From an uncultured Candidatus Poseidoniales archaeon (lineage in GTDB: Archaea > Thermoplasmatota > Poseidoniia > Poseidoniales > Poseidoniaceae): DNA of 64,000 nucleotides. Under the pieces are notes generated by a model. The model was not told the DNA's origin and made no database searches. It was given only the letters and a program-made list of their open reading frames with translations. Location of the stretch: positions 1-64,000 of the forward strand of contig CAJIZC010000017.1 in NCBI GenBank assembly GCA_905181785.1, written 5' to 3'. Shown piece after piece: positions 1 to 64,000 of the stretch (the stretch's first letter is position 1; each line of letters opens with the position of its first letter). The position numbers and the translations under genes are program-made.

Positions 1-453
1 TCAAAATTTCCCTGTCGATCCAAAGCCGCCTTCACCGCGGCTCGTTGTTCCAAGTTTGTCCACAGAAGTTTCAATCAGTGTCACCTTCGGCACGGGGGCG
101 AACAGCATCTGCGCAACGCGTTCTCCTTTGGCCACTGTGAAGGATTCCCCTTCGCCAATCCATGTCGCAAGGACCATCAATTCACCGCGATAGTCGGAAT
201 CGATGGTTCCAAGACCGTTTGGCATGATCATGCCCTTCTTACCGAGGGAGGAACGGCAGCGAAGTTGCCCTTCCCAACCTGAGGGGATTGCGGTTGCAAG
301 ACCAGTGCGGATAAGTGAACTTTTGTGACGAACCACAATTGTTTCTTCCAGCGCATAGAGGTCCCAGCCTGCAGCCTCGGGCGATCCTTGTGTCGGCATC
401 CGTGCCCCGGGGTCGAGTTTGGCAAATTCCACGGCAAGTTCAACTTGAGTCAT
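1..453 (-). CDS. dut: dUTP diphosphatase (dUTPase)
   Basis: Hydrolyses dUTP to dUMP and pyrophosphate, keeping uracil out of DNA and supplying dUMP for thymidylate synthesis. The 150-residue protein has the five motifs of the homotrimeric dUTPase family in order: GWDLYA (about 29-34), the RSSLGKKG loop (about 67-74), GTIDSDYRGE (about 82-91, with the catalytic Asp), GERVAQMLF (about 110-118) and the glycine-rich C-terminal arm RGEGGFGSTG (about 139-148). Length is normal for the trimeric family. The ATG start lies just before the conserved first strand. The stop codon is at the very edge of the window, so the gene is complete. It has no co-directional neighbour inside the window. The assignment is secure. 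Confidence 0.97.
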   Translation of the reverse strand: MTQVELAVEFAKLDPGARMPTQGSPEAAGWDLYALEETIVVRHKSSLIRTGLATAIPSGWEGQLRCRSSLGKKGMIMPNGLGTIDSDYRGELMVLATWIGEGESFTVAKGERVAQMLFAPVPKVTLIETSVDKLGTTSRGEGGFGSTGKF

Positions 454-553
454 AAAAACAGGTCGTACGCTGAGGTCTTTGACGCTTGTGGAGTTGTTTT
501 GTGCCTGCTAAGTTTGTGAATAGGGTTTTCAACCGGCGATTGAAGGGTTGCTC

Positions 554-799
554 ATGGACGGTGATTCCAGCTTTTGGTCACGCCTTGTAAGCAACCCGCT
601 GTTCCGTTCCGTTCTGTTGTTTTCGCTGTTTCGAGCCGTCTATGGTTTTGGGATTCTTATTGTCACTTGGTTTTTGGCCAGTGAAGCCGAAGCTCCGTTG
701 TGGGTTTCCATCGGGTTTTTGCTGTGCTCAATGGTTTTTTCACGCCTGCTGTATCGTTTTCTCAAACGAATGGGTGGCAAACAGCCCGTTGAATCCTAG
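554..799 (+). CDS. small two-helix membrane protein
   Basis: I do not recognise this 81-residue protein. It has a short polar N-terminus, a hydrophobic segment at about 16-41 (rich in Phe, Leu and Val), and a second at about 48-68, followed by a basic tail. This predicts two membrane helices with both ends probably in the cytoplasm. The ATG at 554 is preferred; a TTG two codons upstream is also possible. It is a single gene, divergent from dut and convergent with the pseudouridine synthase gene, whose stop lies 9 bases away. The tight packing and clean hydrophobic pattern support a real gene. No function can be assigned. Confidence 0.6.
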   Translation: MDGDSSFWSRLVSNPLFRSVLLFSLFRAVYGFGILIVTWFLASEAEAPLWVSIGFLLCSMVFSRLLYRFLKRMGGKQPVES

Positions 800-807
800 G
801 TTCAAGT

Positions 808-1578
808 TCAAACGCTTGGTTGAAGGATCAGGTCAACAAGTTCCTTGCGCTTGATGGAGGTAAACTCTCCAGGGGCCAGCCCGTAGGCTTCGAGGGTCAT
901 GGCTTCAGTGGAAGTTCGATGCAAGTTGGTTACCGGGTTGTCCAATGCGCCGAACATACGTCGTATTTGCCGTTTCTTTCCCTCTCCAATGGTCAGCAAA
1001 GCAACCCTATCGTTTTCCAATTCGATGGCCGCAGGTTTTGTCCAATACACATCGCTTGCTTCACCATCATCCACCACGATTCTGACACCGCTTTTGATGG
1101 CGTCCATTTGATCTTCGGTGATTGGTTTGCTGGTCTCGATGCGATATGTTTTGCATACCGTGTGGTCCGGTGAGGTGATTCGATGAACCATTTTTCCATC
1201 GGTGGTGACCAGAAGGAAGCCAGTGGTGTTTTCATCCAAGCGTCCAACCGTGACCAAACGTTCGTAGGTTGTTGGTTCGACATGGTCCCTGAAGATCTCA
1301 TACACTGATTCTTTACCGAGCGATGCTTCATGAGAATTGAGTCGAGAACAGATGCAGCCAAGTGGTTTGTGCAGCAGATAATGTTCTTCTTCGTCGTGCA
1401 GTTCGACGATTTTGCCTTTGTAGGTCACCTCTTTTGTGTTGACGTTGAATTGAAAATCAATCTTCTTGACAACAGAACCGTTGACGGTGACTTCGCCGTT
1501 CCAAATGGCTTGCTTGGCTTCTGATTTGGATTCAAAGACGCCTGTCTTTGAGAGAAATTGATGCAAACGAAGTTTCAT
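808..1578 (-). CDS. RsuA/RluB-family pseudouridine synthase with S4 domain
   Basis: Converts a uridine in ribosomal RNA to pseudouridine. The N-terminal 60 residues form an S4 RNA-binding domain. The catalytic domain follows, with the family signature VGRLDENTTG at about 111-120, where Asp115 is the expected nucleophile, and the KKRQIRRMF segment near the C-terminus that is typical of the RsuA/RluB/RluE/RluF group. At 256 residues it has the usual length. The group is mainly bacterial, so a gene acquired from bacteria is likely. It starts 62 bases after the GDSL esterase gene on the same strand and may be co-transcribed with it. The exact rRNA target cannot be told from sequence. Confidence 0.92.
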   Translation of the reverse strand: MKLRLHQFLSKTGVFESKSEAKQAIWNGEVTVNGSVVKKIDFQFNVNTKEVTYKGKIVELHDEEEHYLLHKPLGCICSRLNSHEASLGKESVYEIFRDHVEPTTYERLVTVGRLDENTTGFLLVTTDGKMVHRITSPDHTVCKTYRIETSKPITEDQMDAIKSGVRIVVDDGEASDVYWTKPAAIELENDRVALLTIGEGKKRQIRRMFGALDNPVTNLHRTSTEAMTLEAYGLAPGEFTSIKRKELVDLILQPSV

Positions 1579-1640
1579 GTCGGCCCTCGTTTCTCTCCTG
1601 CCGGTGGTGCACTCTTAGCGATTGCCGAGGGGGGACAGCA

Positions 1641-4418
1641 TCAAAGGTGCTTGTCGAAAGAAAACGCTTCAGCGGAGGGGGGTCCGACCGGTCGTGCACT
1701 CTGCTCGTTTTCTTCAACCTCCAGATGAGTCGCTGTCATGGCTTCCAATTCAGACCATTCTGCCTCCCCAGTGCCATGCTTCCTGCTGTTCAAAAACACT
1801 GCCATACCGGCTACAGCGGCACAAAGAACCGCCAACCTCAGCAACACATCCACCCATGAATCAAGACTGGCGCTGTTCGGGAAGGCATCTTGTGAGTTCG
1901 CGATCCCATCGTTGTCAGAGTCGTATTTGCCTTCGGCATCAAGGGGGAAAGCATCTTCATTGTCGCCGAGCCCATCGCCGTCGCTGTCGAGCCATTCATA
2001 GGCGCTTTCTGGAAAGGCATCCTCGTTGTCGCCTACACCGTCGAAGTCTCTGTCGTAGCATTCTTTGGGGTCATCGGGCCATACGTCGCTGTTGTCACCG
2101 CACCCATCGTTGTCGCGATCGTTCCACTCGGTTGCATCAAAGGGAAAAGCATCAGCGTTGTCACCGACTGAATCCATGTCGCTGTCGTTCCATTCGTTTG
2201 GGTCTGAAGGAAACACATCTGTGTTGTCGCCGTAACTGTCGTTGTCGCGGTCAGCCCAATCTCGGGCGTCGTTTGGAAACAGGTCGGTGTTGTCGCCATA
2301 ACCGTCGCCATCGGTATCGTTCCATTCATCAGCATCGTCCCTGAACGCATCGAGTGAATCGGCATAGCCATCACCGTCGGCATCGGGGCACCCAAGGGGC
2401 ACAATCGAAGTACCGTATTCTAAAAAGCAAGCATCGCTGTTGTCCCCGACGCCATCTTGATCTTGATCGAACCATTCGGTTTCATCTGCGGGGAATTGGT
2501 CTTCATTATCGCCGTAGCCGTCTTCATCCGCATCGTAGCATTCGGTTGCATCGCTTGGAAACAGGTCAGTGTTGTCGCCACAACCGTCGCCGTCGCCGTC
2601 AGCCCATTCACTGGGGTCGTTGGGAAAAGGGTCGTGGCCGTCGATGACGCCATCTTGATCGGAATCACGAACCCTTGGGTTCGTTCCCGCAGCTTCTTCC
2701 TGGGCGTTTGTGAAGTCGTCACCGTCAATGTCCTCATCTTCGCTGTCGGCACAGCCGTCAAGATCCAAGTCATGTTGATGAACGCCAATCACGCCCTTTG
2801 GACAGGCGTCGGATTCGTCAGGGGTGCCATCGTTGTCATCGTCCTGATCGACATCATCGGTGCAGCCGTCGCTGTCGTGGTCCGGTGTTTGCTGGCTAAG
2901 AGGGCAAGGGTCGACGGCATCGTTGAGTCCGTCACCGTCGGTGTCCCTTTGTTCAGCAGAGCATCCCTCTTGATTCACTTCGGCACCTGCAGGTGTCAGT
3001 TCACATGCGTCTTCTCCGTTGGCTACGCCATCGTTGTCATCATCGCGTTGAGCCCAATCGCAGCCCGTAAGGTCTCGTGTTGCCATGTCTTCGGTCCAAG
3101 GGCACGCATCATAGGTATCGAGCACACCGTCCCCGTCCATGTCACCTTCACCGATGGCCTCAACGGCATAACGAGCAATGAAACGGTGCATCATCCGTGT
3201 GGGGTGAGCCTTGTCGAAAAACAAGTACTCGTCGACGTTTGGAGCAACGCTATCACCGCTGTTGCAGATCGGCAAAGGCAGCAAGGAGATTCCACCAGTG
3301 CACGCAGCATCTTGAGTGTTGGTCAACCCAAGAGCATCCTTATTCCCAAGGATGTCGTTGAACACGCTCCATGCATCAATGGTGTGAATCGTCAATCCGA
3401 GTTCAGCTGAGAGGTTGCTGGTCAGACCAGCAAGTTTCTGGTTGTAACGAACCACTTCCTGGCCGATTGCGTTTTGCGTGTTTTGGGTTCGACTTTGTAT
3501 CTCGGGAGTTTTCTCTAAGGGAGGTAAATTGGGAATGATGAACTCTGTGGCCCCAGCGTTGGCCAATTGCCGCACATGCGCTTCCATGTTTGCAGCAATG
3601 GTGTCTGCGTTGGCTGTGCCGTAGAGGAAATCATTGCCGCCAGCCCATAGGGTTACAACTTCATTGCTGGGTATGTTGGTTTGCACGTTCGCCAAATAAT
3701 TGGTGATCTGAGTGCCGACGTTTGGCAGCAAGAGGTAGGAATACCCACTGCCCGTTTGTGATCCACCAAAGGCACGGTTGTCGCCCACCGAAGCACCAGA
3801 GCCGATGGTTGTCGAAAGGCCGTAGGCTTCGCTCACGTATTCAATCCACACTTGGCCGTTTGAGAAGCGCCCTTGCCAATACGGTGGCACATCGGGCACG
3901 TTGAGGATGGAATTCTTCGCGTTGCCCATGTCGCTGAGGGAGTCCCCAAATGCAAGGAGGTTAGCTCGCTGTGGCATCGCGGTGTTGTGGAACACTGCAA
4001 AGGCATGGGTGTCGTGTCCGAGGGTCGTGCCTGATTGGTCCACAAGGGCGAGTGAAAATCTATAGAAAGTATCGCCGTTATAGAATTGCTTTAGATTGAT
4101 TGCCACTTGTGAAACCGTGCCCGTGGCCTGGAAAGCACCGCTTCCATCCAAGATGAGTTGGCCTGCCTCACCCCTGAGTTCCCATTCATAGTGCAAAGCG
4201 GTTCCAAACGGGGCGTTCGAAATTGAGGCGGTCAATTCAACGGTTTGATTTGAGAGCCATTCTTGTGTTTCTGTAGAAAGATCGACTGATGTAGACCTTG
4301 GGGTGGTCGCAAGGGCCCCTGATGCGCCCTGCATCAGCAGAACAAACAACACCAAGTAGATTCGAACTCGCACGGTTGAGCCTACAGCGACATGGTTGAT
4401 ATGACTTCTTTTGTTCAT
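1641..4418 (-). CDS. surface-anchored GDSL (SGNH) esterase with TSP3-type repeats
   Basis: A predicted secreted lipase/esterase of 925 residues held at the cell surface. A signal peptide (about 15-37) is followed by a beta-rich domain and then an SGNH hydrolase domain. That domain has block I FGDSLSD with the nucleophile Ser near 158, block III GGND near 259, and the block V DKAHP motif near 402 carrying the catalytic Asp and His. Residues about 430-870 are Asp-rich thrombospondin type 3-like repeats of the DxDxDGxGD type, which normally bind calcium and form a stiff stalk. A membrane helix (about 885-905) and a short cytoplasmic tail end the protein. The ATG at 4418 sits directly before the signal peptide; an upstream in-frame start adds 22 unlikely residues. 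The substrate is unknown. Confidence 0.88.
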   Translation of the reverse strand: MNKRSHINHVAVGSTVRVRIYLVLFVLLMQGASGALATTPRSTSVDLSTETQEWLSNQTVELTASISNAPFGTALHYEWELRGEAGQLILDGSGAFQATGTVSQVAINLKQFYNGDTFYRFSLALVDQSGTTLGHDTHAFAVFHNTAMPQRANLLAFGDSLSDMGNAKNSILNVPDVPPYWQGRFSNGQVWIEYVSEAYGLSTTIGSGASVGDNRAFGGSQTGSGYSYLLLPNVGTQITNYLANVQTNIPSNEVVTLWAGGNDFLYGTANADTIAANMEAHVRQLANAGATEFIIPNLPPLEKTPEIQSRTQNTQNAIGQEVVRYNQKLAGLTSNLSAELGLTIHTIDAWSVFNDILGNKDALGLTNTQDAACTGGISLLPLPICNSGDSVAPNVDEYLFFDKAHPTRMMHRFIARYAVEAIGEGDMDGDGVLDTYDACPWTEDMATRDLTGCDWAQRDDDNDGVANGEDACELTPAGAEVNQEGCSAEQRDTDGDGLNDAVDPCPLSQQTPDHDSDGCTDDVDQDDDNDGTPDESDACPKGVIGVHQHDLDLDGCADSEDEDIDGDDFTNAQEEAAGTNPRVRDSDQDGVIDGHDPFPNDPSEWADGDGDGCGDNTDLFPSDATECYDADEDGYGDNEDQFPADETEWFDQDQDGVGDNSDACFLEYGTSIVPLGCPDADGDGYADSLDAFRDDADEWNDTDGDGYGDNTDLFPNDARDWADRDNDSYGDNTDVFPSDPNEWNDSDMDSVGDNADAFPFDATEWNDRDNDGCGDNSDVWPDDPKECYDRDFDGVGDNEDAFPESAYEWLDSDGDGLGDNEDAFPLDAEGKYDSDNDGIANSQDAFPNSASLDSWVDVLLRLAVLCAAVAGMAVFLNSRKHGTGEAEWSELEAMTATHLEVEENEQSARPVGPPSAEAFSFDKHL
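1880..3110 (-). repeat. coding tandem repeats (TSP3-like, Asp/Gly rich) in esterase gene
   Basis: A run of imperfect repeats of roughly 55-75 bases within the esterase gene encodes units of the form DxDxDGxGDNxDxFPxDxxE/DW. The repetition is at protein level with drifting codons, as expected for calcium-binding thrombospondin type 3 repeats rather than a recent DNA duplication. Confidence 0.8.
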
Positions 4419-4535
4419 GTTGGTTTGGTTTTGGAATATTTTTGAGGCATCAAGATGGTTACTGCGGGTTTGGAGGGCAGCCACGAAGCGATGTTGTTGA
4501 AGGAGAAGGCGTCATCTTCAATTAAATCGAATGAC

Positions 4536-5540
4536 TCAACTTCTTTTCTTGAACCCTGATTTAATCATGGTTCCCATCGAACTTGGGTTTTCTGCAAAGT
4601 TTGCGGCGCCCTTCGGAGTTGCGAGTTTTTCGTACACGCCTTGGGTTGGAGCAATCCAAACTTCCCCGGTGCCAGAAAACGTCTGAAGCAATCCTTCACC
4701 AGAAACAGCCGATCCAATCAGTTTCTTACTTGAACGCTCAACCTTGAAGACGATTTCTTCGGTTCTCAACAAGGCGAAGTTTCCATCGACAAACAGTTTG
4801 CTGTCCACGAGTTGATGCTTCATGATTTCTTCCTTTGGAACCGGGCTGTATAGGACGGCTACACCGCTGCCGGTGATATGGGACTGGAACAGACCTTCTC
4901 CACCCATTAAACTGGCAGAGAGGGTGCCCTGCATTTTAGCGCTGACCTTGAGGTTGCCAGCGCCAGCGTAAAACATACCTTTGTCGCAAATGACTCCATG
5001 CCCCTGACCTTTGATGGTGTGAAGAATGAAATGACCAAAGGTAGGTTCAAGGTAAATCTCCCCGGTGCCGTGGATTTCGTTAACAAAGAAGGTTTCACCT
5101 GAGAAAAATTTCCGTTTGAGTCCTTTGAAGAAGCCTCCACCGCTTGAGACCTGCATGGCTAAATCGCCCTTCATGAAGTACAGAGCACCTGGCTCAACTC
5201 GGACTTTTGAGTCGCTAAGGGTGATTCGAACCATCTTCAACTTGGCACCAGATTGGTGAGTGTAAAACAAAGCTTCAGCCGTTCTTGCATCGCTTGAACC
5301 AAGCAAAGCAGGGTAGCCAATGACCTCGACCTTCGTGCCGTCTGCCGTGGTCACTGATTCGATCACTTCAAACCGGTCTTCGAGGTCTTCAAGTTTGGTA
5401 ACAACACGCGAAGATCGTGGTCCTTTGCCCGATGGGTCGGCCGCCCAATCCTCCGTTCCTGCCTTGCGAGAGTACCATGTGGTCTTGTCTTCACTCAACC
5501 ACCACTCAATCCCATTTTCCAAAATAATTCCGTCGACCAT
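4536..5540 (-). CDS. AIM24-family protein
   Basis: Member of the AIM24/DUF124 family, which forms a double beta-helix-like fold and is found in bacteria, archaea and mitochondria. No enzymatic activity is established for the family. The family core runs from about residue 100 to 330, with repeated glycine-centred strands such as GEGLFQSHITGSG and GEGLLQTFSGTGEVW. The first 60 residues are an added N-terminal part rich in Trp (IEWWLSEDKTTWY, then EDW), a pattern also seen near the start of the TPR protein at 7.5 kb. The ATG at 5540 is the natural start. The gene lies 52 bases downstream of a run of A+T-rich sequence and is on the same strand as its neighbours. The family call is firm; the role is unknown. 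Confidence 0.85.
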   Translation of the reverse strand: MVDGIILENGIEWWLSEDKTTWYSRKAGTEDWAADPSGKGPRSSRVVTKLEDLEDRFEVIESVTTADGTKVEVIGYPALLGSSDARTAEALFYTHQSGAKLKMVRITLSDSKVRVEPGALYFMKGDLAMQVSSGGGFFKGLKRKFFSGETFFVNEIHGTGEIYLEPTFGHFILHTIKGQGHGVICDKGMFYAGAGNLKVSAKMQGTLSASLMGGEGLFQSHITGSGVAVLYSPVPKEEIMKHQLVDSKLFVDGNFALLRTEEIVFKVERSSKKLIGSAVSGEGLLQTFSGTGEVWIAPTQGVYEKLATPKGAANFAENPSSMGTMIKSGFKKRS

Positions 5541-5675
5541 GAGTTATCCAGCGCTGATGTTGATTTAGACTTGTTCCTTGCTGTTCAGAACACAGGAAAG
5601 TGACGCTCGTGCTTTCACGCACAGGCTGTTTCAATTTTCAAGCACATCCTCTGTGGGAGAACCAGGTCGTTGAAA

Positions 5676-7397
5676 TCACCAGAATTCCACTTGCGGCTTT
5701 TTGATGCTCAAGGCCGTGCTTTGGTAGTGGAATAAATCGTTTAGAAGGGATTGGAATTCAAGATAACATGGATGTTTATGCAATCCAAGGATTTTAGATT
5801 CAGTTGATAATCGAACCAACAAAAACTTCGGGCGAGTTCCTCGAGAGAACAACCACTCATGGACAATTTGAACATAAATCACGCGCAATGATTCACAGAA
5901 TGTTCCGCCAATCGTCGCAGGATCGAAAGGAAGCATTGAAGGCCATTCATCAGGAACCCAATTCGAATTGAAGGCGTTCCATGATGGTTTGAATACGGCC
6001 TCTGCATAAGAGCGTTGAATTGACCCAAGTTTGCTTCGCAATTCCTCTACCATGCTGGTGCGCTCGAAAGCCCTTGAGATTTTTTCGACGTATTCGGGAT
6101 ACAGAGGTGGGTCAATGACAACGGCTGTGAGACCTTTACTTCTCCCTAAATGGGGGTAAATGTCCCAGCTGTGAGTCGGGTTATCGTTGAAGTCGTATTC
6201 GTTTCGTTCCCATTTTTCGCTGTCCAATTCGGGCGGGGGTGGGGGGGGCAATTCTTCGGGATACAGGACAACCCTTGCTCCGGAGTTCGAGAGTGTTTCA
6301 AGCAAAGAATCCGGAACATTTTCTCCACGAATAATGATTCTTCTGTTTTCGATTGGTACATCAGATTTTCGAATTTGGTCAAGGAAAGTAAAGAGGTTGT
6401 CTATTTTCATGCTCGCAATAAGCGATACATCTTCTGATGAAAGTGCCCAAGAATCGACAGGAATCCCGGGCGTGTTTGAGAACATTGGCATCGAACGCAT
6501 AGAAATCCAATTTTCGTATGCTTGGATGTTTTCAATTTGTTCATCACCCCGAATTCGTAACAAGTCTGTTTGCCATTGAGTGAGTTGTTCAGGGTTGGTG
6601 TCTTCGATTGTAAGATCCCCATAGAGGTAGCCAGAATACTCTTGTGTGGACGGGGCCGTTTCGGTCGTGATGTCAAGATCGCCTTCTTGGCGTGACTCAA
6701 GATATTCTTGTTGCCTTCTTTGACGGCTTGCCATTCTTGCAATGGGGTTCAACGACTCTTCTAATGCGCCACCGACGTCTTCTACAGCCTGTTCCACGTC
6801 TTCACCTGCTTCAACAATGTTGACAAATGAACCACCGCTTGCTCCACTCACTTGGCGGAACACATTGACAGATTCTTCAGGTAGGCCAAGGCCGATGATA
6901 TGAAATTCTACATCGATGCCAATTTCCTTAATCGCCTCAATGCAAGGCTGAAAACCGTCGATTCCGTTGAACGGAGGCGATGAACTCATGTCCATTCCGT
7001 CGCTGATGAGAAAGAACAACCAATCAACGCTGTCTTTGCTCAGTTCAACAGCCTCTTCAACAAGGAACTCCCAAAGATATGTGCCCCCATAGGGTCTTGG
7101 GAATTTGATATTCATTAATTGTTCATGCGTTCGTAAATCAAGCGGAGCGAGGACTTTGGAACGGTTCCTGCTGTTGATGGTAGAGATTTTGGTTTGTCGG
7201 TCTGTAAATGTAGGTACCAGGTTCCCCCACATTGCTTGTGCGATTGCACTTTTTTTGACTTTTCCTTTCAGCCCAATGGAGCTCATTATACTCCGAAACA
7301 TCGATGGGCGAACGCCGGAATAATTGGGATCCATTTCCCCTTTAATTCTCTCATTCATAGAACCAGAAGTATCGACATAGATTGCTATTTTTACCAA
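5676..7397 (-). CDS. von Willebrand factor A domain protein
   Basis: A 573-residue protein with an N-terminal VWA domain (about 1-210). The metal-ion-dependent adhesion site is complete: DTSGS at 9-13, a Thr in the GGTYLWEF segment near 102, and SDGMD near 128. No signal peptide is visible, so the domain is probably cytoplasmic. The rest is unfamiliar: a helical linker, a mixed region, a run of six prolines near 386, and a C-terminal region rich in aromatic residues. A TTG start is chosen because a strong purine-rich ribosome binding site (GAGGGGGAG) lies six bases upstream and the VWA strand begins at once. It is divergent from the TPR gene across 125 bases. Codon use looks more A+T-rich than in neighbouring metabolic genes. 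Confidence 0.85.
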   Translation of the reverse strand: MVKIAIYVDTSGSMNERIKGEMDPNYSGVRPSMFRSIMSSIGLKGKVKKSAIAQAMWGNLVPTFTDRQTKISTINSRNRSKVLAPLDLRTHEQLMNIKFPRPYGGTYLWEFLVEEAVELSKDSVDWLFFLISDGMDMSSSPPFNGIDGFQPCIEAIKEIGIDVEFHIIGLGLPEESVNVFRQVSGASGGSFVNIVEAGEDVEQAVEDVGGALEESLNPIARMASRQRRQQEYLESRQEGDLDITTETAPSTQEYSGYLYGDLTIEDTNPEQLTQWQTDLLRIRGDEQIENIQAYENWISMRSMPMFSNTPGIPVDSWALSSEDVSLIASMKIDNLFTFLDQIRKSDVPIENRRIIIRGENVPDSLLETLSNSGARVVLYPEELPPPPPPELDSEKWERNEYDFNDNPTHSWDIYPHLGRSKGLTAVVIDPPLYPEYVEKISRAFERTSMVEELRSKLGSIQRSYAEAVFKPSWNAFNSNWVPDEWPSMLPFDPATIGGTFCESLRVIYVQIVHEWLFSRGTRPKFLLVRLSTESKILGLHKHPCYLEFQSLLNDLFHYQSTALSIKKPQVEFW

Positions 7398-7522
7398 GTT
7401 CTGCTCCCCCTCTATCCAGAGATGTCTTGGTATGTATCATTTAATTGTATCAATGGATAGCCGCAGCCCTGTTCATGTTGAGGAATCAATAGTTAGATAG
7501 TTGACGACTTTGTCATTGAAGC
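7398..7522. promoter_or_regulatory. shared divergent promoter region of VWA and TPR genes
   Basis: A 125-base A+T-rich gap separates the divergently read VWA and TPR genes and must hold both promoters. The only clear element is the purine-rich ribosome binding site of the VWA gene just upstream of its TTG start. No single TATA box can be chosen with confidence. Confidence 0.4.
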
Positions 7523-8956
7523 ATGGTGGACCCCCGATTGAGCCCTGATGGGAAATTGGAATGGACGGGTTCGGAATGGATCCCTGTTGGGACACAGACC
7601 CAGCATGCATCAGGTGCGAACGTCTTCACGCAACAAAAAATTGTTGACAGCGTGATTATGGGCAATTTGACATCTCAGACCATAGTCCAAAACAGTCCAG
7701 AAGATATGGCAAAGGCAATGGTCATGGCGCTTGAGCAAATTGGTTTTGTTGGAAATATCCAGTCTTCGAACCCCTCAAATCAGCAAATGTCAAACGTCAA
7801 AAACCTCTTGAAAGCGAGCGATGAAATGGCGTCTCGAGGCATCCACATTCCAGGCCCTACCGACCTCAAGTTAGGCAATGCTGCTCGATTGACTGGGCGG
7901 CATAAAGCCGCAATGGAATACTACGAACGAGCGCTCAAAACCTTTCGCTCAGAAGCCAACAAGAGTGGAGAAGCGGATGCGTTAATCAATATCGGATATG
8001 TCTCCCTTGGCCAAGGCGAAATCGCCCAAGCGTACGCTGATTTCAACAACGCTCAAGCCATGAAGCATGAACTTGGGGAAGCCAATGGAAAAGCAGACGC
8101 AACCTTAGCAATGGCAAACCTGGCTCTAGCAGGGAATGAAATCGATCAAGCGGAACAATTGTTCACTCAAGCGCTTAGCATTAAGGAGCAACATAACGAC
8201 GAGCACGGGATCGCCATCGCGCTTATTGGATTGGGTAACATAATGGAATCAAAGAAAGATTACGCTGCAGCCCAACTGCTTTATCGCCAAGGCCTTATGA
8301 TTAAAAAAAGGCAGAATGATTTGGAAGGCGAAGCAATTATTTTATCCAATTTAGCAACCGTTGCCGAACATCTTGGCAATCTCAGCGATGCTCAAAGGCT
8401 TACGAATCAAAGCATTGCGATTAAAAGGGAAATTGGAGATCGCCGCGGTGAGGCTTTTTCTCATGTACAACTCGCCACACAATCCAAACAGCGAGGCGAT
8501 TTTGTTGAGGCCGAACGCTTGTATAAAATGGCCCTGAAAATGAAGAGGAAACTCTCTGATTCACGGGGGGAGTCCGACACACTGAATCTGCTTGGTGTGT
8601 TTTACGAAGAGCAAGATAAATTTGCTGAGGCAGAACAGCACTTTAACGAATCTTTAGCCATTATGAAGCAACTCGGCGATCGTCAAGGCGAAGGGATTGC
8701 TTTGTTCAACATTGGCAATACCAATTTGTATCGCAACCAACTCGAACTTGCCGGTGAGCAATTCGAGCAAAGCCTCCGAATTGCCAGAACAGTACGCGAC
8801 TACGAAGGCGCATCGGATGCATTGATTCAGCTTGCAGCAATTGCCGAACAACGCCAAGACATGCCTCGAAGGCAGACCTTGTTGAAGGAAGCAGCCTCAG
8901 TTCTACGTTCGAACAATTTGCCTGTAACGGGTTGGTTGGAAGAGAACGGATTTTGA
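7523..8956 (+). CDS. tetratricopeptide repeat protein with short Trp-motif N-terminus
   Basis: A 477-residue protein. Residues about 5-22 (PDGKLEWTGSEWIPVG) form a short Trp-containing motif, followed by a linker and a predicted strand/helix element around the MGNLTSQTIVQN segment. From about 110 to 465 there are eight or so 40-residue TPR units of the kinesin-light-chain/TPR_12 type. Each carries the AxxxxxxALxIxxxxGDxxGEAxxLxNLG pattern. Such arrays bind peptides or proteins; no enzymatic domain is present. No signal peptide or membrane helix is seen, so the protein is cytoplasmic. It is divergent from the VWA gene, suggesting joint regulation and perhaps a shared complex. The ATG at 7523 fits the N-terminal motif. 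Confidence 0.85.
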   Translation: MVDPRLSPDGKLEWTGSEWIPVGTQTQHASGANVFTQQKIVDSVIMGNLTSQTIVQNSPEDMAKAMVMALEQIGFVGNIQSSNPSNQQMSNVKNLLKASDEMASRGIHIPGPTDLKLGNAARLTGRHKAAMEYYERALKTFRSEANKSGEADALINIGYVSLGQGEIAQAYADFNNAQAMKHELGEANGKADATLAMANLALAGNEIDQAEQLFTQALSIKEQHNDEHGIAIALIGLGNIMESKKDYAAAQLLYRQGLMIKKRQNDLEGEAIILSNLATVAEHLGNLSDAQRLTNQSIAIKREIGDRRGEAFSHVQLATQSKQRGDFVEAERLYKMALKMKRKLSDSRGESDTLNLLGVFYEEQDKFAEAEQHFNESLAIMKQLGDRQGEGIALFNIGNTNLYRNQLELAGEQFEQSLRIARTVRDYEGASDALIQLAAIAEQRQDMPRRQTLLKEAASVLRSNNLPVTGWLEENGF

Positions 8957-9186
8957 TGATGGACTTGTGCACGCCATTTGGATAAATGTTCAGCGCTGTT
9001 GATTCTTGCCCACACTTCGGAGTTTAGATGTGTTTCACTCTGGCCTGTACACCGTTCTTGAATCCCTGCGTCAGGGTGGTTTGAAGTCTCCTTCCTTGGT
9101 ATTGGGTTCGAAGTTCGATCATAATTTCTTTGGTATTGTTGGCTTTGAGCCGTTGATTACATAGACTGGCAGGCTTTTTACGATTC
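8957..9186. other. 230-base gap with one weak small reading frame
   Basis: No supported gene. On the plus strand a frame from TTG 9006 to TAG 9162-9164 encodes 52 residues with a plausible amino acid mix, ending FGIVGFEPLIT. It has no good ribosome binding site or recognisable relative, and may be a gene remnant or chance. The promoter of the CutA gene must lie near the end of this gap. Confidence 0.3.
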
Positions 9187-9525
9187 ATGACCCATTCTGT
9201 TTATCTGATTCAGACCACCTTGCCCGGTTCCTTGTTCGAAGCCATTGTCGGGGAATTTAAATGCAATTTGCTTCGCTCAGGCGCTGCTTGTGTCGAACAT
9301 CAAACAATTTCTTCGATGTATGTTTGGAAGGGAGAGGTTCAATCTGAGCCGGAATGGAAAATCTTAGCTTCAGTCAGTGAACCGTTCCTTCCACAGGTGT
9401 TGGCTGCCATCGAAGAACTCCATCCATACGAAACGCCGCAAATTTTGCATTGGAAGGTTGGGTCGAGTTCTAAATATTCCAAATGGGCCAATACGTCTGG
9501 TTCGGCCTCGTTGGGAAAGGCGTGA
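9187..9525 (+). CDS. cutA: CutA-like divalent cation tolerance protein
   Basis: CutA1 proteins form very stable cytoplasmic trimers that bind divalent metals; they were linked to copper tolerance in Escherichia coli, though their exact role is unsettled. This 112-residue protein has the ferredoxin-like core. The N-terminal strand ends in QTTLPGS, the central strand carries YVWKGEVQSEPEW, and the near-terminal ELHPYETPQI motif is the most conserved part of the family. The last 20 residues (Ser-, Gly- and Ala-rich) extend slightly beyond the usual end. It stands alone between the TPR gene and the nrd operon. The family is clear although the N-terminal third is divergent. Confidence 0.88.
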   Translation: MTHSVYLIQTTLPGSLFEAIVGEFKCNLLRSGAACVEHQTISSMYVWKGEVQSEPEWKILASVSEPFLPQVLAAIEELHPYETPQILHWKVGSSSKYSKWANTSGSASLGKA

Positions 9526-9695
9526 AACTTTTTTGTTCGGTGGAGTGGAAACGGTCCTTAGAAAGGTGTAATTTTTACATTCCAAAACCGGCCTTTATAG
9601 TATGTGGGTGAAATGTGGATTTAATGATACACTGCGCCGCTTTTCTGCTCACCCTCTTCCCTCGCAAAACCTGCCTCTCACCACGCTTGACAAGG

Positions 9696-9710
9696 GGATA
9701 TACTATACGC
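9696..9710 (+). promoter_or_regulatory. candidate TATA box for nrdBA
   Basis: The A+T-rich element GGATATACTATACGC lies about 50 bases upstream of the nrdB start in the 234-base gap after cutA. Position and composition fit an archaeal TATA box with a short leader. This is inference from position only. Confidence 0.35.
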
Positions 9711-9759
9711 TCTATCGGAAGGCCAATAAAATCCAGCGCGTGAAATAAACGAGGGGGAT

Positions 9760-10812
9760 ATGCAAATGGTCATCGAACACAGCAATACAAACGCGAACAC
9801 CGACGGATTTGACGTCGACTTGAGTCAAGAGCACCTGGAGCCGATGCTCCAAGAGAACCTCGATCGGTTCGTTCTGTTCCCAATCCAACACTCTGATATT
9901 TGGGAGATGTACAAGCAACAGATGGCCTGCTTCTGGACGGCTGAAGAGATTGATTTGGCTGAAGACCTCAAAGACTGGAAAGCACTCAACTCTGACGAGC
10001 AGCATTTCCTCAAGCACATTCTGGCGTTCTTTGCCGCAAGCGATGGTATTGTCAACGAGAACCTCGGCATCAACTTCTCGAATGAAGTCTGTTGGCCAGA
10101 AGCTCGTGCCTTCTATGGTTTCCAAATCATGATGGAAAACATTCACGCTGAAACCTATTCATTGTTAATCGATACCTACATCAAGGACGAAAAGGAAAAA
10201 GATCACTTGTTCAAGGCACTCGAAACCGTTCCATCAGTCAAGCGAAAGGGCGACTGGGCTATGCGCTGGTTGTCCCGCAAAAAGGGTTCATTCGCCGAGC
10301 GACTGGTTGCCTTTGCAGCGGTTGAAGGGATTTTCTTTTCAGGTTCGTTCTGCGCTATCTTCTGGCTGAAGAAGCGCGGCCTCATGCCAGGCCTCACTTT
10401 TTCGAATGAATTGATTTCTCGGGATGAAGGGCTTCATTGCGATTTCGCCTGCTTGTTGCACAACAAACTCATTCGTGGCGCCGGTGCTGCAAAGATCACC
10501 CGCATCATCGCAGAAGCCGTTGAAATCGAGATCGAATTCGTCACCAGCGCACTCCCTGTGTCTTTAATCGGAATGAACTCAATCCTCATGGAACAATACA
10601 TTCAATTTGTTGCAGACCGACTCTTGGTCGCTCTAGGGGCAAGCAAGATTTACAACGTCGTCAATCCTTTCCCTTGGATGGAAATGATTTCGATGCAAGG
10701 CAAGACCAACTTCTTCGAAAAGCGAGTTGCAGAATATCAGAAGGCTGGTGTCATGGACACCGCATCGCTTGGAAGCGTCCAACAACGCTTCTCTGTGGAC
10801 GAAGACTTTTGA
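9760..10812 (+). CDS. nrdB: class I ribonucleotide reductase, small (radical) subunit
   Basis: The R2 subunit houses the di-metal centre and tyrosyl radical that start each reduction of ribonucleotides to deoxyribonucleotides. The 350-residue protein has the ferritin-like helices with metal ligands in [13 protein letters not shown], the ENIHAETYS segment (Glu and His ligands, then a Tyr in the radical position), and [14 protein letters not shown]. It ends in Ser-Val-Asp-Glu-Asp-Phe, the acidic-aromatic tail that docks on the large subunit. A purine-rich ribosome binding site (GAGGGGG) lies two bases before the ATG at 9760 and eight before the ATG at 9766, so the latter may be used. nrdA follows 62 bases downstream. 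The subunit needs oxygen or another oxidant, implying aerobic life. Confidence 0.95.
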
Positions 10813-10874
10813 ACCGTACGCGATGAAGGGAAGATACTGCGCAATCACACAATTTGAGAACTGGAGGAAAAAAT

Positions 10875-13268
10875 ATGACCATGCAAGTAGTAAACAGGAA
10901 AGGAGAACGCGAAGACGTTCGATTCGACGCAATTCACGAGAAGTTGCGCACATTGACCCACGGATTGGATCCGGTTTGGATTGACCCAGGCCATGTCACC
11001 AAGCTGACCATCGAAGGATTGTACGACGGGGTTACCACCCGTGAACTCGATCAACTCGCTGCAGAGACTGCCGCTTCTCTCGCATCCCAGCACCCCGATT
11101 ACAGCCGCTTGGCTGCTCGCATTTGTGTGGACGACCTTCACCGCTCCACCAAAGACACCTTCACCGATGTCATCACCGACCTTCGTGAATACATTGATCC
11201 TGAATCCAACAAGCATGCACCGCTCATCTCAGAAGAAGTGTACGCCATCATCATGGACAACGCAGAGATCCTCAACAATCACATCGATTACACGAGGGAC
11301 CACAACTACGATTACTTCGGTTTCAAGACCCTTGAGCGCTCTTACTTGTTGCGCCTGAACGGAGAAATCGCAGAACGCCCACAGCACATGTTGCTGCGTG
11401 TTGCCGTTGGCATTCATCATGAAAACATCCCTAAGGCCCTCGAGACCTACGATTTGATGAGCCAAGGATACTTCACCCACGCTACCCCAACGCTGTTCAA
11501 TTCAGGCACGCCTACGCCTCAGATGTCATCGTGCTTCTTGTTGACAATGCAAGACGATTCCCTCGACGGAATTTATGACACCCTCAAGCAGTGCGCTTTG
11601 ATTTCCAAGTCTGCAGGTGGCATTGGCCTCTCCATTCACCACGTCCGTTCCAAGGGCTCTTACATCAAGGGCACCAACGGTGAGAGCAACGGTATTGTTC
11701 CAATGCTACGCGTCTTCAACGACACCGCACGCTACGTCGACCAAGGCGGCGGCAAGCGAAAGGGATCGATTGCAATCTACCTCGAACCATGGCACCCAGA
11801 TATCTTGGCGTTCTTGGATTTGAAGAAGAACCACGGCAAGGAAGAACTTCGTGCCCGTGACTTGTTCTACGCTTTGTGGACCCCCGACTTGTTCATGGAA
11901 CGCGTCGAACAAAACGCAGATTGGTCGTTCTTCTGTCCGAATGAATGCCCAGGCCTCCAAGACGCTTACGGAGAGGAATTCAAGGCTCTTTTCGAGAAGT
12001 ACGAAGCAGCAGGACTCGCTCGTGAAACCTTGCCAGCCCGAACCGTTTGGGACAAGGTCGTCGAATCTCAAATCGAAACCGGCACACCGTACATGCTGTA
12101 CAAAGACGCAGCAAATGAGAAATCCAACCAGAAGAACCTCGGTACGATTCGCTCATCGAACTTGTGCACGGAGATTATGGAATACACCGCCAAGGATGAA
12201 GTTGCAGTCTGCAACCTTGCATCAATCGCCCTCAACAAGTACGTCGACCTCGAGAACAACACCTTCAACCACTCGTTGCTCTATGACGTGACCTACCACG
12301 CTACGGGCAACCTCAACCGTGTGATTGATGTCAATTACTACCCGGTTCCAGAGGCTCGCAACTCCAACATGCGCCATCGCCCAATTGGCCTTGGTGTTCA
12401 AGGCTTGGCTGATACCTTTGCTTTGCTCAAGTTGCCGTTCGAAAGCCCAGAGGCTCGCAAACTCAACAAGGAAATTTTCGAGACACTTTACTTCGCTGCT
12501 TGCACTGCTTCCAAGGACGCTGCAATAGCCGAAGGTCCCTACTCGACCTTCCAAGGCTCCCCTGCCAGTCAAGGCGAACTCCAGTTCGATCTGTGGGGCA
12601 TGAACGATCACAGCGGTCGCTGGGATTGGACCACCCTCAAGTCAGAGATCGTTGAACACGGCATGCGCAACTCGTTGCTCTTGGCTCCTATGCCAACAGC
12701 TTCAACCTCGCAGATCCTTGGAAACAACGAATGCTTCGAAGCGTTCACTTCCAACCTCTATGTGCGCCGAACCCTCTCTGGCGAATTCATCGTGCTCAAC
12801 AAGCACCTTGTCCGTGACCTGATTGCCCTCGACCTGTGGAGCATTGGCATGAAGGACGAAATCCTTCGACACAAGGGATCCATCCAAGCCATTGAAGGAA
12901 TCCCAGACCACATCAAGGAACTGTACAAAACCACCTGGGAAATCAAGCAACGCCACGTCTTGGACATGGCTGCCGACCGAGGCGCCTACGTTGACCAAAG
13001 CCAATCGATGAACATCCACATGGTGGACGCAAATCCTGCAAAGGTCACTTCGATGCACTTCTACGGATGGAAGCAGGGGCTCAAGACCGGCATGTACTAC
13101 TTGCGAACCAAGGCAGCAGCTGATGCAATCCAATTCACTGTTGAAGCTAAGAAAGGCGACGATCAAACCGTTGGTGGTTTGGCCGATCGTGCTGAAGAAA
13201 TCTCCAGCCTCGAAGCCATTGCTTGTTCCCTCGATACCCCTGACGACTGCTTGAGTTGCGGCTCGTGA
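10875..13268 (+). CDS. nrdA: class I ribonucleotide reductase, large (catalytic) subunit
   Basis: The R1 subunit binds substrate and allosteric effectors. The 797-residue protein starts with an ATP-cone (about 1-90), the activity-control domain. The ten-stranded barrel follows, with the active-site cysteine region in [12 protein letters not shown], the NLCTEI and AVCNLASI segments with the thiyl-radical and redox cysteines, and the PMPTASTSQ phosphate loop followed by [11 protein letters not shown]. The C-terminus CLSCGS is the flexible Cys pair that hands on reducing power. The start is the ATG at 10875, seven bases after GGAGGA; a TTG start 21 bases upstream is less likely. It forms an operon with nrdB. 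Both subunits keep all visible key residues, so the enzyme should be active. Confidence 0.96.
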
Positions 13269-13507
13269 AGCGAACCTCTCCACTGGATGTTTATATCTCC
13301 TCATCGGGTTTGGCTTCTGCCTAAGGACCACAAGTCCTGTGGGTGGGGCCTTCGGCTGCGCTTTCATTCGCAATTTCTACCCCATTCATAGGCATCCCTT
13401 TTCGATTGGATGTGGATGATCCATCTCCTTCAAATCCCTGTGCGAACCCAGAGCGGTTGTTTTTTTAGAAAACGAGGTTCTATAGGTCAAAAGCCATATT
13501 TAGCATC
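13269..13507. other. 239-base gap after nrdA
   Basis: No gene is visible. A short dyad (GGAC, five-base loop, GTCC) lies near 13324, followed by a G-rich and then mixed stretch. The A+T-rich segment ending at the next start (TATAGG and CATATTTAG around 13480-13500) could serve the ABA4-like gene as promoter. Confidence 0.3.
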
Positions 13508-13954
13508 ATGGACGTCTATGATTACTCTTTCTTCTTGTCAACAATGTGGGTGGGACCCTTTTGGTTTGGAATGCTCGTATTCCCCGATCATGAACTCACT
13601 CAGAAAGCCATGCAGGGACCGTGGTTCTTCCTCGGCCCAATCCTCATATGGTGGGCTGTGACCGTTGCAGAACCTCAAGGCCTGATCGATTTAGCCAAAG
13701 ACTTCACCAATCCGGGTGGGATTCTAGAGGGCCTCGCCGCCATTATGGGATCCAAGCCAGGGGCTTCAGCTGCTTGGGCTCACATGGTGGCCGGCGACAT
13801 TTTCGTAACCCATTGGATGTGGAAGCGATGCCTTGAGCATAACAGTCCACGTTGGGTTTCAGCCACAACAGTGTTCTTTGGCGTGATGCTGATGCCTGTT
13901 GGGATCGCACTTCACATGTTCTTGGTGCGCAATCAACAAGCAACAGCGGAGTAA
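13508..13954 (+). CDS. ABA4-like (DUF4281) membrane protein
   Basis: A 148-residue membrane protein with four predicted helices. The C-terminal half carries the AWAHMVAGDIFVTHWMW segment followed by a Pro/Gly-containing last helix (MLMPVGIALHMF), which resembles the conserved core of the ABA4/DUF4281 family (WxHxxxxDxFxGxW, then GPxGLL). Plant ABA4 is needed to make neoxanthin from violaxanthin; bacterial and archaeal members have no settled role. Because surface-ocean archaea of this group often carry rhodopsins, a link to carotenoid or retinal chemistry is possible, but nothing else in the window supports it. The gene is monocistronic and convergent with the lpd gene. The start ATG begins the first helix closely, as is usual in the family. 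Confidence 0.7.
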   Translation: MDVYDYSFFLSTMWVGPFWFGMLVFPDHELTQKAMQGPWFFLGPILIWWAVTVAEPQGLIDLAKDFTNPGGILEGLAAIMGSKPGASAAWAHMVAGDIFVTHWMWKRCLEHNSPRWVSATTVFFGVMLMPVGIALHMFLVRNQQATAE

Positions 13955-14040
13955 ATTTCCTGCATTGGTGCTCAGCGTTCGCCTCAAGCGAAAGAACGAG
14001 GCAACGATGCCTCGATTCATTTCACACCACTCGGTAGTGC

Positions 14041-15471
14041 TCAAGCGCTGTGAATCGCATGGCCCAATGTTGCCAAGACTGCTTCGTGCGTCATCTCAGT
14101 CATGGTCGGGTGTGCGTGGATGGTGCCTGCGATGTCTTCGAGCAGTGCGCCCATCTCGAGGGCAAGCGTCCATTCTCCAACAAGTTCGCTGATGTGAGTT
14201 CCAACCCCTTGAATCCCCAAGATACGGTGATCGTCTTCACGGGCACACACTCGGATGAATCCTGCGCTTTTTTCCGCTTCTTGGGTCAACGCTCGACCGT
14301 TGGCTCCAAGTGGGAACTTTCCAATGATGACTGGATGGCCTGCTGCTTCAGCCTCTTCAGGTGTTAAACCGACGGAGACGATTTCAGGTTCGGTGAACAC
14401 AATGGCTGGTACGGCCACTGGATCGTAGGCTCGCTTCTTACCGGCAATAATTTCTGCAACCATCTCGCCTTGGAACGAAGCCACGTGAGCCAGCATTTCG
14501 CCGGAATCACAGACATCGCCAATTGCATAGACGCCTTTCATGTTGGTTTCACATCGGTCGTTGACCTTGACGAAACCACGCTCATCGAGGGCGACACCTG
14601 TTGGTGCAAGGGATGCGGAGTTTGGCTTGCGGCCAACGGTAACGAGCACCTTATCAACCACGATATTCTGCATTTTTTTCTCGTCTTTTTCATTCTTGTC
14701 GATAAAGTTGAGTTGGACGCGACCGTCTTTGGTCGCTTCAGTTCCTTTGGCAAACACACCCAAGTGCGTCTTGATTTTTTGCTTCTTGATGGAGATTTCG
14801 AGCGGTCGTCGAATCTCTTTGTCAAAGATGGGCAACACGCTGTCCATGGCCTCGACCACGGTGACTTCAGAGCCAAGCATGCGGAAGGTGATGCCAAGTT
14901 CGAGTCCAATGTAGCCGCCACCGACGATGGCGACGTGCTTTGGAAGGGTTTCGAGCGAGAGTGCTTCACGCGAGGAGATGACGTGCTCGTCGTAAGGCAT
15001 GAACGGGAGTTCAATTGGCACTGAACCGTTGGCAAGGATCACATGATCCGCCTGGACGATGATGGCGTCTTTTCCTTCACCGATCTTGACGGTCTTTGCG
15101 TCTTGGAATTCGGCCCATCCAATGATGAGTTCTGCACCTGCGTTCTTCAAAAGGTGTTCAACGCCCTTGTTGAGCCGTGTGACGATGTTTTCCTTCCAGC
15201 CAACAAGGTCTGCCATGTTGAGCTCGGCAGGCCCAGGGATTGAGATCCCCATGTGGCCGTCTTTTTTGGCGTGCTTGGCGAGGTCGTGAAACCTGTGGGC
15301 TGCGTGAATCATCGCCTTTGATGGGATGCAGCCACGGATGAGGCATGTGCCTCCGGCTTTTTCACCTTCGACAATGATGGTTGAAAGGCCGAGTTGGCCT
15401 GCGCGGATTGCAGCAACATAGCCGCCGGGTCCGGCGCCGATAACGAGCACTTGGCATTTCTTTGTCTCCAT
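14041..15471 (-). CDS. lpdA: dihydrolipoyl dehydrogenase (E3)
   Basis: FAD enzyme that reoxidises dihydrolipoyl groups of 2-oxoacid dehydrogenase complexes and reduces NAD+. The 476-residue protein has the FAD-binding VIGAGPGGY near 8-16, the redox disulfide CLIRGC followed by IPSK (near 42-51), an NAD-binding GGGYIG near 180, the second FAD motif YAIGDVCD near 307, and the catalytic HAHPTMTE near the C-terminus. Every key residue is present. The ATG at 15471 is chosen over a TTG nine bases upstream, since GAGG lies ten bases before it and one before the TTG. It is the last gene of the lipA-E1-E2-E3 operon, 12 bases after the E2 stop. Confidence 0.97.
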   Translation of the reverse strand: METKKCQVLVIGAGPGGYVAAIRAGQLGLSTIIVEGEKAGGTCLIRGCIPSKAMIHAAHRFHDLAKHAKKDGHMGISIPGPAELNMADLVGWKENIVTRLNKGVEHLLKNAGAELIIGWAEFQDAKTVKIGEGKDAIIVQADHVILANGSVPIELPFMPYDEHVISSREALSLETLPKHVAIVGGGYIGLELGITFRMLGSEVTVVEAMDSVLPIFDKEIRRPLEISIKKQKIKTHLGVFAKGTEATKDGRVQLNFIDKNEKDEKKMQNIVVDKVLVTVGRKPNSASLAPTGVALDERGFVKVNDRCETNMKGVYAIGDVCDSGEMLAHVASFQGEMVAEIIAGKKRAYDPVAVPAIVFTEPEIVSVGLTPEEAEAAGHPVIIGKFPLGANGRALTQEAEKSAGFIRVCAREDDHRILGIQGVGTHISELVGEWTLALEMGALLEDIAGTIHAHPTMTEMTHEAVLATLGHAIHSA

Positions 15472-15483
15472 TTGAATCAAGCC

Positions 15484-16764
15484 TCACATGAAGATGGTCG
15501 CTGGGTTTTCGAGGTAAGTTTTCACCAATTGCACCAAGGTTGCCCCGTCGTGCCCGTCAACCACTCTGTGGTCCCAGGATGAAGAGAGGTTCATCATTCT
15601 GCGAATCACGACAGCCCCGTTTCGAACAACGGCTCGATCCTTAGCGTTGTGAACACCAAGGATGCCGACTTCTGGTTTGTTGATGATCGGTGTTGCACCA
15701 AGGCCACCAAGGCGGCCGAGGCTGGTGATGGTGAACGTTGAACCAGTGAGGTCTTCAACGCCGGCTTTTCCATCTCGTGTTGCGCTTGTGACGCGACCCA
15801 TTTCGCTGGCAGACTGCCAGATGTCCATGGCTTCAACGTGCTTGACCACAGGGACAAACAGTCCACGGTCCGTTTGGGTGGCGATGCCAAGGTTGACCGC
15901 TTCGTGACGGGTGACCACATTGGCCTCATCGTCGTACAGAGCGTTGCATTCCGGGCGTTCTGCGAGTGCCTTGACAAGCGCTTGCATGATGAACGGCAGG
16001 TAGGTGAGTTTCGGTGCGCCTTCTGGGCGGGTTGCGTTGAGGTGTTGACGGAGTTCTTCCAACGCCGTGACGTCCACTTCTTCAAAGTAAGAGAAGTGAG
16101 GGATGGTTGAATACGACGCAATCATCGAATCTGCAATCTTTCGTCGCAATCCAATGACCTTCATGGTCTCGGTGCCGTTGAGTTCGACTCGTGCACGGCC
16201 GCCAACTGGTGCGGATCGGCTTGCACCGGATGCGCCTCCTGCAATGTGAGCGTCCAAATCAGCGTGGCTGATTCGACCGGCGGGGCCGGAGCCTGCGACA
16301 TGGTCGAGGCTGATGTTCGCTTCACGAGCTCGCTGACGAACAGCTGGGCTTGCAAGCGCTTTGGTGCCTGCGGCACGTGCAACCGGTGCGGCTGCAACGG
16401 GTGCGGGTGCAGGTGCAGCAACAGGTGCTGGTGTGGGGGCCGGAGCAGGTTTTGCTTCTTCCTTTGCTGGAGCAGCTTCGGTCTTGGCAGGTGCTTGTTC
16501 AGATGCGGATGCGTTTCCAGAGCCTTCGACTTCAAATTCAATGCACACAACGCCAACGGGGAGGATGTCGCCAGCCTCACCGATCACTTTGGTAACTTTT
16601 CCATCAACGGGTGAAGGGATTTCGACGGTTGCTTTGTCGGTCATCACTGAAAGAATTGGGTCGTCTTCTTTGACCACGTCACCAACGGCGACCATCCATT
16701 CAACAACTTCGCCTTCGACGACGCCTTCTCCGATATCTGGCATTTTAAATGCAAATGTTCCCAT
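15484..16764 (-). CDS. 2-oxoacid dehydrogenase E2, dihydrolipoyl acyltransferase
   Basis: Core of the complex: carries the swinging lipoyl arm and transfers the acyl group to CoA. The 426-residue protein has a lipoyl domain (about 1-80) with the lipoylated Lys in VMTDKATVEIP near 41, an Ala/Pro-rich linker (about 85-130), a peripheral-subunit-binding domain (about 134-172, SPAVRQRAREANISLDHVAGSGPAGR), and the catalytic acyltransferase domain ending with HRVVDGHDG near 400. There is a single lipoyl domain. The start at 16764 is chosen because AGGAGG lies seven bases upstream; the ATG at 16770 overlaps the E1-beta stop as ATGA but is too close to that site. Sequence alone does not separate pyruvate from branched-chain substrates; the E1-alpha suggests branched-chain acids. 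Confidence 0.95.
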   Translation of the reverse strand: MGTFAFKMPDIGEGVVEGEVVEWMVAVGDVVKEDDPILSVMTDKATVEIPSPVDGKVTKVIGEAGDILPVGVVCIEFEVEGSGNASASEQAPAKTEAAPAKEEAKPAPAPTPAPVAAPAPAPVAAAPVARAAGTKALASPAVRQRAREANISLDHVAGSGPAGRISHADLDAHIAGGASGASRSAPVGGRARVELNGTETMKVIGLRRKIADSMIASYSTIPHFSYFEEVDVTALEELRQHLNATRPEGAPKLTYLPFIMQALVKALAERPECNALYDDEANVVTRHEAVNLGIATQTDRGLFVPVVKHVEAMDIWQSASEMGRVTSATRDGKAGVEDLTGSTFTITSLGRLGGLGATPIINKPEVGILGVHNAKDRAVVRNGAVVIRRMMNLSSSWDHRVVDGHDGATLVQLVKTYLENPATIFM

Positions 16765-16766
16765 AT

Positions 16767-17777
16767 TCATTCCTCCTGTGTTTTCTTTATTGCTGCAGCA
16801 ATTCGTTCTGGACTGGGCATGTAATCCCACTCCGTGGTGTGCGGGAAGGGTGTGTCCCAACCTGTCACTCGAGTGATTGGTGCTTCGAGGTGGTAGAAGC
16901 AACGTTCTTGAATTGAAGCGCTCATTTCTGCCCCGAAACCACTGGTCTTAGGCGCTTCATGAACGATCACGCAACGCCCTGTTTTCTTGATTGAATTGAC
17001 CACAGTGTCGCGGTCCCAAGGAACGAGCGTTTGCATGTCAATAAGTTCACAATCAATGCCGGAGTCTTTGATGGCTTGTTCGCACACGTGCACCATGGTC
17101 CCCCATGCGATGACGGTGCAGGCTTCACCCTCACGAACAATTCGTGCTTCCTCCATCGGAACGACATAGTGGCCTTCTGGCACTTCTGCATCAGGGTGGC
17201 CGCTCCATGTTGGAACATTGTGAGGGTCACCGTAAAACGGTCCACGGTAGCATCGTTTTGGTTCAAAGAAAATCACCGGATCGTTGCATTCAATCGCTGC
17301 GGTCAACAAGCCCTTGGCGTTGTAAGGTGTCGAGCAGTATACGACTTTGAGGCCAGGGGTGTGGGTGAATTGTGCTTCAGGCGATTGCGAATGGTGGTGG
17401 CCGCCTTTGATGCCGCCTCCTGCTGGTGTGCGGAATGTGAGCGGTGCGGTAAATTCGCCTCCAGAGCGGTGGCGTACTTTTGCAATTTCGTTGACGATTT
17501 GGTCGTAGGCTGGGAAAATGTAGTCGGCGAATTGAATTTCTGCTACGGGTCGAAGGCCGTTAAGGCCCATGCCCATGGCGATGGCTGCGATGCCACCTTC
17601 TGCAAGCGGTGAATCGAAGACTCGGTGTTCTCCAAACTTGGCTTGCAGGCCGTCAGTGACGCGGAAAACGCCACCAAAGTATCCTACATCCTCGCCAAAA
17701 ATGAGAACGTTCGGGTCCTTCTCGAGTTGCACCTCGAGCGCTGAATTGAGTGCTTTGATCATGTTCATGTCTGCCAT
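16767..17777 (-). CDS. branched-chain 2-oxoacid dehydrogenase E1, beta subunit
   Basis: Beta half of the thiamine-pyrophosphate-dependent E1 that decarboxylates 2-oxoacids and loads the acyl group on the lipoyl arm of E2. The 336-residue protein shows the transketolase pyrimidine-binding domain with GEDVGYFGGVFR near 28-39, FDSPLAEGGIAAIAMG near 54-70, and the FRTPAGGGIKGGHHHSQS loop of E1-beta subunits, followed by the transketolase C-terminal domain. The ATG at 17777 has GAGGTGA five bases upstream; the ATG at 17780 and a GTG at 17786 are alternatives. Its stop overlaps an alternative E2 start, so translation is likely coupled. Confidence 0.95.
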   Translation of the reverse strand: MADMNMIKALNSALEVQLEKDPNVLIFGEDVGYFGGVFRVTDGLQAKFGEHRVFDSPLAEGGIAAIAMGMGLNGLRPVAEIQFADYIFPAYDQIVNEIAKVRHRSGGEFTAPLTFRTPAGGGIKGGHHHSQSPEAQFTHTPGLKVVYCSTPYNAKGLLTAAIECNDPVIFFEPKRCYRGPFYGDPHNVPTWSGHPDAEVPEGHYVVPMEEARIVREGEACTVIAWGTMVHVCEQAIKDSGIDCELIDMQTLVPWDRDTVVNSIKKTGRCVIVHEAPKTSGFGAEMSASIQERCFYHLEAPITRVTGWDTPFPHTTEWDYMPSPERIAAAIKKTQEE

Positions 17778-17787
17778 CATGGTCACC

Positions 17788-19029
17788 TCACTTGCCGAGT
17801 TCCTCGCGTTGTTCTTGCACGTGCCAAGGCACGGTTTCGTAGACTTCTGTAAAAATGGTTGAAGCCGGGGGGTAAGGCCCGCTTGCTAAATCGCCAAACT
17901 CACAGGCTGCTTTGTATGAAGTCATGACTTCATCATCGATTTTCTGGGCGAGCGCTTCATCTCGCTTTTCGTCCCACATGTCGTTCTTGATGAGGTGCTC
18001 TTTCAAGCGCACAATCGGGTCGCCACCAGGCCAATGCTTGAATTCTTCATTGGGACGGTAGGCGATGGGGTCATCGGAAGATGAATGTGCGCCTGCTCGG
18101 TAGGTGTAGACTTCGATGTGGGTTGCTCCAAGACCAGCAGCGCCTCGGTCCCGTGCCCATTTCGTGACGCTGTAAAGGGCAAGGAAATCGTTGCCATCCA
18201 CTCGAATCGAAGGGATGTCGTAAGCCAAACCTCGCTCAGCGAAGGTTCGTCCACCGGTGGCAAGGTTGGCGTGGGTGGAAATGGCCCATTGGTTGTTGAC
18301 CACGTTGAGGATCACTGGAGGCTTGAAGGTCGAGGCAAAGTTGAGGGCGTAATGGTAATCGCCTTGAGCGGAAGTTCCGTCACCAAGCCAAGAGATGCAG
18401 ACTTCATCATCGCCCTTGTAAGCGCTGGCCATGGCCACGCCTACGGCTTGTGAGAATTGCGTTCCAACAGGCGATGAAATCGAGATGAAGCGGCCTTCTT
18501 TCCATGTGTAATGGACGGGCATTTGGCGGCCCTTGACGTTGTCTTCAGTGTTGCCAATGCAGTGACAAATCATGCTGACCATGTCTCGGCCTCGAACGAA
18601 TTGAGCGCCAGGCTGTCGATAAGATGGGAATATCCAATCTTGGGTTTCAAGCGCCATGGTTTGTGCGATTGCGATTGCTTCTTCGCCGAAGGATCGCATG
18701 TAGAATGAGAGTTTTCCAGTTCGCTGCATCTTGATCATGCGGTCGTCAAAAATCCGAAGTCGCATCATGTATTCAAGGCCTTGAATGAGGGTTTCAGCAT
18801 CGAGCTTTGGATCCCATTCTCCGCTTGCGATGCCGTTGTCGTCAAGCACTCGCACCAGACCAACGGCGTGCGCTACGGTGTCTTGAGCGCCGCATGTGAG
18901 TGGATCTGGACGGTTCAAGTCACCTGGTTGTTCCTTGAATTTGCCGCCAAAATCAGCCTCTTCACCCGGTCGGAACGGAGGCCGCCCGATGGTGTACGGC
19001 GTTGTGGTGGCTGTCACTCTCTCGGTCAT
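17788..19029 (-). CDS. branched-chain 2-oxoacid dehydrogenase E1, alpha subunit
   Basis: Alpha half of the E1 decarboxylase. The 413-residue protein carries the thiamine-pyrophosphate motif GDGTSAQGD through NNQWAIST (about 217-252) and the phosphorylation-loop-like sequence RAGAHSSSDDPIAYR (about 326-340). This loop matches the HSTSDDP type of branched-chain rather than pyruvate dehydrogenases, so valine-, leucine- and isoleucine-derived 2-oxoacids are the likely substrates. The N-terminal 60-residue extension is also typical of the branched-chain type. GAGGTGA lies four bases before the ATG and overlaps the end of lipA. No kinase gene is seen nearby, so regulation by phosphorylation is not implied. 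Confidence 0.94.
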   Translation of the reverse strand: MTERVTATTTPYTIGRPPFRPGEEADFGGKFKEQPGDLNRPDPLTCGAQDTVAHAVGLVRVLDDNGIASGEWDPKLDAETLIQGLEYMMRLRIFDDRMIKMQRTGKLSFYMRSFGEEAIAIAQTMALETQDWIFPSYRQPGAQFVRGRDMVSMICHCIGNTEDNVKGRQMPVHYTWKEGRFISISSPVGTQFSQAVGVAMASAYKGDDEVCISWLGDGTSAQGDYHYALNFASTFKPPVILNVVNNQWAISTHANLATGGRTFAERGLAYDIPSIRVDGNDFLALYSVTKWARDRGAAGLGATHIEVYTYRAGAHSSSDDPIAYRPNEEFKHWPGGDPIVRLKEHLIKNDMWDEKRDEALAQKIDDEVMTSYKAACEFGDLASGPYPPASTIFTEVYETVPWHVQEQREELGK

Positions 19030-19038
19030 TGGTTCACC

Positions 19039-20046
19039 TCATTCGATACCGCTCTTAAGGTGTGCCGGTTCACCGTTTGCTTGGTTTGCAACGTAAACAT
19101 ACGCCCCGGGCATTGATTCTGTGTTGCTTGCATCCAATGTTTTTCTCAACAAGAGGCCAGCTTTGAACGAGGAACGTACAAGAGGTCCACTGGCGATGCC
19201 TGAGAACCCAATGCGAATGGCATGCTGTGCCCACTGGTCGTACAGTTCAGGTTCAGGGAAACGATCGACGGTCAGGTGGCGATCAGAAGGTGCAAGGTAT
19301 TGGCCAATGGTCACCAGATCGACGCCAGCCTCTCGAAGAAGGCTGAGTGTTTCTGTAATTTCAGCATCCGTTTCACCCACGCCAACCATCACCGAAGACT
19401 TGGTCAAAATGTCGGGCCTGATTTGCTTTGCAGCGCGCAAGATTTCAAGCGATTGGGAGAATGAGGCACGATGGTCTCGAACGGTGGCATCCAAACGAGG
19501 CACGCATTCGACGTTGTGAGCGAAAACGGAGAGTGGGCTTCCTTCAAGCAAGTGGCTAAGCGCTTCGTGATCGCCAGCGAGGTCTGAACACAGCAGCTCA
19601 AGCGTAACGTGGGGTTGACGTTCGTGAACGGCTGCGATGCACTGCTTGTAGTGGTCAGCACCGCTGTCTGCAAGGTCGTCTCGATTGACGACGGTGATCA
19701 CAGCATGGCGGAGGTTCATCGATTCAACAGCGTTGGCCAAGTTTTCCGGTTCTTCGGCGTCCAAAGGCGGTGGCGTTTTGATTGTCCCAACGGCGCAGAA
19801 GCGGCAACCACGGGTGCATTCTTGGCCAGCGATCATGAACGTCGCATCGCCGCTGGCCCAGCAATCATGGATGTTCGGGCAGCGTGCTTCTTGGCAGACG
19901 GTGTGAAGGGTGTTGTCTTTGACGGCCGCTTTGGTGGCGTTGAAAACCGCCTGTTGTTCGCCTGTCGGCAAGGCGGTTTTGAACCAAGAGGGCAAGCGTT
20001 CACGCTTTGCCTTAGGTCGAGATGCAGGGGGCAGTCGTTCAGCCAT
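19039..20046 (-). CDS. lipA: lipoyl synthase
   Basis: Radical-SAM enzyme that inserts two sulfurs into protein-bound octanoyl groups to make lipoyl cofactors. The 335-residue protein has both Fe-S motifs: the auxiliary cluster CX4CX5C (Cys51, 56, 62) and the radical-SAM CX3CX2C (Cys77, 81, 84, within CTRGCRFCAV). The C-terminal RSSFKAG segment supplies the serine ligand of the auxiliary cluster. It heads the BKD operon, 9 bases upstream of E1-alpha, so cofactor and apoenzyme are made together. An octanoyl or lipoyl ligase is not in this window. A TTG start seven codons upstream at 20067, preceded by AGGGGTGAGG, is also possible. Confidence 0.96.
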   Translation of the reverse strand: MAERLPPASRPKAKRERLPSWFKTALPTGEQQAVFNATKAAVKDNTLHTVCQEARCPNIHDCWASGDATFMIAGQECTRGCRFCAVGTIKTPPPLDAEEPENLANAVESMNLRHAVITVVNRDDLADSGADHYKQCIAAVHERQPHVTLELLCSDLAGDHEALSHLLEGSPLSVFAHNVECVPRLDATVRDHRASFSQSLEILRAAKQIRPDILTKSSVMVGVGETDAEITETLSLLREAGVDLVTIGQYLAPSDRHLTVDRFPEPELYDQWAQHAIRIGFSGIASGPLVRSSFKAGLLLRKTLDASNTESMPGAYVYVANQANGEPAHLKSGIE

Positions 20047-20217
20047 TGGAAGCGGTTTACCTGTCAATGCCTCACCCCTGTTGTTTCACCCTACGGCTTG
20101 CCCATCAAAAAGGTGCGCCGTGGTGGCCCTATCACCTGTTGGTCGCCTATTTTAGGGCCAGCGCCAAGGATTTGGCCGTGAACGAGCATTGATGACCAAT
20201 GAGTCTTAGCCGTGTCC

Positions 20218-20961
20218 ATGGCGAAAGGTGTTGCTTTGGTGACGGGCGGTGGTCGAAGGATTGGCGCTGAAATTACCACCTCGCTGATCGCTGATGGATG
20301 GTACGTTCTCGTCCATGTTCGGTCCTCTCAGAAAGAGGCGTCTGTACTTCTCGAATCGAAAAAGAAACCATCTGGTGGAGCTGCTGGTGAAGTGATTGTG
20401 GCGGACCTTGCAACAGACGAAGGCTTGGCGCACCTGATCGAACAAACTCACGCTGCACTCAAGGGTCAAAACGCCGATGGTTTAGGGGTTCTCGTTCACA
20501 ATGCTTCTATCTATAAATCGAAGGCCTACGAATCTGTTTCTCTTGATGAATTGCGCTTGAACACCCGGATTCATTTGGAAGTTCCATTCATGCTAACGCA
20601 AGCACTCGTGCCGGTCTTGAAGGCGGTCAACGGGTGCGTCATTGGGATGATTGACACCTCGCTGGGACGGTCTTGGGAAGGCCTGTCTCATTACACTTCG
20701 ACCAAGGCTGGACTGCGGCAATTGATGATGAATCTTGCAGGGGATTTAGCCCCTGAAGTACGCGTCAACTGCATCGCACCAGGCGCCATCATGGCGGCAC
20801 CTTGGGAAGCCGAACATTTTGCTTCCGTTATCGAGCGGGTCCCGCTCGGCCGTGGCGGTTCACCGCAAGATGTGGCCAAAGCCCTCATGTTTCTTGTCCA
20901 ATCCGAGTACCTTTCGGGCCAAGTGATCAACGTTGATGGCGGTTGGTCTGTCGCACCTTGA
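20218..20961 (+). CDS. short-chain dehydrogenase/reductase, pteridine-reductase-like
   Basis: NAD(P)-dependent oxidoreductase of the classical SDR family, 247 residues. The Rossmann motif is TGGGRRIG (about 9-16); the double Arg after the glycines matches the pteridine-reductase/FolM subgroup, which prefers NADPH. An NNAG-like position reads VHNASIY (near 98), the catalytic Ser lies in IDTSLGRSW, and the YTSTK box supplies the catalytic Tyr and Lys (near 160-164). It ends with GQVINVDGGW. Reduction of dihydropterin or dihydrofolate is a reasonable guess; another carbonyl substrate is possible. The ATG at 20218 is preferred to a GTG two codons upstream. It is divergent from lipA and just upstream of tRNA-Leu. 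Confidence 0.85.
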   Translation: MAKGVALVTGGGRRIGAEITTSLIADGWYVLVHVRSSQKEASVLLESKKKPSGGAAGEVIVADLATDEGLAHLIEQTHAALKGQNADGLGVLVHNASIYKSKAYESVSLDELRLNTRIHLEVPFMLTQALVPVLKAVNGCVIGMIDTSLGRSWEGLSHYTSTKAGLRQLMMNLAGDLAPEVRVNCIAPGAIMAAPWEAEHFASVIERVPLGRGGSPQDVAKALMFLVQSEYLSGQVINVDGGWSVAP

Positions 20962-21013
20962 ATCAAATAAGACAAGGGTTTTCTTCAAGTCCAGTGGTCG
21001 ATTCGCTCAGGTT

Positions 21014-21097
21014 GCAGGGGTGGCTGAGGTGGTCAAAGGCGCCGGGCTTAAGATCCGGTCCCGTACGGGTTCGTGGGTTCGTATCCCACCCCCTGCA
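21014..21097 (+). tRNA. tRNA-Leu (anticodon UAA)
   Basis: An 84-base leucine tRNA. The acceptor stem GCAGGGG (21014-21020) pairs exactly with CCCCTGC (21090-21096), followed by discriminator A at 21097. The D arm starts TGGCTGAGGTGG. The anticodon stem CCGG/CCGG encloses CTTAAGA, giving anticodon TAA after the invariant U33. A long variable arm of the class II type follows. The T arm GTGGG-TTCGTAT-CCCAC is perfect. No intron is present and CCA is not encoded. Confidence 0.96.
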
Positions 21098-21117
21098 CTC
21101 CATTTGTGAAGCTGTTG

Positions 21118-21140
21118 AAACCCCCTCGTAGAGGGGGGTC
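21118..21140 (+). terminator. possible hairpin after tRNA-Leu
   Basis: CCCCCTC (21121-21127) and GAGGGGG (21131-21137) form a seven-pair stem with a three-base loop, 23 bases after the tRNA. It could help end the tRNA transcript. No T-run follows, so a terminator role is uncertain. Confidence 0.3.
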
Positions 21141-21194
21141 TGTCCGAACAAACAATGCAAAACCGTTTAACAGTCGGGTGAGCAGGGCGGTACG

Positions 21195-24140
21195 GTGAAC
21201 ACCTTGGTGACTTCTCAATCATTCCTCAGCGGTCGGTTCTTGGCAGTCGTGCTCGCAACATTGATGCTCGGCTGTTTGGTCCCATTGAACGCAAACCCAA
21301 TCGGTGATGCAAACGAGGTTGAATTCCTCGAAGAATCAACCGATCCTATGAACGCTGGTTCATCCTGCACTGCGTGCCAATCCTATGATTTATACCTCGA
21401 GGAAATGGACAGTGAAAACGGTGGCGATGGTTCAATCACCACCCTCGAGCCATCGGGCGCTCACCAAGAAATGAGTGCACTCGGCGGTGTCGAATTCCGC
21501 AGCGCTGAAATGATTTCCGACCTGCTAATCTATGGGCGGGACAACACGGACAAGGTCACGCTGAACATCTACCTGCAGTTCAAGGGAGCGACAGGCTCGA
21601 CCGCAGATGTATCCTATTCTTTGAAATCGGGTGATTCTGAAATCGACTCGGTCTCAATCACGCTCGATGACCCGTGCACAGGCGGCACATTCGGTACCGG
21701 CTCCTGCGCTTGGACGATCGAAATCGTCGACTTTGAAGTGCCGTCTGATGGCTTTACCGTCGCCAACGGCAAGCAACTCCGCATGAGCGTTGACGCTCAA
21801 GCCACCTGTGAAAGCAGCGGTGGCGGTGGCATCGGTGGTGACAATTGTGAAGTCAACGTTGCGTTCGGCGATGTCGAACAAACCAGCGGCTACTCAAAAC
21901 TTGAGATGAAAGCGAACGCACTTGCTAATTCCGTCGTTAAGGTTCACCGTCCAGGTGGCGGCTTCCTCGACCCGGAAGTGACCGAATGGTCGCCAAACCA
22001 CCGCCCAGATTTCCGGGCCATGCAATTCTCCCTCGATGTCCGTGACGCATTCGGACGCGATGACATCCAAGGTGTCGACCTCGTGATGGGGACGCCAAAC
22101 GGCGCCAGCACGGTGTTCGAAAAGTCCTTTGACGACGATGAGTTGAAGCTCGACAACAACGGCTTGGTTGGTAATTACACTTTTACTTACGACGTTGGGA
22201 TCTCTGCCGGGGAATACCCAGTGCGACTTGAAATCAGCGACGTGCAGGGCCACGTCCTCGTGTTCGAACACGCAGGAATTGAATTTGTCGAGCACAACGT
22301 GTACCTTACACTGCCTCAGACTCAACCCGATGTGGTGTTGATTGCGCCAGGTCAAACATCAAGCATCGAATTCCTCATCGAACACACAGGTGCCAGTTCC
22401 TCTCAACTCGAGGTCGTGTTCGAACTTGCTCGCTCTCTCCCGTCCACATGGTCTGACCCCGTATGGGATCAGCCAGGTGGTTACACCTTGTCGGGTGGTG
22501 GCACCTTTGCTCGTCCAATTCTAAGCATTGAGGTCCCAGATGACGATTTGACTTCGGCACCAAACACCCTCGAAATCGAGGCCCGTGCCTATGCTGAGAA
22601 CACCGAAGGGCAAACCGTGGAAGTCGCCGTCGAAACCATCGTGTTGGACATCGAAGAATCAGATGTGCTTTCTCCCCCTCGGATTGCGGTGTTTGAGGAC
22701 GACGAACACCAAAAGCAGATTGCGGACTCAACTCGAGAGGAAGCCTATGATGAAACGCTTTCTCACTATGTTGACTCAGGCGACATCAGCGGGGATTTCT
22801 TTGTTGATGTGTTCAACTCAGGATTCGTAACCGATGGGTTCCGTTTGCGCGTCACCCAACTGCCGGACGCTTGGCAATACAAGTTCTATGACAACGAGAC
22901 TGGAATGGAATTGGAAGAAGAAGGCATTCACTCACTGACCCCTGACATCGGATCACATCAGATCTTGACGGTCCGCATGGAAGTGTTCCCACCTTCGGAA
23001 AGAGAGGCTCAAGACATCGGTTTGGTTGGCTTGACCGTCTCGAGCCAAGGCGATTCAAGCCTTTTCACTGAAGTCGCCTTTACCGTCCATCGGACCTTTG
23101 GCGTGCTCGTGGAAGTCATTGCTGATTCAGACAGCGGCACCCTCGGCAACGTCGGTCCTGTCAGTCCAGGTTCCTCGCTGTGGTACAACCTTCGCATCAC
23201 CGATTCAAGCGACACCCTTGGCCAAACCACATGGCGCATCATCAATCCTGAAGATTTGGATCGCAACAAGGACGCCGAAACCGATTACTCCGCTTGGGAT
23301 TACACCCTCTCCAACGGCTCAGAGTCGGACATTGTTGTCGTGTATTTGGAATCGGACCAGTACGCTGATTTGAAGTTGGATCTTACCCTTGGGGACAACG
23401 TTGAAGCTGGCAACCACACGGTCTATGTTCGCGTTGTCGAAGAGGGCGTTGACGCTCAAGATGCCCGCTACTTTGACCTGCCAGTGACGGTTCAAGTTCG
23501 AGAAGATGTCCAACCTGGGCGCCTCGTCATCACCGACGCAAGCAGTTCCCTTGTACGATTTACTTCGGGAGAGTTCCAAACGGTGGAATTCATCATCGAT
23601 AACGAAAACAACGTGCCGCTTGATGTCGTGATCACGCTTGAAGAGCCTGAAGGCTGGGCATCACTCATTCGTGCCTCATCCGACCAAACGGGTGGAACCT
23701 TCCTTCTGTTGACGCTTCCTGCTTATTCCAGCAAGGACTTCTCATTGGCCATCACGCCGCCTGACAACCTTAAGGACGGGGAAACGGTCGAATTCAACCT
23801 CATGGTCACGCCCATGGATGAAGAAGTTCCGTACGACAGCGAATACACCCAAAACAGCAAGCACATCTTCAGCACTGCCTGTGAAGGTCCAGCTTGCTTT
23901 GTCAACGAAATCGTCAACCCTGAACCTCAAACAATGGCGCTCGGAATTGGCCTCGCAGCTGTGTTTGTTTTCGCCGTGTACCGGCGAGGTCAACGCTCGA
24001 CAAATTTCTTCGACGAAGAAGAGATGTTTGAAGAGAAAACCTACGACACAGAATCCTTCGCAAGCGATACACCTGAGCCTGTTTTGGAGGACGACGAGGA
24101 CGACGATCTCGAACTTCTGGACGAACTCGACACTCTTTGA
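21195..24140 (+). CDS. large membrane-anchored surface protein with acidic cytoplasmic tail
   Basis: An unrecognised 981-residue protein. A signal peptide (about 12-34) is followed by a CTACQ motif near 58-62. The extracellular part (about 35-910) is long and beta-rich, with recurring Ig/CARDB-like segments; phrases such as FTVANGKQLRMSV and VEFIIDNENNVPLDVVITL resemble domains found in archaeal S-layer-associated proteins. One membrane helix (about 912-931) is followed by YRRG and a 50-residue strongly acidic cytoplasmic tail ending in a run of Asp, Glu and Leu. The start is a GTG at 21195 immediately before the signal sequence. The giant surface gene follows 119 bases downstream on the same strand. 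Function is not known; structural or adhesive roles are likely. Confidence 0.75.
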   Translation: MNTLVTSQSFLSGRFLAVVLATLMLGCLVPLNANPIGDANEVEFLEESTDPMNAGSSCTACQSYDLYLEEMDSENGGDGSITTLEPSGAHQEMSALGGVEFRSAEMISDLLIYGRDNTDKVTLNIYLQFKGATGSTADVSYSLKSGDSEIDSVSITLDDPCTGGTFGTGSCAWTIEIVDFEVPSDGFTVANGKQLRMSVDAQATCESSGGGGIGGDNCEVNVAFGDVEQTSGYSKLEMKANALANSVVKVHRPGGGFLDPEVTEWSPNHRPDFRAMQFSLDVRDAFGRDDIQGVDLVMGTPNGASTVFEKSFDDDELKLDNNGLVGNYTFTYDVGISAGEYPVRLEISDVQGHVLVFEHAGIEFVEHNVYLTLPQTQPDVVLIAPGQTSSIEFLIEHTGASSSQLEVVFELARSLPSTWSDPVWDQPGGYTLSGGGTFARPILSIEVPDDDLTSAPNTLEIEARAYAENTEGQTVEVAVETIVLDIEESDVLSPPRIAVFEDDEHQKQIADSTREEAYDETLSHYVDSGDISGDFFVDVFNSGFVTDGFRLRVTQLPDAWQYKFYDNETGMELEEEGIHSLTPDIGSHQILTVRMEVFPPSEREAQDIGLVGLTVSSQGDSSLFTEVAFTVHRTFGVLVEVIADSDSGTLGNVGPVSPGSSLWYNLRITDSSDTLGQTTWRIINPEDLDRNKDAETDYSAWDYTLSNGSESDIVVVYLESDQYADLKLDLTLGDNVEAGNHTVYVRVVEEGVDAQDARYFDLPVTVQVREDVQPGRLVITDASSSLVRFTSGEFQTVEFIIDNENNVPLDVVITLEEPEGWASLIRASSDQTGGTFLLLTLPAYSSKDFSLAITPPDNLKDGETVEFNLMVTPMDEEVPYDSEYTQNSKHIFSTACEGPACFVNEIVNPEPQTMALGIGLAAVFVFAVYRRGQRSTNFFDEEEMFEEKTYDTESFASDTPEPVLEDDEDDDLELLDELDTL

Positions 24141-24189
24141 CGGAAATTGCACAGAGTGATTCTGGTTTTCGCCGCACTGCGGGGCATTA

Positions 24190-24206
24190 ACAACGAATTT
24201 CGTTGT
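24190..24206. promoter_or_regulatory. perfect dyad between two surface-protein genes
   Basis: ACAACGAA and TTCGTTGT are perfect inverted copies around a single T at 24198, in the 119-base gap before the giant surface gene. Flanking CATTAA and TTAATG extend the symmetry imperfectly. It could be an operator or, as RNA, a six-pair hairpin with a five-base loop. No regulator can be named. Confidence 0.35.
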
Positions 24207-24259
24207 GGCTTTAATGGCTCTAAACAAGAGCATTGTATGAACATCGCACCATTTGCCTT

Positions 24260-27200
24260 ATGAGCCATCAAAACAGCCGAAGCCTTGTGACAACCATGCG
24301 TACGCCTTCATCCTCCTCGAAGCCGCGCCCCCAATGGCAAATTCTAGAGCACCGCAACAGCGTCAAATCCATGGCGCTTGTGGCGCTCATGGTGCTCTCA
24401 ACATTTGCTTCGATTCAGTACGGTAGCTACGACGCTCTTGCCGCATCGGACCAAGACGGTGACGGATTGACATACGGTCTGGAATACCTCATGAACACCC
24501 AGCCAAACGATCCAGATTCGGACAACGATGGGTTGCCCGATGGATGGGAATGGCAATACGGGCTTGACCCGCTTTCGAGCACAGGTGCTGATGGAGCGGT
24601 TGGCGACCCCGATGGCGACGGTATGTCGAACCTGCAAGAGTACTCTTACCTCCAACCAACCAGTTGGGACATTGCAAGCACCAGCGGTGTGCTTGACAAC
24701 GGTGTTTGGTGGAACGGAACCGTCCCGGTCAACAACTGGGATGAAGAAAACGCCCTCCAGTACAACCGACCAGGTTGCGGCGACAGCGGCAACGACGGTA
24801 CGGGTTCGGTGATCCTCTGCGACGAAGACCCAGTGGGCAACATTTGCACCAACGGCTTCGACGACGACAAGGACGGTTTTGTTGATTCAGCAGACCCGGA
24901 CAACGACGGTGACGCAGATTGTTCCTCCAACGACGACGATGGCGATGGAATCGAAGATGAGGACGTTGCAGGTTGGGACACTGACGGCGACGGAATGGAT
25001 GATGGTTGGGAAGCAGCAAACGGGCTCAACGCCACAAACCCAAGCAACGCAGATGGACCAAACGGCGACCCAGACGGCGACGGGCTCAACAACCTCCTCG
25101 AATACATCAATCCAACATGGACCACAATGTGTGGGGCGTCGCCCTGTTTCCGAAACGGTCCTGACGGCTTGGTCACCGAGACCTATTCCCCGTGCGACCC
25201 CGTCACAGGTGTCGGCCCCGGTGGCTGTGCAACATTCACTGCTGAAGTGGACGGCATCACCTCGACCAACCCACAGCGCGCTGACACCGATGGTGACGGC
25301 CTCAACGATTCCTATGAAGCATTGACGCTGCTGACCGACCCAACGTCTTCTGATACCGACAGCGATGGCATCAACGATGGCGTCGAAGTCTTCGGGCAGT
25401 ACGGCAATCCAGCACTCGCCTCAGACCCTCGCAACAACAACACCGACGGAGACGCATTTGATGACGGTGAGGAAGACATCAACTCAAACGGTGTCGTCGA
25501 CGCAGGTGAAACAGATCCCACCCGGCGTGAAGATTCGGGTGATGAAGACAACGATGGCATTCAAAATTGGGAGGAGAACCTTTCATGCACCCTTTGGGAT
25601 ATTGCAGATACCGATTTCGGTGGCATTAACGACGGAGACGAGCGCAACGTTTCACACGGTACAGATCCTTGTGATTCCATTGTGAACTTTGAAACTACAA
25701 TTGTCACTTGGAACAACGGAAACGGGCAACTGGAAGTCGCCAACGGCAGCGGTTTCAACCCTGCGGGAGGTGTTGGCTGGTTCAACATCTCCGGCGCGTG
25801 GACGGCCTTTGCCTATGCGACGGTTGTCAACAATGTTGTTCAGGGCGTCTCAAGCGCTCCAGGCAGCGCAACCCAAGTCTCCAACCGAAACGGTTCATTC
25901 TGCCACACCGCAGCAACCGCCGATGGAACAATCGGTTCAACCCGCTCTTACTGTGACGATGATTACACCGACAGCGATGGCGATGGTCTTGCTGATTGGC
26001 AAGAGTTGCTGGGCACCTTTGGATGGTTCTCAAACCCCACTTTGGTTGACAGCGACGGCGACGGTGCAAACGATTTCGAAGAAGTGTTTGCGAACACCGA
26101 TCCTAACGAACCGTGCACGAACCTGCTTGACGACGACCTTGACGGTTTGAACAATTACTTCGAAACCAGCACGGGCTGCGATCTTGTGTACATCGGCATC
26201 ACCAACGGCTCGACCGATGCGTGGGTGACCGACGACGCTCAAGTCGATACCGATTCCGGTGGCGTGAGCGACCGAGATGAGTACTTCGACGGGACCAACC
26301 CGGAAAACGATCCATCTGATGACCTCTTGCCGTCCGATTTTGATGGCGATACCATTCCCGACGCCATCGAAAACTTGACTGGGACCGATTGGACCAACCC
26401 TGACACCGATGGTGGCGGAATGATCGATGGATTGGAATGCACTCAAGAGTTCTGGGTCATCAACTGCCTTGGCTCACCCTTTGATCCGTTCGACCCCACA
26501 GACGACTTGGTCGCTTCCGAAGTCGTCTTTTGGGCCAACAACACCACTGGGGTTGTCGACCTTGACGCCACTCAACGCTGGCGCCAATACACCAATGATT
26601 TCTACACCGGCACCGCTTACGCTCACATCGCTGAAGTCCACCCGACAGAAACCGTTGTTCTTCCTTCCTCTAATTTCACTCACCTTGCAGACATGGCGTT
26701 CGCCAACGACACGGTTGAATGGCTGCTCACCTACAACAACCCACCAGTCACTGGAGGGCTGGCGCTGCCAGCCTCTTGGTCGAACATGTCGTTCTATGTT
26801 GATCCAGCAGGAGAACTTGAGCGTTCAAACGACACGCACAACGTCAACATCATTGCCGGACCGATTCAAGAGGTCTTCATTCAACAACCTGAATTCTACA
26901 TTGATTGGAACACGCTCGCCTCGACAAGCGTTCCAGGTCAAGGCTTCCCTTACGAATTGCAAACGCCTGACGCCCTTACCAACATGAGCAATCCATTGTC
27001 CTCGCTGTTCAACATCACCAACGGCATCATCAGTGAAGCTGCAGCAACAAACGCTTACGACACTGCTGTTGCGCTCCAAACCTTCCTTTCCGAAGGCAAC
27101 GCTACCACTGAATTCAAGCGCAATTACAACGGATCAGGCATCCCCTCGTCTGAGGATTTGAGCGTTGTCTTGATTGAAGCAACCCAAGAAGGGACTTGCA

Positions 27201-30200
27201 ACGAATTCAACACTGCTTTCGTGACCATGGCGCGCCTTGCTGGTTTGCCAGCACGGTACGTCAGCGGATTTGCTGGTGGTACATGGAACGGCGACGGATA
27301 CGCTGTTTTCCCAGAAGACCGTACTACGTGGGGCGAAGTGCGCTTGCAACAAAACAGCGCCAACGGCAACACCGACCTCGGTTGGATTGCCTTTGATGCA
27401 TGCCCTCCTGCTGAAGAAATAGAAATCGTCAACCAGACCCTCTCTTCGCTTGTCTGGGACCGGGATGGCTCAGCGACCCTCAACGTTTCAGGCCAACTCC
27501 GCTTTGTAGAGAACGGAACACCAATTCCAGATTTGCCAATGGTTGGCTACCTTGTACCCCTTGCCGAAGCAGGAGGCGTACCCGGGCCTGCTGCCATTCC
27601 AAATTACGAAATGGGCGCAGTCATCACCGACGCTAACGGGACTTTCGCCCTCGCAGGAAGCCCCCTTGAACCCGGCGCCCCTGGTATTCACCGTGTGGTC
27701 ATCAAACACCTTCAATCCGGCTATGTTTCGGAAGATGGCGTCATCTTTGATGGCTTCATCAACGTGACCGACGATTCAGTGATCAACCACACCGGTCCAA
27801 ACGCCATCGACGCTCCGATTGTAGGCGCAGGTGCAACCACCATCATCACCGGAGTGCTCTCGCTGGAAAGCGCCCCACTCAATGTGATCTCAAGCATTGC
27901 AAGCCAAGACATTGTCCCTGAAGTTTGGCTGAGTTTTACCTCCTCTGTTTCCGGGGCAGTGAACCTCTCCTCTGCCATTGGCTTTGACGGCACATGGAGC
28001 ATTGAAGTCGAATTGGATCCACTTGAAACCAAAACCAACCTCTCAGCCACCCTTGGATTCTCTGGATGGCAAGACACCTCAGAGCCTTCGATTGCACCAG
28101 TGCAGTTCCACTTGTTGCCGGTTACCAAATCCATAGCACTCGATGTGAGGGATGCGCCGACCTTGACTGCAACCCTCGAAGGGCCACTTGCAAACGGCAG
28201 CATCATCCTTGTCGACGACAACATTTGGCTCAACGGTTCTGCCGTCACTTCTGGAGCAAATCCAGTGGCCATGCTCGGAATGGTATCCTTTTCGATGCGC
28301 TCGAACGGCAGCGGCACGGATTGGATTGAAATCTTCAACTTGACTGTGAATGGAACCTTCTCGTTGCAACACCTGCTCACGACGGCAGACGCTCAAATTG
28401 CGGCTGGTGAAATTGAACTGCAAGTGCGTTTCTTCCCAGACTTAATCGAAGCAACAGACGACGCAAACATGTCGGCAGCTGCACCTTACCTGTTGCGAGG
28501 TTGGCTCCAATTTACCTCACAATCTGTCTCTCAGTTGCGTGGCACAGATGCGGTCGTGCTCGTTTCGATGACCGACCACCGTGGTGTGAATTCAGACTTG
28601 CTCGCTTCGGGCAACTTTGACTTTACATTCAACGGCACATGGGTCAACACGACGGTCGATCCCGAAAGTGAAACCATCACCCTTGGGTGGTTGCTTGACA
28701 ACGACATGTACGCAGGCGATTATGTGCTGGATATATCCTTCAATGGCTCGGAACTCTACCAGCCCTCAATCGGAGTAAGTTCGGTGCGAGTTGCAGCAGA
28801 AGTTGGCTGGAACATCACCCTTGCACAAGACTGGACCCATATTGGGAACTCGACCTACATCTTTGGTGATATCTTTGATGCAGTCCACACCAATCGTCTG
28901 GTGCTTGGTGACAACATCACGATGCTTTCCCTGATCATGACCACGATCGAAGGTCAACCAATCGACTTGTCACAAGGGCTGCTCAACAACACCACAAGCG
29001 CCTACAACCTCAGTTTCACTGTACCAGTCACCAGTCCTTCCAACGCATACGAGTTCATTCTCAACATGGATTTCGACACCCAAGCCCCTGTTGGTGGCCC
29101 GTATTACCGGTTTGTTGACACCACTGTGCCACCCGCTACACCGGTTCTCCCTTCCACCTTAGTTGGGTTTGAATCCGAGTTCGTCGTAACGAACGACCGT
29201 CGTGACATGATTGTGGAAATGAACGGTACAATTGATTTCAACGCTACCGTGACCGATGTTGCTGACGATTCAAACATCAGCGATGCTTCGGTGGAGTTCA
29301 TCTTTGATTATGGCAACACAAACATCTCCATCGGCACGGCCATCACTGACGCAGCAGGCTTTGCAGGCGTTGGCTGGACCGCCACCGGAATCTCTCCTGG
29401 TTACTACAACATCTTGGCAATTGTCTACGATGATGTGTCTGATCCATTGGCGGCAGGCAACACTCGGCGCACTGCCAATTCAACGCTGATGAACCTCACC
29501 GTTCAGGTGCCAAGCAGCTTTAGAATCGACAGCATTCCAAGCACCGTTACCGCCGGATTGAACTTTAACGTCCTCGGCCAAGTGCTCGATGCCGATGACA
29601 CAAGCCGACCGCTGATCGCACCGGTCGAACTCAACGCATTCTGGCTCAGCAATCCCGAAGAGTTGCTTGTACCGACCTATCAGACCTCGACCAATGGTAC
29701 ATTCAACATGAGCATTCCAACCGATACTTCTGCAAACGGTACGTTGCGTGGAAACAAGGTGTTGGTGATTTCAGTCATCGAAGGATCATCCCCATTCTAC
29801 TTGACAGCAACCACCCAAAATGGTATTCTTGTCATGGGTGTCTCAAGGTTTGAAAACCCACGACCGTTGAACCCAATTATCGTCAACCGTGGCGAGGAAG
29901 TGAACATCACCGCTCGATTGGTTGAATCTTCTAACCTGTTCCTGCCACTGGCAGCGTTCGATGTTGACATTGAGTTCCATGAAACTTGGTTGCCTGGTAC
30001 TCAAACAGATGGTGAAGGCTTTGCGAACTTCTCTTACCTGATCCCAACCAGTCATCCACTGGGATTGATCACGGTCAGTTTGGTGTTCAATGGCTCGTCA
30101 GACCTCCTAGCGACAAGCGTCAATTTGTCTTCGATTACCATCCGTTCAACGACCATCTTGGTTGTTGATGCGATTGCAGCAAACCCTGTGGCTGGAACTT

Positions 30201-33200
30201 CGTTCGACGTGTCCGGGACCATCGTCAGTGACAATGGCTCGGGTCTTGAACAACGAGATGGAGCCCTCTTGCCAGCCAACATATTGTTTGCCGTTAACGA
30301 CCAACCCGTCGGGTTCACCGTGAGCGGTGGCACTGTGGCAGCAGGTGGGGTTTGGAACGCAACCATCACCCTTGGAGCGAGTTTCCCAGCCGGTAACAAC
30401 ACCATTGAAGCCACCTACATTCCGAACATCAACTACTACGTTGGTTCGTCCAACAACACGACGTTCGATAGCCGTGGGTTTACCACCCTTATCTTCGTCA
30501 AACCTTCGCTTGACGGAATCGGAGCACCTTCCCTCAATGACAGAACTGAACGGGGCACAAACGTGTCGTTCCAAGTTCTCCTTCGGGACAACACCGATGC
30601 AGCTGTTGGAAACCAACAGGTCTTGATTGGACTGCCTGGATTTGCGTTGTCGACCTTTACAACGTTCGAAAACGGTACGGCCTTTGGAACGATTTCAGTG
30701 CCGGCGAACCTGACCGTGGGCCCGAGCGACCTTTATGTGGAATTCGCAGGAACACCAGGTACAACCGGATTGATCGGCTCCAACGCTACAACACAATTTG
30801 TTGTGCTCGGCCAAACCAACCTTACCATCACCGAGGCGCCTTCAATCCTCACCGCAGGTGATGCCTTTGTCGTCAATGGTTCGCTCATGGACGACCTTGG
30901 CTTGCCTTTGATGATCAATGGCGTACCGTCCCTTGCTGTGGTTCACTTGCTTGTTGATGGCGTGCCTGTTTCCAGCATTGAGACCGATGCACAAACGGGT
31001 GCATTCACCATTGGTTGGACGTTACCTGATGACACCGCTGCAGGACCGCACATGATCGAAGTTCGATTCCTTGGTGGCCGAGATTGGGTTGACCCAGTCG
31101 GCGTTGGTGACCAAATCAACCCTGAATACTACCTCCCAAGCATGGACCAAGTTGACTTTAACGTCAGCGTTCCAACCAAGATCTTGCTGCTCACTCCGGG
31201 CGGCGATGTCAACCGGGAGGCAACGATGACCATTCAAGGGCGTCTGCTTGATTTGGTGGACGCTCCGCTTCCAAACCTAACCGTGGAAGTTTGGCTTGGA
31301 GGCGAATGGATGACCAACGTCACCACAGACGCCAACGGGACCTTCACCGCCATCTATCCAGTTCCTGCTGATGCAGAACTTGGACCAATCCTGCTTGAAA
31401 CTCGGTTTACAGGTACCACCTTCTACTTGCCAAGCGAAGCCTCCGGCACGTGGGTCGTCTACAGCCCTATTCAGGTCACAGTGGCCATGGAAAGCCCGGT
31501 CGCTGTCGCTGAGAACATCACCATTTCCGGTTCAGTGGTCGATAACCAACTGCTCGGAATCGGAGGACACACCGTGGACCTCACCGTTGAAGGCATCTTA
31601 CTGGCCACGGTGGTCACCGATGCGAATGGAAACTTCGTCTTTGACTGGAACGTCCCTGATATCTTCTCCTTTGGCAACCACACCTTGGAAGCACGAGCAG
31701 AGGCCCAAGGTTACTACCGATCAAACGCTGGTAACACCACGTTCTTCCTGGCTCACCGCTCTGACATCACCCTGATCTTTGACGACGGCCGAGACGCAAC
31801 CCGCGGCGATACTTGGGCCTTGTCGGGTCGATTGTTCGACATTGATACCGTCAACAACGATGGTCTGCCATCAATGATGGTCAGCATTCGATTGGATGAC
31901 GTGGAAGTTGCTACTGCAACAACCATCGCCGATGGTTCATGGTCGACTGTGATTCCTGCAACAATGGAATTGGCACGCGGTGAGCACACCTTCACCGTGG
32001 CTTTTGCTGGTACAAACGCACACCTCGAAGCCTCAGCCAGCGCCACTGCGCTTGTTTGGTCTGATACCGTAATCACCATTGACGGTACCTCTTCCAACAT
32101 TGTCGTGCGCAGCGATGACGTGTTCGCACCGATTGTCCTCACGGGGTCTGTGGCTGAAGTTGGCGGTCAAGGTGAAGTGTTCAACAACCTCACTCTTTAC
32201 CTCGGAAACGGTTCTGATTGCGTTTCAAAGCGAGAAGGCGCTCGGTGCCTTGAAGACATTCAAATTGCTTGGAACAACGGTAACTTCTCCATGAATGGAC
32301 AGGCTCCATCATGGTTGCAACCTGGCGGTCAATACCTCCACATCGATGCTCCACGCAACGATGTGCTTTACCTCAACGGAGCAACGGAAAGTCATCTGAT
32401 TTATGTTAAGGTGAACGCAGACATCGACGTCTCAATCGACGAAGTGATCCAAGACGAGCAAGAAGACATCGGTGGCAACATCATTGTCACGGCTCAAGAC
32501 ACACAAGAAGGGATTTCTGGCATCAAGGTCACCGTTTACCTCTACGATGACAACGGTTCTCAACTTTCGAACCCAATTCAACCCCTCACCGATGAGAACG
32601 GTGTGGCGAGCTTTGAATTTAATTCCGACCCGCCATATGGCGATGCTGCATTCTGGGGCGAAGTGACATTGGAAATCATCATCGATGATCCTCGCCTCTC
32701 TGACCAAAGCCGCTCGGCCTTCGACGCTCGCGCTTCAGAATCACCTTGGGCTCCGAATTATCAGTACACCGAAGTGTCGGAACCTGTTCCACTTTGGGTG
32801 TATGTCATGGCTCTTCTGATGGCCGCAGGCGCAGCAGCAGGTACCGTGTTGTACCGCCGCCGCAAGTCTGAGGAACTGCTCGAGGAAGCCGCTGAAATCT
32901 TCGCCTACACTGCTGAACTGTTGGCAGCAGGCGATTCCATCCGAGAAGCCATCTTCACATGCTATCAAAACCTCTGTGGAGCCTTCCAACAACATGGATT
33001 CCTGCGCAGAGATTTCGAGACTGTTCGAGAATTCGAGATGGCTATTCGACAAGCTATGCCGCAAATTTCAGAGGATGCACTCACTGCATTGGACAACATG
33101 TTCGAGCAGGCAAGGTACAGCCGAGAAGAACTTGGGGCTCAGCATCAAGCCGCTGCACAACAAGCGCTCGAACGAATGGGCCAAGAGATCTCAACGCTCA

Positions 33201-33220
33201 CGAAGGTCCCTGCTCGTTGA
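24260..33220 (+). CDS. giant surface protein with pseudo-transglutaminase domain and DUF4129 tail
   Basis: A protein of about 2986 residues. A signal sequence (about 33-62) is followed by Asp/Gly-rich calcium-type repeats (about 63-745). A transglutaminase-like domain (about 930-1047) comes next, with the Cys motif EGTCNEFNTAF (Cys near 980), ARLAGLPARYVSGF and GWIAFDACPP. The catalytic His, normally before AW, is replaced: the sequence reads RTTWGEV. About 1700 residues of Ig-like beta repeats with many N-x-S/T glycosylation sites follow, then a membrane helix (about 2842-2865), RRRK, and a cytoplasmic DUF4129-type helical domain (about 2870-2986). The ATG at 24260 is chosen; a TTG nine codons upstream is possible. 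Neither has a clear ribosome binding site. Its role may be peptide binding, adhesion or sensing rather than catalysis. Confidence 0.82.
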   Translation: MSHQNSRSLVTTMRTPSSSSKPRPQWQILEHRNSVKSMALVALMVLSTFASIQYGSYDALAASDQDGDGLTYGLEYLMNTQPNDPDSDNDGLPDGWEWQYGLDPLSSTGADGAVGDPDGDGMSNLQEYSYLQPTSWDIASTSGVLDNGVWWNGTVPVNNWDEENALQYNRPGCGDSGNDGTGSVILCDEDPVGNICTNGFDDDKDGFVDSADPDNDGDADCSSNDDDGDGIEDEDVAGWDTDGDGMDDGWEAANGLNATNPSNADGPNGDPDGDGLNNLLEYINPTWTTMCGASPCFRNGPDGLVTETYSPCDPVTGVGPGGCATFTAEVDGITSTNPQRADTDGDGLNDSYEALTLLTDPTSSDTDSDGINDGVEVFGQYGNPALASDPRNNNTDGDAFDDGEEDINSNGVVDAGETDPTRREDSGDEDNDGIQNWEENLSCTLWDIADTDFGGINDGDERNVSHGTDPCDSIVNFETTIVTWNNGNGQLEVANGSGFNPAGGVGWFNISGAWTAFAYATVVNNVVQGVSSAPGSATQVSNRNGSFCHTAATADGTIGSTRSYCDDDYTDSDGDGLADWQELLGTFGWFSNPTLVDSDGDGANDFEEVFANTDPNEPCTNLLDDDLDGLNNYFETSTGCDLVYIGITNGSTDAWVTDDAQVDTDSGGVSDRDEYFDGTNPENDPSDDLLPSDFDGDTIPDAIENLTGTDWTNPDTDGGGMIDGLECTQEFWVINCLGSPFDPFDPTDDLVASEVVFWANNTTGVVDLDATQRWRQYTNDFYTGTAYAHIAEVHPTETVVLPSSNFTHLADMAFANDTVEWLLTYNNPPVTGGLALPASWSNMSFYVDPAGELERSNDTHNVNIIAGPIQEVFIQQPEFYIDWNTLASTSVPGQGFPYELQTPDALTNMSNPLSSLFNITNGIISEAAATNAYDTAVALQTFLSEGNATTEFKRNYNGSGIPSSEDLSVVLIEATQEGTCNEFNTAFVTMARLAGLPARYVSGFAGGTWNGDGYAVFPEDRTTWGEVRLQQNSANGNTDLGWIAFDACPPAEEIEIVNQTLSSLVWDRDGSATLNVSGQLRFVENGTPIPDLPMVGYLVPLAEAGGVPGPAAIPNYEMGAVITDANGTFALAGSPLEPGAPGIHRVVIKHLQSGYVSEDGVIFDGFINVTDDSVINHTGPNAIDAPIVGAGATTIITGVLSLESAPLNVISSIASQDIVPEVWLSFTSSVSGAVNLSSAIGFDGTWSIEVELDPLETKTNLSATLGFSGWQDTSEPSIAPVQFHLLPVTKSIALDVRDAPTLTATLEGPLANGSIILVDDNIWLNGSAVTSGANPVAMLGMVSFSMRSNGSGTDWIEIFNLTVNGTFSLQHLLTTADAQIAAGEIELQVRFFPDLIEATDDANMSAAAPYLLRGWLQFTSQSVSQLRGTDAVVLVSMTDHRGVNSDLLASGNFDFTFNGTWVNTTVDPESETITLGWLLDNDMYAGDYVLDISFNGSELYQPSIGVSSVRVAAEVGWNITLAQDWTHIGNSTYIFGDIFDAVHTNRLVLGDNITMLSLIMTTIEGQPIDLSQGLLNNTTSAYNLSFTVPVTSPSNAYEFILNMDFDTQAPVGGPYYRFVDTTVPPATPVLPSTLVGFESEFVVTNDRRDMIVEMNGTIDFNATVTDVADDSNISDASVEFIFDYGNTNISIGTAITDAAGFAGVGWTATGISPGYYNILAIVYDDVSDPLAAGNTRRTANSTLMNLTVQVPSSFRIDSIPSTVTAGLNFNVLGQVLDADDTSRPLIAPVELNAFWLSNPEELLVPTYQTSTNGTFNMSIPTDTSANGTLRGNKVLVISVIEGSSPFYLTATTQNGILVMGVSRFENPRPLNPIIVNRGEEVNITARLVESSNLFLPLAAFDVDIEFHETWLPGTQTDGEGFANFSYLIPTSHPLGLITVSLVFNGSSDLLATSVNLSSITIRSTTILVVDAIAANPVAGTSFDVSGTIVSDNGSGLEQRDGALLPANILFAVNDQPVGFTVSGGTVAAGGVWNATITLGASFPAGNNTIEATYIPNINYYVGSSNNTTFDSRGFTTLIFVKPSLDGIGAPSLNDRTERGTNVSFQVLLRDNTDAAVGNQQVLIGLPGFALSTFTTFENGTAFGTISVPANLTVGPSDLYVEFAGTPGTTGLIGSNATTQFVVLGQTNLTITEAPSILTAGDAFVVNGSLMDDLGLPLMINGVPSLAVVHLLVDGVPVSSIETDAQTGAFTIGWTLPDDTAAGPHMIEVRFLGGRDWVDPVGVGDQINPEYYLPSMDQVDFNVSVPTKILLLTPGGDVNREATMTIQGRLLDLVDAPLPNLTVEVWLGGEWMTNVTTDANGTFTAIYPVPADAELGPILLETRFTGTTFYLPSEASGTWVVYSPIQVTVAMESPVAVAENITISGSVVDNQLLGIGGHTVDLTVEGILLATVVTDANGNFVFDWNVPDIFSFGNHTLEARAEAQGYYRSNAGNTTFFLAHRSDITLIFDDGRDATRGDTWALSGRLFDIDTVNNDGLPSMMVSIRLDDVEVATATTIADGSWSTVIPATMELARGEHTFTVAFAGTNAHLEASASATALVWSDTVITIDGTSSNIVVRSDDVFAPIVLTGSVAEVGGQGEVFNNLTLYLGNGSDCVSKREGARCLEDIQIAWNNGNFSMNGQAPSWLQPGGQYLHIDAPRNDVLYLNGATESHLIYVKVNADIDVSIDEVIQDEQEDIGGNIIVTAQDTQEGISGIKVTVYLYDDNGSQLSNPIQPLTDENGVASFEFNSDPPYGDAAFWGEVTLEIIIDDPRLSDQSRSAFDARASESPWAPNYQYTEVSEPVPLWVYVMALLMAAGAAAGTVLYRRRKSEELLEEAAEIFAYTAELLAAGDSIREAIFTCYQNLCGAFQQHGFLRRDFETVREFEMAIRQAMPQISEDALTALDNMFEQARYSREELGAQHQAAAQQALERMGQEISTLTKVPAR

Positions 33221-33322
33221 GCAAACAGTTCAATCGGCCTTGCTTCGGCAGAGCGATTCATGCTGGCGCTGAAGGTAAAAGTCGTATGATTAAAAGGCGG
33301 AATGCCAGAGTGGTGGGTGGCT

Positions 33323-33823
33323 TCACCAGCGAAGGTAGAGCCGGCCGTTGAGGTAGTGAGCGCTGATTTCTTTGCCTTGATTGGGGAGAGGCATCTCGCG
33401 TTCCAACGGTTCATTGTCACCATCGCTGACGACGAGCTTGAGAACGGTGATCTCATCTTGCTGCTTGGTGTATAATCCAACGTCCTCAGCGGTTACGCCC
33501 AGCAACGGAATTGTCAGCCCATCTGGATTAATTTGTCCGTGAAGGGCTTCCACCATCCACTTCAGTTGGCGGCCAGGTTCAACGTCTGCAAGGTGCGTTT
33601 CAGGCAGCATGCCTGCAGCGACGAGCACATGTTCATGCATGGATTGGACTTCACCAAGGTGGCCTGCTTGATTGTGGAATTCAGTGTGAAGGTTTTCCAC
33701 GGAAGCCGACAAACCGTGGGTGTTCAAATCGGCTTCTTCACCGAGGATCGTTTGAACCATTTCGGTCCCGACTTCGAGGGGTTCCCATGACGCCATGCTC
33801 AGCGGGTTGTGTGCGGCCTCCAT
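33323..33823 (-). CDS. hypothetical protein
   Basis: I do not recognise this 166-residue protein. It is soluble, with a helical N-terminal half rich in His, Glu and Met (several HxxxxxH-like spacings between about 47 and 95) and a more beta-like C-terminal half. No signal peptide, membrane helix or Cys motif is visible. It starts 30 bases after the stop of the XPD-type helicase gene on the same strand, so the two are probably co-transcribed. It converges on the giant surface gene. Conserved co-occurrence with the helicase in related genomes would be the first clue to a DNA-related role. Confidence 0.65.
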   Translation of the reverse strand: MEAAHNPLSMASWEPLEVGTEMVQTILGEEADLNTHGLSASVENLHTEFHNQAGHLGEVQSMHEHVLVAAGMLPETHLADVEPGRQLKWMVEALHGQINPDGLTIPLLGVTAEDVGLYTKQQDEITVLKLVVSDGDNEPLEREMPLPNQGKEISAHYLNGRLYLRW

Positions 33824-33853
33824 GAACCTTCGTCCTCCATAAGATGAATACGC

Positions 33854-35965
33854 TCACCCTTCATGAATGGTGTGCACTTTCGAAAAGAAGCGCCGAGCAA
33901 AGGATGCGGTGGTCAGCGGTGTGTTGGTGGCGTTCATTCTCAAATCCTTAGGATAGCATGCGGCATAGGTGCGGTCGGTGTGCCGTTGATCGAGCAAGAG
34001 GATCAATGCACGATCGCCAATGGAACGGATGGGGCGCCCCATTGCTTGCAAAATCGCATTGATGGCTGGCTGAGTGACCGTGTATCGCCATGCATTGTTC
34101 GCACCAAATCTGTCACCAGCGTAATCCTTGAGTGCGCTTGACAGGACCGAGGGTGGTGCGTTTGGGATGCCAATGCAAGCCACGGCGTCGAGAATGCCTC
34201 CATTGTAATCAATACCTTCTGACAACCTCGCACCATACACTCCACAGAGCAATATTTTTTGCCCAGCGTTTTGTTCACCACGAAGTTGTTCAACGATGCC
34301 ATCAATATCGTTTTTGTTCCAGTCTCGACTCTCTATCACTTTGCGCACGCCTTTGAAATGGGTGTGTTCGACAATTTCCTGCATCATCTTGTACGACGGT
34401 GCAAACAGGGCAATGTGCCCGGGGGTGCCATCGATTAAGGCTTGAATGTGGGAGCGTATTTTGTCCGACATTGCCGGTGAGCGCTGAGTGTACTTGGTCG
34501 AAACATCACCTGCTACCAGCACCGGGCGGCGCTCGCCAGCGAATGGTGAGCCGTAGGCGGTTTTCGTTGTCTGTTCGGCAGGCAACGCTAGCATATCTGC
34601 ATACATCTGAGGCGGATACAGGGTTCCTGACATCAAAATAGCACCAGCAGCGCCGGAGAATACAGGGCCTGAAACCATGCCCGGGTCGAGCAAATGCGAG
34701 GTGATTTTCCCTTCCTTCCCCTTGGCGCTAAACACCAGACACAGTGCTGTTGTTGAGCCGAACTCATTGACGCACTCAAGGATGTGTCCGAGTCGGTGCG
34801 AATCAGGCTCCATCGGATCTTCACCTTCACCAACCTCGACATCAATGTCACAACGGCCGAGGATTTCAGCCAACAGTGGCATTCGATGCGCTCGTTTGAC
34901 GCCTTGGCGCTCAGCCTGCTTGGCTTGCTCTTCGGGGTCGAGGGTTTGTTGGCCGCTGATGCCTTCATATTCATCGCATGCGGAGTGAAAGAGGTCATTG
35001 AAGCGCTTCACATCCACGCGAAGTTCATTTGCATCCCCGCGTAATTCATTGTGGAGTTGCCGGAACAAATCAGCAGTTTTCCGGCGTGCAATTTTCATGA
35101 CCTCCATGCCCCATGTGGCTAAATCAAGTTCAACAGCGGTCGAATCGGCACCACTTTGGCGGTAAATATTGGTTAATGTCCCAACATATTCCTCCATTTC
35201 CAAGGTCGCATTGCGGGCGATGGTTGGTGTGATGGTTTGTACCATGGTCATACGAATACGATCTGGCAAATTGTGAGCTTCGTCGACAATGATGATGATG
35301 TCCTCCAAAGGCAGCCCCATCGCTTCGAGGCTTGAACTGCGAACCCCCTCATCGAACAGGTGATTGTAATCGCCGACAAAGACATCAGCGTGATTCGCTG
35401 CCTCTCTGGCTGCTTTCCACGGGCAAGTTTGGGTGATTTCCCCATCCACCCTGTGTATTTTGGCGAGATTAACGAGTTCGTCAACGTGAAGAGGGCTGTC
35501 GAGGATTCTTTTGGTGAGTCCAGGTGCTTTGGTGATCCATGGTTTGCAGGTTTTTTCACGGCGCGCTGTGCTGCACATCATCGAAAAAAGGGCGGGTGAT
35601 TCCTTGGCAAAGGGCTGAACACACATGCCTGATTGCCCGATCATGTCGACAAGGGTTACAGGATGCTTGTCAATTCGGCGTTCATTGATTCGACGAACCG
35701 TGTCGACCACAATCCGGTGTTGAGATTGGCGAGAAGTGAGGAAAAAGATGGTCTTCTTGTTGGGGGTCCCGTGAGCGATGTCGAGTGCTGCTGCGAGCGC
35801 TGCTGCAGTCTTACCGATTCCAGTTGGTGCTGCGGCCAAATGATAGCCGCCAGAGCGTAGCGCCTCCCGACTTTCACGGATCATGTCAATTTGCCCGGGC
35901 CTTGGTTTGGCGTGTGCAAGGTAGGGGAACTCCTCTTTGGAATCGAGTTCTCCCCCCGTTGTCAT
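33854..35965 (-). CDS. XPD/DinG-type superfamily 2 DNA helicase with Fe-S cluster
   Basis: ATP-driven 5'-3' DNA helicase of the XPD/Rad3/DinG group, likely in repair or replication-fork maintenance. The 703-residue protein has Walker A APTGIGKT (46-53), DEAH (228-231) and motif VI QAMGRPIRS near 650. Four cysteines between motifs Ia and II (Cys115, 131, 140, 181) fit the 4Fe-4S domain that defines the family. Length is normal for archaeal XPD (about 600-700). The ATG at 35965 follows a 340-base gene-free stretch that contains strong hairpins, and the mRNA leader may include them. It is followed by the hypothetical gene at 33.3 kb. Whether it is true XPD or a DinG-like paralogue cannot be told from sequence alone. 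Confidence 0.93.
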   Translation of the reverse strand: MTTGGELDSKEEFPYLAHAKPRPGQIDMIRESREALRSGGYHLAAAPTGIGKTAAALAAALDIAHGTPNKKTIFFLTSRQSQHRIVVDTVRRINERRIDKHPVTLVDMIGQSGMCVQPFAKESPALFSMMCSTARREKTCKPWITKAPGLTKRILDSPLHVDELVNLAKIHRVDGEITQTCPWKAAREAANHADVFVGDYNHLFDEGVRSSSLEAMGLPLEDIIIIVDEAHNLPDRIRMTMVQTITPTIARNATLEMEEYVGTLTNIYRQSGADSTAVELDLATWGMEVMKIARRKTADLFRQLHNELRGDANELRVDVKRFNDLFHSACDEYEGISGQQTLDPEEQAKQAERQGVKRAHRMPLLAEILGRCDIDVEVGEGEDPMEPDSHRLGHILECVNEFGSTTALCLVFSAKGKEGKITSHLLDPGMVSGPVFSGAAGAILMSGTLYPPQMYADMLALPAEQTTKTAYGSPFAGERRPVLVAGDVSTKYTQRSPAMSDKIRSHIQALIDGTPGHIALFAPSYKMMQEIVEHTHFKGVRKVIESRDWNKNDIDGIVEQLRGEQNAGQKILLCGVYGARLSEGIDYNGGILDAVACIGIPNAPPSVLSSALKDYAGDRFGANNAWRYTVTQPAINAILQAMGRPIRSIGDRALILLLDQRHTDRTYAACYPKDLRMNATNTPLTTASFARRFFSKVHTIHEG

Positions 35966-36012
35966 ATTCGCTCTTCACAGTCGACCCCTCTAAAGGATTG
36001 GGGGGGAGATGA

Positions 36013-36227
36013 CAGCCAGCGGCTGCACCGTTGAACATCATTGTGCCCAGGATCGTGGGGGACCTGGGCACGTGGGAACCACGGACTCAGCTAGCTGGTC
36101 GTGTGGAATCAAAGTCCCCCCGCCCGTCTTTCGGGGGGAGGTGTGTTGGGTTTTTTTGTCCGTTGCGCGCAAGACGGGCACGCAGACACAAAGCGGCTAA
36201 TCCGTACAGGTTGGACTCTCCCTGTAC
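36013..36227 (+). ncRNA. candidate structured RNA (unassigned, strand uncertain)
   Basis: A gene-free stretch with dense perfect inverted repeats: CAGCC/GGCTG (36013-36025); GTGCCCAGG/CCTGGGCAC (36043-36071, 11-base loop); CGTGG/CCACG (36071-36083); CAGCTAGCTG (36088-36097); TCCCCCC/GGGGGGA (36115-36139); and GTACAGG/CCTGTAC (36204-36227). The loop of the fifth hairpin, GCCCGTCTT (36122-36130), is exactly complementary to AAGACGGGC (36171-36179), so a pseudoknot is possible. A T7 run lies at 36151-36157 on the plus strand. It does not match what I know of archaeal SRP RNA, RNase P RNA or 5S rRNA. It may be a free-standing RNA or, on the minus strand, a leader of the helicase mRNA. Confidence 0.45.
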
Positions 36228-36304
36228 AGCATTGAAGGTGGCGCCACGAGTTTCATCCGTTTCGTTTTGCCAATTCATTCCATCCCCTCCAGCACTCTCA
36301 CCAC

Positions 36305-36679
36305 TCATTCGTGGTATTCTTCGTGTCGCATCGTTGATTCCTTGGCCGAGGCCAACAAATCTTCGAGTTGTTTTTTCTGTTCTGCATTCGCTTTAACGGC
36401 GTTTGCAATGTAAAGTGAAAGCCCTTCTTGGGCTGCGATCTCGGGGGTGGTGCCCTGGAGTTCGTACAACAGTCCAAGCGATCGCTTGTCGCCGTGGCCG
36501 AGGGGGATTCGAACTGAATCCATGCCCTGAACCAACGGCTGGCCGTTGAGGAATTGTTGGATGGCTTGACGAATGACGTCCGACCGGTTGCGGGCGCCTT
36601 CCAAACCAACTCGGGCATCGAGCATCATCAAATCTTCCTCAGTGATTCTGAGTGAGACGAGGTTGCTTGGTGCGGTCAT
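36305..36679 (-). CDS. ribbon-helix-helix (CopG/NikR-like) transcription regulator
   Basis: A 124-residue protein with an N-terminal ribbon-helix-helix DNA-binding domain (about 5-48): the strand LVSLRITEED, then helix DLMMLDARVG, and the second helix RNRSDVIRQAIQQFL. Such proteins bind DNA as dimers through the paired strands. The C-terminal 70 residues are mostly helical and charged; they lack the His/Cys nickel ligands of NikR, so the effector is unknown. The ATG at 36679 is used; an in-frame start 14 codons upstream would add residues that do not look like RHH sequence. It is divergent from the TerB-like gene, with a perfect 12-base palindrome between them. Confidence 0.8.
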   Translation of the reverse strand: MTAPSNLVSLRITEEDLMMLDARVGLEGARNRSDVIRQAIQQFLNGQPLVQGMDSVRIPLGHGDKRSLGLLYELQGTTPEIAAQEGLSLYIANAVKANAEQKKQLEDLLASAKESTMRHEEYHE

Positions 36680-36847
36680 TGTAGGTGGCTCCTGTACCCC
36701 TTCGTAGGTTACCCAGCACATAAAGGTATTCTATTTGATTACGATATGTCATACAAGTGATTTCAAGAACGCCTTTCCTTTTACTGGCTCTCAGTGGGCC
36801 TTTGAGATTCGAGACAACTCATTTCGAAGGCCCTTTCGGAGGGGTTG

Positions 36848-36859
36848 AGCGTATACGCT
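36848..36859. promoter_or_regulatory. 12-base palindrome, candidate operator
   Basis: AGCGTATACGCT is a perfect palindrome 69 bases before the start of the 36.93 kb gene and 169 bases before the start of the divergent ribbon-helix-helix regulator. Size and symmetry suit a dimeric RHH protein, making autoregulation plausible. A role is inferred only from position. Confidence 0.4.
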
Positions 36860-36927
36860 GGCGGGAGCCCGTAATCCCAGGTTTCGTTTCGTTATGTCTC
36901 TAAATACCGCCGACTGTTCCAAGGAGC

Positions 36928-37374
36928 ATGGCACTCGAACCATCCCGTGGGTTGTACCTGTATCTGCGAACCCTTAACCAAGCGCTTGGCGACAGCATTG
37001 TCACCAACGATGAAGCTCAAATCCTCAAGGTCTTGGCGAGCGCGCTTGGCGTTCAGCCCAGCGAAACCGCTGAGTGCCTTTCTGTCGCAAGGGGCGAGGC
37101 AGTCAATCCCTTCGACGAACTCGAGGAAGACTATTCAGGCCACCGAATGGGGGATGTGACAACGTACCAGACGGCGCTGATTGCGGCGCTTGACGATGAA
37201 GTCATCACTGAGGATGAATGGTCCATGCTCAATTCCTTGCGCACCTTGATTGGCATCCAGGAGGATCAACACACGATGATCGAAGAAGCGATCCGTTCCA
37301 TGGAGGATGTGGATCGAACCGGCCTTCGTCGAATCGAACGGTTGAATCGATTCAACACCGTTTGCCCCTATTGA
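36928..37374 (+). CDS. TerB-like helical protein
   Basis: A 148-residue soluble, all-helical protein. Two similar halves can be seen, each with an acidic turn followed by a helix with regular leucines (TNDEAQILKVLASALGV near 27-43, and TEDEWSMLNSLRTLIGI near 93-109). This arrangement resembles the TerB/tellurite-resistance helical fold, which often binds metal or acts at membranes, but the similarity is weak. No signal peptide or membrane helix is present. It is divergent from the RHH regulator and about 110 bases upstream of gdhA on the same strand. The function remains unknown. Confidence 0.6.
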   Translation: MALEPSRGLYLYLRTLNQALGDSIVTNDEAQILKVLASALGVQPSETAECLSVARGEAVNPFDELEEDYSGHRMGDVTTYQTALIAALDDEVITEDEWSMLNSLRTLIGIQEDQHTMIEEAIRSMEDVDRTGLRRIERLNRFNTVCPY

Positions 37375-37397
37375 CCCAGGGCGCATCCAGACCATGA

Positions 37398-38843
<1,446 letters not shown>

Positions 38844-38923
38844 TTTTCGATGAAGTCAGCAGTACTTTTTGCATTTATTGATTGAGCAAATATTTAGATT
38901 GGTGTGTGTAGGGGTTCCCTAGC

Positions 38924-39466
38924 ATGCCTAAACTTGTTGTTGGTGATTCCGCACCATCGATTGTCTTGCCTTCCATCGATGGAACCACGTTCGACCTTTC
39001 TGCTCTCAAAGGGAAGCGAGTCCTCCTGTCCTTTTTTCGGTTTGATTCGTGCCCGTTCTGCAACTTGCGGATTCACCGACTCGTGAAGCGCTGGAATGAA
39101 TTTCCAGAAGACACCGTTATGGTTGGCGTTTTTGATTCGAACATTGCCGCCCTCAAGAAGCGCATGAAGAAGCATAAGGTCCCCTTCACGCTCGTTGCCG
39201 ACGAAACTTACGAACACTTCCTCGGCAACGGTGTTGAAAAATCCCTACTGAAAGCGATGTTGACCCCCCTCAAGTCCCCGTTTAACTTCCTCGAAACGCT
39301 GTTTAGAGGCTACGTTCCAATGACCCTTTCTCCTTCAAAGTTGTCGACCCTTCCAGTCGATATCTTGATCGATGAAAACGGTAAGATCGTCAAAGCGCAT
39401 TACTGCAAAGACACAGTGAGCCATCTGTCCATTGACACCATGATTGAATTCGCTCAAGGCAATTGA
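38924..39466 (+). CDS. peroxiredoxin/thioredoxin-fold redoxin with CPFC motif
   Basis: A 180-residue AhpC/TSA-family-like protein with the thioredoxin fold. The N-terminus (VVGDSAPSIVLPSIDG) matches peroxiredoxin-like proteins. The active-site pair is CPFC (Cys43 and Cys46) in SFFRFDSCPFCNLRI, followed by helical and beta segments and the cis-Pro strand LPVDILIDENGKIV. It has no signal peptide, so it works in the cytoplasm, reducing peroxides or protein disulfides. The CxxC instead of a single peroxidatic Cys points to the resolving-Cys type in which both cysteines lie together. It stands alone 80 bases after gdhA. Confidence 0.85.
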   Translation: MPKLVVGDSAPSIVLPSIDGTTFDLSALKGKRVLLSFFRFDSCPFCNLRIHRLVKRWNEFPEDTVMVGVFDSNIAALKKRMKKHKVPFTLVADETYEHFLGNGVEKSLLKAMLTPLKSPFNFLETLFRGYVPMTLSPSKLSTLPVDILIDENGKIVKAHYCKDTVSHLSIDTMIEFAQGN

Positions 39467-39488
39467 GTAAACCAGTGAGTGCGGCAAG

Positions 39489-39779
39489 TCACTCAGGTGG
39501 TGCTGCTGGACCTGGTTCTTCCATCCCCACGATTTCGTAATTTGATGGAAACAAGGCAATAGCGACGCCGAGAATCAGGCAGACGAGCCCCCATCCAAAC
39601 ATCTGTTGAACAAATAACATCTCGAGTGCAACAACCACCAGCAGCATTCCGCCGAGGTTGGAAATCCATACGAGGCTCTTGAATGTCGAAAGCGTGACTC
39701 CGGGTGTCCCTTCCTTTCGGTAAGGCCCGAACTCTCCTCCAAACCGTTGCGCCGTGTCTTGCTTTCCTTTCTTTGACAT
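39489..39779 (-). CDS. small membrane protein
   Basis: I do not recognise this 96-residue protein. Basic N-terminal 30 residues are followed by two membrane helices (about 34-52 and 58-78) and a Pro-rich acidic C-terminal tail. It is the last gene of a long minus-strand operon, 12 bases after the ferredoxin gene. The position beside a ferredoxin and another membrane protein could mean a small membrane redox unit, but no cofactor residues are present here. Confidence 0.6.
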   Translation of the reverse strand: MSKKGKQDTAQRFGGEFGPYRKEGTPGVTLSTFKSLVWISNLGGMLLVVVALEMLFVQQMFGWGLVCLILGVAIALFPSNYEIVGMEEPGPAAPPE

Positions 39780-39791
39780 TACAATCTCTCC

Positions 39792-40124
39792 TCAGCGGTC
39801 AATCATGGTTATGGCATCGGTTGGGCAAGCCAATACACAGAGCCTGCAACCCGTGCACGCATCGCGAATGATCCGAGCTTTCCGATTTGATTCAACTCGA
39901 ATCAATGGGCTTGCCATATCGACTTTGTACAAATCAATGGCGTCATCGTCGCACACAATGGTGCATTGATCGCAACCGATACAGAGGCGTTCTTCAACAA
40001 ACGCCACGGCGGTTTCCCCGCCTTTTGAGGCAGCATGTTGCTCGCCTCGTTGACGGTTCAGCGAACTGCGAATGCGCAAGGCCTCGGCCTCTCTGCGCTT
40101 CTTCAGGTCATCCGAGGACGTCAT
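39792..40124 (-). CDS. 2[4Fe-4S] ferredoxin-type protein
   Basis: A 110-residue soluble electron carrier. A 47-residue charged N-terminal extension precedes two 4Fe-4S motifs: CIGCDQCTIVC (near 49-59) and CTGCRLCVLACP (near 90-101). The first motif lacks the usual Pro after the fourth Cys and has CDDDA, which may lower or alter its potential. Its start overlaps the stop of the membrane protein gene upstream as ATGA, so translation is coupled. The neighbouring gshA and membrane genes suggest a redox task linked to thiol or membrane chemistry, but no partner can be named. Confidence 0.88.
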   Translation of the reverse strand: MTSSDDLKKRREAEALRIRSSLNRQRGEQHAASKGGETAVAFVEERLCIGCDQCTIVCDDDAIDLYKVDMASPLIRVESNRKARIIRDACTGCRLCVLACPTDAITMIDR

Positions 40125-40819
40125 ACAGAAGACTCCACGGGGTCATGCCCTTCAAACTTGACGACAGCCATGTTAACCAAAAGATCACCAAAGCAGTAGA
40201 ACGCACCAACCAACAGTGGGGGGTTCCAAGCCGTCAAACCAGTCCATGGCACTTCAGCAGCCCACGTCCAATTGCCAAGTTGAGTCCCGATGATCTCCAT
40301 GCCGAGCGCAGCCCAAGCCATTGCAGCATAGAGCCTCGGTTGTGGTCCATATTTGGTGAACACAAACACAAGGATAAGCAAGACCACAGCGGATGTGTCT
40401 CCTCCAGTGTATGCGCCATACGCTACGACGGGGACAAACGGTACGAGGGAAGGCAGCGCCATTGATGCTTTCATTTTCTCTGCCATCATTCTGCCCAGGT
40501 CAAAGAGAAAATAATGTCCAGCAGGAACAAATAATGGCATCAAGCCACGTTGATACTCATAAATGCCCCACACTTCACTGAAAAACAACTCCATTGGGGT
40601 TGCAAATGCAACTACCGTGAGCATCTCGATGCGAATCTTGCGTGTCCCATTCGAATATATGTAGGCAAAAAGTCCCCAGCACCAGACGTTTACAGGCCAT
40701 TCAGCAGCAGCACCTGAGAACAAACCGTTGGCACCTGTGGCTGAGAACCACAACCCAACCGAGATGGTGAGGATGTACACCCACGCTCTGTGCATGGTTG
40801 GCCCACTCGGCTGTGCCAC
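40121..40819 (-). CDS. polytopic membrane protein
   Basis: A 232-residue protein with six or seven predicted membrane helices. Conserved-looking polar features inside the membrane include MELFFSEVWGIYEY near 80-93 and GNWTWAAEVPWTG near 185-197. The latter vaguely recalls the carotenoid-processing CruF/DUF422 family, but the match is too weak to assign. A GTG start at 40819 directly follows the gshA stop; an ATG eight codons further in is also possible. It overlaps the ferredoxin gene by four bases, so the two products probably work together. Confidence 0.6.
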   Translation of the reverse strand: MAQPSGPTMHRAWVYILTISVGLWFSATGANGLFSGAAAEWPVNVWCWGLFAYIYSNGTRKIRIEMLTVVAFATPMELFFSEVWGIYEYQRGLMPLFVPAGHYFLFDLGRMMAEKMKASMALPSLVPFVPVVAYGAYTGGDTSAVVLLILVFVFTKYGPQPRLYAAMAWAALGMEIIGTQLGNWTWAAEVPWTGLTAWNPPLLVGAFYCFGDLLVNMAVVKFEGHDPVESSV

Positions 40820-42052
40820 TTAAGCAGGAACGCCGTTCGTAGTTTCCTCATAGGCAAGCAATTCTTTGCCCATTGCCAACATTGAGAGTTCGGCGACCAA
40901 AGCGTGCCAACCATGGGCGTGCTCGCCGTATACTTTACCAACTTCATGGATGGATTCAAATCTGGCGCTTGGCGAATTCAAATTTTCATTGTCGCCTTTC
41001 TTGGGGTTGATTCGGTAAAACCACGATGCAGCGTGGCCGTCGACGAGGTAAACGACCGGTTCGACGGGCGCCCCTTCTGAGGTGAGAAGGCTTGTTGGCA
41101 CCCCTTCTTGAATGAGGAAGTTCTCGACATCTACGCCACCTTTTGCGTACATGAGTCTGTTCATTTTTCTGTTGGAAAGGGCCAAGATTTGTTCGCCTTT
41201 GGTGACGACCATGATGCCTAAGCCGTAGGTCCCACGATCGTTTTTGATGAAGGCCACTGGCTGCCTGTCGATGCCATGAGCGTCGTATTTTTCCCTTAGC
41301 CCTTGGAGGAATTCATCGATCTCCTCAGCTAAACGGACTCGGCATGCTTCTTTGTCGAGGCATTTATTTTCAGAAACAAACCACTCGGTCATCAATTGCC
41401 AAGAATCGATGCCAAGCATTTCAGCCATTTCATCGACGTAATTCTGCAACTGTTCGTAATGTTCTGATTTCCGCCTTCGATGCCATCCCATTTCCTTTGG
41501 AGGGAACACACTGTTGCCAAGCCCCGGTAGAATTCCTTCTGTCAAGTCGTTGTTGAGCAACGTCAAGCACGGCAGGCCTCCGCCGACAACCAAGCGCTCG
41601 ACCCCGTCGATGACTTCCACTTCGACCGGCGTGAGTTCAACAGGTCCCGAAATTCCATCGAGCCAGCCTCGGTCGTCAAACACAGGGGAACCAACCGTAC
41701 AACGATAGCCTGCCATAATCAGCAACTTCTGGATTGTAGCAATGTTTTCGACGTAGCCTTTGTTTCTCGTGTGTGCCTCTGGGTAAAGGTGAATCCAACT
41801 GCAATCCCCATAATTGCGTTCGATGTGAGTGTGCATCAAGGCTGAAACTTCTGCCATTTCTTGTTCAGCAATGTTGTTGAATCCAGCCGGAAAGTGGTTG
41901 GCGTCGACAACAGCAATTTTCCAACCAGCATCACGAACATCCACGCTTCCGTAGAATGGAATGGGGACTTCTGCGCGCTTTTCGTCCATCCACTTGGAAA
42001 TCTCATCTCTTTTTGATTCAAGATGTTCGCTCAGATCGTGCAATGTTGTCAT
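40820..42052 (-). CDS. gshA: glutamate-cysteine ligase (GshA, ATP-grasp-like PF08886 family)
   Basis: Makes gamma-glutamylcysteine from glutamate, cysteine and ATP, the first step to glutathione or a working thiol in its own right. The 410-residue protein has the family features YGSVDVRDAGWK near 34-45, VDANHFPAGFNN near 49-60, and an ATP-grasp-like second half with FIKNDRGTYGLGIMVV near 257-272. This type is known from proteobacteria and resembles none of the plant/E. coli GshA forms. No glutathione synthetase is seen. It overlaps asnB by four bases (ATGA) and is followed directly by the membrane protein. Transfer from bacteria is likely. Confidence 0.85.
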   Translation of the reverse strand: MTTLHDLSEHLESKRDEISKWMDEKRAEVPIPFYGSVDVRDAGWKIAVVDANHFPAGFNNIAEQEMAEVSALMHTHIERNYGDCSWIHLYPEAHTRNKGYVENIATIQKLLIMAGYRCTVGSPVFDDRGWLDGISGPVELTPVEVEVIDGVERLVVGGGLPCLTLLNNDLTEGILPGLGNSVFPPKEMGWHRRRKSEHYEQLQNYVDEMAEMLGIDSWQLMTEWFVSENKCLDKEACRVRLAEEIDEFLQGLREKYDAHGIDRQPVAFIKNDRGTYGLGIMVVTKGEQILALSNRKMNRLMYAKGGVDVENFLIQEGVPTSLLTSEGAPVEPVVYLVDGHAASWFYRINPKKGDNENLNSPSARFESIHEVGKVYGEHAHGWHALVAELSMLAMGKELLAYEETTNGVPA

Positions 42053-43833
42053 CCAATCACCTCGTCCAACAGGTCCACAGCGCTTGCTGTTGGTTTAGAT
42101 GCCCCTCGGTCGAGTATATGAATGGCTTCAAATAAACCAATGCCAATCGCTAATTCAGGTTGCCCCTTGAACGCTTTCGAAAGCATCGGATACCGTTTCA
42201 ACACGGCATCACCGCGTGGCTTTAATTCCTCGATGAGGGTGTTGATGAGCGTTGGTGATGTGGCCCGGCCAGCAGGTAATTTTGGCCGTCGGACGATTTC
42301 GTTTGGCAGCCTTGTCAAGTCGGCAGCAGCGCGGAGAGCAGCCTTTTCTTCGAGGGATTTAGGAAGCCGCCAGTCCATTGGAAGGGCGCTGGAGGCTTGC
42401 CTGTGCGGTTGGCCCAAAAAAGGAACACGCACTTCGAGGGAATGCGCCATTGAGTGTCGGTCGACAAGCCGCAGTTGGAAATTGCTGAGTTGTCCATGTT
42501 CCAATTCGAAGTTCAAAAATGATTCAAGCGAACCAGTGTGGGCGGAACCTGTGTGGTCGTTGGTGTACCATGCATCACCAACTGGCAGTTCACGACGTTC
42601 AATTTGCCGAGCTGCGGGGTGATCCATTGCAGCAAGACGCGAATCGATAAGGGCTGCATGTTCTGCTGGATTCCGATAGCGAGGGTAACCTGCATGAAGT
42701 TCGTCTGCCCCTTGCCCGCACAACCCGACCGTCACTTTTTGTGACATCTTTTCAAACAGGGGTTGGAAAAACAGCACCGTTACATCAAAATCTTCACCAT
42801 GCCATGTCAAATCAGGAAGTTTTTGGTCGAAGGCGTCAGCTTCGAGAATATGCTTGTGGTGATCCAAATCCAGAGTGGCAGCGACGGTTTCAGCAGCGAT
42901 CCAATCGGGGTTGTCCTCGCTTTCTGCAACCGTCCAGCATGCCGGAACTGGTTGGCCTGCTCGCTCCGCTGCTTCATGGGCGACAGCGGCAACAAGGGCG
43001 GAATCAAGTCCACCGGACAACACGATTCCCATCGGGACTTCGCCCATCAAGCGTTGACTTACGCTTTCCACAAATGATTCCAATAGCGTTGCGGATTGAG
43101 TTTGAGGGTCCCAGCCGGTTGTGGGGTTGAGCACTTGGCGCTCAACATCAGCGACACCGACAAGGGTTGGGGCCTCGTTGTCAAGGGTCCATACTTCGAC
43201 CGTTCCCGGACGAATGTGATGCACATCCTTCAGCAAGGTTGTACCATCCAACGGGTATTCCCAGGCTAAACGAGCGACGAGAGCCAGTTCATCAAAAGCA
43301 GGGGTGTGGCCTTCATGTGCACGCAGTGCTTTCGCTTCGCTCGCAAACATCAAGCTGCCTTCAACCACCGTTCGCACCATTGGTTTGATGCCAAGCGGGT
43401 CGCGCGCTAGAATCAGTTGACCTGCTGCAGGGTCCCAGAGGCAGAAGGCGTACATGCCATCCAATTGAGCGACCCACTTTGCGTGATCTTTGGGCGTGAG
43501 GTGGTGGTGTTTGGAGTGATTTTTAGCTTGGCTATGGAGCGCCATAATGGCTTCTGAATCCACGTTGCTTGTCCATGCATAGGTGGTGTTTTGAGTGCGC
43601 AAAAGAGGGTGGTTGTAAATTTCACCGTTGGCAATGAGCACCTCACCGTTCGGTCCAAACAGAGGCTGGTCGCCTCCAGCGCGGTCAACAATGGCTAAGC
43701 GGGTGTGGCCAAGTGCAATTCGATCATCCGCCCAAGCATCTTGACCATCAGGGCCGCGGTGTATTTGGTAATGGTTCATGGCGTGGACAACATCGATGTC
43801 CGGCCTTCCAAACATACCTGCAATGCCACACAT
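42049..43833 (-). CDS. asnB: asparagine synthase (glutamine-hydrolysing)
   Basis: Uses glutamine nitrogen and ATP to make asparagine from aspartate. The 594-residue protein begins MCGIAGMFGR, with Cys2 as the nucleophile of the Ntn glutaminase domain (about 1-200). The ATP-pyrophosphatase synthetase domain carries SGGLDSALVA near 272. NGEIYNH near 70-76 is also typical. Length fits the AsnB type. It overlaps gshA by four bases. In a gene cluster with a ligase for cysteine, a role other than plain asparagine synthesis (amidation of a peptide or small molecule) cannot be excluded. Confidence 0.94.
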   Translation of the reverse strand: MCGIAGMFGRPDIDVVHAMNHYQIHRGPDGQDAWADDRIALGHTRLAIVDRAGGDQPLFGPNGEVLIANGEIYNHPLLRTQNTTYAWTSNVDSEAIMALHSQAKNHSKHHHLTPKDHAKWVAQLDGMYAFCLWDPAAGQLILARDPLGIKPMVRTVVEGSLMFASEAKALRAHEGHTPAFDELALVARLAWEYPLDGTTLLKDVHHIRPGTVEVWTLDNEAPTLVGVADVERQVLNPTTGWDPQTQSATLLESFVESVSQRLMGEVPMGIVLSGGLDSALVAAVAHEAAERAGQPVPACWTVAESEDNPDWIAAETVAATLDLDHHKHILEADAFDQKLPDLTWHGEDFDVTVLFFQPLFEKMSQKVTVGLCGQGADELHAGYPRYRNPAEHAALIDSRLAAMDHPAARQIERRELPVGDAWYTNDHTGSAHTGSLESFLNFELEHGQLSNFQLRLVDRHSMAHSLEVRVPFLGQPHRQASSALPMDWRLPKSLEEKAALRAAADLTRLPNEIVRRPKLPAGRATSPTLINTLIEELKPRGDAVLKRYPMLSKAFKGQPELAIGIGLFEAIHILDRGASKPTASAVDLLDEVIG

Positions 43834-43879
43834 CGGAGGGACTCCTTTGCCTGACCTTCTTCAACCCATTCAGTTTTTT

Positions 43880-43990
43880 TCACCAAACGGGGTACTTGAC
43901 CATGACCACTGCCATGAGGATCATGGCAATTGAAAACCCTACGAAGTACGTGATTTGTGGAGGTTCTGAAGTGTTTGTTTCGTCGCTCAT
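43880..43990 (-). CDS. 36-residue single-helix membrane peptide
   Basis: A short gene below usual length limits. It begins MSDETNTSEPPQITYF and then has one hydrophobic helix of about 20 residues rich in Met, Ile and Val, ending KYPVW. AGGTGA lies five bases upstream of the ATG, in line with other genes here. It sits between the dolichol-kinase-like gene (63 bases upstream) and asnB (46 bases downstream) on the same strand. The ribosome binding site, helix and operon position support it. The role is unknown; small subunits or regulators of membrane complexes look like this. Confidence 0.5.
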   Translation of the reverse strand: MSDETNTSEPPQITYFVGFSIAMILMAVVMVKYPVW

Positions 43991-44053
43991 TGAGGTCACC
44001 TGTTTGCCCCACATGGCGCCATCATTTGAACATATTGAGCCAAAGTCTTGGTC

Positions 44054-44680
44054 TTAAGGCAATAGCAAGAGGAACGGTTCGAGCAGCATAATCACACCAA
44101 GAGGAATCAGGGTCATGGTTGCGTTGTCGTCTATGTAACGCAAACGGGGCCATTCTGCCGCAACGCACAATGGGCCAAAGACCAACGCCAACCAAAGGGG
44201 CGTTTCGAAGAAGAACCAGCATGCAACCCAAATAGCTCCAATAAACATCGAGGAATAAATCACCACGTTTCGGGTGTCGATTCCACGGCGGCGTAATTCG
44301 CCCATAAACGGGTCGCCCAGCGAGAGTGAGAGGACGAGGGGCCATGCATAGGCTTCAGTTGGAGCCAGCAAAAACACCATGCCAACACCGAAAGCACCCC
44401 AAGCAAGAGCAGAAACTTGGTGTGCTTCATACTCACGTTGTCCAAAGATGGTAAAGCCCAATTTGAGCCGCAACCCCTCAACAAGAATTGCAAACATGAT
44501 GACCATCGAGACCAACTGAGCGTTGGAAGTGCCCGCTGCGTCAGCAATTTCGCGTCCCCACTCAAAGTAAATCCAAGGAAGAGCGCTCATTGCAATGTGG
44601 ATGGCGCGTCGGAAGAGGTGGCCGTTCATGCCCCCTATGGAAAGGTCAACAGGGTTGGTTAACTCTACTTGGTCAGACAT
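44054..44680 (-). CDS. dolichol/phytol-kinase-like polytopic membrane protein
   Basis: A 208-residue protein with about six membrane helices. An N-terminal HLFRRAIHIAMSALPW helix, SLGDPFMGELRRRG near 119-132 and a late segment EWPRLRYIDDNATMTLIPLG resemble the dolichol-kinase/phosphatidate-cytidylyltransferase-like family, in which polar GDxxA and DN motifs bind CTP. A CTP-dependent isoprenoid alcohol kinase for lipid or glycan-carrier synthesis is a fair guess. The ATG at 44680 overlaps the meaB gene by eight bases; an ATG two codons upstream is also possible. Confidence 0.6.
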   Translation of the reverse strand: MSDQVELTNPVDLSIGGMNGHLFRRAIHIAMSALPWIYFEWGREIADAAGTSNAQLVSMVIMFAILVEGLRLKLGFTIFGQREYEAHQVSALAWGAFGVGMVFLLAPTEAYAWPLVLSLSLGDPFMGELRRRGIDTRNVVIYSSMFIGAIWVACWFFFETPLWLALVFGPLCVAAEWPRLRYIDDNATMTLIPLGVIMLLEPFLLLLP

Positions 44681-45578
44681 GTTCATTTGCTCCAATGGAA
44701 CGAATGACATCATCCAGCGTCATTGAACCTGCCGCTAATTTCTCGAGCAGAACATCAAGTTGTGGTGCTTCGAGGATTTTCCGCTCATGATGGGCAAGGA
44801 GACGTTCACGCCATCTTGCCCGTTCAGATCGACCTGAGGCATCAAGAGCGAGCAGCATCGAGGCTGCATCCTCGATTCCAGTGCCATGAAGGGCAGAGGT
44901 AAGCAATACGGGCGGTGAGGCACCAGCTCCCAATTCGTAGGATTCGCGCAATTCGCCGGCATGTTGCTCGGCGCCAGGCAAATCACATTTGTTGACGATG
45001 ACGGCATCCGCTAACTCGAGGAGCCCTGCTTTCTCTGCTTGAACACCATCGCCTCGAGCAGGGCCTTCGACGACGAGGATTCGGTCTGCAATCGCCGCAC
45101 ATCTCACTTCTGCTTGGCCTGCGCCTACTGTTTCAATCACCACGCGGTCCCAGCCAATGGCGAGCAAAAACTGAGTCATGTCAGCGACGATGAGCGGAAC
45201 GCTACCGGATGCCTTGCGGGTAGCGATGGAACGGAGGTAGATGTTTTCCTTCAGGTCTTGATCATCAACTACAGTCATCCGAACTCGATCGCCTAACAAG
45301 GCGCCCCCCGAACGGGGCGATGAAGGATCAACTGCCAAGAGAGCGACGCGCAAACCCGCCCGAGCCCAGTGGGTAAGCAACCCATCGAGCAAGCAGGATT
45401 TTCCGACACCCGGTGCGCCGGTGATGGCAAGCGATTGCCAAACGTTTTCAGCTGGTTCGACGGGTTCGATTATTTCGAAAACTTCAGCGAGTTCAATGGT
45501 GCGATTCTCCAAGGCGCTCAAGGTTCGAGCAAGAGAGCGACGATCCCCCTTTGCTGCGTCTTGAATCAAATCCCGCAT
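44673..45578 (-). CDS. meaB: MeaB-type G-protein chaperone of methylmalonyl-CoA mutase
   Basis: GTPase of the MeaB/ArgK family that protects methylmalonyl-CoA mutase and guides loading of its adenosylcobalamin. The 301-residue protein has a short helical N-terminus, Walker A GAPGVGKS near 53-60, VDPSSPRSGGALLGDRVRM near 84-102 (switch region typical of MeaB), ETVGAGQAE near 166-174, and NKCDLPGAE near 212-220 for guanine recognition. GAGGTGA lies six bases before the ATG. It follows the B12-binding subunit gene by 12 bases, which confirms the partner. Confidence 0.95.
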   Translation of the reverse strand: MRDLIQDAAKGDRRSLARTLSALENRTIELAEVFEIIEPVEPAENVWQSLAITGAPGVGKSCLLDGLLTHWARAGLRVALLAVDPSSPRSGGALLGDRVRMTVVDDQDLKENIYLRSIATRKASGSVPLIVADMTQFLLAIGWDRVVIETVGAGQAEVRCAAIADRILVVEGPARGDGVQAEKAGLLELADAVIVNKCDLPGAEQHAGELRESYELGAGASPPVLLTSALHGTGIEDAASMLLALDASGRSERARWRERLLAHHERKILEAPQLDVLLEKLAAGSMTLDDVIRSIGANEHV

Positions 45579-45590
45579 GAGAGGTTCACC

Positions 45591-46094
45591 TCATTGACCC
45601 AGGTCCCAGTGCCAATCGCTTCCTTGTCCGATGCCAGCATCATCCATTGCGTGTGAAGTTTGAATGAATTCGAGAATTTCAGAAGTTGGCGTACCCGGTC
45701 CGAAGATGGCTCGAATTTTACAATCAAACAGCGCCTGACGGTCGTCTTCTGGAATGATGCCGCCGCCGAACACAATCACGTCGTTCAGCCCTCCTGCCCG
45801 TAACAATTCACACACCTTAGGGAACAGGTGGCCATGAGCACCAGAGAGGGAGGACAAGCCAAGGAACCTTGCGTCTTCATCGCGAACCGTGTCGACGATT
45901 TGTTGGGCGCTTCTGCGCAAACCTGTGTAAATCACTTCATGGCCTGCGTCCCGAAGGGCCCTTGCGACGACTTTCGCACCACGGTCGTGCCCGTCTAACC
46001 CGGGTTTGGCTACAACGACTCGCAGTGGTTCGCCCATGAATCGTGGATGGAACGCTTCCCTATCAACGCACCCCTCTTGTTTGCTCAGAGCCAT
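45591..46094 (-). CDS. mcmA2: methylmalonyl-CoA mutase, B12-binding small subunit
   Basis: Cobalamin-binding half of methylmalonyl-CoA mutase, which converts (R)-methylmalonyl-CoA to succinyl-CoA. The 167-residue protein has the DGHDRG signature near 34-39 with the lower-ligand His, followed by SLSGAHG near 80 and the GGGIIPEDD loop near 108. The start at 46094 gives the usual length with a 20-residue lead; a longer in-frame start would add 50 residues overlapping the divergent promoter. The large catalytic subunit is not in this window, as is common in archaea with split mutases. It is divergent from the carboxylase operon that makes its substrate. Confidence 0.93.
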   Translation of the reverse strand: MALSKQEGCVDREAFHPRFMGEPLRVVVAKPGLDGHDRGAKVVARALRDAGHEVIYTGLRRSAQQIVDTVRDEDARFLGLSSLSGAHGHLFPKVCELLRAGGLNDVIVFGGGIIPEDDRQALFDCKIRAIFGPGTPTSEILEFIQTSHAMDDAGIGQGSDWHWDLGQ

Positions 46095-46206
46095 TTCTGG
46101 GGCTTGTTTTTGCCAGCCAATGCTTTGGTTTGAGAACCCATGGTTTGACAGCCTATGAGTGACAACGCATAAGGGCGGGTTTTCTGTCCGAGGAGTTGGG
46201 AAGCCT
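46095..46206. promoter_or_regulatory. divergent promoter region of mutase and carboxylase operons
   Basis: The 112-base gap separates two operons of the same pathway (propionyl-CoA carboxylation and methylmalonyl-CoA mutase). Both promoters must lie here, so joint control is plausible. No clear operator or TATA box stands out. Confidence 0.35.
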
Positions 46207-47760
46207 ATGTCATCGACAGAGCAACGACTCCAAGACTTGCGCAATCGAAAGGCCCGCAGTGAGGCTGGAGGTGGTCAAGCACGAGTGGATGCTCAGCACA
46301 ACCGTGGCAAAATGACCGCTCGGGAACGCATGGAAATGTTGCTTGACGATGGCTCTTTCCAAGAAATCGATGCGTTGGTGGAACACCGCTGTCGTGATTT
46401 TAACATGGATACAAACGTCATCCCCGGCGATGGTGTCGTGACAGGTCATGGAACGATTAACGGTCGAGAAGTGTTCGCCTTTGCTCAAGATTTCACGGTT
46501 TATGGTGGGTCTTTGGGCGAAATGCACGGGCTGAAAATCTGCAAGGTTTTGGACATGGCGCTCAAAACAGGCCGCCCAGTCATTGGAATGAATGATTCAG
46601 GCGGCGCCCGAATCCAAGAAGGCGTTGCTTCGTTGGGCAGTTATGCTGAAATCTTCTTCCGCAACGTACGAGCTTCTGGTGTTGTTCCACAAATTTCAGT
46701 CATTATGGGACCTTGTGCAGGCGGAGCCGTGTATTCTCCTGCGATCACTGACTTTGTGATCATGGTCGATCAGACGGCTCACATGTTCATCACTGGCCCA
46801 GAGGTCATCAAAACAGTCACCAACGAAGTGGTGAGTTTCGAAGATTTGGGAGGCGCTATGACGCACGGGAGCAAATCTGGTGTGTCACACTTTACTGCTT
46901 CAGACGATGAAAGCGCCCTTGCGCTGGCTCGGGAACTGACCGATCTTTTTCCTCAAAACAACCTTGAGCGCCCACCGACCAAGAAGACATCAGACCCAAT
47001 CGATCGCAAGTGCGATGCTCTTGACACGATTATCCCCGATGTTGCAACAAAGCCCTATGACGTGTTAGATGTGATTGCTGAAATCCTCGATGATGGAGCG
47101 TTCCTCGAAGTTCAAGCTGATTGGGCGCAAAACATTGTTGTTGGCTTTGGCCATTTGGGCAGCCAAACCGTTGGGGTTGTCGCCAATCAACCAAAGGTGC
47201 TCGCTGGGTGCCTCGACATCGATGCTAGCGATAAAGCGGCTCGATTTGTCAGGTTCTGTGATGCGTTTAACATTCCATTGATCACGCTCGAAGACGTACC
47301 CGGATTTTTACCCGGAACGAATCAAGAATGGGGCGGAATCATCCGCCACGGTGCCAAGTTGCTCTACGCCTACGCTGAAGCGACCGTCCCCAAACTCACG
47401 GTGATTTTGCGAAAGGCATACGGCGGTGCTTACGACGTGATGTCCTCAAAGCACATCCGCGGCGATTATAACGTGGCTTGGCCAACTGGAGAACTCGCTG
47501 TCATGGGTGCGGATGGCGCGGTTGAAATTATTCACAAGCGACGAATTGCTCACGCACGCAACGCTGAACAAGAGCGAGCACGATTGACAGAAGACTTTAA
47601 TGAGAAATTTGCCAATCCATACAAAGCCGCAGCGCTTGGTTATCTTGATGATGTCATCGAACCAAGCGAAACTCGGCGCCGCCTGGCTCGTGCGCTTGAT
47701 ATGCTTCTGGACAAAGAAGAACTCCGGCCCGCTCGCAAGCACGGAAACATACCACTCTGA
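46207..47760 (+). CDS. pccB: propionyl/acyl-CoA carboxylase carboxyltransferase subunit
   Basis: Transfers CO2 from carboxybiotin to propionyl-CoA (perhaps also acetyl-CoA) to give methylmalonyl-CoA. The 517-residue protein is of the fused carboxyltransferase type, with two crotonase-like halves. It has [18 protein letters not shown] near 118-135, the [12 protein letters not shown] oxyanion region near 172-183, and [15 protein letters not shown] near 402-416 in the second half. The family length is 510-540. It is followed by a 64-residue gene and a biotin carrier gene. The biotin carboxylase subunit is not in the window. Confidence 0.95.
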
Positions 47761-47769
47761 GGTGCTTCA

Positions 47770-47964
47770 ATGTCAAAAACTGATCTTGCAACCTTGCGCA
47801 TGGCTGCCCTTGCAGCCGTGTTAGCTGAAGTGATGCAACAAGGTGAAGACCCAGGTCAAGTGGCTCGGAAAACCGGCCTTGCATGGTCTCAAGATCATCG
47901 GCGCATGAACACTGGTCAATCCAGCCTCATGCATCAACGAGCAAGCCGATCCCCATGGAAGTGA
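47770..47964 (+). CDS. small protein of the acyl-CoA carboxylase operon
   Basis: A 64-residue protein with an Ala-rich N-terminal helix (LRMAALAAVLAEVMQQ) and a basic C-terminal part containing Trp, HRRMNTGQSS and RSPWK. GAGGTG lies just upstream of the ATG. It is nine bases after pccB and four before the biotin carrier, so it is translated with them. In carboxylases and decarboxylases of this family, small extra subunits (PccX in haloarchaea, epsilon in actinobacteria, gamma/delta in decarboxylases) hold the complex together. A similar role is inferred from position, size and composition. Confidence 0.6.
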   Translation: MSKTDLATLRMAALAAVLAEVMQQGEDPGQVARKTGLAWSQDHRRMNTGQSSLMHQRASRSPWK

Positions 47965-47968
47965 ACGT

Positions 47969-48376
47969 ATGTCTGAAACCAGAAAAGTCATTGTAAACGG
48001 TGTAGAATTCGAAGTCGCCATCGAGGGTGAAGGTACCACATGGACTGCAACGGTTGAAGGGCAAACGTTCTCAATCGAGGTTCCAGATGCGGCTCCAGTT
48101 TCCAAAAAGAAACGCTCCGGTGGTGGGAAGAAAAAGAAGTCGGGCACAGTTTCGGCAAATATTCCTGGCAAAGTCGTCACAGTTGAAGTCAACGAAGGCG
48201 ATGAAGTTGTTGAAGGTCAAGTGATCTTGATTCTTGAGGCAATGAAAATGCAAAACGAGATCCAAGCACCGGTCTCGGGGACTGTCGTTTCCGTTCAGTG
48301 TGAAGAAGGTCAAGCCATCGAAGCGAACATACCTCTTGTGATCATTGAACCCGTTGCCGAACCCGAGGCAGACTGA
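47969..48376 (+). CDS. biotin carboxyl carrier protein of acyl-CoA carboxylase
   Basis: Carries biotin between the carboxylase and carboxyltransferase sites. The 135-residue protein has an N-terminal beta region (about 1-45), a Lys/Gly-rich flexible linker (about 46-60) and a biotinyl domain (about 60-130) with the biotinylated Lys in EAMKM at position 93. The ATG at 47969 follows the 64-residue gene by four bases. The separate carrier implies a complex with independent biotin carboxylase, carrier and transferase chains. A biotin protein ligase gene lies at the window end. Confidence 0.93.
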   Translation: MSETRKVIVNGVEFEVAIEGEGTTWTATVEGQTFSIEVPDAAPVSKKKRSGGGKKKKSGTVSANIPGKVVTVEVNEGDEVVEGQVILILEAMKMQNEIQAPVSGTVVSVQCEEGQAIEANIPLVIIEPVAEPEAD

Positions 48377-48444
48377 ACCTTTTTCCGTGTATAATTCGTT
48401 GGTTTTGGCACGACGATGTACGACCATTAAAGAGGTGTCAGCGT

Positions 48445-48696
48445 TTGTCTCTACTCATGGGCGCAAGTGCGGTGTGTGATTTTCCGGGCTGTGGAGAGGA
48501 AGGGAGCATCGTTTCTCGTTTGTCGCCAGAAGGATACCTCGTGGCAACGGGGAAAAAGGCCTATTCCTTTCGAGAAGCCTACCGCCGATTTCACTACTGT
48601 ACCAACCATCATGATGAGTTGATGGGCGGTGTTTGGTCGCGGGTGAGAAAGCCTGATGACAAGCAAGAAGGGCACGTGGCACCAACCGCGATTTGA
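48445..48696 (+). CDS. small Cys/His-containing protein (possible zinc ribbon)
   Basis: An 83-residue soluble protein. CDFPGCGEEG near 11-20 and HYCTNHHDE near 50-58 supply two Cys pairs (or Cys/His sets) in the spacing of a small zinc-binding fold. The rest is basic and polar. The TTG start is chosen because GAGGTG lies seven bases upstream; an ATG four codons later has no such site. It lies between the carboxylase operon and a large surface protein. I know no function for it. Confidence 0.55.
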   Translation: MSLLMGASAVCDFPGCGEEGSIVSRLSPEGYLVATGKKAYSFREAYRRFHYCTNHHDELMGGVWSRVRKPDDKQEGHVAPTAI

Positions 48697-48753
48697 TGGT
48701 TGGAGAATTCCTCCCACTGATAGGCTCATAAACAACGACGCTTTGTGTTATTT

Positions 48754-51700
48754 ATGAACAGCACAATTGTGCCCGCTCGGAAAAAAGTTTCAGCCGCTTT
48801 TTTGGCCGTTTTGATTGCATTGATGTCGGTGACTCTAACAGCCCCTATGGCTTCTGCAATCGGCCCGAATCAAAACGATCTTGGCTCTTCCATGGACCTC
48901 CCTGACAACTCGTCTTCAATCAACAGTTCTCAGGCCGTCATGAACATGAACGGGTACGCTCCTTTGGCTTCTGGTTCCTTGTATGGGGAATTGGATGTGG
49001 GAGACGATGAAGATTGGTTCGCGATGACCCTCAATGCAAACGAAGGGGTGACGCTCCAAATCGCATACAACACCACCTACACGTCTTCAAACGGTTCGAC
49101 CTACACCAATGATTTCGAATTGTGGATGTATGATTCATCAATGAATACGATTGAAGTTTCAATCAATAGTAATCCTGAGGTTGTTTCAACCAATGCTTCA
49201 ACCGGGCCTCATGGAGGCACGGTGTACTTCAAGATCGTTCGGTACGACGGCTATGGTTTCTACACCCTTGACTTCTGGATGTTCAGCACTTCAACAGGCA
49301 ACGGAACTGGAGGCAACGGTACATCACCTCCAACCAACTGCGTTGGAAACGGAACAACAAACTCAGATATTCTTGAGCCAAATGATAGCGTAGCATTCGC
49401 AACATCGGCATCAAGCCTCCCAGTGTATTGCACTGGGTTGTCAATCGATTCGTCAACAGATGTCGATTTTTTCGAAATCGATATGATTTCAGGTGTCACA
49501 TATTACGTCAATATGTCTCTGAACAACGCCAACGGTGATCTTGACCTGCAATGGGAAGACTCGTTTGGGAGTTACTTGACAGGATCGGGAAGCACTTCCA
49601 ACGTCGAATCCATGAGTTATTTTTCCGTTTCCAATCAAACCACCTATGTGCGGGCGTATGGATGGCAAAGCGCCATCAACACCTATGACATTGAAATCAC
49701 AACAGACTTGCCAGGTGGGGGCCAATCTTTTGAATCAGTTTATGTGATGCTGATGAACACCACCAGCGTCAATATTGAGATCGAAGGTCTTACGGCTGGA
49801 ACCAATTATTCTTACAACTATTCGAGCGTCCAATACTTTAACAACGGCTCTTCGACATGGGGGTCTTCAACTGTGGTGAACTTCAACGCCACTGGAACAA
49901 CGTACACGGCCAACGTCACTTCAACCACGCCAATGATGATCGAATCCGAATTTTGCACCGAATCTTACCTCATGGATGCTGCAGGTAGCGTTCTTGATCT
50001 CGATGGCGATTGTGTCTACCTCGAAATGTTGGAATTAGACACACTTTCCTCAACCACCGGTTCGCTTTCTGCTACAAACCTCACATCTGGCACGGACTAC
50101 ACCTTGTGGTGGTTCGTTTACGACTCGGTTGAATTCACCAATAATTTCACATTGTCGAACGACATTGACACGGCGCTTGCAGCCTCGCTTGTTCATGAGG
50201 AAACTGAAAACTTCACAAGCACAACATCATCGGAAACATGGTCTGTAAATTGGACCGGGATCACCACGATGAACCTTCATGAGATGGTTGGCTTCCTTTC
50301 CTACAACAACACAGCGGTTAATTTGAGCGCAGGTGAAGGGTACATTGGAGTCCACTTCACTGATTTCATACCTCAATTGCCTTCAATGGTGATTGATGCT
50401 TACTCAACAAGCAGCACTTCCACCACCAACAACGTTGATGTCAGAGGCTCAGACCTCGTCACAGGTGATTCATACCAATACCAAGTTCGTGTTGTTGACC
50501 AAGCAGGTGCAAGCATTGCTTCTTCCTCTATGATGAATTTCACTGCAACGGCACAAAACATGAGCATGTCGACCTTCAGTTATTCCACGCCCACCGCCTC
50601 TGGTGTGTACTGTGCAGAAGTCCTGCTATACTCAGCCGCAAGTGTCCAACTCATTGGCGACAGTGCTTGTTTCAACCTTGTCTTTGATGATGACAGCGAC
50701 GGTGTGGCCAACGAATTCGATCTTTGTGCCAATTCCTCTATAGGTGCCATCGTCGACCAAGATGGCTGTGAATTGTCACAGAAGGATTCTGATGGCGATG
50801 GATACAGCGATGCAGCAGATGCCTTCCCTTACGATGCCAGTCAGTACTCTGACATGGACGGCGACGGTTATGGAGACAATGCGAACGGCAACAGCCCCGA
50901 TGCTTTCCCCACAGACAGTTCACAGTGGTCGGATGTTGATGGCGACGGCTACGGCGATAACGCTGGTGGCAACGCTTCTGATGCCTTCCCTTACGACCCA
51001 ACTCAATGGTCTGATGCAGATTACGATGGCTATGGTGACAACGCTGCTGGAAACAACGCCGATGAATACCCAACAGATCCAACTCAATGGGAAGATGCTG
51101 ATGGCGATGGTTACGGCGACAATCCAGCTGGAACAAACGGCGACCAGTTCCCCAATGATGCTTCACAATGGGCTGACGCAGACGGTGACGGCTACGGCGA
51201 TAACACCGCTGGAAACCAACCCGATGCTTTCCCATCTGACGCCACTCAGTGGGAAGATACCGATGGTGACGGCTATGGTGACAACACCGGTGGAAACAAC
51301 GCGGACGCTTTCCCATACGATGCCACTCAATGGGCGGACGAAGATGGCGACGGCTTTGGCGACAATCAAGCAGGCAACGACGCTGATGCCTTCCCAATGG
51401 ACGGAACCCAGTGGCTCGACACCGACGGTGACGGTTATGGTGACAACCCAACCGGAACCACCCCTGACATGTTCCCAACCGACGCAAGTCAATGGGCTGA
51501 TGCCGACAATGACGGCTACGGTGACAACGCCATGGGAACCAACGGTGACCAATGCCTCAACACCCCACCAGGCCAAGCCGTTGACAGCACAGGTTGCAGT
51601 ACTTCTCAGAAAGATGGAGACCTCGATGGCGTGATGGACGACCAAGACGCTTGCCCTGATACACCTGCAGGGGAACAAGTGGACATGTCCGGCTGTTCAG

Positions 51701-52851
51701 GATCCCAAGAAGACAGCGATAACGACGGCGTGATGGATTTGTTCGATTTGTGCGCAAGCACACCGCTTGGCTCTAGCATTGATTCAGCAGGATGTGCTGA
51801 CTCCCAATTGGACAGCGATAACGACGGCATTACCAACGATCTTGATGCCTGCCCAATGAGCGCTCCAGATGTTCCAGTCAACGGCCAAGGTTGCGCTGCA
51901 GATGAGCGAGACACTGACATGGACGGCGTTTTGGATGCCGATGACTTCTGTGCTTTGACACCGACTGAAGAAGAAGCCGACGCAACAGGCTGTTCGAACT
52001 CACAGCGCGACGATGACAACGATTCCTTCACCAACGACTTGGATGAATGCCCAAACACTTCGCTTCAATCCACGCCGGATTCTGTTGGTTGCTCACCAGA
52101 GCAATACGATGACGACAACGACCTTATCGACAACACAATCGATGATTGCGCTGCAACGCCTGCAGGTGAGCAGGTGGATCCAGAAGGATGCTCAGCGACA
52201 CAAAGGGACCAAGATATGGACGGCATCAAAGATGCCTACGATCTTTGCCGAGATACAGCTGCAGGTCACGGTCCAGACCTTGATGGATGCTCAGAACACC
52301 AGAAAGATGACGATGAAGACGGCGTCTTCAACGTCGCAGACAGGTGTAAAGGAACAGATGCCAACCAAACGGTCATCGACGACGAAGGTTGCGCCCTAAA
52401 CCAAATCGACACTGACGGTGACGGCGTGAACGATGAAGACGACGACTTTGTCTTCGATGCCAATGAATCACTCGATTCAGATAATGACGGTGTAGCCGAT
52501 CGATACGACGACGCACCATTTGACGCCACCCGAAGCGAAGCTAAGGCAGAGGAAGGCGGTGGAGGCGGGCTTCTATACCCCATCATTGCCATTCTCGTCC
52601 TTTGCGGCCTCGGCGCTCTTCTTTTCGTTCGACGCAGTGAAGAAGCTGCAGGAATGGAATCTGCATTTGCAGAAGCCAATTATGAGGACGCTGCTACGGC
52701 ACAAAATATGGTTGCGGAAGTTAAAAATCTCCCCCAGATTGCTGAAACTCAGGAATGGGAAGAAGACGGTGTGCACTGGTCGAAGGCTGCTGATGGAACG
52801 CTTTCCTACTATGATGCAGGCTCTGAATCTTGGCTTGTTTACGACCAATGA
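48754..52851 (+). CDS. large surface protein with PPC-like domains and TSP3 repeats
   Basis: A 1365-residue membrane-anchored surface protein. A signal peptide (about 8-30) is followed by two regions resembling bacterial pre-peptidase C-terminal (PPC) beta domains (about 60-180 and 205-320). The beta-rich part after this (about 320-650) has many N-x-T sites. Residues about 650-1250 are Asp/Gly-rich TSP3-type calcium repeats, first in units with DGDGYGDNxxGN and then with DQDACPDTPxGxxVDxxGC and paired cysteines. A membrane helix (about 1268-1291) precedes a cytoplasmic tail with a Trp/Tyr motif (HWSKAADGTLSYYDAG, then SW and Y). The ATG at 48754 is preferred to a GTG three codons upstream. 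The function is probably structural or adhesive. Confidence 0.82.
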   Translation: MNSTIVPARKKVSAAFLAVLIALMSVTLTAPMASAIGPNQNDLGSSMDLPDNSSSINSSQAVMNMNGYAPLASGSLYGELDVGDDEDWFAMTLNANEGVTLQIAYNTTYTSSNGSTYTNDFELWMYDSSMNTIEVSINSNPEVVSTNASTGPHGGTVYFKIVRYDGYGFYTLDFWMFSTSTGNGTGGNGTSPPTNCVGNGTTNSDILEPNDSVAFATSASSLPVYCTGLSIDSSTDVDFFEIDMISGVTYYVNMSLNNANGDLDLQWEDSFGSYLTGSGSTSNVESMSYFSVSNQTTYVRAYGWQSAINTYDIEITTDLPGGGQSFESVYVMLMNTTSVNIEIEGLTAGTNYSYNYSSVQYFNNGSSTWGSSTVVNFNATGTTYTANVTSTTPMMIESEFCTESYLMDAAGSVLDLDGDCVYLEMLELDTLSSTTGSLSATNLTSGTDYTLWWFVYDSVEFTNNFTLSNDIDTALAASLVHEETENFTSTTSSETWSVNWTGITTMNLHEMVGFLSYNNTAVNLSAGEGYIGVHFTDFIPQLPSMVIDAYSTSSTSTTNNVDVRGSDLVTGDSYQYQVRVVDQAGASIASSSMMNFTATAQNMSMSTFSYSTPTASGVYCAEVLLYSAASVQLIGDSACFNLVFDDDSDGVANEFDLCANSSIGAIVDQDGCELSQKDSDGDGYSDAADAFPYDASQYSDMDGDGYGDNANGNSPDAFPTDSSQWSDVDGDGYGDNAGGNASDAFPYDPTQWSDADYDGYGDNAAGNNADEYPTDPTQWEDADGDGYGDNPAGTNGDQFPNDASQWADADGDGYGDNTAGNQPDAFPSDATQWEDTDGDGYGDNTGGNNADAFPYDATQWADEDGDGFGDNQAGNDADAFPMDGTQWLDTDGDGYGDNPTGTTPDMFPTDASQWADADNDGYGDNAMGTNGDQCLNTPPGQAVDSTGCSTSQKDGDLDGVMDDQDACPDTPAGEQVDMSGCSGSQEDSDNDGVMDLFDLCASTPLGSSIDSAGCADSQLDSDNDGITNDLDACPMSAPDVPVNGQGCAADERDTDMDGVLDADDFCALTPTEEEADATGCSNSQRDDDNDSFTNDLDECPNTSLQSTPDSVGCSPEQYDDDNDLIDNTIDDCAATPAGEQVDPEGCSATQRDQDMDGIKDAYDLCRDTAAGHGPDLDGCSEHQKDDDEDGVFNVADRCKGTDANQTVIDDEGCALNQIDTDGDGVNDEDDDFVFDANESLDSDNDGVADRYDDAPFDATRSEAKAEEGGGGGLLYPIIAILVLCGLGALLFVRRSEEAAGMESAFAEANYEDAATAQNMVAEVKNLPQIAETQEWEEDGVHWSKAADGTLSYYDAGSESWLVYDQ
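50780..51560 (+). repeat. coding tandem repeats (TSP3-like) in surface protein gene
   Basis: About ten imperfect units of 72-78 bases encode DGDGYGDNxxGNxxDxFPxDxxQWxDxD. The units are alike in protein sequence and partly in DNA, so recombination between them could change copy number. They are protein-coding, not a CRISPR array. Confidence 0.85.
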
Positions 52852-52872
52852 ATCCAACATGGTGTCTTGTCT

Positions 52873-53550
52873 ATGGACTCAATGCATTCCAACGCAACGC
52901 AACTGATCATCGGTTTGAACCCGGGCAAAATGCGATCTTTATTGGGAGCAGTTGCCACATATTCAACGATCGCAATTCCTCTGTTTTCGATCATCGGAGG
53001 CATGATGCTTTGGACCCCATTGTGGTTGGTTGTACCTCTCTCGGTGCTTCTCACTTGTGGCCAACAATACCAATTGGATTCAGAGACCGATGAGTTTTCA
53101 AGGCGATATTTATTTTTCCTAAAGCAGTCTCCTTGGGTGGTGCTGAATAAGGCGAGCGCCATTACAAACATCGAGAGGCTCAAAGATCAGGGTGAAGATG
53201 GAGGTGAAGCATTGAACAGTCGTATTGAATTCTACTTCAATGATGGGACCAATTACACATGGTCGATGCTTTACGGCCCGTCTGAGCAATACGCTTCGCA
53301 GATCAACCTGTTCCTCCAATCGTTGGAGAAGTCCGCATACCTTGTTGGCCACGAAGCCCCACTTCCAGCCTCCCGTGATGGAGGCGTGCTTTCATCATCA
53401 GTCACCTCAGGTTCGACCGTTTGGGAACAGCCTTCATCTGCAACGAAGCAAGCGCCGGCAGCAACCTCCTCATCGCTCAACATCTGGGACAGCACACCAG
53501 CAGCGCCTGATGATCTCCAGAGCGACAGCACGTTCCTTTGGGATCATTGA
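52873..53550 (+). CDS. membrane protein with Trp-motif tail
   Basis: I do not recognise this 225-residue protein. It has two adjacent hydrophobic segments (about 22-42 and 46-62), then a soluble mixed domain (about 65-160). The tail is low-complexity and Ser/Ala/Pro-rich with three Trp-acid spots (TVWEQP, NIWDSTP, FLWDH). The PH-like pattern ISN-x-RIEFYFNDGTNYTW hints at a small beta domain, without proof. It follows the surface protein by 21 bases and may be co-transcribed. The ATG at 52873 is preferred; a TTG two codons upstream is possible. Confidence 0.6.
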   Translation: MDSMHSNATQLIIGLNPGKMRSLLGAVATYSTIAIPLFSIIGGMMLWTPLWLVVPLSVLLTCGQQYQLDSETDEFSRRYLFFLKQSPWVVLNKASAITNIERLKDQGEDGGEALNSRIEFYFNDGTNYTWSMLYGPSEQYASQINLFLQSLEKSAYLVGHEAPLPASRDGGVLSSSVTSGSTVWEQPSSATKQAPAATSSSLNIWDSTPAAPDDLQSDSTFLWDH

Positions 53551-53593
53551 CCAATGGACCCTTCATTGGATACTTGGCATCTTATCCTCTACG

Positions 53594-53752
53594 TTGGAAT
53601 TTGTTTCAGTGAGGGCTTTGATATGGCCAGTAAAGGGCGGGCCATTTGATCGAATCAGCGCATGGACTGAAGCAAGAGTCCTGCAGATTATGGAGAACCG
53701 TATCGCTTTGCTTCGGCGCACCGAAACGGTTCAGGTCCAAACTTGGAATTGA
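53594..53752 (+). CDS. possible small membrane-associated protein
   Basis: A frame of up to 52 residues from TTG 53594 (or GTG 53609) ends one base before the stop of the convergent cytochrome b fusion gene. The predicted product has a hydrophobic start, then a regular amphipathic helix (SAWTEARVLQIMENRIALLRR). The tight convergent spacing favours it; the lack of a clear ribosome binding site speaks against it. Confidence 0.3.
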   Translation: MEFVSVRALIWPVKGGPFDRISAWTEARVLQIMENRIALLRRTETVQVQTWN

Positions 53753-53753
53753 T

Positions 53754-56582
53754 TCAAGCCTCAACACCGGTGCTCGGTTGCACGGCTGCTGCTGCTTGTG
53801 CCTTCTTTGCCTCGACTTGGCGAGCAAGGAAGGAAACAACGTCAAGGATCTCGATGTCAGCGTAGCGCTCATCGCCTTCGAACTTCAAGCACTCAAAGTG
53901 AGATACACACTTCGGGCAAGAGGTAAGCATGGTGTCAGCACCTGTGGCGCGGATTTCTTCCATGCGGGTGACACGAAGGGCACGAGCGTTTTCGTTGCAG
54001 GACATCATGCTCGAGACACCACAGCACATGGCGTCTTCGCCGCTGTGTTCCATCTCAACGATTTCAACGCCTTCGACGCCAGCAATCAGTTCACGAGGCT
54101 CTTCATAGACGCCCATTTGCCGACCGAGTCGGCAAGGGTCGTGGTATGTGACCGTTGTTTCTTCCTCTGCTTTGAGGTTCATGTCAAAGCCGTTCTCCAC
54201 GAGGAATTCGGTGGTGTGCATGACCTTGACGCCTTCCAGTTCGTAGTCACGAGCGAAGGTGCGGAAGCACTCAGCGCACGAAGACACAAGCGTGTCGATG
54301 CCAGACTGTTCGATCTTCTTCTGGTTGTAGGCCTTGAGCTTGTCAAAGACTTCATCGAGGCCTTGCCACTTTTGGTCGTGGCCACAGCACTTGAGGAAGT
54401 CTCGTCCGAGGTAGTTGACATCAACGTTCATGTCGTCAAACAATGTGAACGCAGCGGTTGTTGAATCGCCAAGGTTCATTTCGCCCTCATTGACATGGGA
54501 GAAGACCATCTCTTGGTCGAGGTAGTCAACACAGCCAGGGTAGTAGCCGATGTTTGAGGTGATTGGGTAGTCTTCCACAGCGATGAAGTCGTCGTCTGCC
54601 TCTTCTTCTGCTTCGGCTGCAAGAACCGCTTGAAGAACGGTGTGCGGGATTTCCGCTTGTGGTCCACCAACAATCAGCGAACGGCGGATGTCCACATACG
54701 AGTCATAGTTGACCAGTTGTGGGCATGCATTGGTACAGGCTGTGCATGTCAGGCAGGAGTACAGCGGTACGCCGTCGTCCTCATTGTTCCATGAGTTGTA
54801 GATGATGTTGAGTTTGTCTCCACCGTTGAACAATCGTACAGGGCAAGCATCGTCGCACAAATCGCAGCCGTAGCACTTGTTCATTTCGAATTCATAACCA
54901 CGTGCCATCGAGCGCAAGAGCACGAAGACCACTGCACCAAAGGTGAGGCAGGGAATGAACATGGCATAGGTCAACTTTGCATCGAGGGCCTTCGGGTTGG
55001 TGTGGTAGGTTGGGTTTTCGATCGCAGCGTAGTCCGTGCCACCAGCAGCCATTTGGCTTTCATTGGTCAAATCAACAGTACGTCCTGCCATAGCGGCGGG
55101 GGCATCTTCAGTCCAAACCAGGAGTGGCTGGAAGGTTGCAATTTGGAAGGAGGTTTCAGTCACAATGCTGTCGTTGTAGGCAAGTGCCCCTTCGACGGTG
55201 ACAATGTATTCGTAGGTGTATTCTCCGACTTTGAGTTCGGTGCTTGCACCTGCACAGTCATCGATGCTGGCCATGGTCTTGCCGTTGCTGTTGCTGAGGG
55301 TGAGTGTCGAGGAAATCATTGACACGGTGTTGATGTCGTTGATTTTTCGTTCTGAAGCACGGTATTCACACATCAAATCTGTCGTCAAGGTCTCCACGCT
55401 TTCATGGTGACCATCCGGGAAATGGTTGAGGTCTTCTGTGACGGTGAAGTTACCGGTTGTGATCCAGCCTAGACCGCCGTTGAAGGTGGTCGAGTTTGCA
55501 GCAGCGTTGATGCCAAATTCAGCGTTTTGGTGGCCGTTGGAATCTGTGAAATCGGTGATGATGTAGCGAGCAGGCTGGTAGATGCTCCAATCCAACCATG
55601 CGGTTGTCGGCACGGTGCCGTCGCCGCTCCATCCACGGTCATCTGTGAACTCGTTGACCTCGTGAACATGGACGTCGGTTGGCTGGGCTCGCATGGCTTC
55701 GAGTTCCGGGTACAAATCGTGCGTCAAGCCCTTGATGGTCAACAGACCGCCTTGGTCCCAGAATCCGTCGTCATAGGTGTCCCATGTTGCAACGGTACCG
55801 GCGGTCGATATGAGCAACGAACCGATGAGAATTTGCTTGGCATGGCCAGGTGTAAATCCTGCGCCCCATGCTTTGACAAGCAAAGCGCGAGCGATGAAGT
55901 AGATGCAGATCCATGCTAAGACGCCGGTCATCATCCATGGTATGGAATTGAACGCATCTGCAAGCCACGGGGCACGAGTGCCACATAACAGATCGCCATG
56001 GCTGTCTAACTTACAGAAATCAGACCTGTTTTTGCCGTATAACTCCAAGAAGATGTTGATCGAAAACACCGAGATGAACCAAATGTGCGCTAAATACACC
56101 GCTCCAGCGGTAGCAAACCACGGATCTTCCACGGGTCGCTTCTCACGGCCGCCAAGGAACGGAGGCAAAGCGAGGATGCTGACTGGAATGCCAGTGAGTG
56201 CAGCGCCCCACCAAGCAGCGTTCCAAGGGAACACAGGTTGGCCGACGATTTCGCCGATAAACCCAGTTGGCACCGTGAATTGAGGCAGGTATTCGCCCCA
56301 TCGCAGGTATCCATAGGAAAACAGCACGTACCAATCAGGGAACACGAACCCGGCTTGCGCATAGGGGTCAGCGGCTCCGTGGAGTGGTGGTGGTATCAGC
56401 CATGCGTAAAACAGCAAGACTGCGCCCATGAAGGCGAAGATGATAGAGTCGCGAAGCACCTCTTGTGGCCAGAAACCGTGACCGGTTCTGGTACGCACAC
56501 GCTTCTCTCCAGCAATTTGGAGTTGTTCTTTTTCTTCCATATAGGAAGATGCAACACGGCCAAGATTCTCAATAAGTCCCAT
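53754..56582 (-). CDS. cytochrome b C-terminal domain fused to HdrD-like Fe-S protein
   Basis: A 942-residue protein joining two functions. Residues about 40-270 form the membrane helices of the C-terminal half of cytochrome b (subunit IV type), with the quinol-site motif PDWY followed by VLFSYGYLRWG near 83. A beta-rich outside domain (about 290-540) and another helix (about 545-565) follow. Then come two 4Fe-4S motifs, CYGCDLCDDACP and CLTCTACTNACP (near 567-622), and two complete CCG domains with CCGHD and CAECF, and CCGVS and CPKC, typical of heterodisulfide reductase subunit D. Topology puts the Fe-S part in the cytoplasm. GGAGGA lies seven bases before the ATG. It follows the cytochrome b N-terminal gene by 18 bases. 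The electron partner is unknown. Confidence 0.85.
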   Translation of the reverse strand: MGLIENLGRVASSYMEEKEQLQIAGEKRVRTRTGHGFWPQEVLRDSIIFAFMGAVLLFYAWLIPPPLHGAADPYAQAGFVFPDWYVLFSYGYLRWGEYLPQFTVPTGFIGEIVGQPVFPWNAAWWGAALTGIPVSILALPPFLGGREKRPVEDPWFATAGAVYLAHIWFISVFSINIFLELYGKNRSDFCKLDSHGDLLCGTRAPWLADAFNSIPWMMTGVLAWICIYFIARALLVKAWGAGFTPGHAKQILIGSLLISTAGTVATWDTYDDGFWDQGGLLTIKGLTHDLYPELEAMRAQPTDVHVHEVNEFTDDRGWSGDGTVPTTAWLDWSIYQPARYIITDFTDSNGHQNAEFGINAAANSTTFNGGLGWITTGNFTVTEDLNHFPDGHHESVETLTTDLMCEYRASERKINDINTVSMISSTLTLSNSNGKTMASIDDCAGASTELKVGEYTYEYIVTVEGALAYNDSIVTETSFQIATFQPLLVWTEDAPAAMAGRTVDLTNESQMAAGGTDYAAIENPTYHTNPKALDAKLTYAMFIPCLTFGAVVFVLLRSMARGYEFEMNKCYGCDLCDDACPVRLFNGGDKLNIIYNSWNNEDDGVPLYSCLTCTACTNACPQLVNYDSYVDIRRSLIVGGPQAEIPHTVLQAVLAAEAEEEADDDFIAVEDYPITSNIGYYPGCVDYLDQEMVFSHVNEGEMNLGDSTTAAFTLFDDMNVDVNYLGRDFLKCCGHDQKWQGLDEVFDKLKAYNQKKIEQSGIDTLVSSCAECFRTFARDYELEGVKVMHTTEFLVENGFDMNLKAEEETTVTYHDPCRLGRQMGVYEEPRELIAGVEGVEIVEMEHSGEDAMCCGVSSMMSCNENARALRVTRMEEIRATGADTMLTSCPKCVSHFECLKFEGDERYADIEILDVVSFLARQVEAKKAQAAAAVQPSTGVEA

Positions 56583-56600
56583 AATTCATTCCTCCAAAGA

Positions 56601-57467
56601 TCAGTGTGGTTCCGCAATGCCTTGTACCCAGACAATGAATAAGTGAATAATGATCAATGTGGTCACAATCACTGGGAGGATAAAGACGTGAATGAAGTAC
56701 ATACGTGTGACGGTTCGAGGCGTAAGCGACGAGCCGCTGAACAACAGTGTTGCAATGTACTTTCCAACAAGCGGACTGGAGTTTGCGAGGTTAATGCCAA
56801 TCACTGCAGCGCCGTAAGCAAGCGAATCCCACGGCAATAAGTAACCCGAGTATCCGAAGACAATGGTGAGCGCCATCAGGGCGACACCAATCAGCCAGTT
56901 GAGTTCACGAGGGTTACGGTAAGCGCCGGTAAAGTACACGCGGCACATGTGTAAGAACACGCTTGCTACCATGAAGTGAGTCGCCCAGTGGTGGACCGCT
57001 CGAATGATGTAGCCAAACGGAAGCTCGGTCATGATGAACTGCATGCTTGCGTAAGCGGGTGAAGGATCGCCTTCGCCACCGGGCACGTAATAGATGCCAA
57101 GTACGGTTCCGGTGATGACGAGGATGATGAAGGAAAGGAACGAGATACCACCAAGGCAGTACAGTGGGTACCAGTACCAAATAATGCGAAGCTTGTACTT
57201 CTCTGCGTGCGTCAATGGCATTTGGCGGTGCATGTTGTAATAAGCACCTTTGGACATGTTCCAATAGTCTTGGAGGCGGAAGCGAGTGTCCAGCCACGAG
57301 AAGATCCACAAGAACAGCCGCTCAGCGAACCCCATCTTGCCGGTTGATTCCACGGCACGGAGAATTTCGCGTCGAGGGAGGTCGTCGTTTTCCTTGCGGA
57401 GCGTGAGCGCCACGAGGACGATAACGAAAGCGATAAAGAACCACAGAATCCAAAACATTGTTGTCAT
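56601..57467 (-). CDS. cytochrome b, N-terminal (diheme b6-like) subunit
   Basis: The heme-bearing membrane subunit of a bc/b6f-like quinol-oxidising complex. The 288-residue protein has a first helix, an amphipathic stretch, and then the four-helix core. The histidine pairs are in RAVHHWATHFMVASVFLHM (near 155-173) and YFIHVFILP through IIHLFIV (near 255-275). GYLLPWDSLAYGA near 208-220 is the usual Qo/heme segment. The start ATG at 57467 has GAGGTG six bases upstream; the same site lies too close to the GTG at 57476. It is read between the Rieske gene and the cytochrome b C-terminal fusion. Confidence 0.93.
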   Translation of the reverse strand: MTTMFWILWFFIAFVIVLVALTLRKENDDLPRREILRAVESTGKMGFAERLFLWIFSWLDTRFRLQDYWNMSKGAYYNMHRQMPLTHAEKYKLRIIWYWYPLYCLGGISFLSFIILVITGTVLGIYYVPGGEGDPSPAYASMQFIMTELPFGYIIRAVHHWATHFMVASVFLHMCRVYFTGAYRNPRELNWLIGVALMALTIVFGYSGYLLPWDSLAYGAAVIGINLANSSPLVGKYIATLLFSGSSLTPRTVTRMYFIHVFILPVIVTTLIIIHLFIVWVQGIAEPH

Positions 57468-57477
57468 TGTAAACACC

Positions 57478-58323
57478 TCAGTCGCAATACGTGTACCAGT
57501 CTATGTAGTCGGTGATGCCTTCGATGACATCGCCATTGAGTTCAATTGGGATGAGGGGCAGACCGACAGGGGCTGGACCGCCGGCCTTGCGAATACCTGC
57601 ATAGTTGAAGGTTGCACCGTTGGAGCGGTTTCTGTTGGTGTTCATCTCTAGCGCCGTTGGGTCGAACCTTGAAGAGTGGCAGATGCAGAATAACTTGGTG
57701 CCACCATCGTCACCACCGCCGGGCGTCCACGAATCTTCGGTGAAGGAATTGGAGACAAGTTGCCATCCTGGGATGCAGCACAAGTGAGTGCAGCGGCCAA
57801 AGATCATCACGAGGTTCTCGGATGGGAAGATGCGGGGGTCGGTGTCGCTCAAGTCTTCGAAGTGGCCGATGGTTTTGCCAGTTTCATCGACGCCTTCCAT
57901 GAATTGGAAGCGAGCCAATCCGCTTGATTCAGGGGTGGATTTGTTTTCTGAGTGGTTGACATAGGTGACGACAACAGGAACGCCGTTCCAAATGCCAGCA
58001 GCGCCAGCGGTGCCGGTGTTCGACTTTGCGGCTTCTTCTACGAAGTCAGTCTTGGTCATCAGTTGCAGGTGCTTTGCACCGTACCATGCTTCGTCTTCTC
58101 GACCCTTGGCCCAGAACACAACGCCAAGTTCTCCAGCGTTGCTGCCACCGGGTGGCAAAAGAATGGAAGCAAATCCGAGGACGCCGAGCGAGGCGGCCAA
58201 GACACCAGTTGCGGTGTTGAACCCGTAGCGCAAAAATTGGCGACGGTTGATGTAAGAGCCACCGGTTTCGGTGATTTCAATAGCGTCAGCAGGTGCTGGT
58301 TTGAGGTTGTATTCACGCGCCAT
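57478..58323 (-). CDS. Rieske iron-sulfur protein
   Basis: Carries the 2Fe-2S cluster that takes the first electron from quinol. The 281-residue protein has a twin-arginine-type signal INRRQFLRYGF (near 26-36) and an anchoring helix (about 38-56). The Rieske motifs are CTHLCC near 177-182 and CICHSSRFD near 210-218. They provide two Cys and two His ligands, and the extra Cys in each box fits the disulfide of respiratory Rieske proteins. The export signal implies folding in the cytoplasm before transport. It is followed by the cytochrome b gene after ten bases. Confidence 0.95.
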   Translation of the reverse strand: MAREYNLKPAPADAIEITETGGSYINRRQFLRYGFNTATGVLAASLGVLGFASILLPPGGSNAGELGVVFWAKGREDEAWYGAKHLQLMTKTDFVEEAAKSNTGTAGAAGIWNGVPVVVTYVNHSENKSTPESSGLARFQFMEGVDETGKTIGHFEDLSDTDPRIFPSENLVMIFGRCTHLCCIPGWQLVSNSFTEDSWTPGGGDDGGTKLFCICHSSRFDPTALEMNTNRNRSNGATFNYAGIRKAGGPAPVGLPLIPIELNGDVIEGITDYIDWYTYCD

Positions 58324-58329
58324 AATGGA

Positions 58330-58773
58330 TCACCACTTGTACTCCTTCCAATCTTTGGTGTGCTCAGGAATAAATTTGTTCTGAGCGTGCTTGACAATAA
58401 TGGTGTCAGGGAGGACGAATTTGAGGTAAACCATCCCCATCATGCACAAGGTGATGAGCATAATGCCGAGGTGGTATGCGAGTTGTTGTTGATCCCATCC
58501 TTTGGCTAGGCCGTAAATCATGGAGAAGGTCCAGTAACACGACCAGAAGATGCCCCACACGAAGAACATCAACGTCAGGTACGAGCCACCTGATGGGGCA
58601 AGGGATGCGCTGACAATGGTTCCTGGTTCTGCAATGTTGAACACGCCGTGGTCGATGGCGGATACCATCTCTTCTTCGGTGAGGCTTGCGTTTTCAAGGG
58701 CCTTTCGAGCGTCTTCCACGCTGATGGTTCCTTTGGCAACGCCTCGCAGGAGGGTGGAAATTGTGTCGTCCAT
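58330..58773 (-). CDS. small two-helix subunit of the Rieske/cytochrome b cluster
   Basis: A 147-residue protein not recognised by itself. The N-terminal 50 residues are soluble and helical (TISTLLRGVAKGTISVEDARKAL). Two hydrophobic helices (about 65-85 and 98-120) follow, then a charged tail. GAGGTGA lies six bases upstream of the ATG at 58773. Its start overlaps the stop of the preceding gene (TGATG) and the Rieske gene follows after six bases, so it is probably an accessory subunit of the complex. A sulfur-cycle or cytochrome c role is not evident. Confidence 0.65.
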   Translation of the reverse strand: MDDTISTLLRGVAKGTISVEDARKALENASLTEEEMVSAIDHGVFNIAEPGTIVSASLAPSGGSYLTLMFFVWGIFWSCYWTFSMIYGLAKGWDQQQLAYHLGIMLITLCMMGMVYLKFVLPDTIIVKHAQNKFIPEHTKDWKEYKW

Positions 58774-59591
58774 CACTGGTCACCTCTTCGCATCAACTTG
58801 TAACGCAAACGCAGTTGGTTGGACCGGCCTTTGTAAGATGTTGAAAAGCTGTAGCGCAGCAGCAATCCTGCAAACGCAATCACGGCAAGAACTGCGCCGA
58901 AACCAAGCAATCCGAGCCAGTGTGCTCGGAGTTTGGCACCCATGTGGTGCAGGTCGACGCCGTGGTGGGCTGGTTCAGGTGGGCTGACGTTTCCGTCGCC
59001 TGCGAACAGGGTTCGTACGCCCAAGGCGTCGGTTGTTTCGTCGCCTTCTTGGAGGGCGAACAAGAGTTGGTTCCACTTGTCTTCAACGCCAGGCAGTTGG
59101 TCGCCGTTCACGGAATTGCCTGTGATCCAGAAGTTAACCGTGCCTTCGCCTGTTGCTGGGGCTTGCCATGTGACGACCCATAGCCGCTCTGTGAATGCCG
59201 ATGATGCTTCGGTGTGGGTGAGCGTGGTCGGGTCTTCTTCCCAATTTTGCACATCTTCGCCGCCCAACACGCCGGAGGAGACGCGCATTGCGAAGCCTGC
59301 GGTGTAGACGCCGGTGGCTTCGGGGCCGCCGATGATTTGGAGGTGCATGGTGTATGTCTCGCCGCCAACCCATCCGAATGGAACATCGTCGAGGATGACT
59401 TGGATGGAATTGTCAGACGCTCCGTTGTGGCACAGGCAGCCTTCCTTAGCGACGTCGTCGATGGTTTCGCCAGCGTTGCTTTGTTCGCCGCCAATACCGG
59501 TGTGGTAGGAAGTGACAAGGCCGGGCATCAGCAACAAAAGGATGAGACCGGCAACAAGTCCGGTTCGAGAAGAAATTGACTCGCGTAGCAT
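58773..59591 (-). CDS. exported reelin-like/choice-of-anchor protein with CxCH motif
   Basis: A 272-residue protein with a signal peptide (about 8-27), an extracellular beta domain (about 30-200) and a C-terminal membrane helix (about 223-245) with a basic tail. The domain begins with EGCLCHNG and continues GGETYTMHLQI through TAGFAMRV, recalling reelin-like/choice-of-anchor domains that often carry a CxxCH heme c site. Here the motif reads C-L-C-H, one residue short of canonical. It could bind heme by one Cys, or not at all. The ATG at 59591 starts the signal peptide; a longer frame upstream is unlikely. It heads the Rieske/cytochrome b cluster and may replace cytochrome c1. Confidence 0.65.
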   Translation of the reverse strand: MLRESISSRTGLVAGLILLLLMPGLVTSYHTGIGGEQSNAGETIDDVAKEGCLCHNGASDNSIQVILDDVPFGWVGGETYTMHLQIIGGPEATGVYTAGFAMRVSSGVLGGEDVQNWEEDPTTLTHTEASSAFTERLWVVTWQAPATGEGTVNFWITGNSVNGDQLPGVEDKWNQLLFALQEGDETTDALGVRTLFAGDGNVSPPEPAHHGVDLHHMGAKLRAHWLGLLGFGAVLAVIAFAGLLLRYSFSTSYKGRSNQLRLRYKLMRRGDQ

Positions 59592-59759
59592 AGTCACACC
59601 CAGTGTTTTGAGCCACCCATAAGTGCCCCTTAAACATTCCCAGCAGAAACGCTGGTTCAGTGCCTTGCAGTGGGCCGTTTTTTCCTTGAAATTTGGCTGT
59701 TTAAAAGGGGTGGCTCTCCTCTCGTTTATACCTTCGTAAAACGAAGCAGGCTGGGAACC

Positions 59760-60110
59760 ATGCAAACTGCAGAAGGGTTCTTTGAGGAGACCCGCCGAGA
59801 AAGGGCCAGTGAGCCCATGACGACAAACTTTGATAACGTCTATGATTTGACCACTGAACAACTTGAGCAACTTGACAATGCGGAAGAAATGATGTTGCGC
59901 AATGATCTTGGCGCCGCTGAGCGTTTGCTGTTATCGATGCTAAAAGCCGATGAAGAATGCATCCCTGTGTTGTCCAACCTGGGGCATCTTTACGGGCGTC
60001 ACCTGTCGGAATTTGAGACGGCCATCGAGTTTTACGATCGCGTTCTTGCACTCGAGCCAGACAACGCTTGGGCTCGAGACGCTCGCCGTCGCTACCTCCG
60101 CTACGTTTGA
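59760..60110 (+). CDS. small TPR-like protein
   Basis: A 116-residue helical protein. Residues about 35-110 contain two tetratricopeptide-type helix pairs (LEQLDNAEEMMLRNDLGAAE and FETAIEFYDRVLALEPDNAWA). This predicts a protein-binding scaffold with no catalytic residues. The ATG at 59760 is used; an ATG 19 codons later (59817) would also leave the repeats intact. The FtsZ-like gene starts six bases after its stop, so coupled translation and a shared job are likely. Confidence 0.7.
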   Translation: MQTAEGFFEETRRERASEPMTTNFDNVYDLTTEQLEQLDNAEEMMLRNDLGAAERLLLSMLKADEECIPVLSNLGHLYGRHLSEFETAIEFYDRVLALEPDNAWARDARRRYLRYV

Positions 60111-60115
60111 CGGGT

Positions 60116-61081
60116 ATGCCTGCTCTCGCCAAAGTTCATGAGGCATCGAGTGAAGGGCGCTTTATGGATGCCGACCAAATCCTCATCGCTGGCGTTGGCG
60201 GTCTTGGTTGTGCGTGGGCTAAGGGCGCCGATGCTCGATGCTCAAGCGACACTTCGGTGCTCTTAATCGATGCTGATGATGAGAGTTTTGTCGACGCTGG
60301 GTCCTCGCATGTGCTTCGTCTTGGTCACACCCTTGACTCGGTCGGATGCGCAGCATTGCCACCGCTTGCAGAACAACGAATGCGGGGGTTCTCAGCCCTT
60401 GCCTCCACAATCCTCGAACCGGTCGAACTTGTGATCCTTCTCACAGGCTTGGGTGGCGGAACGGGCACGGGTGCAGCGCATGAATTTGCCCGACAGGCTC
60501 GCCAATCCGGAGCGCTTGTCTTGGCTGTTGCCGCACTGCCCTTTGAGGTGCAAGCCACCCGCAGCGCCATCGCTCAATCAGGCCTTGAACGGCTCGAGCA
60601 TGTGGCTCATGTCACCGTCCGCCTCTCGCTTGACCGCCTTGCTCGCCAAGCGCGGCAAAAGGGTCAAAATTGGCAAATGGGCGCAGAATGGATTGAAGAT
60701 TTGGTTGATGGTTTGGTTTGTACCCTCATGCGAATGGGCTTAATTAATTTGGACTTGATGGACCTTCGCGCCATCGTGGATCAGGAAGGTGAAGCGACCA
60801 TGCTCGTTGGCTCTGGGCGCCCAGACGACCCCGAATCAATCCTCGAATCGGCCATGTTGGCGCCACTTTCTGCCTTGGATGTTGGTGGTGCCAGCGCTTG
60901 CTTGATTCAAGTCGAAGGCGGTTTAGGGATGACCATCGGCCAGGTTGATGCGGTCACCAACATCTTCACCGAAGCCCTAGAATTGGATGCACAAGTGATT
61001 TTGGGGGCTCGAGTCAGTGAAGAATTGGAAGATACAATTCGAGTGGTAACCCTCTTGGCTGGCATTAAAGCGAGTGACTAG
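60116..61081 (+). CDS. FtsZ/CetZ-superfamily (tubulin-like) GTPase
   Basis: A 321-residue protein of the tubulin/FtsZ superfamily. GVGGLG near 24-29 starts the nucleotide-binding fold. The tubulin signature GGGTGTG lies near 112-118. NLDLMDLRAI near 210-219 matches the catalytic T7 loop pattern NxDxxD of FtsZ. The C-terminal half (about 225-320) has the FtsZ_C pattern with GASACLIQVEGG and ILGARVSEELED. It is shorter and more divergent than classical FtsZ and lacks the usual C-terminal tail. All visible GTPase residues are retained, so it may polymerise. It probably acts in division or cell shape with its TPR neighbour. Confidence 0.85.
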   Translation: MPALAKVHEASSEGRFMDADQILIAGVGGLGCAWAKGADARCSSDTSVLLIDADDESFVDAGSSHVLRLGHTLDSVGCAALPPLAEQRMRGFSALASTILEPVELVILLTGLGGGTGTGAAHEFARQARQSGALVLAVAALPFEVQATRSAIAQSGLERLEHVAHVTVRLSLDRLARQARQKGQNWQMGAEWIEDLVDGLVCTLMRMGLINLDLMDLRAIVDQEGEATMLVGSGRPDDPESILESAMLAPLSALDVGGASACLIQVEGGLGMTIGQVDAVTNIFTEALELDAQVILGARVSEELEDTIRVVTLLAGIKASD

Positions 61082-62469
61082 TCATCGATGTTGATGACGT
61101 CTTCCCACTCCACATCGGCTTGAATCCCGATGTCTTTAGGTTGCTCCCACTGTTCATCCAACTCGCCAGACCAATCTTCACCCAGAAGGCTCGTTTGGGA
61201 ATCCGGAGGTGTTGATGTTGCAGCACCACTGTCGTCCTCAGCATCGGATCGTGGCTGGACTTCTCCGACAATCCGTTGGATTTCGAGGGAAGTATCGTGC
61301 CGTTGAAGCACCTTGCTCAAAACCATGCGGTGCATGTAGATGCCCGTCGAGGCTGCGATGATGTGGCCAAGGGCCATGACTTGTTGCAAATCGCCAACCA
61401 CAGCGCTGATCATAGCGACGCTTCCGGCATAGGCGTACCCGAAAGCAAGACCCCATGGCAGTGCATTGTCTTGGTTTAGAAGCTTGAGTTCTGAACCTAC
61501 GCCGCGTGATGTCAAGGACCAAATGCCCATGAATACCGTGAAAATCATCAATGCGATTTCCTCGATGTACACCTCAAGCGGATCGGTGCCCAAGACTGCG
61601 TGCCGGTACACGGTGAGCAAGTGCCAGGTGACAAATAGGTGAGCCAACATCGACCAGCGGAAGTGGAATCGACTGAGCGATTTGTCCGACATCGCAATGG
61701 CTCTGTTTTTCCATGTAAGGCAGTTCATCAAGACAAACATGCCGACTGAAATCGCCGTAAAAACGGCAATATTGGTCACATCGAGATGCGGAACGAAGGA
61801 AGGCTGAGCAAGGGTGCGATAAAGGGTGATGCACACGGCGCCAAAAGCCACAACAACGGTCAACAAGGTCAGTAATCCCCCATAGCCGCTTCCTTTTTTG
61901 ACGGCACTCGGAGGCGTTTTCTTAGCAGCGACAGACGCTCCCCATGCGGCAAAGGAGCGTCCTTGAACCACGGCCCAAAGAACGAATAAACCACCCATGG
62001 CCATGGCTAATGCATTGGTTGCTCCTTCGTTGGTGAATGCGATCAACGCAACAGCGAACACGATAGCACAGGCGTAAGGCAAGAGCAAAATCCGAGCGCT
62101 GAGCAGAATTCGTTTCAACAGAGGTGGGCGGTTTTCTTTCCATTCTTGAAGCCGAGTCCAGCCACGAATCGCTTCGATGTTAGAGGCAAGAGCGGTGACG
62201 GCATAACCGACGGTGAGCGAAGAAAAGCCCACTGCAGCCAGTCCAGCATTTCCATCTGCAACGGCGTATAAGATGCTCGAGGTGACCGCCAATGCAATGA
62301 TGTGGGGTAATGTTTTGATGGAAAGCAGCGTGAAAACCAGCGTCAAAACAGAAGCGTCTTGGGCTGCAAGTTCGCCCAAACCCTCATCAATTCCGGGTTC
62401 TATTGAAACCGGGGTTGGAGGTGTAGCTTCATCGTCCACGGCGTTCACCAACAATTCACTGGTTTTCAT
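61078..62469 (-). CDS. polytopic membrane protein, unknown
   Basis: A 463-residue membrane protein with nine or ten predicted helices, and soluble Pro/Ser/Glu-rich ends. A His-containing stretch (HFRWSMLAHLFVTWHLLTVYRHAV) and a later one (MALGHIIAASTGIYMHRMV) recall heme- or metal-binding membrane helices, without proof. The C-terminal 80 residues are acidic and disordered, with WSGELDEQWEQP and ending in Ile-Asp-Asp. The ATG at 62469 is preferred. Its stop overlaps the FtsZ-like stop by three bases on the other strand. It is divergent from the Pop5-like gene. Confidence 0.6.
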   Translation of the reverse strand: MKTSELLVNAVDDEATPPTPVSIEPGIDEGLGELAAQDASVLTLVFTLLSIKTLPHIIALAVTSSILYAVADGNAGLAAVGFSSLTVGYAVTALASNIEAIRGWTRLQEWKENRPPLLKRILLSARILLLPYACAIVFAVALIAFTNEGATNALAMAMGGLFVLWAVVQGRSFAAWGASVAAKKTPPSAVKKGSGYGGLLTLLTVVVAFGAVCITLYRTLAQPSFVPHLDVTNIAVFTAISVGMFVLMNCLTWKNRAIAMSDKSLSRFHFRWSMLAHLFVTWHLLTVYRHAVLGTDPLEVYIEEIALMIFTVFMGIWSLTSRGVGSELKLLNQDNALPWGLAFGYAYAGSVAMISAVVGDLQQVMALGHIIAASTGIYMHRMVLSKVLQRHDTSLEIQRIVGEVQPRSDAEDDSGAATSTPPDSQTSLLGEDWSGELDEQWEQPKDIGIQADVEWEDVINIDD

Positions 62470-62524
62470 TTTATGGCCCCATTGACGCTCAAATCTATTG
62501 AAGGAGAAGGTTTCCCCGGTTTTC

Positions 62525-62923
62525 ATGGCCAAGCGATTGTCAAAAGCCCTGAGGGGCAAGCGCCGTTGGGTTGGGGTTGGTTTTCCATCAGCGATTCAAG
62601 ATCGCAGCGATGCGGTATCTGTGATCGAGGCCGCCTTTGCACACATACGTACAGAGAAAGGAATCCGCTTGATGGATTTCCACGAACACTCTTCTGCCCA
62701 AGGGCAAACGACGCAGCAGCATTTGGAGGCTGAAGGTTCACCAATCGAGCCCTTGTCGTACGGTGTTCTTCAGGTCCCTCACGAGATTTACTCTCAAGTC
62801 CTTGAATTGACTCGAGCGGAGGATTCGTTAAAGAACCGTTCAATCTTCAGCATTACTTCAAGCGGGAAAATCCGCTTGGTAAGGGAGCGTCTGGGTCTGG
62901 TGCGCCCCCCTCGTCGCCGGTGA
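62525..62923 (+). CDS. RNase P protein component 2 (Pop5/Rpp14-like)
   Basis: A 132-residue protein. The N-terminal part RGKRRWVGVGFPSA matches the first strand of the Pop5/Rpp14 fold. The second half, YGVLQVPHEIYSQVLELTR and then IFSITSSGKIRLVRERLG, fits the family end pattern of a final strand with SGTIKRxxxK. The likely role is as a protein partner of RNase P RNA in 5' end processing of tRNA. The start is the ATG at 62525; the polypurine AAGGAGAAGG lies 14 bases before it and directly behind a TTG at 62498. An inserted segment near 50-75 is longer than usual. The assignment rests on pattern similarity by eye. Confidence 0.6.
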   Translation: MAKRLSKALRGKRRWVGVGFPSAIQDRSDAVSVIEAAFAHIRTEKGIRLMDFHEHSSAQGQTTQQHLEAEGSPIEPLSYGVLQVPHEIYSQVLELTRAEDSLKNRSIFSITSSGKIRLVRERLGLVRPPRRR

Positions 62924-62960
62924 CCACTACGTTCATGAGACAAAAGCAGCAGGCCACATC

Positions 62961-63464
62961 ATGGCTGGCGGTGGAACGGCTCCAAGCATGAAAATGAGCG
63001 ATGTGTTCATTCTCATTGGGATGAGCATCGTCGTTGGAGGCTTCATCATGCATGCATGGGTGACGCCAATCGCCCTCGATGGAGATCAACCAACCCTCGA
63101 AAGCGGCGCATCCTTGTTGAAATCCGATACCCTTGCGTTTGATGTCGAAGCCTTGAATGAATCCAGAGTTGTGATTCAAATTTACGACGAAGACGACGCC
63201 CTCGTGTTCAATGAAGCATGGACGCTCGCAGCAGGTGACAACATCGATTATGAATTCGAAGCCAGCGATGGCGGGTTTTACACTTACATGGTGACGTTTG
63301 AAAGCGGTGAAGGTGAAGTGTTGGTGAACGTCGGTCGGGCGACCATGCTTGACTTCATCGCCTATCCGTTTGGCATCGCCTTCATCGGGTTTGGGTTGTA
63401 CAAGCGGAACCTCGAAAACGAAGCCTTCAGCGAAGCAGTTCTCGATGCAGAACTCGAAGCTTAA
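62961..63464 (+). CDS. membrane protein with two helices and outside beta domain
   Basis: A 167-residue protein. A first helix (about 12-32) is followed by a beta-rich outside domain of about 100 residues (VVIQIYDEDDALVFNEAW and FYTYMVTFESGEGEV) and a second helix (about 128-146) with a short acidic tail. The outside fold is like a small beta sandwich. It starts 37 bases after the Pop5-like gene on the same strand and converges on the biotin ligase gene, overlapping its stop by four bases. I know no function for it. Confidence 0.6.
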   Translation: MAGGGTAPSMKMSDVFILIGMSIVVGGFIMHAWVTPIALDGDQPTLESGASLLKSDTLAFDVEALNESRVVIQIYDEDDALVFNEAWTLAAGDNIDYEFEASDGGFYTYMVTFESGEGEVLVNVGRATMLDFIAYPFGIAFIGFGLYKRNLENEAFSEAVLDAELEA

Positions 63465-64000
63465 TCAACAGAAAATAGTGGCCATTTAAGGTCTTCACCG
63501 TCTGGGACCGCAACGGTTTCATGGCGATCATTTCTAAGCACCAAATTCCCTTGCGCATCAAGGTCTTCGATGAACCATTTTTCATTCCTATAGAACGGGC
63601 TCCCAAGGATTTCTTGGCTACGAATAAGTTCACCCAACAACACGGTGCGATGTTCCTCCATCGGTGCTCCTCTCACCCTCGGGTGGTGTTCAAAATACGA
63701 GGCGATTATGGCATGAAGCACACGCTCATACTGCCCAACTTCCAGCTCGGGAATTGCGCCAAATAAATGCGCGATTGGAAACGATGGCTTAGCGGATTGT
63801 GCGGAGGCGAAATTGACGCCAATGCCGACAACGATTTTACTTTGTTCACCCTTGCTTGTACCTTCCACTAAAACGCCAGCAACTTTCCCAACACCCTCTC
63901 CTGTGGCCTGAATCACGTCATTCGGCCATTTGAGCGCCATTGAGGCCTCATTGACATTCAGAATGCGATGGGTGGCGATCACGGCATGGCCCGCCAGTAT
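63461..64000 (-). CDS. birA: biotin-[acetyl-CoA-carboxylase] ligase, 5' end outside window
   Basis: Attaches biotin to the Lys of biotin carrier proteins. The visible 179 residues include ALKWPNDV near the ATP/biotin-binding loop and GKVAGVLVEG with the family Lys, followed by IVVGIGVNF and the C-terminal beta domain (GNLVLRNDRHETVAV). The frame remains open to the window edge, so the N-terminal part, including the GRGRxxR biotinyl-AMP loop, lies outside. No helix-turn-helix can be judged. Its substrate here is probably the carrier protein at 48 kb. Confidence 0.9.
   Translation of the reverse strand: MLAGHAVIATHRILNVNEASMALKWPNDVIQATGEGVGKVAGVLVEGTSKGEQSKIVVGIGVNFASAQSAKPSFPIAHLFGAIPELEVGQYERVLHAIIASYFEHHPRVRGAPMEEHRTVLLGELIRSQEILGSPFYRNEKWFIEDLDAQGNLVLRNDRHETVAVPDGEDLKWPLFSVD

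Follow-up and report, generated by a model that had tools for sequence, protein, structure and literature searches.

We conclude that complex III of Marine Group II (MGII) and Marine Group III (MGIII) archaea is a b6f-type Rieske/cytochrome b complex with a hard-wired link between ferredoxin and quinone. The products of the operon described below would assemble as one complex, in which subunit IV bears, on the cytoplasmic side, a "wire" composed of HdrC and HdrB modules. This wire would connect a dedicated 2[4Fe-4S] ferredoxin with the quinone-reducing (Qn) side of cytochrome b, the electrons traveling through the 4Fe-4S and CCG clusters of the arm and then, in most lineages, through haem c_n. 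An architecture in which a wire joins a ferredoxin and the Rieske/b complex is considered highly probable. The joint claim of this architecture and of a net flow from ferredoxin to menaquinone is evenly balanced between true and false. In what follows, MGIII is f3, a sister family in the class which bears that name in public records, and families f1 and f2 together are taken to be MGII.

Subunit IV and an HdrCB Arm in One Reading Frame

In the window (the whole 64,000-nucleotide stretch analysed), an uninterrupted frame of 942 codons starts with ATG and contains zero internal stops (Table 1). The initial annotation had described it as joining subunit-IV helices and a PDWY motif with two 4Fe-4S motifs and two CCG domains, a description which the intact frame bears out. 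Pfam analysis assigned Fer4 domains and a pair of CCG stretches (8.9e-23) to the window protein, without recovering the cytochrome-b C-terminal domain PF00032, which is above cut-off in the relatives P0007 and P0008 and below it in an MGIII relative. Because the family profile matches solved cytochrome b C-halves and b6f subunit IV as well as EtfD, HdrB and HdrC, both halves of the fusion are what they had been described to be. PDWY or PEWY, as well as both 4Fe-4S motifs, are present in all 73 rows longer than 550 aa. An assembly join or a frameshift was ruled out, since PDWY, the two 4Fe-4S motifs and CCG site 2 share one frame in each of 82 fetched loci, which represent 69 distinct sequences.

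Table 1. Features of the fusion gene, its operon and the ferredoxin locus in the window.
Feature	Position	Strand	Remarks
Fusion gene, 942 aa	53754..56582	minus	subunit IV + extra helices + outside domain + helix + HdrC-like 2[4Fe-4S] + HdrB-like CCG pair
Subunit-IV part, residues 1-190	56013..56582	minus	PF00032 in relatives; profile match to b6f subunit IV 2e74_B and bc1 cytochrome b C-halves
PDWY (Qo-site motif), residues 82-85	56328-56339	minus
Stretch holding two additional membrane helices in MGII, residues 191-270	55773..56012	minus	hydropathy
Outside domain, residues 271-536, fast-evolving	54975..55772	minus	without family match; missing in f22 and f25 homologues
Membrane helix leading into Fe-S part, residues 537-556	54915..54974	minus	hydropathy
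HdrC-like 2[4Fe-4S] domain, residues 565-625	54708..54890	minus	motifs at 570-581 and 610-621
CCG site 1: C684, CC732-733, CAEC769-772 (C769, C772)	54267..54533	minus
CCG site 2: C817, CC853-854, CPKC889-892 (C889, C892); plus extra C862, C898	53889..54134	minus
Cytochrome b, four-helix (b6-like) half, four haem-ligand His	56601..57476	minus	alignment with PetB; E 5.7e-44 to 1vf5_A
Rieske protein, CTHLCC ... CICHSSRF	57478..58323	minus
Small membrane subunit, DUF7318 match below cut-off	58330..58776	minus	kept in operon of relatives
Choice-of-anchor V protein, anchored on the outside, with CX1CH motif; candidate subunit for c-type haem	58773..59870	minus
2[4Fe-4S] ferredoxin, RnfB-like	39792..40124	minus	adjoins fusion in other genera; here 13.6 kb off
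Small membrane protein (TM2) traveling with ferredoxin	39489..39779	minus

Both helices of the region following subunit IV are found in L108 and L110, and the first alone exceeds the hydropathy threshold in the window; the region is missing from f25. Positive-inside charges point to a cytoplasmic location of the arm, most clearly in f25, consistent with the quinol complex with a cytoplasmic HdrB/HdrD-type Fe-S arm that had been anticipated. The predicted structure of the full single chain (mean pLDDT 56.6) is good for residues about 650-935 only, which form the CCG part, and the outside domain has pLDDT values mostly below 50.

Distribution of the Fusion

When the fusion was used as a query against 292 genomes of the class, 289 gave a match at 1e-10, 271 of these being better than 1e-40, while the other 18 have weak matches only, for instance to an EtfD-like paralogue. 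The same fusion occurs in all 22 sampled MGII genera, and its class-wide spread rules out a one-off event with separate homologues elsewhere. In MGIII, the same parts are split over two genes, and two further Thermoplasmatota families (f22 and f25) have a fusion that lacks the outside domain. Ten relatives without the arm were encountered, one of them haloarchaeal. A scan of viral contigs with the fusion gave no match, and a plasmid search with the f22 fusion returned 45 records, all of them below 80% query coverage, with matches confined to the Fe-S half in the 15 listed. Outside the phylum, a single genome-contig scan with two peptide patterns, a thin survey which does not imply absence elsewhere, retrieved 28 loci, 27 of them archaeal by title; the remaining one, labeled Chloroflexi, has the MGIII operon.

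Conservation along the protein bears on the proposal that the arm is a structural relic devoid of electron transfer. The loss of one site-1 ligand in some lineages would fit such a decay, but the invariance of both 4Fe-4S motifs argues against it, as does the comparison of 13 MGII loci with the window, in which the Fe-S part is 72-98% identical and the outside domain 26-82%. A relic is thus judged most improbable.

A b6f-Type Operon Without a Cytochrome f Match

The gene order of the operon is anchV-TM-Rieske-cytb-fusion. The true start of the choice-of-anchor V protein probably lies inside the ORF given in Table 1, 15 of 16 relatives being ORFs of 228-325 aa. Of 53 distinct anchV proteins, 51 have its CX1CH motif, and no match to cytochrome f or c1 was obtained among the operon proteins. 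In cytochrome b, the Cys of a YCLGG motif (residue 107) aligns with the Cys by which b6 binds haem c_n. It is present in 30 of the 33 arm-bearing cytochromes of the tree versus one of ten distinct arm-less ones, and in all 23 MGII rows, while three of six MGIII rows have Ser (this scoring left out the more distant cytochromes L239-L243 and the incomplete L244, and L231, L232, L235 and L236 are repeats of L194, L196, L192 and L193). Strict coupling of this Cys to the arm is ruled out by the arm-less L238, which has it, and by the three MGIII rows with Ser. This imperfect coupling counts against a ferredoxin wire, as does the cytochrome tree, in which the grouping of all arms has modest support (82/58) and long branches meet.

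The Rieske motifs CxHxxC and CxCHxS occur together in 78 of 82 distinct sequences, window-type among them. The window protein has a Phe at the position where a Tyr raises the Rieske potential, a rule to which one exception is described (excerpts of PMC12954380). With cytochrome b6f and bacterial b6-type Rieske complexes, the archaeal complex shares a split cytochrome b, the four His, the Rieske motif, subunit IV and the haem c_n Cys. It differs from them by PDWY in place of PEWY, by the lack of a cytochrome f/c1 match in the operon and by the HdrCB arm on subunit IV, to which the outside domain is added in MGII. The first puzzle of Tully et al. is thereby answered: the other cytochrome b half exists and is fused to HdrCB.

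Kinship and Cluster Ligands of the Arm

In phylogenetic analysis, the arms (a set that includes nine CCG genes from MGIII and a piece from f25) form one branch (99/100), and arms and HdrCB proteins together are split from EtfD-like proteins (97/97). The HdrCB proteins akin to the arms have an HdrA-like neighbor in all six loci inspected (profile check on two neighbors) and FlpD in all four loci tested. The arm shares 2[4Fe-4S] and two CCG sites with HdrDE and HdrBC, HdrDE being membrane-bound (excerpts of PMC13083937). Unlike in these enzymes, its membrane part is a Rieske/b complex, and HdrA is found in none of 12 MGII genomes. On the basis of these 12 genomes, HdrA-dependent flavin bifurcation in MGII is ruled out, although f25 has an HdrA/FlpD-like neighbor.

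Foldseek matched the arm to HdrB, with EtfD as the closest solved structure. A homologous soluble part is indeed found in EtfD/EMO (Mycobacterium EtfD, PDB 9ojn), where it wires a cytoplasmic donor to menaquinone. The archaeal protein differs by having subunit IV and not a NarI-type membrane part, and by retaining all five site-1 Cys in the window protein, one of which EtfD lacks. CCG proteins often serve flavoproteins. Together with the resemblance to EtfD, this could suggest an entry port for another flavoprotein (ETF or a lactate- or glycerol-phosphate-type dehydrogenase), with ferredoxin as a helper. Such a port is improbable, since the same genome encodes its own EtfD-like CCG protein (678 aa, membrane part with a weak NarI match), which falls in another tree group than the arm, and ETF or dehydrogenase genes were not recognised by eye in the five loci with ORFs listed.

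The cluster ligands address a further possibility, that the two CCG clusters reduce or form a small disulfide, like HdrB, with quinone as the other partner. The five-Cys set of site 1 is present in the window protein and in 57 of 78 distinct stretches, and site 2 is complete in 69 of 73 rows, the other four being loci incomplete at their ends. Two more near-invariant cysteines stand beside site 2, in an MMxC (77/78) and an HxxC motif (78/78), in a set of stretches which was selected partly on a complete site 2 and is therefore no test of that site. These features and the match to HdrB would suit thiol chemistry. Against it, one ligand of site 1 has been lost from 21 of the 78 stretches, by a change to CSG in 16 and to CAEG in 5, the CSG form resembling the Thr replacement in the EtfD site. 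The set is incomplete in the rows from MGIII, in L189 and in one MGII genus (G098). Moreover, the four sister HdrCB proteins with a readable site 2 have the extra cysteines as well, which rules these out as arm-specific, and we know of no heterodisulfide in these aerobes. A thiol/disulfide enzyme consequently appears to have little chance of being correct. Of the function put forward in the initial annotation, the quinol complex, the cytoplasmic arm and the ferredoxin-like partner are supported; a thiol role appears improbable, and the bifurcation also suggested there rather unlikely.

A Ferredoxin Gene Next to the Fusion

Among 32 MGII genomes chosen to cover all 22 genera, ferredoxin and TM2 lie at most 2.3 kb from the fusion in 29, on the same strand in 18 (including all 14 f2 genomes) and inverted in 11. 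The ferredoxin is missing from the fetched stretch in the other three (G002, G244 and G238), being 14.5 kb away in G002. In MGIII, the CCG gene is followed by one for a protein with a ferredoxin or flavodoxin domain and 2[4Fe-4S] in all three fetched loci; of 18 named MGIII loci, 13 have a matching gene in that position and five lie on contigs that stop at this point. A 2[4Fe-4S] gene is also located downstream of the fusion in f22 and L189. It is these conserved neighbors that support the ferredoxin-like partner suggested earlier. Two observations weigh against this reading: the ferredoxin gene is not adjacent to the fusion in the subclade of the window itself, and the gene next door in f25 is the HdrA/FlpD-like one and not a ferredoxin.

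As a likeness to the Rnf complex, the top NCBIfam match of the ferredoxin is rnfB, but below the cut-off of TIGR01944 (50.5 vs 68.7 bits). The best RnfB match per genome is the ferredoxin of the arm in 12 of 21 MGII genomes and another small ferredoxin in nine, so that its identification as the single clear RnfB of MGII was not upheld. Other Rnf subunits have been reported absent in MGII (PMC6336850). An RnfB-like ferredoxin forming part of the same module is a possible answer to the second puzzle of Tully et al.; the link is weak because all MGII genes tested score below the RnfB cut-off and because of the divided best matches.

Direction of Electron Flow

The POR family is present in all of 12 MGII genomes and NuoF in two. 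Reduced ferredoxin could be supplied by 2-oxoacid:ferredoxin oxidoreductases, and its electrons would reach menaquinone at Qn, entering the Q cycle directly as through a built-in port for cyclic flow. Flow from ferredoxin to menaquinone is the likelier net direction, and EtfD, with its homologous soluble part, has been portrayed as a wire carrying electrons to menaquinone (excerpts of PMC13083937). MGII and MGIII would then respire via a complex joining the ferredoxin pool and the Q cycle, and ferredoxin entry at Qn/haem c_n would become testable where the wire is covalent. This direction would be wasteful if NuoF-less complex I also takes ferredoxin, as no pumping occurs at the point of entry; the same energy-loss argument is used by the authors of the anammox study against the corresponding direction in anammox complexes (excerpts of PMC12954380).

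The nearest precedent is provided by these anammox complexes, in which the arm on Rieske/b is an NAD(P) reductase. The initial annotation knew of no HdrD-like CCG domains in Rieske/b complexes, and none was found in the literature searched; the arms described in anammox bacteria are of another kind. Kuste4569-4574 and Kustd1480-1485 share with the archaeal complex a b6-like cytochrome b, a subunit IV with over three helices, an Fe-S arm on the cytoplasmic side and a proposed haem c_N path; their FAD/NAD(P) reductase arm is separate, and the part outside is multihaem (excerpts of PMC12954380). In MGII, by contrast, the arm is an HdrCB, fused and accompanied by a ferredoxin, and no flavin domain match was obtained in the fusion.

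Since the anammox complexes, of the same layout, are proposed to bifurcate quinol to NAD(P) (excerpts of PMC12954380), quinol bifurcation at Qo has to be weighed against ferredoxin oxidation. One electron would pass via Rieske to oxygen and the low-potential electron, instead of returning to quinone, via the b haems and the HdrCB arm to ferredoxin, respiration being used to make reduced ferredoxin. This would be quinone-based and not flavin-based bifurcation in an aerobic ocean archaeon, driven by oxygen and branching at the haem c_n pocket. Such a reaction would be thermodynamically possible given a high-potential Rieske protein and oxygen, would account for a dedicated ferredoxin partner and would escape the energy loss of the opposite direction. 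It is nonetheless rather unlikely: ferredoxin is not obviously scarce, since 2-oxoacid:ferredoxin oxidoreductases are present, and the window Rieske protein has Phe and not the potential-raising Tyr. In addition, a haem c_n Cys is retained at the Qn side, as would suit quinone reduction, although the anammox proposal also makes use of haem c_N (excerpts of PMC12954380).

Architecture of the Fusion Protein and Its Operon

The reading frame in which the initial annotation had joined a membrane module to Fe-S and CCG modules is intact in the window (table below) and the same layout recurs in relatives: the PDWY motif of subunit IV, both 4Fe-4S motifs and CCG site 2 lie in a single frame in 82 fetched loci, representing 69 distinct sequences, a count which leaves out loci truncated where a contig or the fetched stretch ends. 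On the window protein, Pfam identifies two CCG stretches and 4Fe-4S domains and gives no match for the subunit-IV half. The assignment of this half as subunit-IV-type is supported by its passing the Pfam cut-off in two relatives, and by a fusion-family profile which matches b6f subunit IV (2e74_B) at 1.7e-5 and bc1 cytochrome b C-halves (best 5.8e-12). The same profile matches EtfD at 2e-39, and also HdrB/HdrC.

The outside domain has no family match and evolves much faster than the rest of the fusion: across 13 loci of Marine Group II (MGII), identity to the window is 26-82% vs 72-98% for the arm, the 2[4Fe-4S] and CCG portion. The anchored outside protein anchV has a conserved CX1CH motif (GCLCHN in the window), present in 51/53 distinct homologues and in two of the four from arm-less complexes. 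A candidate for the place of cytochrome f, anchV may bind a single c-type haem through a shortened form of the haem motif.

Features of the window discussed in the text
Feature	Position	Strand	Remark
Fusion gene	53754-56582	minus	intact frame, 942 aa
Outside domain of fusion	54975-55772		
Cytochrome b	56601-57476	minus	upstream of fusion
Rieske protein	57478-58323	minus	upstream of fusion
Small membrane protein	58330-58776	minus	upstream of fusion
Anchored outside protein (anchV)	58773-59870	minus	upstream of fusion
2[4Fe-4S] ferredoxin	39792-40124		13.6 kb from fusion
ORF of 1368 aa	48745-52851		by eye, many acidic DxDxDG-like repeats; hydrophobic stretch near C-terminus

Distribution and Variants

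The fusion is not a one-off, since a search for it in other MGII genomes recovered it in full in fetched loci from all 22 sampled genera. Class-wide, matches at 1e-10 occur in 289/292 genomes and, by a tally of the match table, matches better than 1e-40 in 271/292, the remaining 18 having weak matches only, at the level of EtfD-like paralogues. The likelihood given to the architecture rests on the fetched loci, not on these counts. In searches of openly licensed papers, we found no account of this fusion.

In Marine Group III (MGIII), a family of the same class (f3) identified by the titles of its public records, one gene encodes subunit IV and 2[4Fe-4S] and the next gene the CCG pair. In f22 (record nzgw66) and f25 (records CSMAG), two families of one small class in the phylum, the fusion has no outside domain; another CSMAG record, L189, shows the MGIII two-gene arrangement. 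Arm-less complexes, in which subunit IV is plain and the fetched stretch yields no CCG protein, were found at loci L191-L196, L233, L234, L237 and L238, L195 being from the haloarchaeon Halospeciosus flavus. At L234:6494-8233, the arm-less subunit IV instead carries a Laminin_G_3 (lectin-like) domain, so that this position has been used for a fusion here as well. Cytochrome b of f22 and f25 bears several N-terminal Big_5 Ig-like domains (L102:788-3613, L101:10086-11975). The MGIII operon is also present in a public record titled Chloroflexi bacterium EAC10 (L183), which is probably mislabelled or mixed.

Topology and Cofactor Ligands

Hydropathy and charge agree with the cytoplasmic location first ascribed to the arm. 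The f25 fusion has four predicted helices with 5, 2, 8, 0 and 5 Lys+Arg near the membrane from the N-terminus to the arm, which places the arm in the cytoplasm; the evidence is less marked for the window fusion, where two of the helices expected do not reach the threshold. The AlphaFold model supports the CCG part alone, whose Foldseek matches include EtfD, LutA and HdrB.

The YCLGG cysteine of cytochrome b, found in 23/23 MGII tree rows, aligns with the b6 cysteine that binds haem c_n. In two MGIII loci, L107 (= L181) and L184, serine replaces this cysteine and CCG site 1 reads CSG; the partner protein of L107 bears a flavodoxin and that of L184 has equal length. These differences may be coupled.

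Arm ligands were counted in 78 distinct stretches from 171 ORFs, after cut-short or duplicate ORFs were dropped. CCG site 1 has all five cysteines in 57, CSG in 16 and CAEG in five, and MGII arms keep the full Hdr ligand set except in genus g22 (G098). According to PMC13083937, one of the bridging cysteines can be displaced in each noncubane cluster of Hdr (Cys81, Cys234), and in EtfD a threonine at the corresponding site-1 position leads to a linear, non-catalytic cluster. In our reading of the sequences, the CAEG change would remove the counterpart of Cys81. The site-1 ligand losses (CSG, CAEG) are thus easier to reconcile with a relay than with an enzyme whose disulfide function is conserved.

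Origin of the Arm

On the cytochrome b tree (40 rows; the program warns of long branches), arm presence is one change, the node uniting MGII, MGIII, f22 and L189 having support of 98/92, and 82/58 with f25 added. In a tree of 65 Fe-S proteins, midpoint-rooted for drawing only, the arms form a single branch (99/100) and are united at 97/97 with 26 rows of HdrC+HdrB proteins from other Thermoplasmatota, a group with support of its own at 84/84. Opposite this branch lie ten EtfD-like and other CCG proteins, including a second CCG protein of the window genome. This protein (G000:C28:14294-15268, 678 aa) has an EtfD-like layout, with membrane helices (weak NarI match), 2[4Fe-4S] and CCG.

An HdrA-like gene adjoins the HdrCB gene in all six loci whose neighbours were inspected, two of these neighbours being confirmed by profile, and 4/4 tested HdrCB proteins carry FlpD. 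At 1e-10, HdrA matches occur in 0/12 MGII genomes, 1/3 MGIII, 3/3 f22/f25 (the f22 match partial) and 2/2 others.

Probable Ferredoxin Partner and Direction of Electron Flow

The ferredoxin-like partner initially suggested has a candidate genomic counterpart. A search of 35 genomes with the MGIII neighbour protein revealed that the fusion adjoins a gene for a 2[4Fe-4S] ferredoxin. In 29 of 32 MGII genomes, hand-picked to cover genera, this gene and one for a small membrane protein lie no more than 2.3 kb from the fusion, on the same strand in 18 and inverted in 11. It is absent from the fetched stretch around the fusion in G002, G244 and G238; in G002 it lies 14.5 kb away, much like in the window. 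Of three scanned MGIII proteins with the 2[4Fe-4S] ferredoxin, two have a ferredoxin domain joined to it and one a flavodoxin domain, evidence that the partner is a low-potential carrier of single electrons. The f25 fusion is followed not by a ferredoxin but by an HdrA/FlpD-like protein (FlpD, 1.4e-17; HdrA2, 1.9e-37, below cut-off). The best match of the window ferredoxin is rnfB, below cut-off; conversely, the best rnfB match is the arm's ferredoxin in 12/21 MGII genomes and another small ferredoxin in 9/21, the cut-off being passed in only 1/25 genomes, an MGIII genome.

2-Oxoacid:ferredoxin oxidoreductase (POR) is encoded in 12/12 MGII genomes and NuoF in 2/12, the window genome being only 80% complete. 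Ferredoxin is thus probably made in MGII cells, and NuoF-type NADH entry is unseen in most of these genomes, a result hard to square with the 'canonical NADH dehydrogenases' of PMC6336850. Reduced ferredoxin probably delivers electrons to Qn, the quinone-reducing side of cytochrome b, a direction to which we give an even chance. The opposite flow, quinol bifurcation, is the less likely of the two in MGII; it is what has been proposed for anammox complexes, whose authors argue from energetics against electron entry in that case (PMC12954380).
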